Source of the DNA: Tistrella mobilis
Lineage (GTDB): Bacteria > Pseudomonadota > Alphaproteobacteria > Tistrellales > Tistrellaceae
NCBI RefSeq assembly: GCF_041468085.1
Contig: NZ_CP121017.1
Span: 3,657,501 to 3,721,500, forward strand
Length of the DNA: 64,000 nt
Direction of reading: 5' to 3'
This document shows, in pieces, positions 1 through 64,000 of the stretch. A program made the translations under genes and the position numbers. Each line of letters begins with the position of its first letter. Within the stretch, counting starts at the first letter, position 1. The notes under the pieces are model-generated. The model was not told the origin of the DNA. It made no database searches and saw only the letters and a list, made by a program, of their open reading frames with translations.

Positions 1-292
1 CTTCGCTGCGTGATCACTCACACAACAAGGCCTCAACCGAAGTCGTCCCGGCATCTCTCTAGGCACAAGGTCATATCGAGATGCCAAGGCGCTCATCGGT
101 CAGTCGTTCTTAAAGTCCTAAGATCGACGACCGCCGCCCTCGCATCCCTTCCGATCCGTTTCACAATGTCAAAGATCCGGCCGAGGCGTCTCCGCCCCAG
201 GGCACCCTCAGGCGCCGGCTCATTTAAGAGCCTGTATTCTCTGGCTTTTCAGCCCCGCCGGCGCCGCGTCGTCCGCGGTGCCCGTCGGTGTG
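1..292 (-). ncRNA. Leader region of a probable rRNA operon (16S gene beyond left edge)
   Basis: The stretch downstream of the minus-strand promoter holds no convincing ORF. At 167-177 it carries TCTTTGACA on the minus strand, resembling the boxA antitermination element of rRNA leaders. A hairpin pairs 50-57 with 78-85 (arm GGCATCTC). Promoter, boxA and a long untranslated leader together fit the 5' part of an rRNA operon. A 16S-23S spacer is less likely because a strong promoter precedes it. This is inferred from signals; no rRNA sequence is visible. Confidence 0.5.
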
Positions 293-298
293 GGGCGG

Positions 299-349
299 TT
301 TATACGGGCCAACGCAGACCCTGGCAACACCTTTTTTGACGGTTTTTTT
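299..349 (-). promoter_or_regulatory. Strong promoter, probably of an rRNA operon
   Basis: Read on the minus strand there is a -35 box TTGCCA (322-327), a 17-base spacer and a -10 box TATAAA (299-304). Two A-runs (about 330-349) sit directly upstream, like an UP element. Transcription would start near 292 and run off the left edge. No gene starts within 290 bases on that strand, and a boxA-like sequence follows, so an rRNA operon promoter is the best reading. The rRNA gene itself lies outside the window. Confidence 0.65.
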
Positions 350-503
350 GACGGCGGACGATTCCGTCGGCAAGCCGTTGATCCGACACGAAAGATTCTT
401 GAGCCGATCCCAGAGGCCTTTCGCCCCGATCCGGGTGGCGGCATCGCCGCGGATGCCGCAGGCTGGTTTTTTTGCCGTTCCCCCCTTCGGAAAGACCCGA
501 TCG

Positions 504-929
504 ATGACCATCGCCCCACCGGACGCTCCCATCCTCGAAACCGCCGGCTTCGATCTCTCCTGCTGGCCGGTCGTGCGCGGCCGCTCCCCCGCCGGCGAGC
601 TTGCCATGGTCCAGGCCTGGATCGAGGCTCTCACCCTGATCCTGGACACCGGGCAGCGCTTCGCCGTGGTGATGGACATGCCAGGCACGATCACTGCCGA
701 CGCCGCCACACTGACCGAGGGCCGCAAGAGGGTGATCCTGTGGATGAAGCAGCGCCGCGAAGATCTCGCCGCGCGCTGCGGCGGGTTCGTCTATCTGCCG
801 GCCGATCCGGCGGAGCTGGAGGATCTGGCAGCCAGGACCGCCCAGGTGGCGGCCGCCTTCCCCTTCCCGCTGCATGTGGCACCCGACGAAGCCGCGGCAT
901 TCGAGAGGGCGCGCAGCCTCACCCATTGA
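504..929 (+). CDS. Hypothetical protein, 141 aa
   Basis: I do not recognise the family. The start ATG at 504 has GGAAAG nine bases upstream; the open frame extends further 5' but without a better site. The protein is small, soluble and acidic, with no signal peptide or membrane segment. A hydrophobic strand around residues 50-57 is followed by a helix rich in Arg, Asp and Glu, which would suit an alpha/beta domain of STAS-like size, but that is only an impression. It is followed at 80 bases by the DUF924 gene and may share its transcript. Confidence 0.6.
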   Translation: MTIAPPDAPILETAGFDLSCWPVVRGRSPAGELAMVQAWIEALTLILDTGQRFAVVMDMPGTITADAATLTEGRKRVILWMKQRREDLAARCGGFVYLPADPAELEDLAARTAQVAAAFPFPLHVAPDEAAAFERARSLTH

Positions 930-1009
930 TCCGGCCGGTAGTCGAGAGTTGAGCCCGGGCGGGTTTCGCGAGACCATGGATAACAGTCCCCCCTCCGGAG
1001 CCCGCCCCC

Positions 1010-1606
1010 ATGCTCACCGACCTCGCCACGGCGCTGCGCGCCGAGGAAGCCATGATCGCCGACGGCGCCACGCTCGACCGGGTGCTCGATTTCTGGTTCG
1101 GAGAACTCGGGCCCGCCGACTGGTTCGGCGCGGGAGAACGCCTGGACGAGGTGATCGGCGACCGCTTCGGCCGGGTTCTGGCCGCTGCCCGCCGCGGCTG
1201 CTGTGCCCCCTGGCGCAGCACGCCCCGCGGCCGGCTGGCGGAGATCCTGGTGCTCGACCAGTTCTCCCGCCACATCCATCGCGGCACGCCGGACGCCTTC
1301 GCCGCCGACGGCATGGCACTCGCCCTGGCTCAGGAAGCGGTCGCCGGCGGCCACGACCTGAAGCTGACCGTCACCGAGCGGAAGTTCCTCTATCTGCCCT
1401 TCGAACATTCCGAAAGCCTGAGCGTGCATGTCCAGGCGGTGGCCCTGTTCACGGCCCTGGGCGATGCCGATGCGCTCGACTGGGAACGCCGCCATCTGGC
1501 GGTGCTGGAACGTTTCGGCCGCTACCCCCATCGCAACGAGGTGCTGGGCCGGATCTCGACGCCCGAGGAGCAGGTCTATCTGGAAGAGCCCGGGGCGGGC
1601 TTCTGA
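1010..1606 (+). CDS. DUF924 family protein
   Basis: A 198-residue protein with the conserved marks of the DUF924 family: LDFWFGE near residues 26-32, LDQFSRHIHR at 82-91, LYLPFEHSE at 127-134 and RFGRYPHRNEVLGR at 168-181. The family is an all-helical, TPR-like fold of about 180-200 residues with no established biochemical role. The start at 1010 follows a CGGAG site at normal distance. Length is full for the family. It converges with the yihY-type gene on the other strand, with only 26 bases between the stop codons. Confidence 0.9.
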   Translation: MLTDLATALRAEEAMIADGATLDRVLDFWFGELGPADWFGAGERLDEVIGDRFGRVLAAARRGCCAPWRSTPRGRLAEILVLDQFSRHIHRGTPDAFAADGMALALAQEAVAGGHDLKLTVTERKFLYLPFEHSESLSVHVQAVALFTALGDADALDWERRHLAVLERFGRYPHRNEVLGRISTPEEQVYLEEPGAGF

Positions 1607-1632
1607 CGGGTCTGCCGGCGCGAGGCGGGGGA

Positions 1633-2658
1633 TCAGGGCAGCTTGCCCAGCGTGTCGGCGACATAGGCCCCACGCCGCCCCATCGGCTTGGGCCGGCCTT
1701 CGGTCGAGTCGCAGGCGGTCTGGTGTTCCAGCTCGGCATTCAGCTCGGCGCCGACCAGCACGATCATCACCGAGATCCAGATCCAGGTCATGAACACCAC
1801 CACCGCCCCCAGCGGGCCATACATCCGGTCATAACCGGCGAGGTTCGCCACGTACCACGAGAAGGCCATCGAGGCGATCAGCCAGACCACGGCCGCCAGA
1901 CAGCCGCCGGGGGTGACCCAGCGCCAGCGGGCGGTCCTGCGGCTGGGGGCATAGCGATAGAGCACACTGGTGCCCAGAACGACGATCGCCACCAGCAATG
2001 GCCAGCGGCCGATATCGAGCAGCCGTTCGGCCGAGGTGCCGGGCGGCAGCACATCCAGCACCACCGGCAGGATGGCGAGGGCCGCCAGCACCAGCGCCGT
2101 CGACAGGATGGCGGCCAGCGTGAAGCCCAGGGTGACCAGGGTGAAGAGCAGGAAGGAGCGCGACTGCCGCTCGCCATAGGCGACGTCGAGCGCATCGAAC
2201 ATCGCCTTCATGCCCTGATTGGCGCTCCAGAGGGCAATGGCGAGGCTGAACAGCGCCCCGAAGCCCAGCTGCCCCTGGGGCTGGCGGGACACCCGCATCA
2301 TCTGTTCGGACATCAGCTGCACGGGGCCTGCGGGCAGCACATCGCCCAGCAGGGTCATATGCTCCACCACCGCCGCCGGATCGGCGAACAGGCCGTAGAT
2401 CGAGATCAGCGCGGTGATGCCGGGGAAGATGGCGAGCAGGGTGTAGAAGGCGACCCCCGCCGCCACGGCCTCCACCCGATCCTCGATCACCTGCCGGACG
2501 GTGCGCCAGAGAACATCCTTCCAGCCGCGCACCGGCATCTCGCCCGGCCCGCGGGCATGGCGGCCACGGGCCTCGTGTTCGGCCGGCGCGCCATCCGGAT
2601 CGAGCCGGTGTTCGGCCTGGCCGCGCAGCGTGCCCGTCCGGCCGTCCTCTGCCGTCAT
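1633..2658 (-). CDS. YihY/BrkB family inner-membrane protein
   Basis: A 341-residue integral membrane protein of the YihY/virulence factor BrkB family, once mis-assigned as ribonuclease BN. The hallmark region with FYTLLAIFPGITALISIYG lies near residues 45-65, followed by five further hydrophobic segments that end with a GAVVVFMTWIWISVMIVLVGAELNAE-type block (described here in part). ATG at 2658 is preferred over an upstream GTG because a GGGAGG site lies six bases upstream of it. The transported substrate is unknown for the family. The gene lies downstream of ilvC on the same strand, separated from it by a large inverted repeat that probably stops ilv transcripts. Confidence 0.9.
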   Translation of the reverse strand: MTAEDGRTGTLRGQAEHRLDPDGAPAEHEARGRHARGPGEMPVRGWKDVLWRTVRQVIEDRVEAVAAGVAFYTLLAIFPGITALISIYGLFADPAAVVEHMTLLGDVLPAGPVQLMSEQMMRVSRQPQGQLGFGALFSLAIALWSANQGMKAMFDALDVAYGERQSRSFLLFTLVTLGFTLAAILSTALVLAALAILPVVLDVLPPGTSAERLLDIGRWPLLVAIVVLGTSVLYRYAPSRRTARWRWVTPGGCLAAVVWLIASMAFSWYVANLAGYDRMYGPLGAVVVFMTWIWISVMIVLVGAELNAELEHQTACDSTEGRPKPMGRRGAYVADTLGKLP

Positions 2659-2725
2659 CCTCCGCCTCCCTTGCAGCACCGACCGGACAACCGGCAGAGC
2701 CGCAGCAGGTTCCGGTGCCGGAAAC

Positions 2726-2766
2726 GCGGACGGGCGGCACCCCCCCGGGGAGTGCCGCCCGTCCGC
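2726..2766 (-). terminator. Large inverted repeat between ilvC and yihY, terminator-like
   Basis: Arms 2726-2740 and 2752-2766 (GCGGACGGGCGGCAC and its complement) are 15 bases long and perfectly paired, with an 11-base loop of mostly C or G. It lies 90 bases past the ilvC stop in the direction of ilv transcription. There is no T-run after it, so it may act with Rho or as a 3' end stabiliser rather than as a classic intrinsic terminator. Confidence 0.5.
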
Positions 2767-2780
2767 ATCCGGTCCCGAAG

Positions 2781-3990
<1,210 letters not shown>

Positions 3991-4046
3991 CTAAGGTGTC
4001 GAATGGTGGACCTCCGGCATCACCGGAGATCCGAAAGCAGGTCGGA

Positions 4047-4583
4047 TCAGAAACGGCCCCGCTCGGAGGCGAGCGGCGCCGCTCCGCGCGACAGGGCCGC
4101 GATGCCGGTGCGCGCCACATCGGCAAGCCCCAGCGGCCGCATCAGATTGATGAAGGCCTCGATCTTTTCGGTCGAGCCGGTCATCTCGAAGATGAAGCTC
4201 TCATGGGTGCTGTCGACCACGCGGGCGCGGAAGATATCGGCGATGCGCAGCGACTCGACCCGGCGCTCCCCGGTGCAGGCGACCTTGACCAGCGCCAGTT
4301 CGCGGCCGACGAAGGGGCCGCTCTGGGTCAGGTCGGTCACCGCATGCACCGGCACCAGCCGGGTGAGCTGGGCCTTGATCTGCTCGATGATCATCGGCGT
4401 GCCCGAGGTCACGATGGTGATGCGCGAACGGGTGCGCGTCTCGTTCACCTCGGCGACGGTCAGGCTGTCGATATTGTAGCCGCGGCCCGAGAACAGGCCG
4501 ATGACGCGGGCGAGCACGCCGCTTTCGTTGTCGACCAGCACCGAGATCGTGTGCTGGGTGATGGGTTCGTTCTTGATGACCAT
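4047..4583 (-). CDS. ilvN: Acetolactate synthase small (regulatory) subunit
   Basis: A 178-residue protein. An N-terminal ACT domain (about residues 8-80; VLVDNESGVLARVIGLFSGR) binds valine for feedback control, followed by the C-terminal ALS_ss_C domain. It partners the large subunit encoded 134 bases upstream and activates it. Full length for the family. ATG at 4583 fits the usual N-terminus, although the upstream ribosome site is weak. Often called ilvH in other genomes. Confidence 0.97.
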   Translation of the reverse strand: MVIKNEPITQHTISVLVDNESGVLARVIGLFSGRGYNIDSLTVAEVNETRTRSRITIVTSGTPMIIEQIKAQLTRLVPVHAVTDLTQSGPFVGRELALVKVACTGERRVESLRIADIFRARVVDSTHESFIFEMTGSTEKIEAFINLMRPLGLADVARTGIAALSRGAAPLASERGRF

Positions 4584-4717
4584 GGAAGCTGTCTCGCGCC
4601 TGGAGCGGATCTTGACCTGGACGGCAGGTCCGGCCGGAAGAAGGCCCGCGGGGGCCCGGCAGGCATGGCTTACGCCTGCCGGAAACCGGTACGGGCCGCT
4701 GCGATATCGCCGGCGGC

Positions 4718-6469
4718 TCAGACCAGTACCATGCCGTCCTCGCTCTTGCAGGCGTCCAGCTCCTGGCCGGGGCCGAGGATGATTTCGTGATGCGCGGCAC
4801 CGGCCGGGATCATCGGATAGACGTTCTCGCCCTTGTCGACACGCACATCGACCACGACCGGGCCGTCATGGGCCAGCATCTCGCGGATCACGTCGTCCAG
4901 GTCGTCGGGCGAATGAGCGCGCAGGCCCTTGGCACCGAAGGCCTCGGCCAGCTTCACGAAATCGGGCAGCGCCGCCGAATAGCTTTCGGAGTAGCGGCCG
5001 CCATGGAACAGCTCCTGCCACTGGCGGACCATGCCCATCCATTCGTTGTTGAGGATGAACACCTTCACCGGCAGCCGGTGCTGGATCAGGCTCGACAGCT
5101 CCTGAATGTTCATCATCGTCGAGGCTTCGCCGGCGATGTCGATGACCAGCGCATCCGGATGCGCCACCTGCACGCCCATCGCCGCCGGCAGGCCGTAACC
5201 CATGGTGCCGAGACCGCCCGAGGTCATCCAGTGGTTCGGCTGATCGAAGCCGAAATGCTGGGCCGCCCACATCTGATGCTGGCCGACTTCGGTGGTGATA
5301 TAGGGATTGCGGTCGCGGACCATCTCCCACAGCCGGCGGATGGCATATTGCGGCTTGATGATCTGGGCGCTGTTCTGGAAGCCCAGAGAATTCTGCGCCC
5401 GCCAGCCTGCGATCTTCTCCCACCAGGCGCCGATACGCGCGGGGTCATGCCCGGCCTTGCGACGATCCCACGCCTCCAGCAGGGCGCGGATGGTGTTGCC
5501 GGCATCGCCCACGATCGGCAGATCGACCGCGACGTTCTTGTTGATCGAAGACGGGTCGATATCGGCATGGATCTTGATGCTGTCGGGCGAGAAGCCGTCG
5601 AGCCGCCCGGTCACCCGGTCGTCGAAACGGGCGCCCAGATTGATCATCAGATCGCTGCCGTGCATCGCCAGATTGGCTTCCAGCGTGCCGTGCATGCCCA
5701 GCATGCCCAGCGACTGCCGGTCGCTTGCCGGATAGGCGCCAAGCCCCATCAGGGTCATGGTGATCGGGAAGCCGGTCGCACGGACCAGGCGGACCAGATT
5801 GTCGCAGGCCTCGGTGCCGGCATTGATCACGCCGCCGCCGACATAGAACACCGGGCGCTCGGCCTTCAGCATCAGATCGACCGCGCGCTCGATCGCCGCC
5901 TGGTCGGGCGTGACCTGGGGGCGGTAGGTCGGTGCCGGCAGGGCATCGGGGGCCGTATAGGCGGCCAGCGTGTTCAGCACGTCCTTGGGCAGGTCGATCA
6001 CGACCGGGCCGGGCCGGCCCGAGCGCGCGACATGGAAGGCCTCGTGAACCTTCGCCGCCAGCACGTTCACGTCGCGGATCAGATAGTTGTGCTTGGTGCA
6101 GGGCCGGGTGATGCCGACGGTATCCGCCTCCTGGAAGGCGTCGTTGCCGATCATGTGGGTCGGCACCTGGCCGGTCAGACAGACGATCGGAATGCTGTCC
6201 ATCAGCGCATCCGTCAGGCCGGTGACCGCATTGGTCGCCCCGGGGCCCGAGGTCACGAGTACCACGCCGACCTTGCCGGTCGAGCGCGCATACCCCTCCG
6301 CCGCATGGACCGCCGCCTGTTCGTGGCGGACCAGGTAATGACGCACGCTGTTCTGCTTGTAGAGCGCGTCATAGATCGGAAGTACCGCGCCACCGGGATA
6401 GCCGAAAATGACCTCCACACCCTGGTCGGCCAGGGCTTTGATCAGGATTTCCGCACCGGTGAACTGCAT
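4718..6469 (-). CDS. ilvI: Acetolactate synthase large subunit, biosynthetic
   Basis: A 583-residue thiamine-diphosphate enzyme that joins two pyruvates, or pyruvate with 2-oxobutyrate. The N-terminal Pyr domain (about 1-170) carries the catalytic Glu in VRHEQAAVHAAEGYAR. A middle FAD-binding domain and a C-terminal PP domain (about 370-560) follow, with GEASTMMN in place of the usual GDG-type motif. ILNNEWMGMVRQWQELF is typical of AHAS rather than other ThDP enzymes. GGAG precedes the ATG. The large and small subunits are adjacent. A hairpin with a T-run lies about 100 bases upstream and could attenuate transcription. Confidence 0.97.
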   Translation of the reverse strand: MQFTGAEILIKALADQGVEVIFGYPGGAVLPIYDALYKQNSVRHYLVRHEQAAVHAAEGYARSTGKVGVVLVTSGPGATNAVTGLTDALMDSIPIVCLTGQVPTHMIGNDAFQEADTVGITRPCTKHNYLIRDVNVLAAKVHEAFHVARSGRPGPVVIDLPKDVLNTLAAYTAPDALPAPTYRPQVTPDQAAIERAVDLMLKAERPVFYVGGGVINAGTEACDNLVRLVRATGFPITMTLMGLGAYPASDRQSLGMLGMHGTLEANLAMHGSDLMINLGARFDDRVTGRLDGFSPDSIKIHADIDPSSINKNVAVDLPIVGDAGNTIRALLEAWDRRKAGHDPARIGAWWEKIAGWRAQNSLGFQNSAQIIKPQYAIRRLWEMVRDRNPYITTEVGQHQMWAAQHFGFDQPNHWMTSGGLGTMGYGLPAAMGVQVAHPDALVIDIAGEASTMMNIQELSSLIQHRLPVKVFILNNEWMGMVRQWQELFHGGRYSESYSAALPDFVKLAEAFGAKGLRAHSPDDLDDVIREMLAHDGPVVVDVRVDKGENVYPMIPAGAAHHEIILGPGQELDACKSEDGMVLV

Positions 6470-6565
6470 CGTTCGGTCGCTCCGCGTAACAACTGGTTCG
6501 GGGGGACATGCGCAGCGCAGGGCCCGCCCCTGCCCGGATCACCGGCGGGACATCCGCCGGCCTTC

Positions 6566-6603
6566 GCCGAAAAAGAACCGCCGGCGGACATCTCCGTCGG
6601 CGG
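6566..6603 (-). terminator. Hairpin with T-run upstream of ilvI (miaA terminator or ilv attenuator)
   Basis: On the minus strand an 11-base stem (6593-6603 with 6578-6588, one G-T pair) closes a four-base loop and is followed by TTCTTTTTC. It lies 107 bases past the miaA stop and about 100 bases before the ilvI start. It could end miaA transcripts or act as an attenuator in the ilvI leader. I saw no leader peptide rich in Leu, Ile or Val codons. Confidence 0.6.
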
Positions 6604-6709
6604 GTTCCGCCCCTCACCTCGATGCGGGGCCCGGTCCGGCCCCGCCCATGGCATACGGGCAATGGGGGCGTCGACCGGTCTCTGATCCGAGCCTGTGGAA
6701 CCTAGCGGC

Positions 6710-7678
6710 TCAATGACCCAGGGTCAACAGGAAGCGATCAATTTCCAAAAAGATTCTTGAACCCAAACATTCCGAATATTGCTCATGTGCGCCCAGGTTG
6801 ATTTTTGCCTGGTTTCGTATCCAGGTCATCTGACGCTTGGCATATTGGCGGGTGGCGATGCGTCCCCGCTCCAGCATCTCGTCGCGCGAGACGTCCCCCG
6901 CCAGCCAGGCGGCGATCTCGGGCACGCCCACCGCCTTCATCAACGGCACCGCCTGCGGATCCAGGCCGCGGGCAAGGAACGCCGCCACCTCGTCGGCGGC
7001 CCCCATCTTCAGCATCGTCGCGAAGCGGCCGGCGATCGCCCGGTCGCGGGTTCCGGCATCCGGCATCAGCGCGATGGTGAAGATCGGGCCCGCATAGCCA
7101 CCTGCGGGCGGATGGTCGCGCTGCCAGTCCGCCAGGCTGCGGCCGGTCGCACGCACCACCTCCAGCGCCCGGGCCAGACGCTGCGGGTCCGCCAGCCGCT
7201 GCGCCGCCTCGGGGTCGAGCGGTGCCAGCGCCGCCTTCAGTACCGGCACGCCGCCGGCCAAGCCCAGCGCGCGGACCTCGTCGCGCAGCGCCTGCGGGAT
7301 CGCCGGCAGATCCGACAGCCCGTCGACAAGCGCGCGGATGTAAAGACCGGTCCCGCCGGTGATCAGCGGCAGGCGTCCGGCCCCGTGCGCAGCCGCAATT
7401 TCGGCCCGGGCCGCCGCCGCCCAATCGGCGGCCGACCACACGGCTTCGGCCGGCCGCACGCCGTAGAGCCGATGGGGGACGGCCGCCTCGTCGGCCTCGG
7501 ACGGGCGGGCGGTCACGATCCGCAGATCGGCATAGACCTGCATGGCATCGGCATTGATCACCACGCCGTCCCGGGCCCGCGCAAGGTCGAGCGCCAGCTG
7601 CGACTTGCCCGAGGCGGTGGGGCCCATCACCACGATCAGGGGGCCGGCGCCGGCCGGGGCCGGATTGCTCCGCTGCAT
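6710..7678 (-). CDS. miaA: tRNA dimethylallyltransferase
   Basis: 322 residues. Transfers a dimethylallyl group to N6 of A37 in tRNAs reading UNN codons. Walker A loop GPTASGKSQ lies at residues 19-27, INADAMQVYADL follows, and GGTGLYIRALVDGL marks the isopentenyltransferase core. Near the C-terminus YAKRQMTWIRNQ is the conserved end of the catalytic domain. AGGAG lies upstream of ATG 7678. It is divergent from serB (62 bases between starts). The miaA-serB pairing next to ilv genes is common in alphaproteobacteria. Confidence 0.97.
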   Translation of the reverse strand: MQRSNPAPAGAGPLIVVMGPTASGKSQLALDLARARDGVVINADAMQVYADLRIVTARPSEADEAAVPHRLYGVRPAEAVWSAADWAAAARAEIAAAHGAGRLPLITGGTGLYIRALVDGLSDLPAIPQALRDEVRALGLAGGVPVLKAALAPLDPEAAQRLADPQRLARALEVVRATGRSLADWQRDHPPAGGYAGPIFTIALMPDAGTRDRAIAGRFATMLKMGAADEVAAFLARGLDPQAVPLMKAVGVPEIAAWLAGDVSRDEMLERGRIATRQYAKRQMTWIRNQAKINLGAHEQYSECLGSRIFLEIDRFLLTLGH

Positions 7679-7740
7679 GCTTGCTCCTGCGCGGTCCCGC
7701 GCCTTTAATGCGCCCGGTGTTTGGATGAAGGGACGATCCC

Positions 7741-8667
7741 ATGGGAACCGTGTTGACGCTGATCGGCGATCCCGTCAAGGCCGGCAGCGGCGAAACCGTG
7801 CTCGACCAGGGCACGATCGATCTGGTGCGCCGGGCGGTCGAGGCCGCGGGCCATGCCACGGGCACGGTCGCGGTGCTGCATGACGGCGTGGCCGTCGACA
7901 TCGCGGTCGACGGCGAGGCCGCAGCGGTGCGCGATGCCGCGGAAGCCGCCCTCGCCGGCGCCCGGCTGCCGGTCGATGCGGCGGCACAGGCAGACGGCCC
8001 GGCGCGCCGCCGCCGGCTGCTGGTGTCCGACATGGACAGCACCATGATCACCTGCGAATGCATCGACGAACTGGCCGATTTCGCCGGGGTGAAGGCCGAG
8101 GTCTCGGCCGTGACCGAGCGGGCGATGCGCGGCGAGCTGGATTTCGCCGAAGCACTGACCGCCCGGGTTTCGACCCTGACCGGGCTCTCCGACGGCGTTC
8201 TGGCCCGCGCCTTCGGCGAGCGGGTGCGGCTGATGCCGGGGGCCCGCACCCTGGTTGCCACCATGCGCAGCCACGGCGCCCGCGCGGTGCTGGTCTCGGG
8301 CGGGTTCACCTATTTCACCGCCCGGGTGGCAGCGCTTTGCGGCTTCGACGACCATCGCGCCAATATCCTTGAAATCGAGGACGGGCGGCTGACCGGCCGG
8401 GTGATCCCGCCGATCCTGGGCGCCGATGCCAAGGTCGAGGCGCTGGATCACTATGCCGGGCTCTGGGCCGGCGGGCTCGGCGGCGCGCTGGCTGTGGGCG
8501 ACGGCGCCAACGACCTGCCGATGATCGTACAGGCCGGCCTCGGCGTCGCCTATCACGCCAAGCCGCGGGTTGCAGCGGCAGCACCCGTGCGGATCAATCA
8601 CGGCGATCTGACCGCCCTGCTCTACCTGCAGGGCTATGCCCGCGACGAATTCCTGATCGCCGACTGA
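7741..8667 (+). CDS. serB: Phosphoserine phosphatase
   Basis: 308 residues, HAD superfamily, last step of serine synthesis. The nucleophile motif DMDST is at residues 97-101 (Asp97 would be phosphorylated). The second motif is SGG in VLVSGGFTYFT, and the Mg2+ motif GDGANDLPM lies near residue 257. The first 85 residues form the ACT-like N-terminal domain seen in the long SerB type. AAGGGA precedes ATG 7741. A strong terminator follows, shared with the convergent protease gene. Confidence 0.96.
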   Translation: MGTVLTLIGDPVKAGSGETVLDQGTIDLVRRAVEAAGHATGTVAVLHDGVAVDIAVDGEAAAVRDAAEAALAGARLPVDAAAQADGPARRRRLLVSDMDSTMITCECIDELADFAGVKAEVSAVTERAMRGELDFAEALTARVSTLTGLSDGVLARAFGERVRLMPGARTLVATMRSHGARAVLVSGGFTYFTARVAALCGFDDHRANILEIEDGRLTGRVIPPILGADAKVEALDHYAGLWAGGLGGALAVGDGANDLPMIVQAGLGVAYHAKPRVAAAAPVRINHGDLTALLYLQGYARDEFLIAD

Positions 8668-8688
8668 TCCATCGCCGGCATCCGACAG

Positions 8689-8724
8689 AAAGCCCCGCCC
8701 GGATTGCGCCGGGCGGGGCTTTTC
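8689..8724. terminator. Terminator between serB and the Do protease gene
   Basis: GC-rich stem AAGCCCCGCCCGG with its complement around a short loop, followed on the plus strand by TTTTCTC. It ends serB transcription. The minus side has a shorter T-run (TTTCT) and may also serve the convergent protease gene. Confidence 0.85.
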
Positions 8725-8755
8725 TCGTCGGGGGATGGAGGGGGCCTGCGCGCCC

Positions 8756-10228
8756 TCAATCCTTCAGGCGGATCGCGACGAAGCGGCTGTCGTCGCCGGT
8801 GCGGACCAGCAGCAGCACCGATTTGCGGCCGGCATCGCGGGCTTCCTTGATCGCCGCCTCGATGTCGGCAACCTTCTCCACCTTGCGCTGACCGATATCG
8901 ACGATCACGTCGCCCACGCGGATCGGCTTGTCGTCGGCCGGGCCGTTGGCGTCGATCTCGGTGATCACCACGCCGTTCACATCGGCGCCCAGGCCGAAGC
9001 GGTCGCGCACCGCGGCATCCGCCTGGGCGACGGTCAGACCCAGCGCCGCCATCTTGGTGCCGGTGCCCTGCGGCGCCTGATCCTGTCCGGGCTCCTCGGT
9101 CGCCTGGGCGACGTCGCTTTCGTCAAGCTCACCCACGGTGACCTTGACGTCGATCTTGCGGCCGTTGCGCCACACCTCGACCGGCACCGAGCGGTTGATC
9201 TCGGTCTCGGCGACGATGCGGGGCAGTTCACGCATCTCGGTGACGTCCTTGCCGTCGAAGCGCAGCACCACGTCGCCGACCTCGATCCCGGCCTTGGCGG
9301 CGGGGCTGTCGGGCATGACACGGGCAACCAGCGCACCGGTGGCCCGGTCGAGCGACAGGCTTTCGGCGATGTCGGGCGTGACCGGCTGGATCTGCACGCC
9401 CAGCCATCCGCGGCGGGTACGGCCGTATTCAACCAGCTGCTCGATCACCGGGCGGGCCAGTTCCGACGGCACGGCAAAGCCGATGCCGACCGAGCCGCCG
9501 GTGGGCGAAAAGATCGCGGTGTTGATGCCGATGACCTCGCCCGCCATGTTGAACATCGGGCCGCCCGAATTGCCGCGGTTGATGGCGGCATCGGTCTGCA
9601 GGAAGTCGTCGAAGGGGCCGACATTGATGTCGCGGGCCCTGGCCGAGATGATGCCGGCGGTGACCGAGCCGCCCAGGCCGAAGGGGTTGCCGACGGCGAT
9701 CACCCAGTCACCCACCCGCGATTTCGCGCTGTCGCCCCAGGCGACCGCCGGCAGCGGCTTCGGCGACTTGACCCGGAGCACCGCCAGATCGGTCTTGGGA
9801 TCGGTGCCGACCACTTCCGCCGGCAGTTCGGTGTTGTCGGTCAGGATCACCGAAATCTCGTCGGCATCCTTGATGACATGGTTGTTGGTCACGACCAGGC
9901 CGGCGGGGTCGATCACGAAACCGGATCCCAGTGCCGTCACCTTGCGGGTGCCGCCACCCGGGCCGCCCCGATCGCCGAAGAAGTCACGGAACAGGTCTTC
10001 AAAGGGCGATCCCGGGGGAAACTGGGGGATCGGGATCTGCGGGCCCTGCACTTCGACGCTCTGGGTGGTCGAGATGTTGACCACCGCCGGGGTCAGCTTC
10101 TCCACCAGATCGGCGAAGCTTTCGGGCGCCGGGCGCGCATCCGCCGGACCGGCACCGAGCGCCACACAGGTGGCGATGGTGAGCGCCGCCAGACCCGAGA
10201 AGATCCGGTGCGGAAGGGAAGCTGGCAC
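8756..10228 (-). CDS. Do family periplasmic serine endoprotease (DegP/DegQ type)
   Basis: 490 residues from GTG 10228, which has AGGGAGA seven bases upstream; the open frame continues further 5' without a better start. A signal peptide covers about residues 1-32. The trypsin-like domain has the full triad His117 (NNHVI), Asp147 (DLAVL) and Ser221 (RGNSGGPM). Two PDZ domains follow, at about 285-370 and 395-485. Such proteases degrade or refold misfolded envelope proteins. The gene lies with DUF2065, hflC and hflK on one strand, an arrangement conserved in alphaproteobacteria, suggesting a joint role in envelope quality control. Confidence 0.95.
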   Translation of the reverse strand: MPASLPHRIFSGLAALTIATCVALGAGPADARPAPESFADLVEKLTPAVVNISTTQSVEVQGPQIPIPQFPPGSPFEDLFRDFFGDRGGPGGGTRKVTALGSGFVIDPAGLVVTNNHVIKDADEISVILTDNTELPAEVVGTDPKTDLAVLRVKSPKPLPAVAWGDSAKSRVGDWVIAVGNPFGLGGSVTAGIISARARDINVGPFDDFLQTDAAINRGNSGGPMFNMAGEVIGINTAIFSPTGGSVGIGFAVPSELARPVIEQLVEYGRTRRGWLGVQIQPVTPDIAESLSLDRATGALVARVMPDSPAAKAGIEVGDVVLRFDGKDVTEMRELPRIVAETEINRSVPVEVWRNGRKIDVKVTVGELDESDVAQATEEPGQDQAPQGTGTKMAALGLTVAQADAAVRDRFGLGADVNGVVITEIDANGPADDKPIRVGDVIVDIGQRKVEKVADIEAAIKEARDAGRKSVLLLVRTGDDSRFVAIRLKD

Positions 10229-10319
10229 GTGATTGTCTCCCTGATACGTTGCCGGCAGGCTACGAAGATCCGATGTAGGCTGGGGGCCGGGGTGGATCAA
10301 GCGCGGATGCACCCGAGCA

Positions 10320-10505
10320 TCATCCGCGCAGCCACCATACGATGCCGACGCCGATGGCCGCGATCACCGCGCCGCCCACGCGGAGGCGGTCCTCCGGTTC
10401 GGCGAGCACCGCGACGATCATCCGCTTCATCCCCCGCGGAAACAATGCGTAGACGGCGCCCTCGAACACCAGCACGAGGCCGATGGCGGTGAGCAGGTCG
10501 TTCAT
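10320..10505 (-). CDS. DUF2065 family small membrane protein (YjeT-like)
   Basis: Only 61 residues, with two hydrophobic segments around a short basic loop (GLVLVFEGAVYALFPRGMKRM and AAIGVGIVWWL). The Gly-rich first helix and the PRGMKRM turn are the DUF2065 signature. E. coli YjeT, of the same family, is encoded beside hflKC. ATG at 10505 is chosen because the family begins MNDLLTAIGLVLV. Function is unknown; an accessory role with HflKC/FtsH is inferred from context only. Confidence 0.9.
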   Translation of the reverse strand: MNDLLTAIGLVLVFEGAVYALFPRGMKRMIVAVLAEPEDRLRVGGAVIAAIGVGIVWWLRG

Positions 10506-10675
10506 GCCAGGCTCCTCGAGACAGTGGTCTGCGGGCGGAGTTGGACCACGGATGCGGCAGCGTCGTCGGCGGAACCGGTCGGCGGAGGCATGGTGGACAG
10601 TCCCTATCACCTGTAGCAAGCTTGCGCCCGCCCGGCAACGGGCGCAGTCCATGCCCATCCGTGACGGAGCATTTC

Positions 10676-11686
10676 ATGCGATATCGGCGCCTCGGCCGGA
10701 GCGGCCTTCTGGTTTCGGAAATCTCGCTCGGCACCATGACCTTCGGCGCGCAGCTCGACGAGCGCACGGCCGTGCGGATCATGGCCGAAGCCTTCGAAGC
10801 CGGCGTGAACCTGTTCGATACCGCCGAAATGTATGCCGTGCCCCAGACGCCCGAGACCCAGGGCGCCAGCGAACGGATCCTCGGCGCCTTCCTGAAGACG
10901 GTGCCGCGCGACCGGGTGATCGTGGCAACCAAGGTCTCCGGCCCGGGCGACGGGCCGGGCCGCGGCATCGTCGGCCATATCCGCGGCGGGCTCTGTGCGC
11001 TCGACCGCTTCCACATCGAACGCGCGGTGGAGGAGAGCCTGAAACGGCTCGGCACCGATGTCATCGATCTCTACCAGACCCATTGGCCCGACCGCGTGAC
11101 GCCGATGGACGAGCAGCTCGAAGCGCTCGACCGGCTGGTGCGGGCCGGCAAGGTCCGCTATCCCGGCGTCAGCAACGAAACGCCCTGGGGCCTCACCCGG
11201 CTCGCGGCACGGGCCGAAGCGCTCGGCACCGCGCGGATCGTGTCGCTGCAGAACGTCTACCACCTGCTGAAGCGGGTCTATGACGACGGCATGTCGGAAG
11301 TCTGCGTGAACGAGGGCATCGGCATGCTCGCCTTCTCGCCCATCGCCATGGGGGTTCTGACCGGCAAGTACGGTGCCGCCGGCGGTGCCGGCCCCGAGGA
11401 CCGGCTCAACGCCTTCCCGCCGCGCTTCCAGGCCCGCTACGGCCATGCCCGCGCCATCACCGCCGCCGACCGCTATGTGGCCCTCGCCCGCGAGCACGGG
11501 CTGCACCCGGCGACGATGGCCGTCGCCTGGACCATCGGCCGCCCGGGCATCGCCTCGGCCCTGCCCGGCGTCTCCCGCCCCGACCAGCTGGCCCCGATCC
11601 TCGCCGCGGCCGATCTCGACCTTGCCCCCGACCTGCTCCAGGCGATCGAGACGGTGCATCGCGAGATGCCCAACCCGGTGGTGTGA
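10676..11686 (+). CDS. Aldo/keto reductase
   Basis: 336 residues, AKR (beta/alpha)8 barrel. The N-terminus RLGRSGLLVSEISLGTMTFG and the NLFDTAEMYAVP segment carry the catalytic Asp and Tyr; Lys is in VATKVS and His in YQTHWPD. The family reduces carbonyls with NADPH, and the YDR/Tas-like subgroup fits best because of the ETQGASERILG segment. The substrate cannot be told. It is placed on the opposite strand in the middle of an otherwise colinear hflK, hflC, DUF2065, protease cluster and has its own terminator, so it is probably a later insertion. Confidence 0.92.
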   Translation: MRYRRLGRSGLLVSEISLGTMTFGAQLDERTAVRIMAEAFEAGVNLFDTAEMYAVPQTPETQGASERILGAFLKTVPRDRVIVATKVSGPGDGPGRGIVGHIRGGLCALDRFHIERAVEESLKRLGTDVIDLYQTHWPDRVTPMDEQLEALDRLVRAGKVRYPGVSNETPWGLTRLAARAEALGTARIVSLQNVYHLLKRVYDDGMSEVCVNEGIGMLAFSPIAMGVLTGKYGAAGGAGPEDRLNAFPPRFQARYGHARAITAADRYVALAREHGLHPATMAVAWTIGRPGIASALPGVSRPDQLAPILAAADLDLAPDLLQAIETVHREMPNPVV

Positions 11687-11709
11687 CGGCCCGCGATGCT
11701 CCCGAACGA

Positions 11710-11757
11710 CCAACGGCCGCCCCGGTTGCCCGGGACGGCCGTTGGTTGGTTCGTCTT
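11710..11757. terminator. Terminator between aldo/keto reductase and hflC genes
   Basis: Ten-base arms CCAACGGCCG (11710-11719) and its complement (11736-11745) with an inner CCC/GGG pairing, followed on plus by TTGGTTCGTCTTT. It separates two convergent genes. Confidence 0.75.
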
Positions 11758-11788
11758 TAGGTCGTCTTCGCATGCGGCACGGGCCGGG

Positions 11789-12691
11789 TCAGTTGCCGGC
11801 AGCGGGCGTCCCGCCCGGCAGGCGGAGCTGGCCGTCGGCACCGAAATAACGGAAGAAGTCGCCTTCGGGCGTCAGCACCATGGTGGTGTCGGCATTGCCG
11901 AGCGCCGTCCGGTAGGCCTGAAGGCTGCGGTAGAAGTCGAAGAAGGCCGCGTCCTTGCCGAAGCTTTCGGCGAAGATCCGGCTGGCCTGGGCATCGCCTT
12001 CACCGCGGGCGATCTGCGCTTCGCGGCGCGCTTCCGCCAGCAGCACCGTGCGTTCGCGATCGGCGCGCGAGCGGATGCGCTGGGCAAGCTCGGCACCCTG
12101 GGCGCGGAGTTCGGTCGCCTCGCGTTCGCGTTCCGTGCGCATGCGGTTGAAGATCGCCTGGCTGTTGGCCTCGGGCAGATCCACGCGGCGCATGCGCACA
12201 TCCAGAACCTCGATGCCGAAATTCTTGGCCTCGTTGTTCACGATGGCGGCCGTCTGGCTCATCAGCTGGGCGCGCTGACTGGTCAGCACGGTGCCGAGCG
12301 GCACCGAACCCAGCACGTTACGCAGGCTGGCGTTGACGATGCTGTCCAGCCGTGCCCTGACCACGGCCTCCGATCCGACCGCCTGATAGAAGCGCAGCGG
12401 ATCGGTGATGCGGAAGCGGGCAAAGCTGTCGACCACCAGACGCTTCTGGTCGGATGCGATCAGCTCCTGGACGTCGGCATCGAAATCCAGCACGCGGTTG
12501 TCGTAATAGACCACGTTCTGGACGAAAGGCAGCTTGAAGTGCAGCCCGGGTTCCTGAACCACCTTGCGGGGTTCACCGAACTGCAGCACCAGCGCCTGTT
12601 CGGTCTGGTGGACGACATAGGTCGACGAAATGCCGACCACGGCGGCGGCGGCGACGACGATCGCACCGATGGTGAGAAGACCCTTCCTCAT
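11789..12691 (-). CDS. hflC: HflC, membrane protease regulator
   Basis: 300 residues. One N-terminal membrane anchor (about 5-25) is followed by a SPFH/band-7 domain in the periplasm and a long Ala/Arg/Glu helical region (about 190-250). HflC and HflK form the large cage around FtsH that controls its access to substrates. GGAGG lies upstream of ATG 12691. The gene follows hflK by 18 bases, so they are co-transcribed. Confidence 0.97.
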   Translation of the reverse strand: MRKGLLTIGAIVVAAAAVVGISSTYVVHQTEQALVLQFGEPRKVVQEPGLHFKLPFVQNVVYYDNRVLDFDADVQELIASDQKRLVVDSFARFRITDPLRFYQAVGSEAVVRARLDSIVNASLRNVLGSVPLGTVLTSQRAQLMSQTAAIVNNEAKNFGIEVLDVRMRRVDLPEANSQAIFNRMRTEREREATELRAQGAELAQRIRSRADRERTVLLAEARREAQIARGEGDAQASRIFAESFGKDAAFFDFYRSLQAYRTALGNADTTMVLTPEGDFFRYFGADGQLRLPGGTPAAGN

Positions 12692-12709
12692 GGTTCAGCC
12701 TCCTCTCCG

Positions 12710-13906
12710 TCAGCGCGGCGTGGCCGTGCCGTTGCCCTGTGCCGCGGGTGCGGCACCGGACGACGACGACGACGACATGTCTGCACCTTCACCGGTGCGC
12801 GGGGCGGGTTCGCGGATCAGGCGGTCGAGCGGCAGATAGGGCACGACCGACTGGCCGCCGCCCTGCCCGCCGGCAACGCCCGGCTCGATCAGCACCTTGC
12901 TCATGCCGGCCATCACCTCCTCCATGGTCTCCAGATAGAGACGCCGGGCGGTGACGTCCTTGGATTCGTTATAGGCGGTCAGGATCGAGGTGAACCGTTC
13001 CGCCGAACCCTGGGCATCGGCCACGACCTGTTCGCGATAGGCCTGGGCTTCCTGGATCAGGCGCTCGGCCTCACCGCGGGCGCGGGGCAGGATGCTGTTG
13101 CGATAGGCTTCGGCCTCGTTCTGCAGGCGCTCCTGGTCGGCGCGGGCCGCCTGGACGTCGCGGAAGGCGTCGATCACCTGCTGCGGCGGATCGACCTTCT
13201 GCAGCTGAACCTGGGTGACCTCGACGCCCGACTTGTAGCTGTCGAGCGTGGCCTGCATCAGTTCGCGGGTCTGCTGCTCGATCCGGGCGCGGCCTTCGGT
13301 CAGCACGAACTGCAGCGGCGTCTGGCCGACCACTTCGCGCATCGCGCTTTCCGCGACCGACTTGATGGTGGTGTCGGGACGCTGGATCTCGAACAGATAG
13401 GCGCCCGCATCCTTGATCCGCCACAGCACCGTCACGTCGATGTCGATGATGTTCTCGTCGCCGGTCAGCATCAGGCTTTCGGCATTGACCTCGCGCACGC
13501 CTGCGGCCCGGCCGAAATCGGTCCCCGACCGGAAACCGATCTCCACACGGTTCACGCGGGTGACGGCGGGCTTGTAGACCTCGCCGACCGGCGCCGGCCA
13601 GTTGTAATGCAGGCCCGGCGTGGTGGTGTTCACCCACCGGCCGAAGACCAGCTCCACGCCCTGCTCGTCGGGCTGCACGCGATAGAAGCCGGTGCCGAGC
13701 CAGATTGCGACGCCGACGGCCGCAACCAGCGCGATCAGGCGGCCTCCGCCGCTGCCTCCGCCGCCGCCGGGCAGAACCCGGCGCATCTTTTCCTGGCTTC
13801 TGCGCAGCAGCTCATCCAGGTCCGGTGGCTGCGGTCCATTGGGGCCACGCCCCCATGGGCCCTGGGGCCCGCCACCCTGTCCACCGCCCGGCGTGTTCCA
13901 CGGCAT
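12710..13906 (-). CDS. hflK: HflK, membrane protease regulator
   Basis: 398 residues from ATG 13906 (GGAGAT upstream). The Gly/Pro-rich cytoplasmic N-terminus (about 1-45) contains the PDLDELLRRSQEKMRR box typical of HflK. A membrane anchor near 60-80 and an SPFH domain follow. The C-terminal tail has a run of serines before APAAQGNG. It is the partner of HflC in the FtsH-associated complex. The open frame reaches 14020, but the PWNTPGGG start matches the family. Confidence 0.97.
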   Translation of the reverse strand: MPWNTPGGGQGGGPQGPWGRGPNGPQPPDLDELLRRSQEKMRRVLPGGGGGSGGGRLIALVAAVGVAIWLGTGFYRVQPDEQGVELVFGRWVNTTTPGLHYNWPAPVGEVYKPAVTRVNRVEIGFRSGTDFGRAAGVREVNAESLMLTGDENIIDIDVTVLWRIKDAGAYLFEIQRPDTTIKSVAESAMREVVGQTPLQFVLTEGRARIEQQTRELMQATLDSYKSGVEVTQVQLQKVDPPQQVIDAFRDVQAARADQERLQNEAEAYRNSILPRARGEAERLIQEAQAYREQVVADAQGSAERFTSILTAYNESKDVTARRLYLETMEEVMAGMSKVLIEPGVAGGQGGGQSVVPYLPLDRLIREPAPRTGEGADMSSSSSSGAAPAAQGNGTATPR

Positions 13907-14239
13907 GCTTGACTGATCTCCGCTTCTTGTCGTGGTCGAACCCGTCGCGCGACGGACGGGCCTGCGACCATCGGTCGCGCCGCCGCCGGCGTGCCCGGCC
14001 ATGCGATACCACTGCCGCATGTCCGGAAGTAAATGGGGGGAAGATCGACGTTACGCCACCCGCGCCGTTTCCGGCGCGCCTTGTCGGCACCACATGTGGC
14101 GCCGGACACGGAGTTGCGCTTATATCGCCGGTGCCGCCGGTTTCCCGTCGGCCGCCGCGACCCGGCGGATCTCCGAACCGCCGGCCGTCCAACTGCCCGA
14201 TCCACGGGCTATATCGCAATGAACTCGGAGTTTTCAACC
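13907..14239. other. Intergenic region between hflK and mrp
   Basis: A 333-base divergent spacer. It must hold the promoters of the hflKC cluster (minus) and mrp (plus). TTATAT near 14115-14120 and CTATAT near 14209-14214 are possible -10 elements on plus, but I could not pair them with a clear -35. No ORF with a good ribosome site was found. Confidence 0.5.
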
Positions 14240-15412
14240 ATGTCACGGACCGTCAGGGACCAGATTCTGTCGAGGCTCGCCGGGATACGGGATCCGGAGC
14301 GCGGCCGCGACGTGGTCGCCTCGGGCCGGATCTCGGGTCTGACCGTCGACGAGGCCGGCATCGCACGCATCATGGTCGAGACCACGCCCGACCGCGCATC
14401 CGCCACCGAGCCGCTCCGCCGCGAGATCGAACAGGCCGCCGCAGGCGTGGCCGGCGTCACCCGCGCCGCCGCAGTGCTCACCGCCGAACGTGCGCCGGAA
14501 CGCGGCCCTGCCCGCGGCCCGGGCCAGGCGCCGCGGGGCGGGGCCGGCCATAGTCACAACCATGGTCATGGCCACAGCCACGCGCCCGCCGCCGGCCAGC
14601 GCCCCTCCGTGCCGGTGGTGCCGGGGGTGACCGCGATCATTGCCGTCGCCTCGGGCAAGGGCGGCGTCGGCAAGTCGACGCTGGCGGTCAACCTGGCGCT
14701 GGCACTCCAGGCCCGGGGGTTGAAGACCGGCATTCTGGACGCCGATGTCTACGGCCCCTCCATTCCGCGCATGCTGGGGCTTCAGGGCCGGCCCGACAGC
14801 CCCGACGGCAAGCGGATCACGCCCAAGATCGGCTGGGGGCTCAAGGCCATGTCGATCGGGCTGATGGTCGAGGAAGACACGCCGCTGATCTGGCGCGGGC
14901 CGATGGTTCAGGGTGCGCTCGACCAGTTCCTGCGCGAAACCGACTGGGCGCCGCTCGACGTGCTGGTGCTCGACATGCCGCCCGGCACCGGCGACGTGCA
15001 GCTCTCGATCGCCCAGCGCGTGCCGCTGGCAGGGGCCGTCATCGTCTCCACGCCTCAGGACATCGCCCTGCTGGATGCCCGCAAGGGGCTGGCCATGTTC
15101 CGCAAGGTCGAGGTGCCGATCCTGGGTCTGGTCGAGAATATGAGCTGGTTCACCTGCCCGCATTGCGGCGGGCGGTCCGACATCTTCGGCCATGGCGGGG
15201 CGCGCGACGAGGCGCTGAAGCTGGGCCTGCCTTTCCTGGGCGCCGTGCCTCTGGATCTCGACGTCCGGATCATGTCCGACGAGGGCCGGCCGGTGGTTGC
15301 CGTCGCCCCCGAAAGCGAGGCCGCCGCCCCCTATCACGCCATCGCCGCGGGCGTGGTCGAGAGCCTGGGCCGGATGCGCCGCGAACCGCCGCGGATCATC
15401 ATCGAAGACTGA
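14240..15412 (+). CDS. Mrp/ApbC family iron-sulfur carrier ATPase
   Basis: 390 residues. An N-terminal MIP18/DUF59 domain (about 1-80) is followed by a Pro/Arg-rich linker with a histidine cluster HSHNHGHGHSH at 104-114. The deviant Walker A P-loop GKGGVGKST lies at 139-147, and the C-terminal pair Cys306 and Cys309 (CPHC) would bind a bridging Fe-S cluster in the dimer. The protein delivers Fe-S clusters to apoproteins. ATG 14240 is preferred over 14219 because CGGAG lies nine bases upstream. The histidine-rich linker is unusual and suggests metal binding. Confidence 0.95.
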   Translation: MSRTVRDQILSRLAGIRDPERGRDVVASGRISGLTVDEAGIARIMVETTPDRASATEPLRREIEQAAAGVAGVTRAAAVLTAERAPERGPARGPGQAPRGGAGHSHNHGHGHSHAPAAGQRPSVPVVPGVTAIIAVASGKGGVGKSTLAVNLALALQARGLKTGILDADVYGPSIPRMLGLQGRPDSPDGKRITPKIGWGLKAMSIGLMVEEDTPLIWRGPMVQGALDQFLRETDWAPLDVLVLDMPPGTGDVQLSIAQRVPLAGAVIVSTPQDIALLDARKGLAMFRKVEVPILGLVENMSWFTCPHCGGRSDIFGHGGARDEALKLGLPFLGAVPLDLDVRIMSDEGRPVVAVAPESEAAAPYHAIAAGVVESLGRMRREPPRIIIED

Positions 15413-15424
15413 TGCCGCAGACAG

Positions 15425-15460
15425 AACCGGCCCCGGCAGCGCTGCCGGGGCCGGTTTCGC
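15425..15460 (+). terminator. Palindromic terminator-like hairpin after mrp
   Basis: A perfect 32-base palindrome (arm AACCGGCCCCGGCAGC, 15425-15440, and complement 15441-15456). It lies 12 bases past the mrp stop and 22 before the convergent thioesterase stop, and can end both transcripts. The T-run is poor (TTTCG). Confidence 0.65.
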
Positions 15461-15478
15461 ATCGTAGAGATCGTACCG

Positions 15479-16828
15479 TCAGACGGCGGCGTCATCCTCG
15501 ATCAGCAGCTCGCGCGCCCGTGCCGCCACATCGGCCGGCACCTGAGTGGCGCGGCGGCGTTCCAGATCCAGCATCACCGCGATCACGTCGATCTCAAGCA
15601 GCGGCGTCGCCTCTTCGCCCGGGCGGCTCAGCCGGTGGCGCAGCACCAGCACCTTGTCGCGCACCCCGGCGATCTGGCTGCGCAGGGTCAGCGCATCGCC
15701 ATTGCGGGCCGGGCCCTCATAGCGGATGCGGTATTCGACCGCCGCGGTGCCGATCCGGTCGCGGCGGATCCGCTCGCCGCTCAACCCCACGCTGTCGAGG
15801 AGCTGGCCTGCCGCGCAGGACACGCGGTCGATCAGCGACTGCTCGCCGACCAGCCCGTGCTCGTCGCAGTGCCAGGGGTCGACCGAGCCGCGATAGGTTT
15901 CGAAACTGGTGCCCTGGCCCTCGGTGGGCCCGGGGCCGATATCGATGCCGCCCACGACCTCGGCCCCCAGCATCGCGGCAGTCTCCATCGTCGCGTCGTC
16001 GAAGGGGCGGAGCGAGCCGTCCCCGGCCAGGATCGGCCGCAGCACGTAATCGACCGAGGCCGAGAGGGTGCCGGTTTCCAGATTATGCAGTTCGTGGGTC
16101 ACCGCGATCGCATCGGGGGCCACCATGGTCGGGCGCGAGGTCACCTGGAAGGCGTCACCCAGGCGCTGTTCGGCCTTGAAGCGGATGACGGAGCGCACCG
16201 GCTTCAGCACCACGCCCTCGGCAAGGCCCAGCCCCACACCCAGCAGCCGGCACGCCTGATCGAAGGCGGCGCCGTAGAACTGCACGTTCATGTGGCCCAT
16301 GATGTCGCAATGGCGGTTGCCGACCACGCCGGCGCCTGCCGGCAGCGCATCGGCCGGGCCGGCACTTTCGATCGCCGCCTCGGCCAGACGCTCGGCGATG
16401 TCGTCGGGAAAGGCGGCATGAACGCCGTTCGCATCCTCGGGCACCACCTCGACGATGCCGCGGGCGAAAACATCGCCCATCAACGGATCCGAGAGCTCCG
16501 CGGCAAAGCCGATGCCCTCTTCGACCGGCACCGGGGTCAGCCCCACCCGCCAGGCCTCGCCGATCGCCGGCGCCCGCTCCACCTCGACGGCAGAGGCCAG
16601 GACCTTGAGCGACAGCCCCTGCTCCGCCATGGCATGGCGGCCGAAACCGGCCGCCGACAGCGCCACCACCACACCATCGGCGAAGCGGTCGGCGATCGCC
16701 GCGGCGCTCATCCGGCCGCGGGCATCGGCCTCGGCCGCCATCACCACACCGCGGCCGCCTTCGATCGCTTCGAAGCCGATATCCGCGCCGGCGACCATCT
16801 CCTCATCCGCCTGATCGTTCATCTGCAT
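15479..16828 (-). CDS. Multi-domain hot-dog thioesterase family protein
   Basis: 449 residues, about three hot-dog units in length. The middle unit contains RHCDIMGHMNVQFYGAAFDQA (described from residue 172), the 4-hydroxybenzoyl-CoA thioesterase-like active-site pattern in which Asp or Glu and the HMN turn act. The C-terminal unit (about 300-445) repeats the fold around DPWHCDEHGLVGEQSL. The N-terminal 160 residues are more divergent. ATG 16828 is preceded by GGAGG. The protein probably hydrolyses acyl-CoA thioesters, with substrate unknown. It stands alone, facing mrp. Confidence 0.75.
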   Translation of the reverse strand: MQMNDQADEEMVAGADIGFEAIEGGRGVVMAAEADARGRMSAAAIADRFADGVVVALSAAGFGRHAMAEQGLSLKVLASAVEVERAPAIGEAWRVGLTPVPVEEGIGFAAELSDPLMGDVFARGIVEVVPEDANGVHAAFPDDIAERLAEAAIESAGPADALPAGAGVVGNRHCDIMGHMNVQFYGAAFDQACRLLGVGLGLAEGVVLKPVRSVIRFKAEQRLGDAFQVTSRPTMVAPDAIAVTHELHNLETGTLSASVDYVLRPILAGDGSLRPFDDATMETAAMLGAEVVGGIDIGPGPTEGQGTSFETYRGSVDPWHCDEHGLVGEQSLIDRVSCAAGQLLDSVGLSGERIRRDRIGTAAVEYRIRYEGPARNGDALTLRSQIAGVRDKVLVLRHRLSRPGEEATPLLEIDVIAVMLDLERRRATQVPADVAARARELLIEDDAAV

Positions 16829-17521
16829 TCCTGGACGTCCTCCGGTCGTGCCTGCCGGTGCCGGACGGCCCGCCGGGGAGCGCGGACCGTCCGCCGGGCG
16901 CACGTTATGATCCCTCGGGGGGCCGGCGCCCGGGCGCCGCCCTCTCGGTTCGCAAAATGGCTCGACATGTGCAAAACCTGCCGGACCCGGCCACCCCACC
17001 CCGGGCGGCGGATCACGCGGCACACAGGATGGCACGCCACGGCAGGCGGGTTCCAGCCTTTCGCGCAGGGCCGCTGACAACTACCTGACAGGCGACGACC
17101 AGGTCAGGTCGCGGACAACGCCCGTTCGACCGCTTCCGGTTCAGGCTTTGCGTCTGCATCGGGAGGATTGTGTACGCAATAATCTGCCTCACTGGCCGTG
17201 CCGCAGGCATAGGCCAGAGCCTCCCTCGCCCCCTGAAGGATACGCGATCCTGCTTTCACATTTTCCTCCTGCGATAACGAGTTGCCCGGAGCGCGGCGTC
17301 ACATCATCGGATCCATGATATCCCCATTTGTCCAACTGCGCCCCATGCACATCCCAATGCGGCCGGCCATGCGGTTCCGATCGTGAGGCACGTTCCCGGG
17401 AACCGGATGCCGCCCCCTCGGCAAGCCCGGCGCCCCATGGTAGAATGCGCCTCACGACCCGCGCGTCAGGGCCCCGTCAAGAAGCCGCCCGCCGCGCCGC
17501 GAGAGGGAGGTTCCGCAGCCC
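16829..17521. other. Long intergenic region without a convincing gene
   Basis: Nearly 700 bases. Open frames here lack ribosome sites and look like high-GC noise. One near-palindrome, ATTGTGTACGCAAT at 17167-17180, resembles a GntR-type operator. The central part (about 17150-17340) is clearly less GC-rich than the flanks and could hold promoters for either neighbour. I saw no tRNA-like or terminator-like structure. Confidence 0.5.
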
Positions 17522-17860
17522 ATGCCCGCCACCGATCAGCCGCGGCGCTATGCCGAGTTCTGGCCCTATTACCTGCGAGAACATGCCGATCCGCGCTGCC
17601 GGGCGCTGCATTACGCCGGCAGCACGGCGGCCCTGCTCTGCCTTCTGGCCCTGATCTTTACCGGATCCTGGTGGTGGCTGGCCGGCGCGCTCGTCTCGGG
17701 CTACGGCTTTGCCTGGATCGGGCATTTCTTCATCGAGAAGAACCGCCCCGCCACCTTCAGCTACCCGCTCTGGTCGCTGGCCAGCGACTGGCGGATGTAC
17801 GGGCTGTGGCTGGCGGGGCGGCTTCGCCCGGAACTCCGCGGGGCCGGCCTGCCCGTCTGA
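17522..17860 (+). CDS. DUF962 / Mpo1-like membrane protein
   Basis: 112 residues with the Mpo1-like (YGL010w) pattern: an N-terminal [21 protein letters not shown] segment (His-containing), two membrane helices (about 35-70), then [20 protein letters not shown]. Yeast Mpo1 is an Fe-dependent dioxygenase in fatty-acid alpha-oxidation; whether bacterial homologues share this is not established. GGGAGG precedes the ATG. A 20-bp direct repeat starts right at the stop codon. Confidence 0.9.
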
Positions 17861-17907
17861 CCGCACCTGTCAGCATCTGACCGCACCTGTCACCGTCCGA
17901 CCACACC
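17856..17907. repeat. 20-bp direct repeat starting at the DUF962 stop codon
   Basis: TCTGACCGCACCTGTCA begins at 17856 and again at 17876; a third, partial and mutated copy (TCCGACCACACC) begins at 17896. The first copy includes the stop codon, so the array extends from the gene end outward, as at ilvC. Confidence 0.9.
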
Positions 17908-17926
17908 CCATCGCCAAAGCCTCATC

Positions 17927-17947
17927 TGCGAATGCGACGCCTTCGCA
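17927..17947. promoter_or_regulatory. Fur-box-like palindrome upstream of the ECF sigma gene
   Basis: Arms TGCGAATGC (17927-17935) and GCCTTCGCA (17939-17947) are complementary at eight of nine positions around a three-base centre. Size, symmetry and place upstream of an iron-uptake sigma factor fit a Fur-type operator. TATGAC just downstream (about 17955-17960) could be the -10 box. Confidence 0.45.
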
Positions 17948-18070
17948 ATTGAACTATGACAGCCCGTCAGGGGCCGGCTATGCTGACCGGGCCGGGCGGA
18001 TCTGCCCGTCTCCACCCCGCCGGGCCGCCATCGCGGCCCCGAGGATGCGCGCACGGGTAAGCCACCGCGG

Positions 18071-18586
18071 ATGACCACCACCCTCACCGAGATCTTCCTG
18101 CACAGCCGGCAAAGGCTGATCCGGCGGGTGCGGCGCATCGTCTGGGATCCGCAGATCGCGGAAGACCTCGCCCAGGAGACCTATATCCGCGCCGCCCATG
18201 CCGCAGAAACCGGCACGGTGGAGCAGGTGGAGGCCTATCTCAATCGCACCGCCCGCAATCTGGCGCTGGATCATCTGCGCCGGCGGCAGACCCGGGCGGC
18301 GGTGGAACGGCCAGAGACAGCCGACCGGGACATCCGCGACATCGCCGACGATCAGCCGGCCGCCGACCACCGGCTGGCGGCACGGGAAGAGCTGGACCAT
18401 GTCCGCGCCGCCCTGTCCGGCCTGCCCGAGCGTGCGCAGAAGGTTGTGGTGCTGGCGCGGATCGAGGGCTGGAGCAATGCCCGCATCGCCCGCCATCTCG
18501 ACATCTCGGAACGCACGGTGTTCAACGATCTGAAACTCGCCCTCGGCCATTGCCGCGATGCCCTCGCGCGGCTGGAGCGAAAATGA
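18071..18586 (+). CDS. FecI-type ECF sigma factor
   Basis: 171 residues. Region 2 (about 10-75) includes EDLAQETYIRAA and ARNLALDHLRRRQ. Region 4 (about 105-165) has LPERAQKVVVLARIEGWSNARIA and the helix-turn-helix ISERTVFNDLKLAL. This is the iron-transport sigma type that is held by the FecR-like protein encoded next and released on siderophore binding by the outer-membrane receptor. The stop TGA overlaps an ATG (ATGA, 18583-18586) of a tiny ORF leading into fecR. A Fur-like palindrome lies 125 bases upstream. Confidence 0.95.
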   Translation: MTTTLTEIFLHSRQRLIRRVRRIVWDPQIAEDLAQETYIRAAHAAETGTVEQVEAYLNRTARNLALDHLRRRQTRAAVERPETADRDIRDIADDQPAADHRLAAREELDHVRAALSGLPERAQKVVVLARIEGWSNARIARHLDISERTVFNDLKLALGHCRDALARLERK

Positions 18587-18681
18587 AGCTGACCGCCGAC
18601 GATCTTTTTTCCAGAATTGGGCCGCTCGAACGTCTCATCAAAAGGGACGGCGAAAGACGGCAGACTGGAACCCCCGCGTGA
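18583..18681 (+). CDS. Possible 32-residue ORF coupling sigma and anti-sigma genes
   Basis: Starts at ATG 18583 in an ATGA overlap with the sigma factor stop and ends with TGA 18679-18681, overlapping the fecR GTG at 18678 in a GTGA overlap. The product would begin MKLTADDLFSRIGPLERL and end TGTPA, basic in the middle. I recognise no family. The double four-base overlap suggests it is translated at least to carry ribosomes to fecR. It contains a six-T run at 18605-18610. The peptide may have no function of its own. Confidence 0.45.
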   Translation: MKLTADDLFSRIGPLERLIKRDGERRQTGTPA

Positions 18682-19661
18682 GACGAGATACCCCCTCCCC
18701 GGATGCGACCGGCGACAGCGACGACGACCCGGTGGTCGATCAGGCGCTCGACTGGTTTCTGACCCTGCGCGACGGCACCGCCGATGCCGCGACGCGGGCG
18801 GAATTCGCGCGCTGGCAGGCCCGGGATCCGCGCCATGCGGCCGAGTTCCGGCGGGTCACGGCCGCCTGGGGTGCCGAGAGTTTCGCAGCCGCCGTGCAGG
18901 AGCTGCCGGCCGCCGCAACCGCCGCCGCACCACATCGCCGGCCGATGCTGCGCCGGATGGCCGGCCTTGCCATGGCCGCCGGCTTTGCCGCCCTCGCCCT
19001 CTGGCAGGGGCCGGCGCTGATGATAAGGCTGGAGGCCGATCACCGCACGGCGACGGGGGAGCGCGCCACCATCACCCTGCCCGACGGCTCGACCATGATG
19101 CTCGACACGGCCTCTGCCGTGACGGTGGATTTCGACGGCGGCCGGCGCCTGGTCACCCTGCTCAAGGGGGAAGCCTGGTTCGATGTCCGCCACGACCCGG
19201 ATCATCCGTTCAGGGTGACCGGCGGCTTTACCACCGTCACCGTGCTCGGCACCGCCTTCGCGGTCGAGGCCCGCGACGACCGGGACGAGATCGTGCTGGA
19301 GCGCGGCCGGGTGGAGGTCGCCCGGCGCGACGGGCTGGGCCGGCCGGTGGTGATGGTGCCGGGCCAGCAGGTCATTGCCTCGGCGGCCGGCCTCGACCCC
19401 GCGCGCACGGTCGATACCCGCCGCGCCCTCGCCTGGCGCGAGGGCCGGCTGGTCTTCCACGACCGCCCGCTGGGAGAGGTGGTCGACAGCCTGGCCCGCT
19501 ATCACCCGGGCTATGTGATCCTGGCCGACCGCAAGGCCGCAGATCTCGCCGTTTCGGGCAGCTACCGGCTCGACGATGTCGGCGCCGGCTTCGCCGGGCT
19601 GGCCGATGCCGCCGGTCTCTCGCTGCGCACACTGCCCGGCGGGATTCTCGTCCTGGAGTGA
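18678..19661 (+). CDS. FecR-type anti-sigma factor / sensor
   Basis: 327 residues from GTG 18678. The cytoplasmic N-terminus has the DUF4880-like signature QALDWFLTLRDGTADAATRAEFARW (in part, about 22-47), a single membrane helix lies near 95-115, and the periplasmic FecR domain follows (GERATITLPDGSTMMLDTAS). The C-terminal DUF4974-type part (LVFHDRPLGEVVDSLARY) contacts the receptor's STN domain. It relays siderophore occupancy to the ECF sigma factor. The start is chosen by its overlap with the small ORF; the open frame upstream to 18558 has no better site. Confidence 0.93.
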   Translation: MRRDTPSPDATGDSDDDPVVDQALDWFLTLRDGTADAATRAEFARWQARDPRHAAEFRRVTAAWGAESFAAAVQELPAAATAAAPHRRPMLRRMAGLAMAAGFAALALWQGPALMIRLEADHRTATGERATITLPDGSTMMLDTASAVTVDFDGGRRLVTLLKGEAWFDVRHDPDHPFRVTGGFTTVTVLGTAFAVEARDDRDEIVLERGRVEVARRDGLGRPVVMVPGQQVIASAAGLDPARTVDTRRALAWREGRLVFHDRPLGEVVDSLARYHPGYVILADRKAADLAVSGSYRLDDVGAGFAGLADAAGLSLRTLPGGILVLE

Positions 19662-19677
19662 AATCTTCACTTTTTTT
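19657..19677 (+). terminator. Small hairpin plus T-run at the fecR end
   Basis: AGTGAA (19657-19662), loop ATC, TTCACT (19666-19671), then a six-T run. The stem is only six bases and AT-rich, so it is a weak terminator. It includes the fecR stop codon and could reduce read-through into the receptor gene. Confidence 0.4.
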
Positions 19678-19769
19678 GCCGGATCCCGATCCCTGCCGCG
19701 TCCAACCGGTCAGAAGGCCCGCAACACGAAACGCCGGGCCGCTGACCAGAGACGAAGAAAGGGTTGGGC

Positions 19770-22268
19770 ATGGCACTCCGGATGGCGGCATCGCCTGTGG
19801 CATCACGACGGCGCGGGGTCGCCGGTCTCACCCGGCTGCTGCTGACCACCAGCATGCTCGGTTGTGCAGTCCTGGTGCCGGCCGGCGCCGGCGCGCAGCA
19901 GACGGCACCCGCCACGGCGACCGAGACCCGGGCGTTCGCGATCCCCGCCCAGCCGCTCGCCGCCGCGATCGACGCCTTCATCGGCGCCTCGGGCTGGCAG
20001 ATCAGCTATTCCTCGGCCCTGGTGGCGGGCAAGACCTCGGCTGCGGTTTCGGGCAGCATGACGGCCGAAGAGGCCCTGCGTCGCCTGGTTTCGGGAAGCG
20101 GAATTTCAGTGCGGATCAGCGCCCCCGGCTCCGCCGCCCTCTTCGCCGAAGCCGGCGCCGCTGCCGGCGAGACGGTGCTCGACCCGCTGATGGTGGAGGC
20201 GGGGCGGCGGGGTGGTCGCAACGACCCGGCCGTCGCCACCACCGGCTATGTCGCCCACAACGGCTCGCTCGCAACCAAGACCGACACACCGGTGATCGAG
20301 GTGCCGCAGTCGCTCAGCATCGTCACCCGCCAGGAGATGGACGATCGCGGCGTCACCGACCTGAACGATGCCATCGCCTATGCCCCCGGCATCCGTGCCA
20401 TCGACTACCCCGGCGGCCAGGGCATGCCGCTCATGTATCTGCGCGGCTTCCGGGCCCAGAGCCAGCGCGACTTCTATCGCGACGGCCTGCGCAACGGCTA
20501 CAACCCCTATGACTCCTTCGTCGAGCCCTATGGGCTGGAAAGCGTGGCCGTGCTGCGCGGCCCCGCCTCGGTGCTCTATGGCGATGCCGCCCCCGGCGGC
20601 CTGGTCTCGATGACCAGCAAGCGCCCGACCGAGGATCCCTTTGGCGAAATCCGGCTCGAATACGGCAGCTTCGACCGCAAGCAGGTCGCGATCGATCTGG
20701 GCGGGCCGCTGGACGAGGATCGCCACATCCTCTACCGGCTGACCGCGCTCAAGCGCGATGCCGACACCCAGATCGATCACTCCAGGGATGATTCGGTCTA
20801 TATCGCCCCCGCCCTCACCCTCGACAGCCGCGAAGGCACCCGGCTCACTCTGCTCACCCAGTACCAGAACTGGACCCAGGGCGGATCGGAACAGAGCCTG
20901 CCGCTCGACAACAGCGTTTATGCCAACGGTATCAAGATCCCGAGCGACTTCTACATGGGTATCCCCGGCCTCACGGACTGGGACGTCGAGTCGAGCAGCG
21001 TCGGCTACGCCTTCGAGCAGGAGATCGACGACACCTGGACCTTTCGCAACAACCTCCGCTACACCCATGCGGAACTCGACTATGTCAGCGCCTTCATCTG
21101 GGATTGGCCGATCGCAGTGGTCGACGGTCATTACGTCAACATCGGCGTCCAGCAGCGGCCGCGGACCTCGGACACGCTGGTGGCCGACGCCAATGTCAAC
21201 GGGACCGTCGAAACCGGACCGCTTGTCCATGACCTGACCGTCGGCGTCAATTACGGCTATTCCCGCATCCGCGAAACCCGGACGAATTCGACCAACGCCG
21301 CCCGGATCGACATCCTGAACCCCGACTATGATTTCGACTTCGCATACGGTGCGCCCTGGACCGACAGCAAGTCGATCATCCGGCAGATCGGCGTCTATGC
21401 CCAGGATCAGATCCGGATCGACAACTGGGTTCTGACCCTGAACGGCCGGCAGGACTGGGCGGAGGGCTCGGAATACGAATACGCAGGTGCCGCGGACACG
21501 GTCGACAAGGCGCGCAGCCACGCCTTCACCGGCCGGATCGGGGCGGCCTATCTCTTCGATAGCGGCCTCGCCCCCTATATCGCCTATTCCACCTCGTTCG
21601 AGCCGCTGGCTGGCCGCGACAGCACCGGCAAGAGCTTCGAGCCGACCACCGGCGAACAGTATGAAGCCGGCATCAAATACCAGCCGCAGGGTCTGAACCT
21701 GCTGGTCACGGCGTCGGTCTTCGAGCTTACCCAGCAGAACGTCCTGACCACCGATCCCGAGAATCTCGGCTTCTCGGTCCAGCAGGGCGAAGTGCGCGCC
21801 CGTGGTGTCGAACTGGAGGCCAAGGGAGATATCGGCGACGGATGGAGCGTGGTCGCCAGCTATGCCTATACCGATTCCGAGGTCACGAAGGACAATAACG
21901 CCCGCCTGGTCGGCACCCGCACCCAGGCGGTGCCCTATCACACCGCCGGTCTCTGGGTGAACCACGACTTCCAGACTGCCGCCCTGGCAGGGCTGCGCAT
22001 CGGCGCGGGGCTGCGCTATGTCGGCAGCTCGCTGACCGCAGTAGATACGGGGACGGGCACCCAGGCCGAGATCGACGGCTACACCCTGTTCGATGCCTCG
22101 GCGAGCTACGACCTGTCGGAGGTCCATCCCGGTCTTGCCGGCCTGTCTCTGGGGGTGAGCGGCACCAACCTGACCGACGAGGAATATTACACCCCCGGCT
22201 TCTATTCGAACTCGGTCATCGCCGGCAAGCGGCGGGCGATCAAGGGCAATCTGACCTATCGGTGGTGA
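19770..22268 (+). CDS. TonB-dependent ferric siderophore receptor with signalling domain
   Basis: 832 residues from ATG 19770 (AAAGGG six bases upstream). A signal peptide covers about 1-42. The STN signalling domain (about 50-115; FAIPAQPLAAAIDAFIGASG) interacts with FecR-like sensors. A plug domain (about 160-270; PQSLSIVTRQEMDDRG and VLRGPASVLYGDAAPGG) and a 22-strand barrel ending in an aromatic residue (LTYRW) follow. The FhuA/FpvA/FoxA-like class fits hydroxamate siderophores. Being next to fecIR and fhu genes, it is both transporter and sensor. Confidence 0.96.
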   Translation: MALRMAASPVASRRRGVAGLTRLLLTTSMLGCAVLVPAGAGAQQTAPATATETRAFAIPAQPLAAAIDAFIGASGWQISYSSALVAGKTSAAVSGSMTAEEALRRLVSGSGISVRISAPGSAALFAEAGAAAGETVLDPLMVEAGRRGGRNDPAVATTGYVAHNGSLATKTDTPVIEVPQSLSIVTRQEMDDRGVTDLNDAIAYAPGIRAIDYPGGQGMPLMYLRGFRAQSQRDFYRDGLRNGYNPYDSFVEPYGLESVAVLRGPASVLYGDAAPGGLVSMTSKRPTEDPFGEIRLEYGSFDRKQVAIDLGGPLDEDRHILYRLTALKRDADTQIDHSRDDSVYIAPALTLDSREGTRLTLLTQYQNWTQGGSEQSLPLDNSVYANGIKIPSDFYMGIPGLTDWDVESSSVGYAFEQEIDDTWTFRNNLRYTHAELDYVSAFIWDWPIAVVDGHYVNIGVQQRPRTSDTLVADANVNGTVETGPLVHDLTVGVNYGYSRIRETRTNSTNAARIDILNPDYDFDFAYGAPWTDSKSIIRQIGVYAQDQIRIDNWVLTLNGRQDWAEGSEYEYAGAADTVDKARSHAFTGRIGAAYLFDSGLAPYIAYSTSFEPLAGRDSTGKSFEPTTGEQYEAGIKYQPQGLNLLVTASVFELTQQNVLTTDPENLGFSVQQGEVRARGVELEAKGDIGDGWSVVASYAYTDSEVTKDNNARLVGTRTQAVPYHTAGLWVNHDFQTAALAGLRIGAGLRYVGSSLTAVDTGTGTQAEIDGYTLFDASASYDLSEVHPGLAGLSLGVSGTNLTDEEYYTPGFYSNSVIAGKRRAIKGNLTYRW

Positions 22269-22270
22269 GC

Positions 22271-23161
22271 ATGACGCCCTGTGCGCCAAGCCGCCGCACG
22301 GTGCTGGGCGGCCTCGTCGCCACCGCGCTGACCGCCCCGGTTCCGGCTTTTGCCGGGGCCGGGGCGCCGCGCATCGTGGCGCTGGACTGGGTGAGTGCCG
22401 CCAATCTGGCGGCGCTGGGGGTGATGCCGGTCGCCGCCCCAGAGCTGCCGCGCTACGCCCGGATCGTGGTCGGGCCGGCGCTGGCGCCCGGGGTGCAGGA
22501 TATCGGCCTGCGTGCCGAGCCCAATCTGGAACGGATCGCGCGGCTCAGGCCCGACGCGATCCTGACCGATGGTGAGCTGGCGCCGCTGGAGGCCCGGCTC
22601 CGCCGGATCGCGCCGCTCCACCGCTTCCAGCCCCATGCCTTCGACGGCCGCAACCAGATCGCGGCCGGGATGGCGGCGCTCGATGATCTGGGCCGTGCCC
22701 TCGGGCTGGAGGATCAAGTGCAGGACTATCTGGCCCGGGCGCAGGCCGCCTTCGATGGCGCGGCCCGCCTGCCGGATATCGACCGGCGGCCGGCCTATGT
22801 GATCAGCCTGATCGATGGCCGGCGCTGCCTGGTCTTCACGGCGGACGGCCTGTTCCAGGCGGTGCTGGACCGGCTGGGCATCGCCAATGCCTGGCCGGGC
22901 ACGGGATCGGCCTTCGGCCATCTGACCGTCACCATCGACCAGCTGGCGGCACGGCCCGAGGCGCGGCTGATCAATATCGGCCATGTCCCCCTGGTGCGCG
23001 CGGCGCTTTCCATGCGCCAGCCGGTGCTGTCCAGCCTGCCCGCCATCCGGGCGGGGCGCATCGCCCTGCTGCCCGATGTGCTGTTCTATGGCGGCATCCC
23101 GGCGGCGCTGCGCTTCCTGCATCTGCTGACCGATGCCCTGCAGGCGGAGCATGCCGCATGA
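22271..23161 (+). CDS. Iron-siderophore ABC transporter substrate-binding protein (FhuD-like)
   Basis: 296 residues. A twin-arginine-like signal SRRTVLGGLVATAL, ending near AFAG, suggests Tat export. The mature part has the PBP class III layout with a long connecting helix. RIVALDWVSAANLAALGV is the usual start of FhuD-type proteins. It carries ferric hydroxamates from the receptor to FhuB. The start may instead be GTG 22265, which overlaps the receptor stop. Its own stop overlaps fhuB by ATGA. Confidence 0.93.
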   Translation: MTPCAPSRRTVLGGLVATALTAPVPAFAGAGAPRIVALDWVSAANLAALGVMPVAAPELPRYARIVVGPALAPGVQDIGLRAEPNLERIARLRPDAILTDGELAPLEARLRRIAPLHRFQPHAFDGRNQIAAGMAALDDLGRALGLEDQVQDYLARAQAAFDGAARLPDIDRRPAYVISLIDGRRCLVFTADGLFQAVLDRLGIANAWPGTGSAFGHLTVTIDQLAARPEARLINIGHVPLVRAALSMRQPVLSSLPAIRAGRIALLPDVLFYGGIPAALRFLHLLTDALQAEHAA

Positions 23162-25137
23162 CCGCCGCCCGCCGCCCGCCGCCGATCCTGCTTCCACTCG
23201 CCATCGCCGGCTTTGCGATCGCGGCGCTGCTGCTGATCGTAACCAATCTTGCAGCCCTGGTGCCCCCCGCGCTCTGGCCCGATGCGCTCCTCACCCCCGA
23301 CCCCGCCGACACGGTGCAGGTTCTGGCCCATTACGCCTTCCTGCCGCGGGTGAGCGTGGCGCTGCTGGCCGGCGGCGGGCTGGCGCTGGCCGGGGCGATG
23401 CTGCAATACGTGCTGCGCAACCCGCTGGCGGAACCCGCCACCCTCGGCATTTCCGCCGGGGCGCAACTGGCGCTGACCATCGCCACCCTTCAGGCGCCCT
23501 GGGCCTTCGGGATCGGGTCCGAGGGCGTGGCGCTGCTGGGTGCCGCCCTCGCCTTCTGCCTGGTGCTGGGGCTGTCTGCCGCGCGCGGGCTCTCGCCCGT
23601 TTCGGTCACGCTTGCCGGGCTGATCGTCAGCCTGTTCTGCGGCATGGCCGCAGCGGTGGTCACGCTGTTCAACCATGATCTGCTGATCGGCCTGTTCCTC
23701 TGGGGGGCCGGCTATCTGGATCAGGGCGACTGGCAGACCACGCAGACCCTGCTTGCCCGGGTGCTGCCGCTGGCCCTGCTGTCCCTGCTGCTGATCCGGC
23801 CGATCACCCTGCTCGGGCTGGATGACCGCGCCGCGCGCGGGCTGGGGCTGAACGTCGCCGGGTTCCGACTGGCAGCGATGGGGGCGGCCGTGGCACTGAC
23901 CGCGGTGATCGTGGCCGCGGTCGGTATCATCAGCTTCATCGGCCTCGCCGCCCCGGCAATCGCCCGTCTGGCCGGCGCCCGGCGCCCGGTCGCGCAGCTG
24001 CTGGCGGCCCCGGTGATCGGCGCCCTGCTGCTGCTGATCACCGATCAGCTGGTGCTGCTTCTGCCCACCACCTATCGCGCCTTTCCGACCGGCGCCATGA
24101 CCGCGATCCTGGGTGCGCCGCTGCTGCTGATCCTGCTGCCCCGACTGGCGGCGGCCGAGCCGCCGGTGCTGCGCCGGCATGCGCCCGTCCACCGGGCCGC
24201 CCATCCCTGGCGTCTGGTCGCCCTGATCGCCGGCCTGACCCTGATCGTCTTTGCCGGCGCACTGCTGATCACCGGCGATGCCACAGGGCCGGTTGCCGGC
24301 CATGCCGACGAGATCATCGCCTACCGCCTGCCGCGGGCGCTCGCCGCCTTCGCGGGCGGGCTGTCGCTGGCCATCGCCGGCACCATCCTCCAGCGCATGA
24401 CCGGCAACCCGCTCGCCGCCCCGGAAGTGCTCGGCATTTCCTCGGGGGCCATGCTCGGCATCATCGCGGTGATGTTGCTGGCGGCAAGCCCCACCCGCCC
24501 CCTGCAGATCGCCGGCGGGGCCGCGGGCGCCGTCCTGATGCTGGGACTGATCCTGGCGCTGACCCGCCGTCAGGCTTTTTCGGGGCTGCGCCTGCTGCTG
24601 GCCGGCATCGCCATGAGCTCGATCACCGGCCTCGTGGTCGCGGTGCTCCAGACCTTTCAGGACCCGCGCCTCGGCCAGTTGCTCGCCTGGCTGTCGGGCT
24701 CGACCTATGCCACCTCGCTGACCGAAGCCCTGCTGGCACTGGGCCTCGGCCTTGCGGCGCTGGCCTTCACCCCCCTGATGCTGCGCTGGCTGCAACTGCT
24801 GCCGCTGGGCGGCCGGTTCGCCCGCACGCTCGGCATGCCGGTCGCCCGGGCCAATATCGCGCTGCTGCTCCTGGTCGCGCTGCTGTCCGCCAGCGCCACC
24901 ATCCTGGTCGGCCCGCTCGCCTTCGTCGGCATCATGGGGCCGCATTTCGCCCGTCTGAGCGGGCTGGTCCGGCCGGCGGAACAGCTGGCCGGTGCCGCCC
25001 TCTTCGGCGGGCTCATCCTGCTTGCCGCCGACTGGGCCGGGCGGGTGGTCATCTTCCCCTACCAGATCCCCGCAGGCCTGCTCGCCGCCCTGATCGGCGG
25101 GCCGGTGCTGCTGCTGCTGATCGGACGCCGTTCATGA
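23158..25137 (+). CDS. Ferric hydroxamate ABC transporter permease, double-length (FhuB)
   Basis: 659 residues formed by two homologous FecCD halves, each about 320 residues, joined near residue 335. LRNPLAEPATLGISAGAQLAL in the first half corresponds to TGNPLAAPEVLGISSGAMLG in the second. EGVALLGAAL and IGLAAPAIARL / VGIMGPHFARL are the conserved cytoplasmic loops that meet FhuC. The duplicated format is typical of FhuB. It is joined by ATGA overlaps to genes on both sides. Confidence 0.95.
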   Translation: MTAARRPPPILLPLAIAGFAIAALLLIVTNLAALVPPALWPDALLTPDPADTVQVLAHYAFLPRVSVALLAGGGLALAGAMLQYVLRNPLAEPATLGISAGAQLALTIATLQAPWAFGIGSEGVALLGAALAFCLVLGLSAARGLSPVSVTLAGLIVSLFCGMAAAVVTLFNHDLLIGLFLWGAGYLDQGDWQTTQTLLARVLPLALLSLLLIRPITLLGLDDRAARGLGLNVAGFRLAAMGAAVALTAVIVAAVGIISFIGLAAPAIARLAGARRPVAQLLAAPVIGALLLLITDQLVLLLPTTYRAFPTGAMTAILGAPLLLILLPRLAAAEPPVLRRHAPVHRAAHPWRLVALIAGLTLIVFAGALLITGDATGPVAGHADEIIAYRLPRALAAFAGGLSLAIAGTILQRMTGNPLAAPEVLGISSGAMLGIIAVMLLAASPTRPLQIAGGAAGAVLMLGLILALTRRQAFSGLRLLLAGIAMSSITGLVVAVLQTFQDPRLGQLLAWLSGSTYATSLTEALLALGLGLAALAFTPLMLRWLQLLPLGGRFARTLGMPVARANIALLLLVALLSASATILVGPLAFVGIMGPHFARLSGLVRPAEQLAGAALFGGLILLAADWAGRVVIFPYQIPAGLLAALIGGPVLLLLIGRRS

Positions 25138-25892
25138 CCGACACCCCCGATGACGGTTACCGCCTGCTCCGGGTGACCGCGATCACCGATCCCGGGCCGC
25201 ATCTGCGCCGCCTCAGGCTGGAAGGTCCGGATCTCGCCCGCTTCGCGACGGATGACGATCTCCATGTCCGGCTCTGGCTTCCGGACGAGGCCGGCGGTCC
25301 GCCGCCGCGCCCGATGCTCGGCCCCGACGGCCGGCCGCTGGGGGCGGCCCGCGGCATGGCGGGTGCCATGCGCTATTACACCATCCGCCGGATCGATCCG
25401 TCGGCCGGCTGGCTGGAGGTCGATTTCGTCCTGCACGAGGCCTCGGGCCCCGGGGCGGATTTCGCCCGCCGGGCCGTGCCCGGTGCCGCCTGCGGCATGT
25501 CGGGCCCCTGCGGCCGCGGCGTATCGTCTGCACGCCGCTACCTGCTCGGCGGCGACGAGACCGCCCTGCCCGCCATCGCCCGCATCGCCGAAGGGCTCGG
25601 CGCCGATACCACCGGCCTCGCCCTGATCGAGGTCGACGGCCCCGAGGACGTCCTGCCCTTCGATCACCCGCCGGGGCTTGCGGTCAGCTGGATCTTCCGC
25701 CGCGATGGCGTCCGCGATCCGCTGGCCGCCGCCCTCGGGCCCCTGCTGCCCGGCTTCGGCGGTGCCGATGATTTCGTCTGGATCGCGGGCGAATTCGACC
25801 AGCTCCAGACCCTCAAACCCCGGCTCGCCGCCCTGCCGCGCAGCCGTCAGCTCTGCGTGCCCTACTGGCGCCGATCCGAGACCCGCTCATGA
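25134..25892 (+). CDS. Siderophore-interacting (ViuB-like) FAD protein
   Basis: 252 residues. The FAD-binding barrel (about 1-125) includes RYYTIRR, which contacts the flavin, and a C-terminal NAD(P)H-type domain contains YLLGGDETALPAIARI. Such proteins reduce the imported ferric siderophore and release iron in the cytoplasm. The segment CGMSGPCGRGVS replaces the more usual GP.G. region. Starts in an ATGA overlap with fhuB and ends in one with the exporter gene, so it is translated within this operon. Confidence 0.9.
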   Translation: MTDTPDDGYRLLRVTAITDPGPHLRRLRLEGPDLARFATDDDLHVRLWLPDEAGGPPPRPMLGPDGRPLGAARGMAGAMRYYTIRRIDPSAGWLEVDFVLHEASGPGADFARRAVPGAACGMSGPCGRGVSSARRYLLGGDETALPAIARIAEGLGADTTGLALIEVDGPEDVLPFDHPPGLAVSWIFRRDGVRDPLAAALGPLLPGFGGADDFVWIAGEFDQLQTLKPRLAALPRSRQLCVPYWRRSETRS

Positions 25893-27529
25893 CCTCTGGA
25901 AGCCTGTTTGCCAGCCTGGTCGCCAGTCACTGGCGCCGCCTCGCCCTCGCCATCCTGGCGGGCGGCCTGTCCGCGGCGGGGACCATCCTGCTGCTCCACC
26001 GGGTGAACGACGCCATCGCCCGGGATTTCGTGCTGCCGGCGGGCTTCGTCGCCGGCTTCCTCGTGCTCTCAGCCGTCACCTTCGCGGCCCGCGCCGCCTC
26101 TGATCTCGCCACCAATGCCGCCGGCCAGGCAGTGGTGGCGGATCTGCGCGCCCGGCTTGCCCGGCGGATCATCGACGCCCCGGTGCCGGCGCTGGAAGGC
26201 TGGGGCCGCAACCGGATCCTGCCGGTGCTGAACCACGATGTCGACATGATCAGCGACGTGGCCTTCATCGCCGCCCCGCTCGCGATCTCGGCCATCACCG
26301 TGATCGGCGCCTTCGCCTATCTGATCTGGCTGTCACCCGCGCTCTCTGCCGCGGTGATCCTGGTGCTGGCCGCCGGCGGCTGGCTTCAGTACCGCGCCCG
26401 CCGCCGGGCGGTGCGCGGCTTCGATGACGCGCGAGAGGGCGAGGACCGGCTGCATGCCGCCTATGCCACCATCACCGGCGGCGCCAAGGAACTGAAGATC
26501 TACAAGCCCCGGCGCGAAAAGATCCATCGCGACATCCTGGCGACCATCGCCGATATCCGCCGCATCAACGGCCGGGCGATCGCGATCTTCGTCATCGCCA
26601 ATGCGCTGGGCTCGGCGCTGGTCTTCGCGGTGATCGGGGTGCTGCTGGCCTGGGCCGCCTTCAGCGCCGAGGATCCCGCCGTCTATTCGGGCTTCCTGAT
26701 CCTGCTTCTGTTCCTGCGCGGGCCGGTGGAGCAGATCATGACCTCGATGCCGGCGATCACCCGCATGCAGATCGCGCTCCGCCGGATCGACGAGCTGTCG
26801 GGCCGCTTCGCCACCGCCGAGCCAGGTGCCACCGCATCGGCCGCAATACCGGCCGTGCCGGCCGACATCCGCCTCGACGGTCTCGCTTTCGCCTTTCCCG
26901 CCACCGAAGACGGCCCCGGCTTCCGTCTGGGCCCGCTCGATCTCAGCTTCGCGCCCGGCCGGATCACCATGATCGTGGGTGATAACGGCTCGGGTAAGAC
27001 CACGCTGATCAAGCTGCTGCTCGGCCTCTATCGCCCGGATACCGGCCGGATCATCGTCGGCGGCCGGGCCGTGGACGATGCAACGCGCGACGGCTACCGG
27101 CAGATGTTCTCGGCCATCCTCACCGATTATCACCTCTTCGACGAGGTGATGCCCGGTGCCGGGATCAGCGACGACGAGCTGCGCGTCCATCTCGACCGCC
27201 TGCGCCTCGGCACCAGGGTCGAGGTCACGGACGGCCGGTTCTCGACCACCGATCTCTCCACCGGCCAGCGCAAGCGGCTGGCGCTGATCCATGCCTGGGT
27301 CGACCGCCGGCCGGTGGTGGTGTTCGACGAATGGACCGCCGATCAGGATCCGGGCTTCCGTCATGTCTTCCACACCCGGCTGCTGCCGGCGCTGAAGGCC
27401 GAGGGCCGGACCCTGATCGTGATCTCCCATGACGACCGCTATTTCGACACCGCCGACCGGATCATCCGCATGAAGGACGGCCAGGTGACGGAGACGATCG
27501 ACCTCGCCGCCATGCAGGAGATGATGTGA
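25889..27529 (+). CDS. ABC exporter of the cyclic-peptide type (PvdE/SyrD/YojI-like)
   Basis: 546 residues, a half-transporter with six membrane helices (about 1-300) and an ATPase domain (about 325-546). Walker A is GDNGSGKTT. The signature is STGQRKRLALIHA rather than LSGGQ, and KELKIYKPRREKIH in the coupling region is typical of the cyclic peptide exporter family. Relatives export pyoverdine precursor or cyclic lipopeptides, or are of unknown role. No peptide synthetase lies in the window, so export of a siderophore or recycling of the iron-free ligand is only inferred. It is ATGA-coupled to the upstream gene. Confidence 0.88.
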   Translation: MTSGSLFASLVASHWRRLALAILAGGLSAAGTILLLHRVNDAIARDFVLPAGFVAGFLVLSAVTFAARAASDLATNAAGQAVVADLRARLARRIIDAPVPALEGWGRNRILPVLNHDVDMISDVAFIAAPLAISAITVIGAFAYLIWLSPALSAAVILVLAAGGWLQYRARRRAVRGFDDAREGEDRLHAAYATITGGAKELKIYKPRREKIHRDILATIADIRRINGRAIAIFVIANALGSALVFAVIGVLLAWAAFSAEDPAVYSGFLILLLFLRGPVEQIMTSMPAITRMQIALRRIDELSGRFATAEPGATASAAIPAVPADIRLDGLAFAFPATEDGPGFRLGPLDLSFAPGRITMIVGDNGSGKTTLIKLLLGLYRPDTGRIIVGGRAVDDATRDGYRQMFSAILTDYHLFDEVMPGAGISDDELRVHLDRLRLGTRVEVTDGRFSTTDLSTGQRKRLALIHAWVDRRPVVVFDEWTADQDPGFRHVFHTRLLPALKAEGRTLIVISHDDRYFDTADRIIRMKDGQVTETIDLAAMQEMM

Positions 27530-28311
27530 TGGGCGCCAAGGCGGACGGCTTCACCCTGGAAGAGGTCGGCATCACCGCCGGCGGGCGGCCGATTCTGACC
27601 GATATCACCCTCGATCTGGCCGATACCGGGCTGACCGCGCTGATCGGCCATAACGGATCCGGCAAATCCACCCTGCTCGACATCCTTTCGGGCCAGGCGA
27701 CACCGACCACCGGACAGGTGCATTTCGCGGGCCGGCCGATCGGCCGCTGGCCGGCCCGCGACCTCGCCCGACGGCTGGCCCTGCTGCCGCAGGCGACCCC
27801 GGCCGCCCCGGGCATGCTGGTGCGCGAACTGGTTGCCCTCGGCCGCTTCCCCTGGCATGGCGCTCTTGGTCGGTTTTCCGCCGCCGATCGCCGGGCGGTG
27901 GACGAGGCCATCGCACTTACCGGCATCGGTGGCTTCGTCGATCGCCAGGTTGACACGCTGTCGGGTGGCGAGCGTCAGCGGGTCTGGGTGGCGATGATGA
28001 TCGCCCAGGATGCAGGCTGCTGGCTGCTCGACGAGCCGACATCGGCGCTCGACATCGCCCATCAGACAGAGGTGCTGGGGCTGATCCGCGATCTGGCCCG
28101 GTCCCGCGGTTTCGCCGCGGTGCTGGTGCTGCACGACGTCAACATGGCCGCCGACCATGCCGACCGGATCGTAGCACTCCAGTCCGGCCGGGTGATCGCC
28201 GACGACACGCCCGCGCGGATCATGACCCCGGAACGGCTGCGGGCGATCTATGGCATCGACATGGAGGTCACCCGATCGGCCGCAGGCAGGATCCGGGCCT
28301 TCGCGGCATGA
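27529..28311 (+). CDS. Ferric hydroxamate ABC transporter ATP-binding protein (FhuC)
   Basis: 260 residues. Walker A GHNGSGKST lies near 41-49, LSGGERQRVWVAMMIAQD is the signature, LLDEPTSALD is Walker B, and LHDVN holds the switch His. Start ATG 27529 shares a base with the exporter stop (TGATG) and has CAGGAG upstream. It powers FhuB. It is the last gene of the iron operon and is separated from fhuB by two genes, which is unusual for an Fhu set. Confidence 0.95.
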   Translation: MGAKADGFTLEEVGITAGGRPILTDITLDLADTGLTALIGHNGSGKSTLLDILSGQATPTTGQVHFAGRPIGRWPARDLARRLALLPQATPAAPGMLVRELVALGRFPWHGALGRFSAADRRAVDEAIALTGIGGFVDRQVDTLSGGERQRVWVAMMIAQDAGCWLLDEPTSALDIAHQTEVLGLIRDLARSRGFAAVLVLHDVNMAADHADRIVALQSGRVIADDTPARIMTPERLRAIYGIDMEVTRSAAGRIRAFAA

Positions 28312-28355
28312 CTGCACGCCGCTATCATGTCCGCTCATCCCCGTGAGGACGCAAG

Positions 28356-28715
28356 ATGACCGACGCCGCGATCTGCATTCCCGTCCTGGCCTCGCTCGAC
28401 ATCGCCGAAAGCCAGAGCTTCTATCAGGACCAGCTGGGCTTTTCTGCCGAGCGCCACGGCGACTATCTGCTCGTCCGCCGCAACCGGATGGAGATACATT
28501 TCTGGCTGGCCGATGACCGCCGCTATCCGGAACACACCTCCTGCTATATCCGCGGCGGCGAGATCCTGGACCTGCATGCCGAATTCAGCGCCCGCGGGGT
28601 GCCGGGCCTGTCCGCCATCGAGGACAAGCCCTGGGGGATGACCGAATTCCACATCCATGATCCCCATGGCAACCTGCTGCGCTTCGGCGGCTCGACCCGC
28701 GAGCTGCGTGGCTGA
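28356..28715 (+). CDS. VOC family protein (bleomycin-resistance-like)
   Basis: 119 residues of paired beta-alpha-beta-beta-beta units. IHFWLADDRR and FHIHDPHGNLLRFG are typical of the BLMA-type vicinal oxygen chelate proteins, which sequester bleomycin-like drugs or act as small metalloenzymes. GAGGA precedes the ATG. The stop abuts the stop of the convergent oxidoreductase gene without a gap. No specific substrate can be named. Confidence 0.85.
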   Translation: MTDAAICIPVLASLDIAESQSFYQDQLGFSAERHGDYLLVRRNRMEIHFWLADDRRYPEHTSCYIRGGEILDLHAEFSARGVPGLSAIEDKPWGMTEFHIHDPHGNLLRFGGSTRELRG

Positions 28716-29987
28716 TCAGCGCTCCAGCATGTCCCGCACCCGGTAAGCCTCGATCATCGCGGTGGCATAAAGCGGGTGCAGGCCGTGCACCGGCATCGGC
28801 TTGATGGCCGAGAGCGCCAGCGGCAGCGGGTTGGCGGCATCCAGCAGATGCACGCCGATCGCCCGGCCCATGGCGCTCGCCAGCGCCACGCCGCGGCCGT
28901 TATAGCCGAGCGCCATGGTCACGCCCGCCGCCGGCTGGTGGATATGCGGCAGGTGATCGCGGGTCATCGCCACCCGTCCGGCCCAGCGAAAACCCACCGG
29001 CAGGCGCGCGGCTTCGGGATAGAAGGCGGCGAGCGCCGCCTCGATCCGGCGATAGTCGGTGGCATCCCGCGGCTCGCGGAAGGCGCCGCGCCCGCCCATC
29101 ATCAGCCGGCCCTCGGGGCCGATGCGGAAGTAGTTCGCGATCCGCCGGCTGTCGGAAACCACCGGCCGCCCCGGCAGGATGCGGGCCAGCAGATCCTGGG
29201 GCAGCGGCGCCGTCGCCACCTGAATGCTGTTGGCGGGGATCACCGTCGCCTTCAGCCCGGGCCAGAGCCGGCCGGTATAGCCGTTGGTCGCGATCACCAC
29301 CTGGCCCGCCGTCAGCCGGCCGCCATCGGCGAAGCCCAGCACCCAGCCGCCGGTGCCTCTGGCGATCGAGACCGCCTCGGCGTCGCGGAAAATCTCCGCC
29401 CCGGCCTCTAGCGCCGCCCGGGCCAGGCCGCGGGCATAGGCGAGCGGATGCACGCTGCCGCCGCGGCGATCGATCCAGCCGCCGACGAAGCCCCGCCCGC
29501 CGGTTGCAGCCGCCATGCCCGCGGCATCGAGCATGTCGACCGCGGCCCCGCGCGCCCGCCACTGCGCCATGCGGCTTTCCAGCCGCGGCAGGTGCAGATG
29601 TTTCACGCTGGCCTGGATCCAGCCGCCACGCACCGGATCGCAGTCGATGCCAAGCTCGTCGATCAGCGAGAACACCAGATCGGCGGTGCCGCCGGCAAAG
29701 GCGGTGGTCGCCTCGCCGAACACCCGGTCGAGCGTATCCGGATCGTCCTTCAGCCCCGGGATCACCTGGCCGCCATTGCGGCCGCTGGCGCCGAAGCCGG
29801 GTTCGACCGTATCGACCACGATCACCGAAGCCCCGCCCCGGGCAAGGGTCAGCGCCGCGACCAGCCCGGTGAACCCGGCCCCCACGATCGCGACATCGGC
29901 CCGTCGCTCGCCGGTAAAGGCAGGCAGATCAGGCCCCGGCGCCGCAGTGGCAGCCCAGACGGAAGCGGCAGGAGAGAAGGATGGCAT
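28716..29987 (-). CDS. FAD-dependent amine/amino-acid oxidoreductase (PuuB/DAO type)
   Basis: 423 residues. The FAD fingerprint VAIVGAGFTGLVAALTLARGG lies near residues 30-50 (quoted in part: GAGFTGL), followed by GFGASGRNGGQV, the DAO-family region where flavin and substrate meet, and the C-terminal LGYNGRGVALASAMGR. The sequence resembles gamma-glutamylputrescine oxidase and related oxidases. It is encoded just after an amino-acid ABC importer, with an XRE-cupin (PuuR-like) regulator beyond, so import and oxidation of an amine or amino acid is a fair inference. ATG 29987 gives the usual N-terminus. Confidence 0.88.
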   Translation of the reverse strand: MPSFSPAASVWAATAAPGPDLPAFTGERRADVAIVGAGFTGLVAALTLARGGASVIVVDTVEPGFGASGRNGGQVIPGLKDDPDTLDRVFGEATTAFAGGTADLVFSLIDELGIDCDPVRGGWIQASVKHLHLPRLESRMAQWRARGAAVDMLDAAGMAAATGGRGFVGGWIDRRGGSVHPLAYARGLARAALEAGAEIFRDAEAVSIARGTGGWVLGFADGGRLTAGQVVIATNGYTGRLWPGLKATVIPANSIQVATAPLPQDLLARILPGRPVVSDSRRIANYFRIGPEGRLMMGGRGAFREPRDATDYRRIEAALAAFYPEAARLPVGFRWAGRVAMTRDHLPHIHQPAAGVTMALGYNGRGVALASAMGRAIGVHLLDAANPLPLALSAIKPMPVHGLHPLYATAMIEAYRVRDMLER

Positions 29988-30018
29988 GGATGCCCCCCGG
30001 AGAATGACGATCTTAAAC

Positions 30019-30750
30019 CTAAACAGGGTGGGTGACGCGGCGGAGGAAGTCCTGCGTGCGCTCGTGGCGCGGATTGCGCAGCACCTCGGCCGCCGGGCCC
30101 TGTTCGACGATCCGGCCGCCATCCAGGAACAGCACGGCGTCGGCGACCTCGCGGGCGAACTGGATCTCGTGGGTCACGACCAGCATGGTCATGTCTTCAT
30201 CGGCCAGAGAGCGCATCACCTGCAGCACCTCGCCGACCATTTCGGGGTCGAGCGCCGAGGTCGGTTCGTCGAACAGGATTGCGTCGGGCCGCATGGCCAG
30301 CGACCGGGCGATGGCCACCCGCTGCTGCTGCCCGCCCGACAGCGCGCCCGGATAGGCATGGAACTTGTCGGCCAGCCCCACCCGCGCCAGCAGCGCCTCG
30401 GCGCGGGCGCGGACCTCGGTTGCAGGCTCCCGCAGCACGTGGATCGGGCCTTCCATCACGTTTTCCAGCGCCGTGCGATGGGGAAACAGGTTGAAGCGCT
30501 GGAAAACCATCGACACCCGGGTGCGCAGCGCATGGATGGCCGGGCCATCGGCATCGACCAGGGCGCCGTCGATGGTGATCCGGCCGCGCTGATAGGTCTC
30601 CAGCCCGTTCACGCAGCGCAGCAGGGTCGATTTGCCGGAGCCCGAGGGGCCGATCAGACAGACCACCTGGCCTTTGCCCACCTCGGCATCGATGCCTTTC
30701 AGCACCTCGTGGCTGCCATAGGATTTGTGCACGTCCTGGAAGCGGATCAT
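30019..30750 (-). CDS. Polar amino acid ABC transporter ATP-binding protein
   Basis: 243 residues. Walker A GPSGSGKST, the family segment MVFQRFNLFPHRTALENV, signature LSGGQQQRVAIARSLAM and Walker B ILFDEPTSALDPE are all present, followed by VTHEIQFAREVAD. Its ATG (30750) overlaps the permease stop in ATGA. It energises the importer formed with the two genes upstream. Confidence 0.96.
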   Translation of the reverse strand: MIRFQDVHKSYGSHEVLKGIDAEVGKGQVVCLIGPSGSGKSTLLRCVNGLETYQRGRITIDGALVDADGPAIHALRTRVSMVFQRFNLFPHRTALENVMEGPIHVLREPATEVRARAEALLARVGLADKFHAYPGALSGGQQQRVAIARSLAMRPDAILFDEPTSALDPEMVGEVLQVMRSLADEDMTMLVVTHEIQFAREVADAVLFLDGGRIVEQGPAAEVLRNPRHERTQDFLRRVTHPV

Positions 30751-31403
30751 CGCGCCTTCCCCATCCGAAGTTCGACCCGGCGCATGACCATGTTCAACGG
30801 GATGGTCAGGCACAGATAGAGCAGCGCCACCAGGGTGAAGACCGTCATGTTGTCGAAGGTGGACGAGGCCAGCATCTTGCCCTGCATGGTCAGCTCCGCC
30901 ACCGAGATGACCGAGACCTGCGAACTGTCCTTCAGCAGCATGACCAGGTTGTTGGCATAGGGCGGCACCACGATCCGGAAGGCCTGGGGCAGCACCACCC
31001 GGCGCATCATCAGCGGCCGGCGCATGCCGATCGATTTCGCAGCCTCGATCTGGCCCTTGTCCACCGCCTCGATACCGGCGCGGAAGGTCTCGCCGATATA
31101 GCAGGAATAGGTCAGCGCCAGCCCGATCACCCCGGCCTGAAAGGCGGTGAGATCCAGGCCGATCTCGGGCATCACGAAATAGATGTAGAACAGGATGACC
31201 AGGATCGGGATGCCGCGCACGAACTCGACCAGGATCCGGGTCGGCACCGCCAGGGCCTGAACGCCCGACGTCCGCAGCAGCGCCCAGACCAGACCGAGCA
31301 GGGTGGCGAGGCACAGCGCCAGCAGGGTCACCGCCACGGTCCGCCACATGCCTTCGAACAGCAGCGGCATGTATTCGGCGGATCGGGTGAGGAAGTCGCT
31401 CAT
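30747..31403 (-). CDS. Polar amino acid ABC transporter permease
   Basis: 218 residues with five hydrophobic segments. The HisM/GlnP family pattern is clear: TLLALCLATLLGLVWALL at the N-terminus, EFVRGIPILVILFYIYF, and the EAA loop EAAKSIGMRRPLMMRRVVLPQA. A single permease gene is present, so a homodimer is expected. It lies between the binding protein (125 bases upstream) and the ATPase. Confidence 0.95.
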   Translation of the reverse strand: MSDFLTRSAEYMPLLFEGMWRTVAVTLLALCLATLLGLVWALLRTSGVQALAVPTRILVEFVRGIPILVILFYIYFVMPEIGLDLTAFQAGVIGLALTYSCYIGETFRAGIEAVDKGQIEAAKSIGMRRPLMMRRVVLPQAFRIVVPPYANNLVMLLKDSSQVSVISVAELTMQGKMLASSTFDNMTVFTLVALLYLCLTIPLNMVMRRVELRMGKAR

Positions 31404-31500
31404 CGAAGATCCCCGGGTGGTGGTAAGCCGGTTGTCGGAGCGGGGGGCGTCAGGCGGGCGGGCTCCCCGTCCCGCCGCCCGATGCCCGCCCGGATCGCGT

Positions 31501-31560
31501 TTGCGAAGATCTTCGCAAATCGGGGATCTTACAGCCCGTATTTTGCGAAGATCTTCGCAA
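31501..31560. repeat. Two exact copies of an 18-bp palindrome at the 3' end of the binding-protein gene
   Basis: TTGCGAAGATCTTCGCAA occurs at 31501-31518 and 31543-31560, 42 bases apart start to start. The second copy is inside the coding region of the amino-acid binding protein (it encodes part of LAKIFAK); the first is just past its stop. Each copy is a perfect palindrome. Confidence 0.95.
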
Positions 31561-32275
31561 GCTCGCCGCTCTCCTTCAGCTTCGCGATCGCGGCGTTGAC
31601 CTTCTCCAGCAGGGCCGGGTTCTCCTTCGACACCGCCAGCGCCACATCGCCCGCCTTCAGCGGCTGATAACCCTCGACCAGGCGCAGGCCGATCTTGGGG
31701 TTCTGGGCGATCTGATAGGCCACGATCGGTTTGTCGCCGAAGCCGGCCTTGATCCGGCCCAGCTTCACGTCGCGCATGATGTCGGCGATGCTGTCATAGA
31801 GTTTCACCTCGCCGAAGGTACCGCGGGCGTTGAGCGCATCGGCGAAGGTGGTGCCGACCTGGGCGCCGATGGTGGCGCCCTTCAGATCGTCCAGCGTGTA
31901 GTTCGCCGGCTCGTCCGCCGGCACGAACATCGCCTCGCCATAGGTGTAGACCGGGGCCGAGAAGTCCACGACCTCGCGCCGCTTGTCGGTGGCGAGCATG
32001 CCGGCCGAGATCAGGTCGATCTTGCCGGTGGTCAGCGACGGGATCAGCGCCGAGAAGGCGACCACCTCGAATTCGGTGGCAAGACCCGCCTCGGCCCCGA
32101 TCGCCTGGGCCAGATCGACCATCGCGCCGGTCGGCTGCTGGCTCGACGTGTCGACGAAGGTGAAGGGCACGCCCGTCGTGGTCACGCCCACCTTCACCGT
32201 GTCCGCCGCGAAAGCCGGCGCCACCGCGCCGATGGCCAGTGCCGTGATCGCGGCGGCAAGCGTCTTCAGCCTCAT
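31529..32275 (-). CDS. Amino acid ABC transporter substrate-binding protein
   Basis: 248 residues, SBP_bac_3 family. A signal peptide ends near AFA-AD (residue 23). VKVGVTTTGVPFTFVD and SALIPSLTTGKIDLISAGM are typical of polar amino-acid binders, and the Arg in KRREVVDFSAP binds the ligand carboxylate. ATG 32275 has AGGGGA upstream. The C-terminal codons lie in a duplicated palindrome. The ligand is unknown; the neighbouring oxidase and PuuR-like regulator hint at an amine-related amino acid. Confidence 0.94.
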   Translation of the reverse strand: MRLKTLAAAITALAIGAVAPAFAADTVKVGVTTTGVPFTFVDTSSQQPTGAMVDLAQAIGAEAGLATEFEVVAFSALIPSLTTGKIDLISAGMLATDKRREVVDFSAPVYTYGEAMFVPADEPANYTLDDLKGATIGAQVGTTFADALNARGTFGEVKLYDSIADIMRDVKLGRIKAGFGDKPIVAYQIAQNPKIGLRLVEGYQPLKAGDVALAVSKENPALLEKVNAAIAKLKESGELAKIFAKYGL

Positions 32276-32632
32276 GAAATGTCCCCTGTTCGTTGTCCTG
32301 CCGACCATCGCAGGGCGCCGCGGCGCCGGGCTCCCCCCGACGACCGCCCATGCCACCGGCAGTCCCGTGCTGGTGGCGCAGACCCCCGCCCTGCGATGCG
32401 GATCGGCTTCGGCGTTGACTGATTTTCATCGTAGTGAAATTATCGAGGGGCGCAATGAAATTGGTCAGCCGATTTCATTTTCGTGAAAAGACCTGCACGA
32501 CAGGCGATTCCGTTCGCCTGCCGCGGTGATTACCGGCGGCCGGGGCGCCGCGGAACGCATGGTCGGGCTGGAAATTCGTGAAAAAATATGGCCCTCCTTT
32601 CAACGAAGTGAACCTGAAGGTATCCGCCACCG
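32276..32632. promoter_or_regulatory. Divergent control region with three TTTCA-N6-TGAAA operators
   Basis: Three copies of the same inverted repeat: 32424-32439 (TTTCA, TCGTAG, TGAAA), 32473-32488 (TTTCA, TTTTCG, TGAAA) and 32598-32613 (TTTCA, ACGAAG, TGAAC). A larger repeat, AATGAAAT (32454-32461) with ATTTCATT (32472-32479), overlaps the second. The region lies between the importer genes (minus) and the XRE-cupin regulator (plus), the likely binder. The third copy is 20 bases from the regulator start and would allow self-repression. Confidence 0.7.
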
Positions 32633-33265
32633 ATGACACCCCCTGAGTCGCCCCCGGCGCCCGTCCCAGAGCCGGCCCCTGTTGCAGAGCCGCAGACCGA
32701 AGAGGACGATCTCAGCCTCGGCCTTGCCGTGCGCCGGGCGCGTCAGGCGCGGGGTCTGTCGCTGAAACAGGTGGCCGATGCCGCGAATGTCTCGGTGGGC
32801 TTTCTCAGCCAGATCGAGCGCGGGATCTCTTCGCCCTCGGTCCGCGCGCTCAGGGCGATCTGCGCCATTCTGGACGTGCCGGTGCTGGAACTGCTGGGCG
32901 GCGGCGAGGCCGACCCGAACAACGAGGCCCGGCGCATCGTTCGCGCCGGCCAGCGCCGCCGGGTCGATTTCGGCGACAAGGGCATGGTGAAGGAGTTCCT
33001 GACCGTCCACGATCAGGGCCTGCTTCAGGTGATGGAGCTGACCCTCGACCCCGATGGCGGCTCGGGCGAGGACGCCTATACCCATGAAGGCGAGGAATGC
33101 GGCGTGGTGCTGGAGGGCCGGCTGGAGCTGTATGTCGACGGCGCGGTCTACCGCCTGGGCGAGGGCGACGCCTTCCATTTCGAAAGCGCCTCGCCGCACA
33201 AATTCCGCAACCTCGCCAATGGCCGCACCCGGATTCTGTGGATCACCACCCCGCCGGTCTGGTGA
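32633..33265 (+). CDS. XRE family transcriptional regulator with cupin domain (PuuR-like)
   Basis: 210 residues. After a Pro-rich tail (1-22) an HTH_3 domain covers about 30-85 (GLSLKQVADAANVSVGFLSQIERG, in part). A C-terminal cupin_2 domain (about 130-205) has EGEECGVVLEGRLELYVDG and EGDAFHFESASPHKFRN. The architecture is that of PuuR and relatives, which sense small amines or amino acids through the cupin. It probably controls the divergent importer and oxidase through the repeated TTTCA-N6-TGAAA sites. Confidence 0.93.
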   Translation: MTPPESPPAPVPEPAPVAEPQTEEDDLSLGLAVRRARQARGLSLKQVADAANVSVGFLSQIERGISSPSVRALRAICAILDVPVLELLGGGEADPNNEARRIVRAGQRRRVDFGDKGMVKEFLTVHDQGLLQVMELTLDPDGGSGEDAYTHEGEECGVVLEGRLELYVDGAVYRLGEGDAFHFESASPHKFRNLANGRTRILWITTPPVW

Positions 33266-33358
33266 TCCGGAGCACGGGTGGTTCACGTCACGGACCGCCG
33301 GTTTGCGATGGTCTGCGCCGGCGCCTATGATCGCCCGACCATCCCGTCAGGAGCCGCC

Positions 33359-34237
33359 ATGTCCCCCGCCCGTATCCAGTCCCCCGCCCGCATCCAGTCG
33401 CGCCGCAGCTTCATCTTCACCCCCGGCACCCGGCCGGACATGTTCCCCAAGGCGCTGGCCTCGGGCACCGATATCGTCTGCGTCGATCTTGAGGATGCTG
33501 TGGCGCCGAAGGACAAGCCCGAGGCGCGCGACAAGGCCTTTGCCTATGTGCCGGTGACCGAGGGCGACCCGCGGGTGGAGCGGATCATCCGCATCAACTG
33601 CCTGCGCACGCCCGAAGGCATGGCCGACGTCAAGGCGCTGATCGAGGCGGAGCGCCCGGCACCGGCCGTGATGCTGCCCAAGGTGAAGGGGCCGGAAGAG
33701 GTCCGCAACCTTGCCGACCTGCTGGACGAGTATCAGCGCCCCACCCGGCTGCATGTGATCATCGAGACCAATGAGGGCCTGGAAGCCGCGGTCGAGATCG
33801 CGACATCCAGCGACCGGATCGAGGCGTTGTTCTTCGGCGGCGTCGACATGGCCGCCGATCTGCGCTGCCGCAATGTCTGGAACGCCCTGCTCTACGCCCG
33901 CTCGCGCGTCGTCCATGCGGCGGCCACGGCCGGTGTCGACGTGATCGACGTGCCCTGGCTCGACCTGGAAGACGAGGCCGGCATGATCCGCGAGGCCGAG
34001 GCCGCGGCCGAACTCGGCTTTTCGGGCAAGGGCACCATCCATCCGAAGCAGATCCCGCATATCAACCGGGTCTTCACCCCCGACGACGCCACCGTCGCCC
34101 ATGCCCGCAAGGTGCTGGATGCCTTCGCCGCCGCCGATAGCGGCCTGCTGGTGGTCGACGGCAAGCTGATCGAAAAGCCGGTGCTGCGCAGCATGACCCG
34201 GATCGTCAACACCTGGGAAGCCGCGCAGCGGGGTTGA
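33359..34237 (+). CDS. HpcH/HpaI family CoA-ester lyase (CitE/malyl-CoA lyase-like)
   Basis: 292 residues from ATG 33359 (CAGGAG upstream). TIM-barrel enzyme: RSFIFTPGTRPDMFPKA binds CoA, VDLEDAVAPKDK and LHVIIETNEGLEAA carry acidic metal ligands, and GKGTIHPKQIPHINRVF is the C-terminal signature. Members cleave citramalyl-CoA, malyl-CoA or similar. The first 14 residues contain a perfect duplication (SPARIQ twice) from an 18-bp tandem repeat. It stands alone downstream of the XRE regulator. Confidence 0.92.
   Translation: MSPARIQSPARIQSRRSFIFTPGTRPDMFPKALASGTDIVCVDLEDAVAPKDKPEARDKAFAYVPVTEGDPRVERIIRINCLRTPEGMADVKALIEAERPAPAVMLPKVKGPEEVRNLADLLDEYQRPTRLHVIIETNEGLEAAVEIATSSDRIEALFFGGVDMAADLRCRNVWNALLYARSRVVHAAATAGVDVIDVPWLDLEDEAGMIREAEAAAELGFSGKGTIHPKQIPHINRVFTPDDATVAHARKVLDAFAAADSGLLVVDGKLIEKPVLRSMTRIVNTWEAAQRG
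33362..33397. repeat. 18-bp tandem repeat in the lyase N-terminus
   Basis: Two copies (33362-33379, 33380-33397) of TCCCCCGCCCGTATCCAG, differing at one base, in frame. The duplication adds six residues ahead of the conserved start of the enzyme. Confidence 0.95.
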
Positions 34238-34299
34238 TACGTCCCGCGCAGGCAGCCATACTCGGCCGATACGTTCAACCGTCCAGGGGACGACCGATC

Positions 34300-34401
34300 A
34301 TGACCGCCGTGGTGCCGCACATGATGTCCTGCGTCGTCCCCCCGCCGGCCATTGCCCGGGCCGGCACGCCGCCGCCGCCCGCCGGCCGCGCCGCCGCCTG
34401 A
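34300..34401 (+). CDS. Possible 33-residue Pro/Ala-rich peptide
   Basis: ATG 34300 has AGGGGA at a good distance upstream and the frame stops at 34399-34401. The peptide starts MTAVVPHMMSCVVPPP and is rich in Pro and Ala. No family is recognised. It lies between the lyase and the EamA transporter genes. In DNA this rich in GC such frames arise by chance, so only the ribosome site supports it. Confidence 0.25.
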   Translation: MTAVVPHMMSCVVPPPAIARAGTPPPPAGRAAA

Positions 34402-34537
34402 CCGGCGGCCGCCCCTTTCACGACCCTGCCCGCCAGATCCTGAGCCATCCGCTCGGGTCACAGCCGGCTGCATGTTGATGCAGGCCGGGCCGACAGGGTT
34501 GTCGTGACATCCGGCAAAGACGGTTTTTCCAGATCCG

Positions 34538-35413
34538 ATGACCGGTTTCCTTCGTGCCGCGGGCCGTTTCGGCCCGACGGCGGCGTTCGTCTGCCTGTGG
34601 AGCAGCGGCGCCATCTTCATCCGGCTCGGGCTCGATCACGCGAGCCCGCTTGCCTTCCTGAGCCTGCGCTTTGCGCTCGCCCTGCTGGCCATCACGGTGA
34701 TCCTGCGCCTCCAGGGGCGGCGCTGGCCGCGCCTCGATGCCTGGCCGCGGCTGCTCGCCACCGGCCTGCTGCTGGTCGGCGCCTATGCCGTCTGCTACAT
34801 GGCGGCGATGGATCAGGGCATGACGCCCGGTGCCGTCGCCACGATCATGGGGCTTCAGCCGGTGCTGACCCTGGTGGTGACCGGCGGCGCGCGCAGTCGG
34901 CGCCGGGTTGCGGGGCTCGCACTCGCCCTCGCAGGGCTCGTCGCCGTGGTCTGGCAGAGCCTGGCCGCCGCCAGCCTCACCCCGGCAGGCGCCGGCCTCG
35001 CTCTCGCGGCACTGGCCGCGATGACCGCAGGCGCCCTGCTCCAGAAGCGTTCCACCATCGACCCGCTCACGGCCATGCCGGTGCAGTATCTGGCCGCCCT
35101 CGCACTCTGCCTGATCGTCCTGCCGGCAGAAGCGGTGCGGTTCGACGCCGTGCCGGCCGTGGTACTGCCGCTGCTCTGGCTCGCTCTGGTGATCTCGGTC
35201 GGTGCCCAGCTGCTGTTCTACCGGCTGATCCGGGCGGGCGATCTCGTCAACGTCACCAGCCTGTTCTATCTGGTGCCGGCCGGGACCGTGCTGCTCGATT
35301 TCGCGGTCTTCGGCACGGTGCCGGCCCCGCTCGCCCTTTGCGGCATGGCGGCGATCCTGGGCGGGATCGGGCTGGTCTTCGGTCGCGGTCAGCCGGCGGC
35401 GGCGAAGGCCTGA
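34538..35413 (+). CDS. EamA/DMT superfamily transporter
   Basis: 291 residues with ten predicted membrane helices in two EamA repeats. CLWSSGAIFIRLGLDHASPLAFLSLRF opens the first repeat (quoted in part: GAIFIRLGLDHASPL), and the second begins near LAALAAMTAGALLQKR. Such carriers export amino acids or metabolites. The ribosome site is weak. The 3' end overlaps the end of the convergent kinase gene by 25 bases. Confidence 0.88.
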   Translation: MTGFLRAAGRFGPTAAFVCLWSSGAIFIRLGLDHASPLAFLSLRFALALLAITVILRLQGRRWPRLDAWPRLLATGLLLVGAYAVCYMAAMDQGMTPGAVATIMGLQPVLTLVVTGGARSRRRVAGLALALAGLVAVVWQSLAAASLTPAGAGLALAALAAMTAGALLQKRSTIDPLTAMPVQYLAALALCLIVLPAEAVRFDAVPAVVLPLLWLALVISVGAQLLFYRLIRAGDLVNVTSLFYLVPAGTVLLDFAVFGTVPAPLALCGMAAILGGIGLVFGRGQPAAAKA

Positions 35414-36819
35414 ACCGCCGCGCGGGCGGCATCGAAGCGCGCGCGCAGGCCGGGCGGCAGCGGCCGGGGGTCGATCCTCCGGCCGCGACGCGGGGTGGCG
35501 ATCGTCACCCCCGCCGCCTCGCCGGCCAATGCGGCGGTGCCGACGGCGGTCAGCTCCGGCTCGTCGGAGACGATCACCGGCCGTTCCAGGCAATCGGCCA
35601 GCATCCGGCAGAAATAGCCGTTGGCGGCCATGCCGCCATCGATCGGGATCGGGTCGGCAATCGGCTGATGGCGCGCGATCACCGCCACCACCCCGGCCAT
35701 GCTGAGGGCGATACCTTCCAGCAGCGCCTGCATCATCCGCCGCGGCCCGGTATCGAGGCCAAGCCCCAGCCAGGCGCCGCGGGCCCGCCGATCCCAATGC
35801 GGGCAGGCGAGCCCCGCCAGCGCCGGCACGAAGACCGGGCCGTCGAGCGTGGCCGGGGCACCGTCGAAGGCGCCGATATCGCCATGATCGGCAAACAGCC
35901 CCAGCCCCTGCGCCCAGTTCACCGCCGAGGCGGCGCAATAAACCCCGCCTTCCAGCGCATGAACCGGCGCCTCCCCCGCCTTCTGCCAGGCGATGGTGGG
36001 CAGTGGCCCGTCCCGCCCCGTCGCCATCCGCCGGCCGGTCACCACCAGGGCGAAGCCGCCGGTGCCGAAGGTGATCTTGGCATCCCCCGCCCGACGGCAG
36101 CCATGGCCGTAGAGCGATGCCTGCTGGTCGACCAGGCTTGCGGTCAGCTGAAGGCCGGTGCCGGCGATGGTGCCGAAATCGCCGGTGCTGGCCCCGATCG
36201 GCGGCAGCGACTCGATCGGCACGCCGAACAGCCGGCAGAGTTCGGGATCCCAGTCGCAGGTGCCGAGATTCATGAGCGCGGTGCGCGAGGCGGTGGTGAC
36301 GTCGGTTTCGAACCGCCCGGTCAGCCGGTCGCGAAAGAAGGCATCGGTGGTGCCGAGCCTGAGCCGCCCCCGCCCCGCCAGACGCCGCGCCGCGGGAATC
36401 TCGCGCAGGATCCAGGCGAGTTTCGAGGCCGAGAAATAGGGATCGAGCGGCAGGCCCGCACGGGCCAGAACCTCGTCTTCCGCCCCCTCGGCGCGCAGCC
36501 CTTCGACGACGTCGCGGGTCCGGTCGTCCTGCCAGACCAGGACCGGGGAGATGGCGTCACCGGTTGCCGCATCCCAGGCAAGACAGCTTTCCCCCTGATT
36601 GTCGATGCCGACGGCGAGCGGCGCATCGGCCGACCGGGCTGCATCGAGGCAGGTGCGGAGGTTCCGGATCAGCTCTTCGGGATCGTGCTCGACATGGCCG
36701 GCGGCAGGGTGGATCTGGCGATGCGGCAGGCTGGCCACGATGCGGGTGTCGCCCGCGGGCCCGACCAGCATGGCGCGGGTGGTGGTGGTGCCCTGGTCGA
36801 TGGCAAGGATGGTCGTCAT
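35389..36819 (-). CDS. FGGY family carbohydrate kinase (glycerol kinase-like)
   Basis: 476 residues. The N-terminal FGGY domain opens with ILAIDQGTTTTRAMLVG, the phosphate loop, and GIDNQGESCLAWDAATG is characteristic of the glycerol kinase group. The ATP-binding C-terminal domain shows ITFGTGGFALV and PIDGGMAANGYFCRM. It overlaps the upstream flavoprotein gene by ATGA. It phosphorylates glycerol or a related polyol, feeding the two oxidoreductases encoded upstream. At 476 residues it is slightly short for GlpK, so the substrate remains open. Confidence 0.9.
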   Translation of the reverse strand: MTTILAIDQGTTTTRAMLVGPAGDTRIVASLPHRQIHPAAGHVEHDPEELIRNLRTCLDAARSADAPLAVGIDNQGESCLAWDAATGDAISPVLVWQDDRTRDVVEGLRAEGAEDEVLARAGLPLDPYFSASKLAWILREIPAARRLAGRGRLRLGTTDAFFRDRLTGRFETDVTTASRTALMNLGTCDWDPELCRLFGVPIESLPPIGASTGDFGTIAGTGLQLTASLVDQQASLYGHGCRRAGDAKITFGTGGFALVVTGRRMATGRDGPLPTIAWQKAGEAPVHALEGGVYCAASAVNWAQGLGLFADHGDIGAFDGAPATLDGPVFVPALAGLACPHWDRRARGAWLGLGLDTGPRRMMQALLEGIALSMAGVVAVIARHQPIADPIPIDGGMAANGYFCRMLADCLERPVIVSDEPELTAVGTAALAGEAAGVTIATPRRGRRIDPRPLPPGLRARFDAARAAVQAFAAAG

Positions 36820-38066
36820 CTGGCGTCCCAGCCGAAGGTGTAGCGGCCCGACCGCACCGCCGGCAGGGCGTCGATCGGCACCAGGATCCGCCGTTCCGGC
36901 CGGCTGCGCAGACGCCTCGACCAGATCTCCCGCCCATCATCGGTCAGGACCAGCCGCCCCGCCACCGGGCTGTCGACCCGGAACTGGATATGGTCGTGGA
37001 CGCGCAGGCCCGGCTTGCCACCTGCGATCAGCTGCGGCAGGGCGAAGCGCAGCGGCGCGCCCGCGACGGCCACCGCGAGCCCGCCGGCCGCCGGCAGCCG
37101 GCCGGCCAGGTCGAGCGCGATCGCCCGTCCGGTGCGGCGGCCCTCCTTCCAGCTCCAGCCCGCGGTTTCCACCGGGCGCAGCAGATTGCCGGCGGCGAAG
37201 ACGGTCGGGTCCGAGCAGCGGCCGAACTCGTCGATCACCGGCCCGCCGGTCTGAGGATCGCGGGTCAGGTGGCTGCCGGCGAAGAGCGTCGCCTCGGGCC
37301 GGAAGCCGCCGGTCACGATGACGCCATCGGTCTCGATCACCCGCTCGACGCCATCGGCATCGCGCAGGGTGACGGCCGAGACCCGATCGCGCCCCTCGAT
37401 GGTCAGAAGGTCGGTTCCGGTCAGCAGTTTCACCCCCAGAAGCCGGGGCAGCAGGGCGGCCGGCCAGCGGGCGACGGTGCCCGGGCCGGGCGTGATCATC
37501 GCCACCGGCCGGATGCCCGCCTGGCGGCAGGTGAGCAGGGCCGAGAACGAGACCAGTTCGGTGCCCAGCACCACCGGCCGGCTGAAGGGTTTCAGCCGGT
37601 CCAGATGTACCAGCCCCTGAAGGGCGCCGGTCGAGAGCACGCCGCCGGGCTTCGTGCCGCCGATCAGCCGCTGGGCGCGGCTGGTTTCGCGCACGCCGGT
37701 CGCCACCAGCACACGCCGGGCCCGGATCACCCCCAGCCCCGCCTCGGGCGTCGAGACGTCGAGTTCCGGCCCCCCCGCCCCGGCCCCCGGGCGGATCGCG
37801 GCGACGGTCACGCGGGTGCGGATCTCGACCCCCGCGGCCTCGGCGGTCCGGACCAGCCGGCGGGCATAGGCGGGGCCGGTCAGCAGCCGGCGGAATTCGC
37901 GCAGGCCGAAGGGCGAATGGGCGCAATGGCGGGGAATGCCCCCGGCCTCGGCCTCGCGGTCCACCACCAGCACCCGGGCGACCCCCTGGCGGCGCAGCTC
38001 GGTCGCGGCGGCGAGCCCGGCCGGGCCCGCACCGATCACCACCACATCCCAATGCTCCGCGGTCAT
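36816..38066 (-). CDS. NAD(P)/FAD-dependent oxidoreductase (GlpB/HcnB-like)
   Basis: 416 residues. FAD fingerprint VVVIGAGPAGLAAATELRRQG near residue 8 (GAGPAGL), a second nucleotide fold near VLVATGVRE, and VFAAGNLLRPVETAGWSWKEGR, where the flavin domain closes. This is the pyridine-nucleotide-disulfide-type partner commonly encoded beside BFD-containing GlpA-like proteins, as in opine or glycerol-3-phosphate oxidation. The last 70 residues form a beta-rich tail. ATGA overlaps join it to both neighbours, so the three gene products are made together. Confidence 0.85.
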   Translation of the reverse strand: MTAEHWDVVVIGAGPAGLAAATELRRQGVARVLVVDREAEAGGIPRHCAHSPFGLREFRRLLTGPAYARRLVRTAEAAGVEIRTRVTVAAIRPGAGAGGPELDVSTPEAGLGVIRARRVLVATGVRETSRAQRLIGGTKPGGVLSTGALQGLVHLDRLKPFSRPVVLGTELVSFSALLTCRQAGIRPVAMITPGPGTVARWPAALLPRLLGVKLLTGTDLLTIEGRDRVSAVTLRDADGVERVIETDGVIVTGGFRPEATLFAGSHLTRDPQTGGPVIDEFGRCSDPTVFAAGNLLRPVETAGWSWKEGRRTGRAIALDLAGRLPAAGGLAVAVAGAPLRFALPQLIAGGKPGLRVHDHIQFRVDSPVAGRLVLTDDGREIWSRRLRSRPERRILVPIDALPAVRSGRYTFGWDAR

Positions 38067-39511
38067 GCCTCGCCTCCCGCAGCTGCCGGCGGGGCGGTCG
38101 TCGGGTCGGCCGTCATCGGCACCGCCAGCCGGCCGGCGGTGATCGCCGCCAGTTCCTGCGAACAATAAAAACCCTGGCAGCGGCCCATGGTCACGCGGGT
38201 GCGCCGCTTCAGCCCCGCCAGGCTGCGGGCGCCGGTCGGGCCATCGAGGGCCGCCTCGATCTCGCGCCGCGTCACCCGCTCGCAATGGCAGACGACGCCG
38301 CCATTGCCGGGGCATTGCCAGTCGCGGGTCTCGTCCTCGGCCAGCATCGGCATGCGCGGCCAGACCGGATCGGCAACCGGCCGGTGACCCGCCAGCAGGC
38401 CGGCCGTCAGCCGGTGGACATGGGCGGCGGTGCCGAGTGCGGAACTCAAGCCCGTCGAGCGGATGCCACCGACGGTGACATAGCGTTGCGCCGCCTCTAC
38501 CCGGATCCGGTAGTCCTTGAACTCGGTGGCGGGGCGCAGCCCGGCATAGATCGCGGTCACCTCGTGATCCTTCAGCGCCGGCAGGATTTCGGTGCCGCGG
38601 CGGATCAATGCGTTCAGGGTTTCGGGCACCAGCCCGGCGCGCTCACGATCCTCCTGCTCCTCGGCGGTGGGGCCGACCAGAAGATTGCCGAAGGCCGTGC
38701 GGCAGACGACGATGCCCTTGGTCACCTTGTTCGGCACCGGCAGCAGAATGTGGCGGGCAAGGGCCGCCGCCGGCTTGTCATAGACCACGAACTGGCCCGT
38801 GCGCGGCCGGATGGTGAAGTCGGTGCTCCCGATCAGCAGCGCGTCCAGCCGATCGCCCCAGAGGCCGGCGGCATTGATCACCAGCCCCGCCCGCACGGTG
38901 CCTCGCGGCGTTTCCACGCGCCAGATACGGCCGTCGAACGCCCCGGCGGTGACGGGAGCCGACGTCATCAGCCGGGCGCCGTTCTCCACCGCCTGACGCA
39001 GATAGGCATGCGGGGCGGACCAGGGGTCGATCACATATTCCCGCGGCACCCGAAACGCGGCGCGCACCCCCGGCCCCAGCGCCGGCTCCAGCCGGCGGGC
39101 TTCGGCTTCCGTCAGCGGCGCGACGTCGTCGACGCCGTTCTCCCGCGCCTGGGCGATCAGATCGGGCAGCGTCGCCGCCTCGTCATCCGTCCAGGCCACG
39201 ACCAGGGCACCGGTCTTCAGCAGCGGCAGGTTCAGCCGCGCGCGGATCTCCAGATACTCCCGATAGCCCTCGGCGATGCAGGCGGCCTCCACCGATCCGG
39301 GCGGGGCGTCGAAGCCGGTATGCAGGATGGCGCTGTTGCCCTTCGACGCGCCGTCGAGCACATCGGCCGCCTTCTCGATCAGCACCACGCGGGCACCTTC
39401 CAGCGTGAAGCGGCGGGCAAGCGCGCAGCCGATCACCCCGGCGCCGATGATCGCGACGTCGAAGATTTCACCCGCATCTCCATCGGGGAATGCGTCGCCA
39501 GCCGGAGCCAT
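38063..39511 (-). CDS. FAD-dependent glycerol-3-phosphate dehydrogenase-like protein with BFD [2Fe-2S] domain
   Basis: 482 residues. DAO domain (about 15-375) with VAIIGAGVIGCALARRF and GASKGNSAILHTGFD. A C-terminal BFD-like Fe-S domain (about 400-460) has the cysteine set CHCERVT and GRCQGFYC. This GlpA-like architecture oxidises glycerol 3-phosphate or another hydroxy acid and hands electrons on through the partner flavoprotein. AGGAGG precedes ATG 39511. It is the first gene of a three-gene operon divergent from a DeoR regulator. Confidence 0.9.
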   Translation of the reverse strand: MAPAGDAFPDGDAGEIFDVAIIGAGVIGCALARRFTLEGARVVLIEKAADVLDGASKGNSAILHTGFDAPPGSVEAACIAEGYREYLEIRARLNLPLLKTGALVVAWTDDEAATLPDLIAQARENGVDDVAPLTEAEARRLEPALGPGVRAAFRVPREYVIDPWSAPHAYLRQAVENGARLMTSAPVTAGAFDGRIWRVETPRGTVRAGLVINAAGLWGDRLDALLIGSTDFTIRPRTGQFVVYDKPAAALARHILLPVPNKVTKGIVVCRTAFGNLLVGPTAEEQEDRERAGLVPETLNALIRRGTEILPALKDHEVTAIYAGLRPATEFKDYRIRVEAAQRYVTVGGIRSTGLSSALGTAAHVHRLTAGLLAGHRPVADPVWPRMPMLAEDETRDWQCPGNGGVVCHCERVTRREIEAALDGPTGARSLAGLKRRTRVTMGRCQGFYCSQELAAITAGRLAVPMTADPTTAPPAAAGGEA

Positions 39512-39554
39512 GCCTGTCCTCCTGCGGTTCGAGGCCGTCTTCCCTGCCCTCAGC

Positions 39555-39643
39555 ATGCCCTGAAATGCCCGAACGGTCAACTTTGCCACATAAATATGAC
39601 CATTCGGGCATTCATGCCGGCACATGCACCTTGACTCGGGCAT
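39555..39643. promoter_or_regulatory. GlpR-like operator array between the kinase operon and the DeoR/TRAP operon
   Basis: Half-site ATGCCCGA occurs at 39565-39572 and, inverted (TCGGGCAT), at 39604-39611 and 39636-39643; a related ATGCCC lies at 39555-39560. The first two belong to a 15-base inverted repeat (39565-39579 with 39597-39611, one mismatch) around an AT-rich centre that could hold the promoters. The adjacent DeoR-family regulator is the probable binder. Confidence 0.65.
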
Positions 39644-39679
39644 TCGCCGATGTCCTACTTCGATGAACGGAGGACGGGA

Positions 39680-40435
39680 ATGCGACGCAGGGAACGGCAG
39701 GCGCGGATCGCGGATATGATCTGGCAGCAGGGCGAGATGTCGGTCGACACCCTGGCCCGGCTGTTCGGGGTGTCGGCGGAAACCATCCGCCGCGATCTGG
39801 CCGGGCTTGCCAGTGACGGGGTGCTCCAGAAGATCCATGGCGGCGCGCGCCGGCCCAAGCTGCATGCCGAAGGCAGCTTCAAGGATCGCATGGCCGAAGA
39901 GGCCGAGGCGAAGCAGGTGATCGCAGGCCGGCTGGTGCCGCTGATCGAACCCGGCGACACCCTGTTCATCGACACCGGCTCCACAACCCTCGCCTGCGCC
40001 GAGGCGCTGGCGGGCATCGGTGGGCTGACCGTGATCACCAATTCGCTGCGCATCGCCCGGGTCTTCGGCGCGGCCCCGCAGCCGGGCCGGGTTTATCTGC
40101 TGGGCGGCACCTTCGTGGGCGACAACGACCAGACCGTCGGGCCGCTGGTGATCGAGCAGATCCGCGACTTCCAGGCCGATCACGCCATCCTGACGGTGGC
40201 GGCGATCGATGCCGAGGTGGGTGCGATGGATTCCAATTTCGACGAGGCCCAGGTGGCGCGCGCCATGATCGGCAATGCGCGCAGCCTGATCCTGGTGGCG
40301 GCACGGGCCAAGTTCGGCCGCAAGGCGGCGTTCCGGGTCTGCGGCCTGGACGAGGTGGATGCCGTCGTCACCGATGCGCCGCCCGGCGCGATACATGAAG
40401 CCGCCCTGAGAGCGGCGGGAGCCGAGCTGATCTAG
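39680..40435 (+). CDS. DeoR/GlpR family transcriptional regulator
   Basis: 251 residues from ATG 39680, chosen because GGAGG lies seven bases upstream; an earlier ATG at 39650 has no such site. The N-terminal helix-turn-helix (about 8-55) includes VDTLARLFGVSAETIRRDL. The C-terminal sugar-phosphate-binding DeoRC domain includes FIDTGSTTLACAEAL and VITNSLRIARV. It likely represses the divergent kinase operon and its own operon with the TRAP transporter in the absence of a phosphorylated inducer. Confidence 0.93.
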   Translation: MRRRERQARIADMIWQQGEMSVDTLARLFGVSAETIRRDLAGLASDGVLQKIHGGARRPKLHAEGSFKDRMAEEAEAKQVIAGRLVPLIEPGDTLFIDTGSTTLACAEALAGIGGLTVITNSLRIARVFGAAPQPGRVYLLGGTFVGDNDQTVGPLVIEQIRDFQADHAILTVAAIDAEVGAMDSNFDEAQVARAMIGNARSLILVAARAKFGRKAAFRVCGLDEVDAVVTDAPPGAIHEAALRAAGAELI

Positions 40436-40443
40436 ACAAAAAC

Positions 40444-40479
40444 CGGGCAGCCGGCCACTGGGGAGGGGCCGGCCGCCCG
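40444..40479 (+). terminator. Hairpin between deoR-type gene and TRAP genes
   Basis: Arms CGGGC-GCCGGCC and the complement, with one bulge on each side, around a G-rich loop; no T-run follows. It could reduce read-through from the regulator gene into the transporter genes, or stabilise an mRNA end. Confidence 0.35.
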
Positions 40480-40503
40480 ACGAGACGGGGGACGGACTGG
40501 CCG

Positions 40504-41016
40504 ATGCCGGCTGCAATCAGATGGTATGTGCGGGTCGTCGACCGATTGTCCGACTATGTCGGCATCGTCGCGATGGCTCTGGTCTTCGTGATGATCGGCG
40601 TCCTGCTGCTGGACGCGATCACCCGCAACGCGCTCGACATCCCGCTGCACTGGTGTGTCGAAGTCGCCCAGTTCACGCTGCTCGCCTATTTCTTCATGGG
40701 CGGCGCGATGACGCTGAAGAACGACGATCACGTCCGCATGGACCTGATCTATCAGCATCTTTCCACACGCGGCAAGGCGATCCTGGACCTGATCACCTCC
40801 GCCTGTCTGATGTTCTACCTGGTGGTCATGACCATCGGCTCGGTGTCGAGCCTGCAATATGCCATAGAGACCAATGAGCGCCGGTTCTCGATGTGGAACC
40901 CGTCGATGATCCCGATCAAGGCGCTGCTTGTGGTCTGCCTGGTGATCATGCTGCTCCAGACACTGTCGCTGGTGTTCAAACACATCGCGACGATCCGCCG
41001 GGTGGATGCCGCATGA
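40504..41016 (+). CDS. TRAP transporter small permease (DctQ type)
   Basis: 170 residues with four membrane helices. VVDRLSDYVGIVAMALVFVMIGVLLLDAITRN is the first helix pair region, and the family pattern with W near EVAQFTLLAYFFMGGAMTLKNDDHVRMDLIY (in part: MTLKNDDHVRMDLIY) is clear. It forms the membrane complex with the DctM subunit. Its stop codon is followed at once by the 8-bp repeat that marks the left edge of an IS110 element, so the gene itself is intact. Confidence 0.92.
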   Translation: MPAAIRWYVRVVDRLSDYVGIVAMALVFVMIGVLLLDAITRNALDIPLHWCVEVAQFTLLAYFFMGGAMTLKNDDHVRMDLIYQHLSTRGKAILDLITSACLMFYLVVMTIGSVSSLQYAIETNERRFSMWNPSMIPIKALLVVCLVIMLLQTLSLVFKHIATIRRVDAA

Positions 41017-41045
41017 GATACCGTCACGCTGAGCAAGCGCTTTTT

Positions 41046-42215
41046 TCAGTCGGCGAGCTTTGGCACGAAGGGTTTTCGAGCCTTGGCGACGGCGTAGACG
41101 GCGACGAGGAGTTTTCGCATGGCGGCGACGAGGGCGAGCTTTGGTGGCTTTCCCTGTGCGCGCAGTCGGTCGTAGAAGGCTTTGAGCCACGGGTTTCGGC
41201 GGACAGCGGTGAGGGTTGGCATCCACAAGGCGGTGCGCAGGCGCGCGTTGCCGATCGGGGTGATGCCGGCGCGGGTGGGGCGGCGCTTTCCGGAGTGGCG
41301 CAGGGCTGGGATGACGCCGACGTAGGCTGCCAGGGCTGCGGGGCTGTCGAAGCGGGCCGGATCGCCGAGTTCGGCGATGAGGCGTGCTGCGGTGCTGGGA
41401 CCGATTCCGTCGATGGAGGTCAGCAGCGAGCCGACCTCGTGCTCGTCGAGCAGACGGGTGATGTCGTCGTCACGGTCGGCCAAGCGGCGGCGCCACAGAT
41501 CGAGATCCTGACAGATGTCGCGGACCTGGACGCGGTAGGCGGGGCCGTGGTGCTGGCCGACCGAGCGCTTGGCCGCGGCGATGATCTGGTCGGCCAGTTC
41601 GCTTCCGACGGCGTGGCGGCCATCGTAGCGCAGCTTGGCGAGCCGGCGTGGCGTGGCTTTGGCGACGGCCTCGGCGGTGGGGTATTCCGCCAGGATGGCG
41701 GTGGCCAGCATGCTGTCGAGCGTGCGGACATAGCGTCGGAATTCCGGGAAGCCGAGATCGACCAGCCGGCGGAGCTGGCGGACGCGGTCGTCGAAATCCT
41801 GGCGCAGCCGGTCGCGGTGGCGAACCAGTTCGCGCAGCTCCTCGCTGGCCCGGCTGCCCAGCCGGGTCGGGGAGGGGCGCTTTTCCCGCCCGAAGCGGGC
41901 CAGGCCGAGGGCGTCGATGGCGTCGGTCTTGGTGCGCTCCAGGCTCTCGCCCTGGAAGCGGTGGGTGCGCAGCGGGTTGATCAGGGCGACCTCGTAGCCC
42001 TTGGCCGCCAGCACGGCGAACAGGTTCTTCCAGTAATGCCCGGTCGCCTCCATGACCACCAGCGCCTCACCCGGCGGGGCCAGCGCGGCCAGCAACGCGC
42101 CGTGCCCGGCCGCGTCTTCGGTGAACGGCTTGGGTTTGGCCAGGACCGTGCCGTCCGCATCAAGGATGGCGAAGACATGGGTTTCCGACGCGATGTCGAT
42201 GCCGACGAATTGCAT
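41046..42215 (-). CDS. IS110 family transposase (DEDD recombinase)
   Basis: 389 residues. The RuvC-like N-terminal domain has VGIDIASETHVF (first Asp), VVMEATGHYWKNL (Glu) and ERTKTDAIDALGLARF (paired Asp). The C-terminal transposase_20 domain has SIDGIGPSTAARLIAELGD, and AYVGVIPALRHSGKRR with the catalytic-type Ser in HSG. GGGAGG precedes ATG 42215. The frame is intact, so the element may be active. Enzymes of this family use a bridge RNA encoded in the element's non-coding end to choose target and donor sites. Confidence 0.95.
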   Translation of the reverse strand: MQFVGIDIASETHVFAILDADGTVLAKPKPFTEDAAGHGALLAALAPPGEALVVMEATGHYWKNLFAVLAAKGYEVALINPLRTHRFQGESLERTKTDAIDALGLARFGREKRPSPTRLGSRASEELRELVRHRDRLRQDFDDRVRQLRRLVDLGFPEFRRYVRTLDSMLATAILAEYPTAEAVAKATPRRLAKLRYDGRHAVGSELADQIIAAAKRSVGQHHGPAYRVQVRDICQDLDLWRRRLADRDDDITRLLDEHEVGSLLTSIDGIGPSTAARLIAELGDPARFDSPAALAAYVGVIPALRHSGKRRPTRAGITPIGNARLRTALWMPTLTAVRRNPWLKAFYDRLRAQGKPPKLALVAAMRKLLVAVYAVAKARKPFVPKLAD

Positions 42216-42280
42216 GGCGCCTCCCGTGCGGATGAGCCGGAAGCCTCGGAGCCGGTGCTCGTGCCCCTGCTTGTCCATGC

Positions 42281-42314
42281 GCGGATGACCGCCCCGATCG
42301 GGGCGGTCATCCGC
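42281..42314. repeat. 34-bp perfect palindrome in the IS110 upstream region
   Basis: Arms GCGGATGACCGCCCCG (42281-42296) and its complement (42299-42314) around AT. It lies 66 bases upstream of the transposase start. It could be a stem of the bridge RNA of this element or a hairpin blocking outside transcription. Confidence 0.8.
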
Positions 42315-42460
42315 CCCCTCGCCACGACACCGCCGGATACCGTTCGGGCAAAAAGCACCGGGCGAGGGCGCCAATCTCATGCACGAAGATCATCCTTCGA
42401 GCGCAACGCGGCGACCCTCTCCCGGCTATCAGGCCAAACATCCTACCAGGAGACGGCCCG

Positions 42461-43798
42461 ATGAGTGGAATTCATACAAGCTATGAACTGATCGCGATCC
42501 TGATGTTCGCGACGATGGCCCTGATGCTGCTCACCGGGCAGCGGGTTTTCGGCGCGATCGGCTTCGTGGCGGCAGGCGCCGCCCTGCTTCTCTACGGCAA
42601 CGGCGCCGTCGAGATGCCGTTCAATGCCACGTTGAAGCTGTTCAACTGGTTCCCGATGCTCACGCTGCCCCTGTTCATCTACATGGGCTACATCCTGTCG
42701 GAAGCGGGCATCGCAGAAGATCTCTACAAGGCCTTTCACGTCTGGTTCGGCCGGCTGCGGGGCGGGCTCGCCATCGGCACCATCGTGCTGATGGTGGTCA
42801 TTTCGGCAATGAACGGCCTGTCGGTAGCCGGATTGGCGATCGGCGCCACCATCGCCCTGCCCGAGATGCTGCGCCGGGGCTATGATAAGGTACTGATCAC
42901 CGGCGTCATCCAGGGCGGATCCTCGCTCGGCATCCTGATCCCGCCGAGCGTGGTGCTGGTGCTCTACGGCATGATCGCCCGGGCGCCGGTGGGCCAGCTC
43001 TGGCTGGCGGGCATGGTGCCGGGCCTGATGATGGCGGCGATGTTCGCGGCCTATGTGGTGGTGCGCTGCCGGCTGAACCCGTCGCTTGCCCCCACCGTCA
43101 CCGATGACGAGCTGAACATGCCGATCGGGCAGAAGCTGAAGCTGCTGCGCGCCGGGCTCATTCCCTTCGTGATCTTCTTCACGATGATGGGGCTGTTCGT
43201 GATGGGCTATACCAGCCTGGTCGAAAGCTCGGCGATCGGCGCCACCGGTGCCACCATCGCCGCCGCGCTGAAGGGCCGGCTGAACTGGCGCCTGATCAAA
43301 GAGACGTCGAAGAAGACGCTGTCGATCTCGTGCATGTTCATGTGGCTGATCCTGGCCGCCCTGGCCTTCGGGGCGGTGTTCGACGGCATCGGCGCGGCGC
43401 GGGCGATCGAATCGCTGTTCATCACCAACTGGGAACTGACCCGCTGGCAGGTGATGGCGATGATGATGGCGTCCTTCATCCTGATGGGCATGTTCCTGGA
43501 CGACACCGCCATGCTGGTGATCGTGGCGCCGCTTTACGTCCCCCTGGTCAAGGCGCTGGAATTCAATCTGATCTGGTTCGGCGTGCTCTACACCATCACC
43601 TGCCAGATCGCCTATATCACGCCGCCCTTCGGCTACAACCTGTTCCTGATGCGGGCGATGGCACCGAAGGAAATCACCCTGATCGACATCTACAAGTCGA
43701 TCATCCCCTTCGTGATCATGATGGTGATCACCATCGCCCTGCTGATGGTCTTCCCCGGGATCGCGCTCTGGCTGCCGAACCTCGTCTACGGAAAGTAG
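42461..43798 (+). CDS. TRAP transporter large permease (DctM type)
   Basis: 445 residues with about twelve hydrophobic segments, the transport subunit of a sodium-driven TRAP carrier. Typical elements: GSSLGILIPPSVVLVLYGMI, the DctM-family re-entrant loop, and QIAYITPPFGYNLFLMR in the second half. AGGAG precedes the ATG. It now lies downstream of an IS110 element, whose transposase reads in the opposite direction, so its expression depends on read-through or on a new promoter. Confidence 0.95.
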   Translation: MSGIHTSYELIAILMFATMALMLLTGQRVFGAIGFVAAGAALLLYGNGAVEMPFNATLKLFNWFPMLTLPLFIYMGYILSEAGIAEDLYKAFHVWFGRLRGGLAIGTIVLMVVISAMNGLSVAGLAIGATIALPEMLRRGYDKVLITGVIQGGSSLGILIPPSVVLVLYGMIARAPVGQLWLAGMVPGLMMAAMFAAYVVVRCRLNPSLAPTVTDDELNMPIGQKLKLLRAGLIPFVIFFTMMGLFVMGYTSLVESSAIGATGATIAAALKGRLNWRLIKETSKKTLSISCMFMWLILAALAFGAVFDGIGAARAIESLFITNWELTRWQVMAMMMASFILMGMFLDDTAMLVIVAPLYVPLVKALEFNLIWFGVLYTITCQIAYITPPFGYNLFLMRAMAPKEITLIDIYKSIIPFVIMMVITIALLMVFPGIALWLPNLVYGK

Positions 43799-43874
43799 TC
43801 TTCACCCTCACCCCCGACACGGCCATGGCGGGCGCATGGGGAGACATGCGCACCGCTTCCAGGAGACGAACGAC

Positions 43875-44963
43875 ATGAGCGACATCGAGAAGAAGACGTC
43901 CTCGGCCGATCCGGTCGCGGGAAGCCGGCGTCAGTTCCTGAAGACCGCCGGCATCGGCGGCGCGGCGCTGGCGGCCGGCACCACCTTCGCCGCCCCGGCG
44001 GTGCATGCCCAGTCGAAGATCCGCTGGCGGCTGCAGACCTATTCGGGGGCGCCGCTGGGCGCCCATGTGATCAAGCCGCAGATCGAGGCCTTCAACGCCG
44101 CGGCCAATGGCGAGATGGAGATCGAACTCTATTACGCCGACCAGCTGGTGCCGACGGCCGAGCTGTTCCGCGCGCTGCAGAACGGCACCATCGACGCGGT
44201 GCAGTCGGATGACGCGACCATGGCCTCGCCCGCCGATGTGGCGGTGTTCGGCGGCTATTTCCCCTTCTCCTGCCGCTTCAGCCTGGACCTGCCGGTGCTG
44301 TTCCAGCGCTATGGGCTGAACGAGATCTGGAAGGAGGCCTATGCCGAGATCGACGGCGTGGAGTGGCTGTCGGCCGGCGCCTGGGACCCGCTGCATGTCT
44401 TCACCAAGGATCCGATCCGCTCGCTGGCCGATATGCGCGGCAAGCGCGTCTTCGGCGTGCCCACCGCCGGCAGGTTCCTGTCGCGCTACGGCCTGATCCC
44501 GGTCACCGTGCCCTGGGACGATGTCGAAGTGGCGATCCAGACCGGCCAGCTGGACGGTGTCGCCTGGTGCGGCTTCACCGAGGCCTATGAGGTGGGCTGG
44601 GCGGATGTCTGCAATTATGCGCTGACCAACAATATCTGCGGCGCCTGGTGCGGATCCTATTTCGCCAACAGCAAGAGCTGGGAAAAGGTGCCGCCGCATC
44701 TGAAGCAGCTGTTCCTGACCACGATCGACCAGTCGCATTATTATCGCCAGGTCTGGTACTGGGGCGGCGAGGCCGATCTGCGCGTCAACGGCAAGAAGAT
44801 GGAGCTGACCTCGATCCCGCGCGAAGAATGGTCGCAGGTCGAAAAGGATGCCGAGCAGTTCTGGGACGAAATCGCCGCGACCAGCCCGCGTGCCGGCAAG
44901 GTGGTCAAGATCTTCAAGGACTATTCGGCCCTGATGGAGAAGGCCGGCTTCCCCTATCGCTGA
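43875..44963 (+). CDS. TRAP transporter substrate-binding protein (DctP family, TakP-like)
   Basis: 362 residues. A twin-arginine signal SRRQFLKTAG (about 17-26), cleaved near VHAQ, indicates Tat export. The mature protein has the DctP fold; IRWRLQTYSGAPLGAHVIKP and the segment ending VAWCGFTEAYEVGWADV resemble the 2-oxoacid binder TakP. AGGAG precedes ATG 43875. With dctQ and dctM it forms a complete three-gene TRAP system; a hydroxy or oxo acid ligand is possible. Confidence 0.92.
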   Translation: MSDIEKKTSSADPVAGSRRQFLKTAGIGGAALAAGTTFAAPAVHAQSKIRWRLQTYSGAPLGAHVIKPQIEAFNAAANGEMEIELYYADQLVPTAELFRALQNGTIDAVQSDDATMASPADVAVFGGYFPFSCRFSLDLPVLFQRYGLNEIWKEAYAEIDGVEWLSAGAWDPLHVFTKDPIRSLADMRGKRVFGVPTAGRFLSRYGLIPVTVPWDDVEVAIQTGQLDGVAWCGFTEAYEVGWADVCNYALTNNICGAWCGSYFANSKSWEKVPPHLKQLFLTTIDQSHYYRQVWYWGGEADLRVNGKKMELTSIPREEWSQVEKDAEQFWDEIAATSPRAGKVVKIFKDYSALMEKAGFPYR

Positions 44964-44978
44964 TCGTTCCGCCGACCG

Positions 44979-45002
44979 GGGGAGGAAGCCTCGCCTCCCC
45001 CC
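44979..45002. terminator. Inverted repeat between dctP and the convergent permease gene
   Basis: GGGGGAGG (44979-44986) pairs with CCTCCCCC (44995-45002) around an eight-base loop, ending right at the stop codon of the minus-strand gene. No T-run. Probably the shared end of two convergent transcripts. Confidence 0.45.
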
Positions 45003-45824
45003 TCACCCCCTGCGCCGGAGCCCGCCCAGGGCTTCGGCCAGGCCCATGACCGCACAGCAGACCGCCATCAGCACCACCGAGGCCGCGGCCGCCGCCGGCA
45101 GGTCGGCACCGGTTTCCGAGATCTTCGAGAACAGCAGCAGCGGCAGGATCTGCACCTGGGTCCCGACCAGGGCCAGCGCCGTGCCATAGGCACCGATGGC
45201 CACCGCCGCGGTCAGGCAGAAGGCGGCGATCAGCGCCGGGGTCACCTGGGGCAGCAGCACGTCGCGGAAGGCGGCGAACCGGCCGGCACCAAGGCTTTCG
45301 GCCGCATCCATCTGGCGCGTGTCGAAATTGACCAGCACCGGCAGCATCACCAGCACCACGCGCGGGATCAGATAGTAGCAATAGGCGAAGCCGAGCCCGG
45401 CCGGCGTGAAGATCATCGCCCCCACCACCGCCGGATCGGCGCCCAGTTCGGCCAGCAGCAGGGTGAAGAAGCCGGCGCGGCCGAAGACCAGGATGAAGCC
45501 GTAGGCGACGATGAGCCCTGAGAAGGTGAGCGGCAGGGACAGCAGGAACAGCAGCCCCTGACGCCGGGCTTCGGGCAGCCGCGCCAGATGCAACGCCACG
45601 CAGAAGCCGACCACGACCGAGAGCGCCGGGGCGACCGTGCCCAGCACCAGCGTGCCCTTCAGCCCCTGCCAGAAGACCGGATCGTCGACGAGCCTGAGAT
45701 AGGCGGCCCCGCCGCCCTCGCCCGTCTCCCCCACCAGCACGGCGAGCGGCAGCACGAAAAACACCGCCATCGTGACGAGCGCCGGCAGCGACAGCAGGAT
45801 CAGGAGCCGGGGCGGCAGGGTCAT
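45003..45824 (-). CDS. ABC transporter permease (MalF/PotB/CysU superfamily)
   Basis: 273 residues, about six membrane helices. The EAA loop is DAAESLGAGRFAAFRDVLLPQVTPAL. It pairs with the second permease encoded at 48154-48936 in a heterodimeric channel. Start ATG 45824 with AGGA upstream. It is the last gene of a four-gene importer cluster whose order is permease, ATPase, binding protein, permease. Confidence 0.92.
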   Translation of the reverse strand: MTLPPRLLILLSLPALVTMAVFFVLPLAVLVGETGEGGGAAYLRLVDDPVFWQGLKGTLVLGTVAPALSVVVGFCVALHLARLPEARRQGLLFLLSLPLTFSGLIVAYGFILVFGRAGFFTLLLAELGADPAVVGAMIFTPAGLGFAYCYYLIPRVVLVMLPVLVNFDTRQMDAAESLGAGRFAAFRDVLLPQVTPALIAAFCLTAAVAIGAYGTALALVGTQVQILPLLLFSKISETGADLPAAAAASVVLMAVCCAVMGLAEALGGLRRRG

Positions 45825-45925
45825 GGGGGCTGGTCCTGAAGATGGAGAGACGGTTGAAAACGCCGGCGGGCACGGCACCGGATCGGCCGGCGCCGTGCCG
45901 CAGCAGGCGTGAGGACGCGGGCGGA

Positions 45926-47029
45926 TTACTGGCCGAGCACGGCCTTCGCCCAGCCGGCATCGATCGCGGGCTTGGCATCACGCGCCCTGGCGACGTCCAC
46001 CGGGCGGATCTGCGGCGCCTCGGGCAGCTTGGCCAGCACCTCGGCGGGCAGCTTCACGCCCGGCACCGACGGGCGCACGAAGCCCTCGGCAAAGGTGGTC
46101 TGGCCCTTGTCGGTCATGATGTAGTTCAGCCAGAGCTTGCCGGCATTCGGGTTCGGGCCGTCCTTGACCAGGCTGATCGCATAGGGTGCCGCGGCCGAGG
46201 CCTCGGCGGGGATCACCACCGCGACGTCATCGCCCATGCCGTCGACATATTTCGCCTTCAGACCGTCATTCTCGTAGCCGATCCAGATCGGGATCTCGCC
46301 CTTCACGAACTGGGCGTAAGGCGTGGTGCCGACGGTGCGCAGCACATTGCCGGCCTTGTGCAACCTGCCCAGATAGTCGATGCCCGGCTGGACGTCGTCC
46401 ATGCTGCCGCCATTGCCGAAGGCGGCGGCGATGGTCACCACCTGACCCTGACCGGCCGTGCGCGGATCCAGATAGACCACCGAATTGCGATAGGTCTCGC
46501 CCAGCAGATCGGCCCAGCTCCGGGGGACCTGCTTGACCAGCTTCGTATTCACCAGGAAGGCCACGTTCAGGCTGTGGATGGTGAACCACTGGCCGGAGGG
46601 ATGGCGGAAGGGCTCGGGCAGACGGTCGAAATTCACCGGCTTGAAATCGGCGACCACGCCCTTCTCGGCGGCATCGAGGGCCGAGCCCGCGAAGTAATAG
46701 GCGGTGTCCGCCTGCGGCCGGTTGCGCGACTTGTCGAGCGCCACCACGGTCGCGGCCGAGCCCAGATCGTTATAGACGATCTCCACACCCGGATAGCGCG
46801 CCTTGAAGGCCTTGAACTGCGCCGCCCAGTTCGCCCAGGTGGGGCCGGTGTCGAAGGAGACCACCAGCCCCTCTTCGCGCGCGGCATCGTAGAGGGCCTG
46901 TTCGCCCTGATAAAGCTCGCCGCCCTCAAGCGGCTGGGCCTGGGCCGGGGTCAGGGCGGTGGTGGCGGCGAAGGTGCCGGCCGCCATCATCAGGGCGGCG
47001 GCCGTCTTCTTCCAGAGGCTCATGGTCAT
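45926..47029 (-). CDS. ABC transporter extracellular solute-binding protein
   Basis: 367 residues. A signal peptide ends near PAQAQ (residue 32). LYDAAREEGLVVSFDTGPTWANW and the lobe with GIDYLGRLHKAGNVLRTVGTT resemble the Fbp/AfuA/PotD cluster of type II binding proteins, which bind ferric ion, polyamines, phosphonates or sugars phosphates. I cannot decide the ligand: the tyrosine pair typical for ferric binding is not obvious. It lies between the ATPase and the last permease gene. Confidence 0.9.
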   Translation of the reverse strand: MTMSLWKKTAAALMMAAGTFAATTALTPAQAQPLEGGELYQGEQALYDAAREEGLVVSFDTGPTWANWAAQFKAFKARYPGVEIVYNDLGSAATVVALDKSRNRPQADTAYYFAGSALDAAEKGVVADFKPVNFDRLPEPFRHPSGQWFTIHSLNVAFLVNTKLVKQVPRSWADLLGETYRNSVVYLDPRTAGQGQVVTIAAAFGNGGSMDDVQPGIDYLGRLHKAGNVLRTVGTTPYAQFVKGEIPIWIGYENDGLKAKYVDGMGDDVAVVIPAEASAAAPYAISLVKDGPNPNAGKLWLNYIMTDKGQTTFAEGFVRPSVPGVKLPAEVLAKLPEAPQIRPVDVARARDAKPAIDAGWAKAVLGQ

Positions 47030-47099
47030 CGGATCGGTCCCGTTCGACTGGTGCTGTGGGCGGATGCTGGGGGATCAGCGTGCAGGGAGACGGCGACGG

Positions 47100-48149
47100 T
47101 CAGAGACCGGCCGGCAGCAGCCGGACGGCCTCGGGCGGGATGGCGACCGCATCGATCGCATCGCGACGGCGGGTCTCGACCTTCACCAGCCCGCCCGGAA
47201 CCTCAAGATCCAGGCGGCGGAGATTGCCGAGGAAACGATCGGCCGCGATCCGGCCGGTGAAGCGGTTGGGGGCGTCGGCAGCGGGTTCGGCCGACACCTC
47301 TTCCGGGCGGACCATCACGGTCACGGCATCACCCGGGGCAAAGCGGCCCGTCGCGGTGCGGATCGGCCCGATCGCGGTCTCGACCAGATCGTCGGCCGCC
47401 ACCCGGCCGGACCAGAGATTGGCATGGCCGACGAAACCCGCGACGGTCGCATCCACCGGCCGTTCATAAAGTCCGCGGGGCGTGTCGACCTGAAGCAGGC
47501 GACCATCCTTCAGCACGGCGACCCGGTCGGCCATCGACAGCGCCTCTTCCTGATCATGGGTCACGAACAGGGTGGCGATGCCGGCGGCCCGCTGGACGCG
47601 CAGGATCTCGTCGCGCATGCCGGCCCGAAGCCCGGCATCCAGGGCCGAGAGCGGCTCGTCGAGCAGCAGCGCCCGCGGCCCGAAGACCAGCGCCCGGGCC
47701 AGCGCCACGCGCTGCTGCTGGCCACCCGAGAGCGAGGCCGGCTGGCGGTTCGCGAAACCGCCGAGCCCCACCTTCTCCAGCGCCCCGGCGGCGCGGGCCA
47801 TGCGGGTGGCACGGTCCACCCCGCGCAGCTTCAGCGGATAGGCGACGTTTTCGGCCGCGGTCATATGCGGAAACAGCGCATAGGCCTGGAAGACCACACC
47901 CAGCGCCCGGTCCTTGACCGGCACCCGGGCGACATCGCGGCCGTCGATCAGGATCCGGCCCCGATCGGGCACCACGAAGCCCGAGAGCAGGCGGAGCAGA
48001 GTGGTCTTGCCCGAGCCGGAGGGCCCGATCACCGCCAGCAGTTCACCATCACCGATCTCCAGATCGATGTCCGAGACGCCGGCACCACCTGAGGACCCGG
48101 CACCGCCCGAGGGATAGCGGAAGGAAACCGCATCGAAATGCACGCTCAT
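47100..48149 (-). CDS. ABC transporter ATP-binding protein (PotA/FbpC type)
   Basis: 349 residues. NBD about 1-235 with Walker A GPSGSGKTT, signature LSGGQQQRVALARALV, Walker B LLLDEPLSALD and switch FVTHDQEEAL. A C-terminal TOBE-type domain (about 260-349; VMVRPEEVS) is typical of spermidine, iron and sugar importers. GGGAGG precedes ATG 48149. A Gly/Ser-rich insert (PSGGAGSSGGAG) lies in the N-terminal strand region, an uncommon place. Confidence 0.93.
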   Translation of the reverse strand: MSVHFDAVSFRYPSGGAGSSGGAGVSDIDLEIGDGELLAVIGPSGSGKTTLLRLLSGFVVPDRGRILIDGRDVARVPVKDRALGVVFQAYALFPHMTAAENVAYPLKLRGVDRATRMARAAGALEKVGLGGFANRQPASLSGGQQQRVALARALVFGPRALLLDEPLSALDAGLRAGMRDEILRVQRAAGIATLFVTHDQEEALSMADRVAVLKDGRLLQVDTPRGLYERPVDATVAGFVGHANLWSGRVAADDLVETAIGPIRTATGRFAPGDAVTVMVRPEEVSAEPAADAPNRFTGRIAADRFLGNLRRLDLEVPGGLVKVETRRRDAIDAVAIPPEAVRLLPAGL

Positions 48150-48153
48150 GGGT

Positions 48154-48936
48154 TCAACCTCCCGTCCGGGCGCGCCGGCCGCCGGCGGCGGCAAGTGCCG
48201 AGGCACCGGCGGCCAGCGTCGCCAGCGCCAGAAGCACGACGGTCGCGGCGCAGGCAAAGCCGGTGGCGCCATAGAAAGCCTGGAGCAGGACGATCGGATA
48301 GGTCCGGTCCAGGAAGCCGGCGACCAGGTTGGAGAGCTGGAATTCACCGATCGAGAGGGCGGCGACCATCACCAGCCCCGAGGTCAGGCTGTGGCGCAGC
48401 GACGGCAGCACGATGTCGACGAAACGCTGGCGGAAACCGGCGCCGAGCGTTGCCGCCGCAGCCTCGATCCGGGCAAGGCCCAGCGTCTGCATGTCGGCGA
48501 GAAGCGTGTTCATGAGATAGGGCAGGGTCAGGACCACATGGGCCGCCACCAGCAGCTCGAAGGTGCCGAGCCATGGCAGGGTCGAAGAGGAGAACACCAG
48601 GATGAAGCCGAAGCCCAGCACCAGTTCCGGCACCGCCACCGGCATCAGCGAGGCGATGCGCGCCGCAGTGCGCACGCCGCGGCTGGCGGCGGCATGAATG
48701 GCATAGGCGGCAGGCACGGCGATCAGCGCATCGATCACGGCCGTTGCCGCCAGAACCTTCAGGCTGGTGAAGAAGGCGCGGCGGAAGCTGGCATCGGCGA
48801 GCAGATCTTCATACCAGCGGGTGGTGAAACCCGAGGGCAGCAGCGTGCCGGTCCAGCTGTCGCCGAACGAGCCCAGCACCAGCAGCGCGATCGGCGCCGC
48901 CAGATAGAACAGATAGCATGCGGTGACGAGCGCCAT
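48154..48936 (-). CDS. ABC transporter permease (second subunit)
   Basis: 260 residues with about six membrane helices. The EAA loop is EAAAATLGAGFRQRFVDIVLPSLRHSL, and it ends four bases before the ATPase start. It belongs to the MalG/PotC half of such importers. GSFGDSWTGTLLPSGFTTRWYEDLL is the usual first periplasmic loop of polyamine- and phosphonate-type systems (in part: LPSGFTTRWYEDLL). Confidence 0.92.
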   Translation of the reverse strand: MALVTACYLFYLAAPIALLVLGSFGDSWTGTLLPSGFTTRWYEDLLADASFRRAFFTSLKVLAATAVIDALIAVPAAYAIHAAASRGVRTAARIASLMPVAVPELVLGFGFILVFSSSTLPWLGTFELLVAAHVVLTLPYLMNTLLADMQTLGLARIEAAAATLGAGFRQRFVDIVLPSLRHSLTSGLVMVAALSIGEFQLSNLVAGFLDRTYPIVLLQAFYGATGFACAATVVLLALATLAAGASALAAAGGRRARTGG

Positions 48937-49106
48937 GGAAACCGTCCGGTGCCGGGAACCCCCGCCACGCCCGGGTCACCGGACACGAGACCGGCGGGGC
49001 GAGACCGGCGCATTATCGTTTTCTTCCATTCCGGCGGCCAATGATCGTTTGATTACAGATCAGGCGACGGAACGACGACGGAAGGGCGACGCGGCGGGCC
49101 GGCCGG

Positions 49107-49751
49107 TCAGAGCGCCGCATCGAGGGCGAGCATGCGCCGGGCAACCCGGGCACGGATCTCGGCCACATCGCGGCAGATGACCGCCCCCTCCACCACCGGG
49201 GCATCGGCGATGGTCAGCACCAGCTTGTCGAAATGCAGACCATAGGCGATCTCGGACAGCGTGCCATAGCCGCCCCCCACCGCGATCAGCACCGGGCAGG
49301 CGCGGGCGATCAGCGCGTTGCGCACCGGGCCGATGCCGGTGGCAAGCGGCACGGCGACATGGGGATTGGCCATCCGCCAGTCTTCATCCGGCACGTAACC
49401 CAGCACCAGACCGCCGGATTCCGCGGCACCACGACTGGCGGCGGCCATCACGCCCCCCTTGCCGCCGGTGAGCAGGACCAGCCCCAGAGAGGCGATCGCC
49501 GCACCGACGGCGGCGGCGGTGGCTTCCTGATCGCCCACCGGTTCCCGCGGGCCGATCACCGCGACCGGCAGGCGACGGATGCGGTTGGCGGCCGCCAGAT
49601 CGGAAAGCGCCGCCTCGGCCGCAACCGGCCGGGCCGCCGCCGGCACGGCATCGGCCGGCTGCCAGATCAGGGACCAGGGGTCGAACACCCGGCACTGCGC
49701 ATCGTCATTGCGCCACAGCCTGCCTTCTGCCACGAAGAGCGACGGTTCCAT
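49107..49751 (-). CDS. TIGR00725/LOG-like Rossmann protein
   Basis: 214 residues. The nucleotide-binding core has LVLLTGGKGGVMAAASRGAAESGG (in part) and AVGGGYGTLSEIAYGL, a variant of the PGGxGTxxE motif of the LOG/lysine-decarboxylase-like superfamily. The first 45 residues form an extra N-terminal segment. The family is poorly characterised. CGGAG precedes ATG 49751. It is the first minus-strand gene next to the divergent DeoR regulator and may be transcribed with the importer genes that follow after 170 bases. Confidence 0.85.
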   Translation of the reverse strand: MEPSLFVAEGRLWRNDDAQCRVFDPWSLIWQPADAVPAAARPVAAEAALSDLAAANRIRRLPVAVIGPREPVGDQEATAAAVGAAIASLGLVLLTGGKGGVMAAASRGAAESGGLVLGYVPDEDWRMANPHVAVPLATGIGPVRNALIARACPVLIAVGGGYGTLSEIAYGLHFDKLVLTIADAPVVEGAVICRDVAEIRARVARRMLALDAAL

Positions 49752-49890
49752 GAAGATCTCCGGTCGGAACGGAACCGGGCTCGCGGCCCGGCGGGGGTGC
49801 GTGTAAATTATCTTCCAATTCTGTCGCCGTCCAGTGCCGGCGACGCCATCGGTGACGAAGGATGCACGGCAGGTGCCGACCGGAGAGAAC

Positions 49891-50682
49891 GTGATCCTGG
49901 ACAGCGGCGAGGCGGTGAGCCAGCGCCAGTACGACATTCTGCGCATCGTCCGCGAGCAGGGCTTCGCGACGATCGATGCGCTGGCGCGGCAGTTCGACGT
50001 CTCGGCCCAGACCATACGGCGCGAGATCATCCGGCTGGATGCGCTGAAGCTGCTGCAACGCTTTCATGGCGGCGCGGGCGTGGTGGAGCCGGCGGTCCGC
50101 CCGGCCTATGCCGAAAAGCGGCTGAGCCAGACCGATGCCAAGGATGCGATCGGCCGGCGGGCGGCGGAGCTGGTGCCCGACGGCGCCGCGGTGTTTCTGG
50201 ATGTGGGCACCACGGTGGAAGCGGTGGCGCGCGCGCTGGCGGCGCGTGGCGGGCTGACCATCGTGACCAACAGCCTGCCCGCAGCGATGCTGCTGGCGGC
50301 GGGCCGGCCGGAAAACGGTCCATATTCCGAAATCTTCGTCACCGGCGGCAGCATCCACGGCCCCGACGGATCCCTGGTCGGCGACACGACACAGACGGGG
50401 CTTGCACGCTTCCGCTGCGATGTCGCGGTCATCGGGTTCTCCGGGATCGACGAGACCGGTGCGCTGATGGATTTCGACCTGCACAAGGTCGCCGCCAAAC
50501 AGGCGATGATCCGCGCCGCCCGCATGGTGGTGGCGGTGGGGGCGGCATCGAAATTCATCCGCAGTGCGCCGGTGCGGATTGCGGATCTGCCCGAAATCGA
50601 CCGGCTGGTCACCGACCGCATGCCCCCCCGCCATCTGAGCGAAGCCGCGGAACAGGCCGGAACCCGGATCGTGCTGGCCTGA
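49891..50682 (+). CDS. DeoR family transcriptional regulator
   Basis: 263 residues from GTG 49891, chosen because CGGAGAG lies just upstream; an upstream GTG at 49834 would add 19 residues. The helix-turn-helix lies near 15-60 (IDALARQFDVSAQTIRREI), and the DeoRC effector domain has FLDVGTTVEAVARAL and IVTNSLPAAMLL. It is divergent from the LOG-like gene and the importer and likely represses them until a sugar or polyol phosphate appears. Confidence 0.92.
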   Translation: MILDSGEAVSQRQYDILRIVREQGFATIDALARQFDVSAQTIRREIIRLDALKLLQRFHGGAGVVEPAVRPAYAEKRLSQTDAKDAIGRRAAELVPDGAAVFLDVGTTVEAVARALAARGGLTIVTNSLPAAMLLAAGRPENGPYSEIFVTGGSIHGPDGSLVGDTTQTGLARFRCDVAVIGFSGIDETGALMDFDLHKVAAKQAMIRAARMVVAVGAASKFIRSAPVRIADLPEIDRLVTDRMPPRHLSEAAEQAGTRIVLA

Positions 50683-50705
50683 CGTCAGGCCCGAAGTGCC
50701 GGTTG

Positions 50706-51536
50706 TCAGGCCGCCGCCGCGGCCCGCTGGCGAACCACCAGCCCCTGCATGGCGATGCCGATCTCCCCCGCCTCGTCGACCAGACGCGAGGTGGTGAGCC
50801 CCACCCCATGGGGCTGCATGACGGTGGTCGCATCCACCCCCACCCATTCCCCCACCGGCGCGCGGTGAAGATGCACGGTCAGATCCGTGTTCACGAAGGT
50901 GAAACGGTCGGGCGGCAGCACCCAGCTGATGCCGTTGCCGAAATCGGCCGCCGCCATCACCCGCATCGCCGGTGAGTTCGCAGCGCCACCGACCAGCGGC
51001 ACCGCCAGACGGAACCAGACCGCCGCCGGGCCGGGACGGACAACCGAACCTGCCGCCACCCGCGATTCCATGGCCGTGTAGTGGAAGGACCGGGCTTCCG
51101 GCATGCCCGGGATCCGCACCGGCTCGGTGCAGGCTGCCGGCAGTGGCAGCCCCGGGCCATGAACCGCCGGATCTCCCAGTTCTATGGCTTCCTCGCGCAT
51201 CAGCACCGCCACACCGTGCGCGACCTCGCAGTCATCAGCGATCAGCACCATCTCGGCCCGACGCACCGACCGGCCGCGCCGGCTGCGGATCACCACGCGC
51301 AGCGGCGCGACCGGCACCGGGCGCAACAATTCCAGCGTCATGCGGCTGAGCAGCCATCCCGGCTCTCCCACGGCCTTTTCGGCGGCGTGAGCCAGCAGGG
51401 CGGCCGGGGCGCCCCCATGCTGAGCCGTCTCGCTCCAGGGACCACGGGCGAGGATGGTGGGCTGTACCTCGCCTTCCGCACGCCACAGGAAGACACTCTC
51501 CCCATCGGCTGATTCGAGCATGTCGACGATGTCCAT
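50706..51536 (-). CDS. Acyl-CoA thioesterase family protein (TesB-like double hot dog)
   Basis: 276 residues from ATG 51536 (another ATG at 51554 is possible). The N-terminal hot dog includes QHGGAPAALLAHAAEKAVGEPGWLLSRMTLELLRPVPVAPL, typical of the 4HBT_3/thioesterase-II group (in part: QHGGAPAALLAHAAE). The C-terminal hot dog includes WVLPPDRFTFVNTDLTVHLHR. Probably hydrolyses acyl-CoA. It is divergent from a TetR regulator that precedes an acyl-CoA ligase, so the three may belong to one fatty-acid-type pathway. Confidence 0.85.
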   Translation of the reverse strand: MDIVDMLESADGESVFLWRAEGEVQPTILARGPWSETAQHGGAPAALLAHAAEKAVGEPGWLLSRMTLELLRPVPVAPLRVVIRSRRGRSVRRAEMVLIADDCEVAHGVAVLMREEAIELGDPAVHGPGLPLPAACTEPVRIPGMPEARSFHYTAMESRVAAGSVVRPGPAAVWFRLAVPLVGGAANSPAMRVMAAADFGNGISWVLPPDRFTFVNTDLTVHLHRAPVGEWVGVDATTVMQPHGVGLTTSRLVDEAGEIGIAMQGLVVRQRAAAAA

Positions 51537-51718
51537 GACTTTTGACGACGGCATGCCGTGCCCAGGCCCGCAGCCGTCGCGGGCCTGGCCGGATCGCGGG
51601 AGACACCCCTTTGCCCCAGATCGTGTCGGGCCACACCCTCGACGACCGTCAGATGGGACAGCAGGCACGCCTCCCGCGCGACACACCATCCGTACATACC
51701 GGATTCGACTTGATTGCA

Positions 51719-51747
51719 TACGAGCGCGAACGGTTCGTCAACTCGTA
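51719..51747. promoter_or_regulatory. Nested palindrome, candidate TetR operator
   Basis: Outer arms TACGAG (51719-51724) and CTCGTA (51742-51747) enclose the inner palindrome CGAACGGTTCG (51727-51737). It lies in the AT-richer divergent region between the thioesterase and TetR genes, with GTTATATCTT shortly after as a possible -10 box. Confidence 0.5.
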
Positions 51748-51839
51748 GGTTTTTCTTCTTTTCGTTATATCTTCATCAACCATAAGACATGGCTTCAGGG
51801 GCTTGCAATAAGAAATGAAAGGTGGTTCAATTTTTGACA

Positions 51840-52478
51840 ATGGCATACCGACGCACAAAAAAGATGGAGGAGCGGCTTGCCCGCACCCGGGAGGAGATCG
51901 TGACCGCGGCACTCGCGCTGGTCGCGTCGGGCGGTTATGCCGCCGCCAGCATGCCGGCGATCGCCGCCAGGGCGGAGGTGTCGACCGGCCTGCTCTACCG
52001 CTATTTCCCGTCGAAGGCCGATCTGTTCGAAGAGGTGTTCCGCAGAGCCAGCCAGCGGGAAATCGATGCCTGTGCACGGCGTGCGGCCGAACCGGGAAGC
52101 GCGCGCGAGCGACTGGCCGGCGTGGTGGAGACCTTTGCCCGGCGCGCCCTGAAGGGACCGCGCCTCGCCTGGGCACTGCTCGCCGAGCCGGTGGACCCGG
52201 CGATCGAGGCCGAACGGCTGCGCTATCGCCAGCCCTATCGCGACATCTTCACGCGTCTGGTGCGCGAAGGGATCGCCGCCGGTGAGATTGCCCCTCAAGA
52301 GGCCGACATCGTGGCTGCGGCCATTGTCGGGGCGATCGCCGAGGCCATGGCCGGCCCGCTGACACAGCCCCCGGAGACATCGGCCGCGGACCCGGAAAGA
52401 GACGCGCGGCTGAGTGCCGCAATCGCGCGCTTCTGCGTGCAGGCACTGGGCCCCGACCCGCGCGGCGGGGCCTTCTGA
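51840..52478 (+). CDS. TetR/AcrR family transcriptional regulator
   Basis: 212 residues from ATG 51840. The N-terminal HTH (about 15-62) has IVTAALALVASGGYAAASMPAIAARAEVSTGLLYRYFPSKADLFEEVF (in part: STGLLYRYFPSKADLFEEV), the canonical TetR helix-turn-helix. The C-terminal domain is helical and of ligand-binding type. The gene is followed after 82 bases by the acyl-CoA ligase and may sense an acyl-CoA. Confidence 0.94.
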   Translation: MAYRRTKKMEERLARTREEIVTAALALVASGGYAAASMPAIAARAEVSTGLLYRYFPSKADLFEEVFRRASQREIDACARRAAEPGSARERLAGVVETFARRALKGPRLAWALLAEPVDPAIEAERLRYRQPYRDIFTRLVREGIAAGEIAPQEADIVAAAIVGAIAEAMAGPLTQPPETSAADPERDARLSAAIARFCVQALGPDPRGGAF

Positions 52479-52560
52479 CGCCGCGCAGCCGCACCTCCCG
52501 CCTGACGACCTCGTCCCCAAGATCACGGCCCGATGGCCGCCCAGTGGAGGAACCGGAAGA

Positions 52561-54054
52561 ATGTGGACACTGGACGATGTGCTGCGCAGTTCTGCCCGCA
52601 AATTCGCCGGCCGCGAAGCGCTGGTCGGTGGCGGGCGGCGGCTGAGTTTCGCCGATCTCGACGCCGCAGCCGATGATGCCGCGGCCCGGCTGCAGGCGGC
52701 GGGCATCACCAGCGGGGATGCGGTCGCGATCCACGGTCGCAATACGGTGGACTGGGTGGTGGCCTTCTTCGGCGCGGTGCGGGCCGGGGCCGTCACCGTG
52801 CCGGTCAACCACAAGCTGGCGGCACCAGAGACCGCCTATATCCTGGAGCATTCGGGCGCGAAGCTCTGGCTGGTGGATCGCGATCTGGCCGGCGACGGCT
52901 CGGCGGCGGGGGCTGCCCGCATGCTGATGCTCGATGACGGCGAAGGCGGGCTGTTTGCCGGCCCGGCGCCCGCGACGGCACCGGTGCCCGTCGCCCTCGA
53001 CGCCGATGAACCGGTCGAGATCCTGTACACCTCGGGCACCACCGGCCGGCCCAAGGGCTGCCTGCATTCGCATGCGAACGTGCTGCTGGCGGGCACAGGA
53101 TCCAGCCTGGTCTACGGGCTGGGACCGACCGACCGGGTGCTGCTGGCCATGCCGGTCTGGCACAGCTTCCCGCTCAACAACATGCTGATCAATGCGATCT
53201 ATACCGGTGCGGCCGTGGTGCTGCTGCCCGAATACCATCCGCTGCATTTCGTCCAGACCATGCAGGATGAGCGCTGCACCCTGTTCTTCGGCGCCCCGAT
53301 CGCCTTCCTGATGCCGCCGCGCATGCTGCCGCATTTCGACAGCTTCGATCTCTCCCATGTCCGGGCCTGGATCTATGGCGGCGGGCCGATCGATGCGGTC
53401 ACCGCCCGGATGCTGGCGGAGCGTTACCGGTCGGACCGGTTCTACCAGGTTTTCGGCATGACCGAGACCGGCCCGACCGGCACGGCGCTCTACCCTGAGG
53501 AACAGGTCGCCAAGGCCGGGTCGATCGGCCGTTACGCCGTGGCGGGTGCCGATCTCAAGGTCATGCGCGACGAGACCACCGAGGCCGGCCCCGGCGAGAC
53601 CGGCGAAATCTGGATGCGCTGCCAGTCGATGATGCTGGGTTATCACAACGATCCGGAGGCGACGGCCGCCGCTTTCCATGACGGCTGGTACCGGTCGGGC
53701 GATCTGGCCCGGATCGACGCGGACGGCTATCTGTTCATCGTCGACCGGCTGAAGGACATGATCGTGACCGGCGGCGAGAACGTCTATTCCAAGGAAGTCG
53801 AGGATGTGCTGGCGGCCCACCCGGCCGTCGCCGAGGCGGCGGTGATCGGCACCCCCCACGAGGAATGGGGCGAGACGGTGACCGCCTTCATCGTGCCCAG
53901 GGCCGATGCCAGCCTCGACGAGGCGGCGATAACCGCCCACTGCACCGCCGCCCTCGCCCGCTACAAGATCCCGCGGATCATCCGCCTGGTCGACAGCCTG
54001 CCGCGGACGCCGACGGGCAAGCTGCAGAAGTTTCTGTTGCGGCAGGGGGTGTGA
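52561..54054 (+). CDS. AMP-dependent acyl-CoA synthetase/ligase
   Basis: 497 residues of the ANL superfamily. ATP-binding loop LYTSGTTGRPKG at 155-166, the YQVFGMTETGP A5 motif, YRSGDLARIDADGY A7, VTGGENVYSKEVEDVL A8, and the catalytic Lys in PRTPTGKLQK near the C-terminus. It activates a carboxylic acid as acyl-AMP and transfers it to CoA; the chain length is not evident. GGAGG precedes ATG 52561. Its 3' end overlaps a small minus-strand ORF. Confidence 0.95.
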   Translation: MWTLDDVLRSSARKFAGREALVGGGRRLSFADLDAAADDAAARLQAAGITSGDAVAIHGRNTVDWVVAFFGAVRAGAVTVPVNHKLAAPETAYILEHSGAKLWLVDRDLAGDGSAAGAARMLMLDDGEGGLFAGPAPATAPVPVALDADEPVEILYTSGTTGRPKGCLHSHANVLLAGTGSSLVYGLGPTDRVLLAMPVWHSFPLNNMLINAIYTGAAVVLLPEYHPLHFVQTMQDERCTLFFGAPIAFLMPPRMLPHFDSFDLSHVRAWIYGGGPIDAVTARMLAERYRSDRFYQVFGMTETGPTGTALYPEEQVAKAGSIGRYAVAGADLKVMRDETTEAGPGETGEIWMRCQSMMLGYHNDPEATAAAFHDGWYRSGDLARIDADGYLFIVDRLKDMIVTGGENVYSKEVEDVLAAHPAVAEAAVIGTPHEEWGETVTAFIVPRADASLDEAAITAHCTAALARYKIPRIIRLVDSLPRTPTGKLQKFLLRQGV

Positions 54055-54226
54055 GAGAGGGGCGCGCAGCGATCATGGCGTCGTAGCGCGCCAGCAATTC
54101 CTCAAGAACCTCCTCGATATCGTACAACCGGCCGAGGCGCTCATCCTCCAACCCCTCTTCGATGGCAGTTGCCAATCTGGCGCGGCAGTCCTTCACCGCT
54201 GCCCTGTGCCGTTCCGCTTCCGACAT
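53978..54226 (-). CDS. Small antitoxin-like protein, overlapping the ligase gene
   Basis: 82 residues from ATG 54226 with GAGGGTG upstream. The first 55 residues are helical and charged (ARLATAIEEGLEDERLGRLYDIEEVLEEL) in the manner of addiction-module antitoxins of the ParD or stability-determinant kind; this resemblance is weak. The last 25 or so residues come from the antisense of the ligase 3' end and look like random sequence, as if the natural stop had been lost. No toxin gene follows. It may be a remnant. Confidence 0.5.
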   Translation of the reverse strand: MSEAERHRAAVKDCRARLATAIEEGLEDERLGRLYDIEEVLEELLARYDAMIAARPSLTPPAATETSAACPSASAAGCRPGG

Positions 54227-54426
54227 GGCGACACCCTCGGATGAATGAACGCCTGACGTTAGAGTGAAAACATATCAAGAACATCAGTGGGATGGAAAGA
54301 GGGGAGCGAGGGCGCTCGCCGCCTCGCATGCCTCGAAGGCACAGAACCGGATCTTGCCGACACTTCGCGCGATCGGTCAGGCCCGCATGCCCGCCACAGC
54401 CGACGCCCCCTCCTAGGGGCCGACCG

Positions 54427-54927
54427 TCAGCCGTTCCGCCCGTGCCGCCCCGGCACCGCGCTCGATGCCACCGGGCGGGGGGCCGAGCGGCCGTGGATCA
54501 GCATCCGGTCGTACATCACCAGCGCGCCGGCCATGGCCGGGTTGAGGGCGAGGCGGCCGGGCAGGCGGATCACGGCCGAGGCGCGGCTGCGCGCAGCCGC
54601 CGAGAGCCCGTCCGCTTCCGGGGCGATCAGATAGACCGCCTGATCGGGGTGGGGGATATAGGGCATGGTGTCGAGCGCATCATCGATCTCGATCCCGATC
54701 AGCAGGGCACCTTCAGGCATCGGCAGGGCGTCGATCGACGGGAAACGGAAAAAGGGCAGATGGCGGGCCGAGGCCGAGGTATCGGCCTGGGCGGCCCGCC
54801 GGCCCAGACGGTCGTCGGAAAGGGCGAAGGCATAGGAGGCGCCGAAGGCATAGGCGGCGCGGAACAGCGTGCCGGCATTCATCGGCCGCGTCACCGCCTC
54901 CAGCCCGATCGCGAAGAAGCCCCGCAT
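54427..54927 (-). CDS. TrmH/SpoU family RNA methyltransferase
   Basis: 166 residues from ATG 54927 (ACGGAG six bases upstream). MRGFFAIGLEAVTRPMNAGTLFRAAYAFGA is the start of the SPOUT methyltransferase type that has NVGTLWRSA elsewhere (in part: RPMNAGTLFRAAYAFGA). YLIAPEADGLS and ALNPAMAGALVMYDRM correspond to motifs 2 and 3 of the knotted fold, where SAM binds. It lies just after queC in the same orientation (31 bases), so it is co-transcribed with the preQ0 genes. The target RNA is unknown. Confidence 0.85.
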   Translation of the reverse strand: MRGFFAIGLEAVTRPMNAGTLFRAAYAFGASYAFALSDDRLGRRAAQADTSASARHLPFFRFPSIDALPMPEGALLIGIEIDDALDTMPYIPHPDQAVYLIAPEADGLSAAARSRASAVIRLPGRLALNPAMAGALVMYDRMLIHGRSAPRPVASSAVPGRHGRNG

Positions 54928-54958
54928 CTCCATCTCCGTCACCCTTTCCGTCGCCCAG

Positions 54959-55702
54959 TCATCCCGCAGCCGGCATCCGGCCATCCGCACCCCGGGCCTC
55001 CCGATACCGCGCATGGCCATCGGCACGCAAGCGGCAAGCCGGGCAGCTGCCGCAGCCATGGCCCCAGTCATGCAGCTCGCCGCGCGTGCCCAGATAGCAG
55101 GTATGGCTTTCGGCGACGATCAGATCGACCAGCGCCGCACCCCCCAGCCGTTCGGCCAGGGCCCAGGTTTCGGCCTTGTCCAGCCACATCAGCGGCGTGT
55201 GCAGGACGAATTGTTTCGCCATGCCCAGATTCAGCGCCACCTGCAGGGCCTTGATCGTGTCGTCGCGACAGTCGGGATAGCCCGAATAATCGGTTTCGCA
55301 CATGCCGCCCACGACATGGTCGAGCCCGCGACGGAAACCGAGGGCTGCCGCGAAGGTGAGGAAGACCAGGTTGCGGCCGGGCACGAAGGTATCGGGCAGA
55401 CCGTCATCGCGCAGGCCGATCGCCACCTCGCGGGTCAGGCTGGTTTCGGACATCGCCCCCAGCACGCCCAGATCCAGGGTGTGATCGGGGCCGAGCCGCG
55501 CCGCCCAGCACGGATCGAGCGCCGCCATCCGCGCACGCAGAGTGCTGCGGCAATCGAGTTCGACCCGATGGCGCTGGCCATAGTCGAAGCCCAGCGTCTC
55601 CACCCGCTCGAACCGGTCGAGCGCCCAGGCGAGGCATGTGGCGCTGTCCTGCCCGCCCGAGAACAGGACCAGCGCGCCGGAGGTCCGCGGGGAGCCGGTC
55701 AT
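54959..55702 (-). CDS. queC: 7-cyano-7-deazaguanine synthase
   Basis: 247 residues. The PP-loop [16 protein letters not shown] lies near 14-29, GFDYGQRH follows, and the zinc site [14 protein letters not shown] sits close to the C-terminus together with an upstream Cys in ESHTCYLG. It converts 7-carboxy-7-deazaguanine to preQ0 with ATP and ammonia. Its start overlaps the queD stop. It is part of a queE, queD, queC operon for queuosine precursor synthesis. Confidence 0.97.
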
Positions 55703-56085
55703 GCCGCCACCCCGCTGCCGGCATCCATGCCGAAACAGGTGCAGATGTCGCCGGTGCTGTCGCGGTGGACGACGACGCGGGCGAGGCCGGGCAGCTGATC
55801 CGCCAGCCGGCGCCAGATCCAGGCGGCCAGATTCTCCATGGTCGCCGGCCCCAGATCCGGCACCTCGTCGAGCAGGCGATGGTCCAGCCCGTCACGGGTT
55901 CCGGCCAGGGCACGTTCGAACAGGCCAAGATCCAGCACCATGCCGGTGACGGGGTCGGGACGGCCGCGGATGACCACTTCGGCGCGATAGGAATGGCCGT
56001 GGATGCGGCGGCTGGGCTCGGTGTCGACCACGCGATGCAGGGTGTGCGCCGCCTCGAAGCGGAACTGTTTGGAAAGCTCGAACAT
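55699..56085 (-). CDS. queD: 6-carboxytetrahydropterin synthase-like protein (QueD family)
   Basis: 128 residues. Zinc-binding histidines are in FEAAHTLHR and [10 protein letters not shown], and the C-terminal part has CTCFGMDAG. The family's catalytic Cys normally lies four residues before the HGH motif (C-x3-HGH); here the residue is Ser (SRRIHGH). Cysteines exist only near the C-terminus. Position in the operon still supports a QueD role, acting on dihydroneopterin triphosphate. The ATG shares one base with the queE stop (TGATG). Confidence 0.88.
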
Positions 56086-56717
56086 CACGGGATTCCGATG
56101 AGCTTGTGGGTCTGAAGGCTGAGGCGCCAGCGCGGATGGGCCAGGCACCAGGCGACCGCGGCTTCGGTGTTCACCACGCGGTCGGGCCCGTCCATGGGCT
56201 GTACCCACATCACCCCGAAATCGAGCGCCTCCAGCGCCGCGGGGTCGAGCCCGTCCTGCGGATGGACCAGCTTCAGCTCGTGGCCGCGGCGCTGGACCAG
56301 CTCCGTGCCCGCCTTGGGGCTGACGCAGATCCAGTCGATGCCGTCGGGGGCGGCGATGGTGCCGTTGGTCTCCACCGCGATCTCAAAGCCCCGCGCCTTG
56401 ACTGCGCGGATCAGCGCATCGTCCAGTTGCAGCAGCGGCTCACCGCCGGTGAAGACGACATAGCGGCGCGCCCGGCCACCACCCCAGCGGCTCTCGATCG
56501 CCGCCGCCAGATCCTGTGCGTCGCGGAAGCGCCCGCCCCCGTCGCCGTCGGTTCCCACGAAATCGGTGTCGCAGAACCGGCAGAGGGCCCCTGCCCTGTC
56601 CCGTTCCCGCCCCGACCACAGATTGCACCCCGCGAAGCGGCAGAACACGGCGGTCCGGCCCGCCTGTGCGCCTTCGCCCTGCAGGGTCAGGAACAACTCC
56701 TTGACCGTGTAGCTCAT
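56085..56717 (-). CDS. queE: 7-carboxy-7-deazaguanine synthase
   Basis: 210 residues, a short radical SAM enzyme. LFLTLQGEGAQAGRTAVFCRFAGCNLWSGRERD leads into the cluster-binding region with CRFCDTDF, whose spacing C-x14-C-x2-C is that of QueE rather than the common CxxxCxxC (the first Cys is in GCNLW). GGEPLLQ is the SAM-binding GGE motif. It converts carboxytetrahydropterin to CDG. First gene of the preQ0 operon. Confidence 0.95.
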   Translation of the reverse strand: MSYTVKELFLTLQGEGAQAGRTAVFCRFAGCNLWSGRERDRAGALCRFCDTDFVGTDGDGGGRFRDAQDLAAAIESRWGGGRARRYVVFTGGEPLLQLDDALIRAVKARGFEIAVETNGTIAAPDGIDWICVSPKAGTELVQRRGHELKLVHPQDGLDPAALEALDFGVMWVQPMDGPDRVVNTEAAVAWCLAHPRWRLSLQTHKLIGIP

Positions 56718-56899
56718 CTTATCCTCGTTGCTGCGGGCGTCAGCGATGCGACCGGCAAGGGTCGCGCGCCGGTGACTCCGGCTGCCCATGGGCAGAGTTG
56801 AAGCATATCCGGCACCGGCGGTCCACCATGCGGCATTCACATGCCGCTCATGCGTATTCTTTCCTTTCAACATCGGGCACCGCTGATTATCCTCCCCCC

Positions 56900-56968
56900 A
56901 ATGGCGCCGATTTGAGGCTTCAGCTTGCGGGGCGCCCATACAAATGCCGCTAAAGAGAGGCGGATCGA
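56900..56968 (+). ncRNA. SAM-II riboswitch upstream of metNI
   Basis: All main SAM-II landmarks are present in order. P1 is GGCGCC (56903-56908) paired with GGCGCC (56931-56936). The loop begins GATTTGA (56909-56915) and contains GCTTGC (56923-56928). The 3' side has AAATG (56942-56946) and GCTAAA (56949-56954). GCGG (56927-56930) can pair with CCGC (56947-56950) for the pseudoknot stem P2. It lies about 100 bases before the metN start and should lower expression when S-adenosylmethionine is plentiful. Confidence 0.88.
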
Positions 56969-56999
56969 CCCGCCGGCAGCCGCTTCGCCCGCGGGTTTT
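56959..56999 (+). terminator. Possible expression platform of the SAM-II riboswitch
   Basis: CCCGC (56969-56973) can pair with GCGGG (56991-56995), followed by TTTT, as a short terminator. The alternative GGCGG (56959-56963) with CCGCC (56970-56974) would exclude it. GGCGG is at the 3' edge of the riboswitch, so ligand binding could shift the balance. The stems are short and this is inference. Confidence 0.35.
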
Positions 57000-57071
57000 C
57001 CGTATCCTGTCGCGGGCATTGCGGCCGCCTGCCGTCGATCCGCGCAACGGATGACGGAAGGACATGCGCGC

Positions 57072-58133
57072 ATGACCGCCATGGTCACGCTGGAAGCTGT
57101 CGCGAAGACCTATGCCGCCCGCGGCACCGCGACCGCCGTTTCGGCCCTGGACGGGATCGATCTTCGGGTCGAGCCCGGGGAAATCTTCGGCATCATCGGG
57201 CGCAGCGGCGCCGGCAAAAGCACGCTGGTGCGCTGCATCAATCTGCTGGAGCGGCCGAGCACGGGCCGGGTGACGGTCGACGGCACCGATATGACCGCGC
57301 TCGACGATGCCGGGCTGATCAAGGCCCGGCGCCGGATCGGCATGGTCTTCCAGCATTTCAACCTGCTCTCGTCGCGCACCGTGTTCGACAATGTGGCGCT
57401 GCCGCTGGAACTGGCCGGGGTCGGCCGGGCCGAACGGCGCCGCAAGGTGGAGCCGCTGCTGGAGCTGGTGGGCCTGGCCGACAAGGCCGGGCGCTATCCA
57501 TCGGAGCTGTCGGGCGGGCAGAAGCAGCGGGTGGGCATCGCCCGGGCGCTGTCGAACGAGCCCCGACTGCTGCTCTGCGACGAGATCACTTCGGCGCTCG
57601 ACCCGGAGACCACGCAGCAGATCCTGACCCTGATCGCCGATCTGAAGCGGCGGCTGGGGCTGACGGTGGTGGCGATCACCCATGAAATGGGCGTGATCCG
57701 CGAAATCTGCGACCGGGTGGCGGTGATGGAAGCCGGCCGGGTGATCGAACAGGGCCCGGTCTACGACGTGTTCACCGCGCCCGAACACCCCACCACCCGC
57801 AGCTTCGTATCGAGCGAAGTGGACCTTGCCATCCCCTCGGGGCTGAAGCGCCGCTTCGAAGAAGGCGCAGCCAGGGGTGGCGACCGCAATGCGGTGGTGC
57901 GGATCGTGTTCAAGGGAGCCGCCGCCTTCGAGCCGGCGATCGCCCGGCTCGCCACCGAACGCGGCGTCGCGGTCAACATCCTCCATGGCCGCATCGAATA
58001 CATCCAGGGCAAGCCCTTCGGCCTGATGCTGGTCGAGGTGCCCGGCGGCGAGGCCGCCGGCGCCTCGGTGGTGGATTTCATCAACGGTCTCGGCCTCGAC
58101 GCACGGATTACGGCTCATGTTCCAGTGGCTTGA
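57072..58133 (+). CDS. metN: Methionine ABC transporter ATP-binding protein
   Basis: 353 residues from ATG 57072 (GGAAGGA upstream). Walker A GRSGAGKST, the family marker VFQHFNLLSSRTVFDNVALPLE (in part), signature LSGGQKQRVGIARAL and CDEITSALDPETT identify MetN. The C-terminal NIL domain (about 265-345) binds methionine and inhibits transport at high internal levels. Control by an upstream SAM-II riboswitch supports the assignment. It overlaps metI by 17 bases. Confidence 0.96.
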   Translation: MTAMVTLEAVAKTYAARGTATAVSALDGIDLRVEPGEIFGIIGRSGAGKSTLVRCINLLERPSTGRVTVDGTDMTALDDAGLIKARRRIGMVFQHFNLLSSRTVFDNVALPLELAGVGRAERRRKVEPLLELVGLADKAGRYPSELSGGQKQRVGIARALSNEPRLLLCDEITSALDPETTQQILTLIADLKRRLGLTVVAITHEMGVIREICDRVAVMEAGRVIEQGPVYDVFTAPEHPTTRSFVSSEVDLAIPSGLKRRFEEGAARGGDRNAVVRIVFKGAAAFEPAIARLATERGVAVNILHGRIEYIQGKPFGLMLVEVPGGEAAGASVVDFINGLGLDARITAHVPVA

Positions 58134-58800
58134 TCAGCTCTTTCCGCCCCAGCTCATCGACCTGCTGCTGCGCGCAACCGGAGAGACCGCCTATATGGTG
58201 GCGGTCGCGACCCTGATCGGCACCGCCATCGGCCTGCCGATCGGCGTGTCGGTGGCGGTTACCGGCCGGGGCGAACTTTACGGCGCGCCGGCCTGGAACC
58301 GGATCGCGGGCGCGGTGGTCAACGCCACCCGGTCGATCCCGTTCATCATTCTGGCGGTCGCCATCATCCCCTTCACCCGGCTGGTCGCCGGCACCTCGAT
58401 CGGCACCTCGGCTGCGATCGTGCCGCTGACGGTGGCCGCCATCCCCTTCATCGCCCGGCTGGTCGAGGGCGCGATCCGCGAGGTCGACCGCGGCCTGATC
58501 GAGGCGGCGCAGGCAATGGGGGCGAAGCCGATCCAGATCGTGCTGAAGGTGCTGCTGCCCGAAGCCATGCCCGGCATCGTTCACGGGCTGACGCTGGCGG
58601 TGGTGTCGCTGATCGGCTATTCGGCCATGGTCGGCGCGGTCGGCGGCGGCGGGCTCGGCGATCTGGGCATCCGCTACGGCTATCAGCGCTTCATGCCCGA
58701 GATGATGATCGCGGTGGTGGTGCTGCTGATCGTGCTGGTCCAGCTGGTCCAGTCGGCGGGTGACCGGATCGCGCGGGCGGTGAACAAGCGGCATCGGTAA
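58117..58800 (+). CDS. metI: Methionine ABC transporter permease
   Basis: 227 residues with five membrane helices. GETAYMVAVATLIGTAIGLPIGV, NATRSIPFIILAVAIIPFTRLVAGTSIG (in part) and EAAQAMGAKPIQIVLKVLLPEA are typical of MetI. It forms the channel with MetN. No metQ gene follows; a strong terminator ends the transcript 60 bases later, so the binding protein must be encoded elsewhere. Confidence 0.96.
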   Translation: MFQWLDQLFPPQLIDLLLRATGETAYMVAVATLIGTAIGLPIGVSVAVTGRGELYGAPAWNRIAGAVVNATRSIPFIILAVAIIPFTRLVAGTSIGTSAAIVPLTVAAIPFIARLVEGAIREVDRGLIEAAQAMGAKPIQIVLKVLLPEAMPGIVHGLTLAVVSLIGYSAMVGAVGGGGLGDLGIRYGYQRFMPEMMIAVVVLLIVLVQLVQSAGDRIARAVNKRHR

Positions 58801-58814
58801 GGGCCGCGCGCCGT

Positions 58815-58886
58815 GCGGAGAGTGGTCCTTCAGATCACTCTCCGCTGAGGGCGCGTAGCAGGCCGGCTCCAACGCCGGCCTTTTTT
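58815..58886 (+). terminator. Double hairpin terminator after metI
   Basis: A first stem GGAGAGTG with CACTCTCC lies at about 58816-58843. A second, GGCCGGC (58861-58867) with GCCGGCC (58874-58880), is followed by a six-T run (58881-58886), a strong intrinsic terminator. Confidence 0.92.
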
Positions 58887-59158
58887 CAGGCACCGTCGTC
58901 AGGCCGGTCGAGATCGATCAGGTGAAGCATCCAGACATTGCCGTCCGGCAGATTCCGAACGTCACCAGGGCCGGAGGGCGCCGGGATGGCGGTACCCGCC
59001 TCCACCGCCGCATCGATCCAGGCTGCCGCCGCCTCCCTCGCCGCCAGCAGGGCGGCCTCCAGCGTGTCCCCGGCCGAAAAGCAGCCGGGCAGATCCGGAA
59101 ACACGACACCGAAGGCCGTGGTCTCCGAACCGTTTTCGATCAGAACCGGATACTGCAT
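58886..59158 (-). CDS. HicB family antitoxin, apparently without HicA
   Basis: 90 residues. The N-terminal HicB partial RNase H-like fold shows YPVLIENGSETTAFGVVFPDLPGCFSAGDTLEAAL (in part: FGVVFPDLPGCFSAGDT), typical for HicB; a C-terminal DNA-binding part is short or absent. In hicAB pairs the toxin gene adjoins it, but no HicA-like frame lies on either side. It may be an orphan, serving another toxin or none. Its stop codon abuts the metI terminator's T-run. Confidence 0.85.
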   Translation of the reverse strand: MQYPVLIENGSETTAFGVVFPDLPGCFSAGDTLEAALLAAREAAAAWIDAAVEAGTAIPAPSGPGDVRNLPDGNVWMLHLIDLDRPDDGA

Positions 59159-59219
59159 GGCACGCCTTTCCGGGGAGGATGGACGGCCTACGTATTACAG
59201 GTACCGCTCCCCTCACCAC

Positions 59220-59255
59220 AACAAACAAACGCCCTACGGAGGGTATCCGCAGGGC
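59220..59255 (-). terminator. Intrinsic terminator behind the 34-codon ORF
   Basis: Read on the minus strand, GCCCTGCGGA pairs with TCCGTAGGGC (59246-59255 with 59231-59240, one G-T pair) around a five-base loop and is followed by GTTTGTTTGTT. It begins ten bases after the stop of the small ORF at 59265. Confidence 0.75.
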
Positions 59256-59264
59256 ATTTGCTCG

Positions 59265-59369
59265 TCAGGGCCTCATCAACTCTTCCAAGCGTCTTACGAC
59301 ACGTAAAACGAGCTCAGCAAGCCTAAGGAGATCGCGCAGGATCTCCACCCATTTCCTTCTGCTCATCAT
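59265..59369 (-). CDS. Candidate 34-residue amphipathic peptide
   Basis: ATG 59369 is preceded by GAGGGG at a short distance; the frame stops at 59265 and a terminator follows at once. The peptide starts MMSRRKWVEILRDLL and continues with Leu, Val, Arg and Glu in a heptad-like order up to EELMRP, so it would form one amphipathic helix or a coiled coil. No family is recognised; a small membrane-active or oligomerising peptide is possible. The surrounding DNA is visibly poorer in GC than the rest of the window. Confidence 0.45.
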   Translation of the reverse strand: MMSRRKWVEILRDLLRLAELVLRVVRRLEELMRP

Positions 59370-59380
59370 GTGCCCCTCGC

Positions 59381-59512
59381 ATTTCATCCGAAATGTAATT
59401 TCGTCCGAAGTACCTGGGACACAGCGCCTTTGACTGGTGGATCTCCATCATCCTCGTACGGTAGGCTAATGTGATGGGATGTCCACCATTCCCGGCGCAC
59501 GAGCCGTACGAC
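59381..59512 (-). other. Structured, AT-richer leader upstream of the small ORF
   Basis: A long imperfect hairpin pairs TGGTGGA (59436-59442) and CCATCA with TGATGG and TCCACCA (59482-59488). A second inverted pair is CGTACGG (59456-59462) and CCGTACG (59504-59510). A direct repeat ATTTCATCCGAA / ATTTCGTCCGAA lies at 59381-59392 and 59398-59409. Together with the small ORF and its terminator this looks like one short transcription unit of about 300 bases or a structured RNA. Confidence 0.4.
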
Positions 59513-59553
59513 GAAGATCTAAGAACGGAGTGTCGTAGCTTCAAGGCTGACGC

Positions 59554-60063
59554 TCAATGCGCCGAATGATCCATCTTCTTCATGTCATGGCCCATATCGG
59601 CACCGGCGCCCGGCTTTTCGATCGCCAGTTCGACATCGATGGTGCCGGCCTTTTCGAAGGTCAGGGTGGCGGGGACCTTCTCGCCCGGCATGATCGCCTG
59701 CTTCAGCTTGATCAGCATGATGTGATAGCCGCCGGGGGCGAGCTTTGCCTCGCCGCCGGCCGGGATCTCGACGCCCTCGACCCGGCGCATGCGCATCACG
59801 CCCTTGTCCTCGAAGCTCTCGTGGATCTCGGCCACCTCGGCGACGGGGGTCGAGACCGCGACCAGGCGGTCGGGGGCGCTGCCATGGTTCTCGACGGTCA
59901 GGAAGGCGCCGGCGGTGCCGCCGACATTGACCGAGGCACGGGCCCAGGGATGGCCGATATGCAGCTCGCCCAGCTTGTATTCATGGGCGGAGGCGGTGCC
60001 GACGGCAATGATCAGGGCGGCGGTGGCAAGGCCGGCGCGGAGCGTGCGCGAGATGATCGACAT
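59554..60063 (-). CDS. Copper chaperone PCu(A)C family protein
   Basis: 169 residues. A signal peptide ends at ASA-HEY (residue 26). The copper-binding set H(M)x10Mx21HxM is present: EIHESFEDKGVMRMRRVE, then APGGYHIMLI. The C-terminus adds a Met/His tail (DMGHDMKKMDHSAH) that could bind further copper. PCuAC proteins deliver Cu(I) to the CuA or CuB site of cytochrome oxidase. It is followed upstream by a DUF2946 gene in the same orientation, a common pairing. Confidence 0.95.
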   Translation of the reverse strand: MSIISRTLRAGLATAALIIAVGTASAHEYKLGELHIGHPWARASVNVGGTAGAFLTVENHGSAPDRLVAVSTPVAEVAEIHESFEDKGVMRMRRVEGVEIPAGGEAKLAPGGYHIMLIKLKQAIMPGEKVPATLTFEKAGTIDVELAIEKPGAGADMGHDMKKMDHSAH

Positions 60064-60117
60064 GGAGATTGGTCCTTGTTCGAAAGCGTAGAATCCTGTG
60101 GGGGAAGCCTGTCGGGA

Positions 60118-60513
60118 TCAGCTTTCGGACAGGGGCGGTGCCCGGGCCGGCACCGGCGAGACGGCGGCCGGCACGGCGGGCAGGCCCGCCGGCGGCAGCA
60201 TGGAGGGCAGGATGAAGCTGCCGATGCGCAGCGGCACCGGTGGGGCATCGGCCGGCGGCATCGCCATCTGCGCCGCCAGGCAATCGTGACAGACCATGCC
60301 GGGCAGGGGCCCGCGATCATCCGGCCGGGTGTCGGGGGCGGTGGGCGAGCAGATCTCCAGCACCTGCCCCGGCGCCAGCTCCATGGCGATCGCCATGGGC
60401 AGATGCACGATCAGCCCCAGCACCTGGGCCAGCGCCGCACAGAGCAGCACCGTCACCGCCGCCGCTCTGCGGCGCGATCCACGGGGGGCTGTACGGGGCG
60501 AATGGCGGAGCAT
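60118..60513 (-). CDS. DUF2946 family protein
   Basis: 131 residues from ATG 60513. An N-terminal membrane segment (AAAVTVLLCAALAQVLGLIVHL, about 14-35) is followed by a short periplasmic part with the paired cysteines of the family in MVCHDCLA, and a Pro/Ala-rich tail. DUF2946 proteins often sit beside copper-handling genes; their function is not known. A GTG at 60567 could lengthen the N-terminus by 18 residues. It is read just before the PCuAC gene, 54 bases away. Confidence 0.8.
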   Translation of the reverse strand: MLRHSPRTAPRGSRRRAAAVTVLLCAALAQVLGLIVHLPMAIAMELAPGQVLEICSPTAPDTRPDDRGPLPGMVCHDCLAAQMAMPPADAPPVPLRIGSFILPSMLPPAGLPAVPAAVSPVPARAPPLSES

Positions 60514-60684
60514 CGGGGGCGGTGCCCTGCGGTTGGGATGGCCAGGATCAGGACCATCGCCCGTCACGACGGCGTTGGCAAGCGGCAGTGCCGCCCCGCG
60601 CGCATCGGTCGCGCAGAAGAAAGGCCCGGCCTCCCTTGGGAGACCGGGCCCCGATCATGCGTCGGCGTGCCAGACGTCCTGTGT

Positions 60685-62132
60685 TCAGGCGTTCAGCTTC
60701 TCGTCCAGCAGCCTGTTGACCACCTGCGGATTGGCCTTGCCGCCGGTCGCCTTCATCACCTGGCCGACGAAGAAGCCGGCCAGCTTGGTCTTGCCGCCCT
60801 TGTACTCGGCCAGCTTGTCGGGGTTGGCGGCGATCACCTGATCGATGGCGGCGGCGATCGCGCCCTCGTCCGAGACCTGCTTCAGACCCTTGCGCTCGAC
60901 CACCTGGCCGGCGGTCTCGCCCGTCTCAAGCATTTCGGCGAAGACTTCCTTGGCGATACGGCCCGAAATGGTGCCGTCCTGGATCAGATCGACCAGGCCG
61001 CCCAGCGCCTCGGCAGAAACCGGGCTTTCCTCGATGCCCTTCGACAGCCGGTTGAGCGCGCCGAACAGCTCGGTGCTCATCCAGTTGGCGACCAGCTTGG
61101 CATCCCGGCCCTTCGCCGCCGTCTCGAAGAAGTCGGCCGAGACCTGCTCGCCCACCAGCACGCCGGCATCATAGGCCGACAGCCCGTACTGATCCTGGAA
61201 GCGGGCCTTCTTGGCGTCGGGCAGTTCCGGCAGGGCGGCACGCTGGGCCTCGACGAAGGCCTCGTCGAATTTCAGCGGCAGCAGATCCGGATCCGGGAAA
61301 TAGCGGTAGTCATGCGCCTCTTCCTTGGAGCGCATGGTCCGGGTCTCGCCCTTGTTGACGTCGTAGAGCCGCGTCTCCTGCGAGATGGCGCCGCCATCCT
61401 CGATGATCGCGATCTGGCGATGCGCCTCGAACTCGATCGCCCGCATGATGTGGCGGATCGAGTTCAGGTTCTTGATCTCGCAGCGCGTGCCGAGCGGCCC
61501 GCCCGGGCGGCGCACCGAGACATTGGCGTCGCAGCGCAGCGACCCCTCTTCCATGTTGCCGTCGCAGGAGCCGATATAGCGCAGGATCGTGCGCAGCTTG
61601 CGCATATAGGCGCCGGCCTGCTCGGGCGAGCGCATGTCGGGCTTGGACACGATCTCCATCAGCGCGACCCCCGACCGGTTGAGGTCGATCAGGGTTTCGC
61701 CGGGGCGCTGATCGTGCATCGACTTGCCGGCATCCTGTTCCAGATGCAGGCGTTCGATGCCGACGGTCATGGTCTCGCCATCGTCGAGATCGATGACCAT
61801 CGCACCCTCGCCAACGATCGGCTGCTTGAACTGCGAGATCTGATAGCCCTGCGGCAGGTCCGGATAGAAATAGTTCTTCCGGTCGAAAACGGAGTGCCGG
61901 TTGATCTGCGCGTTCAGTGCAATGCCGGTGCGCACGGCCTGGGCCACGCACCATTCGTTGATCACCGGCAGCATGCCCGGCATGGCCGCATCGATCAGCG
62001 AAACCTGGGTGTTCGGCTCGGCGCCATAGGCCGTGGCAGCGCCCGAGAACAGCTTGGCATTGCTCGACACCTGGGCATGGACCTCAAGACCGATCACGAT
62101 CTCCCAGTCGCCCGTGTTGCCGCGGATCAGGC

Positions 62133-62136
<4 letters not shown>
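60685..62136 (-). CDS. gatB: Asp-tRNA(Asn)/Glu-tRNA(Gln) amidotransferase subunit B
   Basis: 483 residues. The N-terminal GatB kinase-like domain opens with [22 protein letters not shown] and has [31 protein letters not shown] binds metal and tRNA-linked substrate. The helical GatB/YqeY tail ends with [19 protein letters not shown]. It phosphorylates and amidates misacylated Glu-tRNA(Gln) or Asp-tRNA(Asn). It overlaps gatA by ATGA. Confidence 0.98.
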
Positions 62137-63626
<1,490 letters not shown>

Positions 63627-63631
63627 GTCGA

Positions 63632-63919
63632 TCACTCCACGACCTTGGGGACGACGAAGAAGACGGGGTCGCCGGCCGGATTATTGGCCATCACCTTGTC
63701 GCGGCAATTCCCGTCGGTCACGACGTCGGGACGCTGCGGCAGCCCCTTGTCGGCGGCACCGGTCATCGGCGCCACCCCTTGCGTGTCGACTTCGCGCAGC
63801 TGCTCCACCCAGTCGAGAATGCCGCCCAGCTCGCGGGCATAGCCGTCGAGCTCGTCTTCGGGCACATCCAGACGGGCGAGGGTGGCGATCTTCCTGACGG
63901 CGGCTCGATCGAGCGTCAT
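63632..63919 (-). CDS. gatC: Asp-tRNA(Asn)/Glu-tRNA(Gln) amidotransferase subunit C
   Basis: 95 residues. [34 protein letters not shown] (in part: [18 protein letters not shown]) and the end [19 protein letters not shown] are typical of GatC, which wraps around GatA and helps join it to GatB. ATG 63919 is the normal start; the frame extends to 63976. First gene of the gatCAB operon, five bases before gatA. Confidence 0.96.
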
Positions 63920-64000
63920 CGTCGCTGCCCCACTCCAATGGTTCCGGCGGCCGGTTTCGCGAGAACCGGCGGTCAATCTGACGACGGCCGCTTCCCGGGC

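Follow-up and report, generated by a model that had tools for sequence, protein, structure and literature searches.

In the 64,000-nucleotide stretch of DNA analysed here (the window), a local, autoregulating XRE-cupin repressor would very probably block the promoter of an amino-acid-type importer and a FAD oxidase by way of three palindromes that lie between its own gene and theirs. What can be established at the level of sequence is that the sites exist, are conserved, go together with the regulator gene and overlap a conserved promoter-like element; from the conservation we infer that the regulator binds them, and we further infer repression, cooperation between the two sites named S1 and S2 below, autoregulation and an inducer. 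The locus comprises the following genes.

28716..29987, minus strand: FAD-dependent oxidoreductase, DAO family (domain match; conserved; start assumed to be the ATG at 29987)
30019..30750, minus strand: ABC ATPase, amino-acid type (domain match; conserved)
30747..31403, minus strand: ABC permease, BPD_transp_1 (domain match; conserved)
31529..32275, minus strand: substrate-binding protein (SBP), SBP_bac_3 (domain match; kept adjoining the regulator)
32633..33265, plus strand: XRE-cupin regulator, 210 aa (HTH_3 and Cupin_2 above cut-off)

The regulator has the architecture of its class, an N-terminal Cro/CI-type helix-turn-helix (HTH_3, 53.6 bits against a cut-off of 23) and a C-terminal cupin (Cupin_2, 68.1 bits against 27.2), and the genes for the SBP, permease, ATPase and FAD oxidoreductase are all divergent from it. 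The closest named model of the FAD oxidoreductase is the L-pipecolate oxidase AmaA (271 bits, under its cut-off of 600), and the best solved relatives of the SBP are glutamine-type binding domains and AncQR, which together suggest that the substrate of the importer is amino-acid-like. The other neighbours scanned were a CoA-ester-lyase-like protein and an EamA transporter.

Some features of the operon and its location were observed apart from the intergenic region. A 19-base palindrome, TTTGCGAAGATCTTCGCAA, occurs twice, at window 31500-31518 (after the SBP stop and before the permease) and at 31542-31560 (in the last SBP codons), and T. mobilis has both copies as well. If folded into a hairpin, the sequence could hold SBP expression above that of the permease. 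T. mobilis (L021, about 3135-3388) further carries some 220 extra bases of GC-rich repeat between the ATPase and FAD oxidase genes, which the window lacks, and has the locus on the 84-kb plasmid pTM4 (NC_017959.1) as against a 4.9-Mb contig in the present genome, a difference that suggests plasmid integration or replicon fusion.

The candidate operators lie between the SBP and regulator genes.

32264..32279, no strand: possible fourth site, CTTCAGCCTCATGAAA; one mismatch, over the SBP start codon
32424..32439, no strand: candidate operator S1, TTTCATCGTAGTGAAA; exact TTTCA-N6-TGAAA, overlapping the predicted importer -10
32473..32488, no strand: candidate operator S2, TTTCATTTTCGTGAAA; exact TTTCA-N6-TGAAA
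32598..32613, no strand: candidate operator S3, TTTCAACGAAGTGAAC; one mismatch, adjoining the regulator gene

The preliminary description had reported three repeats with identical half-sites, which holds for S1 and S2 but not for S3, where the right half-site is TGAAC and departs from TTTCA-N6-TGAAA at a single position; the core common to all three is TTCA-N6-TGAA. Its geometry was borne out, the starts of S1 and S2 being 49 bp apart and S3 ending 19 bp before the regulator ATG at 32633. Sites with at most one mismatch to TTTCA-N6-TGAAA number seven in the whole window against 0.13 expected from shuffles, and the three core sites of the intergenic region compare with none in 19,924 and one in 76 of 20,000 shuffled sequences. 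The fourth site may be a by-product of the coding sequence, and a counterpart at the SBP start is also present in Paramesorhizobium and Marinobacterium. A lone half-site, GTGAAAAAATA (TTTTTTCAC on the other strand), lies at window 32570-32585 and is kept in T. mobilis; it stands without a partner at the usual spacing.

Scanning genomes for relatives of the regulator yielded T. mobilis pTM4, Paramesorhizobium, Stappia, several Roseobacteraceae and two Marinobacterium, with a more distant relative in Stella, and plasmid records contributed two Sagittula and one Alloyangia; a search of 398 Pseudomonadota genomes and the family of G017 returned no further close ortholog. All of these loci except that of Stella have kept the importer and FAD oxidase genes divergent from the regulator. 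From Alphaproteobacteria to Marinobacterium the regulator stands together with the SBP, permease, ATPase and FAD oxidase genes. This conserved set agrees with the regulon of importer, FAD oxidase and regulator that had been predicted from the window. The CoA-ester-lyase-like gene downstream of the regulator is present there in Tistrella only, and was dropped as a regulon member.

The proposal had been staked on the motif recurring upstream of orthologous loci and passed that test, three sites being found at equivalent relative positions in every orthologous region examined: 18 of 18 alignment rows, or 17 of 17 distinct regions including the window (the upstream sequences of G001 and T. mobilis pTM4 are identical), which represent only a handful of independent lineages, the rows of Tistrella and of Roseobacteraceae not being independent of each other. 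Core sites over the 18 rows total 61, with the additional ones over certain SBP starts counted in, whereas shuffled sequences gave an expectation of 0.16 and at most 3; flanking sequence contains 0.045 core sites per 440 bp. TTCA and TGAA are invariant across all three sites, while the flanking letters and spacers vary, a common form in Roseobacteraceae being CTTCA...TGAAG. S1 and S2 are separated by 49 bp in Tistrella, Paramesorhizobium and Roseobacteraceae, by 50 in Stappia and by 84 in Marinobacterium; the distance from S2 to S3 varies between rows. Judged by this comparison of sequences, the three palindromes are a genuine operator family. The Stella relative (L032) has no TTCA-N6-TGAA, and about 60-80 bases before the regulator match it carries GAGTTCAATTGGATTGAACTC, in which the half-sites of the core are set 7 bases apart; this may be a variant in spacing.

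Positions 9-10 vary in S2 and S3, but in S1 T9-A10 is invariant, the exception among the variable spacers, because these two letters are the TA of a predicted -10 element. The predicted importer promoter, assigned by consensus, is placed as follows.

32428..32433, minus strand: predicted importer -10, TACGAT; inside S1, TANNNT in all rows
32450..32455, minus strand: predicted importer -35, TTGCGC; 16-bp spacer to the -10, TTG in all rows

On the importer strand every row has a -35 of the form TTGNNN, a 16-bp spacer and a -10 of the form TANNNT, with the predicted -10 hexamer occupying positions 7-12 of S1 in each orthologous row. The palindrome in the core promoter of a neighbouring transport gene that marks the XRE-cupin class is thus seen here through conservation, with S1 on the predicted -10. 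A conserved promoter for the regulator gene that could be linked to S3 was also sought, and none could be fixed.

Taken together, these observations lead us to propose that the XRE-cupin protein encoded at 32633-33265 uses the three palindromes as its operators. It would bind as a dimer with each subunit reading one half-site. Occupied S1, lying over the -10 of the divergent importer/FAD-oxidase promoter, would exclude RNA polymerase; S2, 49 bp upstream on the importer promoter, would probably boost occupancy via a second dimer; and S3, before the regulator gene, would provide autoregulation. The imported and oxidised amino-acid- or amine-like compound, or its product, would bind the cupin domain and release the repressor. 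Cooperation between S1 and S2 is uncertain, since their distance grows to 84 bp in Marinobacterium and the S2-S3 spacing varies.

That the palindromes arose by chance or as a by-product of base composition is a negligible prospect: single TTCA-N6-TGAA sites do exist elsewhere in the genome, mostly within reading frames among the matches listed, but the shuffles argue against this origin and conservation in distant relatives refutes it. Given that binding of the sites by the XRE-cupin protein is a prediction, it might be supposed that another, unrelated factor binds them and controls the operon, which we consider very improbable. Every row has one site before the regulator gene, and the motif is missing from two homologous importer/oxidase operons that are without this XRE-cupin regulator, those of Caballeronia and Pseudomonas oryzihabitans, where no core site was found in 15 kb. 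(In P. oryzihabitans, L065 4569-4750, the same operon has an IclR-type regulator gene divergent from it, as if one regulator had been exchanged for another.) Moreover, a search from DNA alone for pairs of core sites spaced by 48 to 50 bp, made in 385 alphaproteobacterial genomes, gave matches in six, namely three Tistrella (the same locus), two other places, of which one is within a binding-protein-like gene and one has no relatives of these genes nearby, and L069, another XRE-cupin/importer locus whose regulator, SBP and permease are 37%, 54% and 57% identical to those of the window and which has two core sites rather than three.

A regulator that acts on these sites could instead be an activator or have a dual role, with S2, at about -60, serving to recruit RNA polymerase in the presence of ligand and S1 modulating. 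Positions upstream of the -35 are frequent binding places of activators, and S2 occupies such a position, keeping a constant 49-50 bp to S1 throughout the alphaproteobacterial rows. Repression is not certain, moreover, because the XRE-family protein NceR is termed an activator in a title in the reference list of PMC12724383. On the other hand, the location of S1 on the -10 in every row fits exclusion of the polymerase, S2 is 84 bp from S1 in Marinobacterium, and all seven measured P. aeruginosa XRE-cupin regulons are repressed (PMC7901475). We therefore regard activation or a dual role as unlikely, and retain repression as the preferred reading.

The reach of the motif may be local. Of 19 more distant XRE-cupin loci, none has a core site in the 450 bases upstream, and the 53%-identical L039 has a single core site upstream. 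In its own genome there are four exact sites, two at the locus, one where a uvrA-like gene ends and one upstream of a CorA-like gene, and 42 with at most one mismatch; of the 17 looked at outside the window most fall within likely reading frames. A wider genomic regulon was rejected on the sites covered, although a further target may exist beyond the core sites listed. Three Tistrella genomes share the exact site upstream of the CorA-like gene, yet it overlaps an apparent -35 (TTGCCT-N17-TAAACC) and stands alone, and was not counted as an operator.

The regulator had been called PuuR-like, a label that stands as a distant resemblance only. PuuR is its best NCBIfam match, and E. coli PuuR likewise joins a helix-turn-helix to a cupin. 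However, the window regulator scores 79.3 bits against the PuuR equivalog NF007408 and its relatives 79 to 94, under the cut-off of 211, where E. coli PuuR itself scores 385.5. E. coli PuuR controls putrescine genes, with puuP, puuA, puuD and puuC surrounding puuR, whereas none of the scanned neighbours of the window regulator belongs to the putrescine pathway, and TTCA-N6-TGAA was not found in the E. coli puu region. Membership of PuuR was thus rejected on score, on neighbours (no gamma-glutamyl-putrescine pathway genes) and on operator.

Parallels are found among characterised XRE-cupin factors, which the published work describes as local repressors acting at palindromic core-promoter sites (PMC7901475, PMC12724383); in P. 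aeruginosa these regulators hold down metabolic genes next to their own from core-promoter sites, and wherever a motif could be derived it was a palindrome (PMC7901475). DbuR of Pseudomonas putida, an XRE-cupin protein that represses the dbu D-amino-acid oxidase operon, shares with the window locus the divergent XRE-cupin gene, oxidase and transporter targets and a footprinted palindrome over the predicted -10 (PMC12724383), but its footprint contains one palindrome of another sequence, AATTCTCATATATTAGAATT, where the window locus has three sites, along with a complete ABC importer. PsdR of Pseudomonas aeruginosa is likewise an XRE-cupin protein with a short palindromic operator that represses adjacent uptake and catabolic genes (PMC10965056, PMC7901475); it differs in its targets, which are peptide uptake genes, and in its operator, TTAAG-N5-CTTAA (PMC10965056), as against the TTCA-N6-TGAA core. 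By analogy, then, the window locus is taken to operate like the P. aeruginosa XRE-cupin regulators, PsdR and DbuR.

No report of TTCA-N6-TGAA as an operator was found in the open-access literature, and the operator sequence looks new; the type of switch is already well known. More tentatively, and with somewhat less than an even chance of being right, we suggest that the regulator and its operon represent an undescribed orthologous XRE-cupin group of Alpha- and Gammaproteobacteria, with a three-site operator at which two dimers at near-fixed distance would act jointly on a promoter with an operator-embedded -10, and which would sense an amino acid or amine that has yet to be linked with a protein of the XRE-cupin class.

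For an uncharacterised regulator, the analysis supplies a testable predicted binding sequence and a small, well-defined set of targets. It also makes the system recognisable in genomes from DNA alone, as the spaced pair that led to the XRE-cupin/importer locus L069 illustrates. The identity of the inducer would show on what substrate marine and soil bacteria use this conserved importer and its FAD oxidase.
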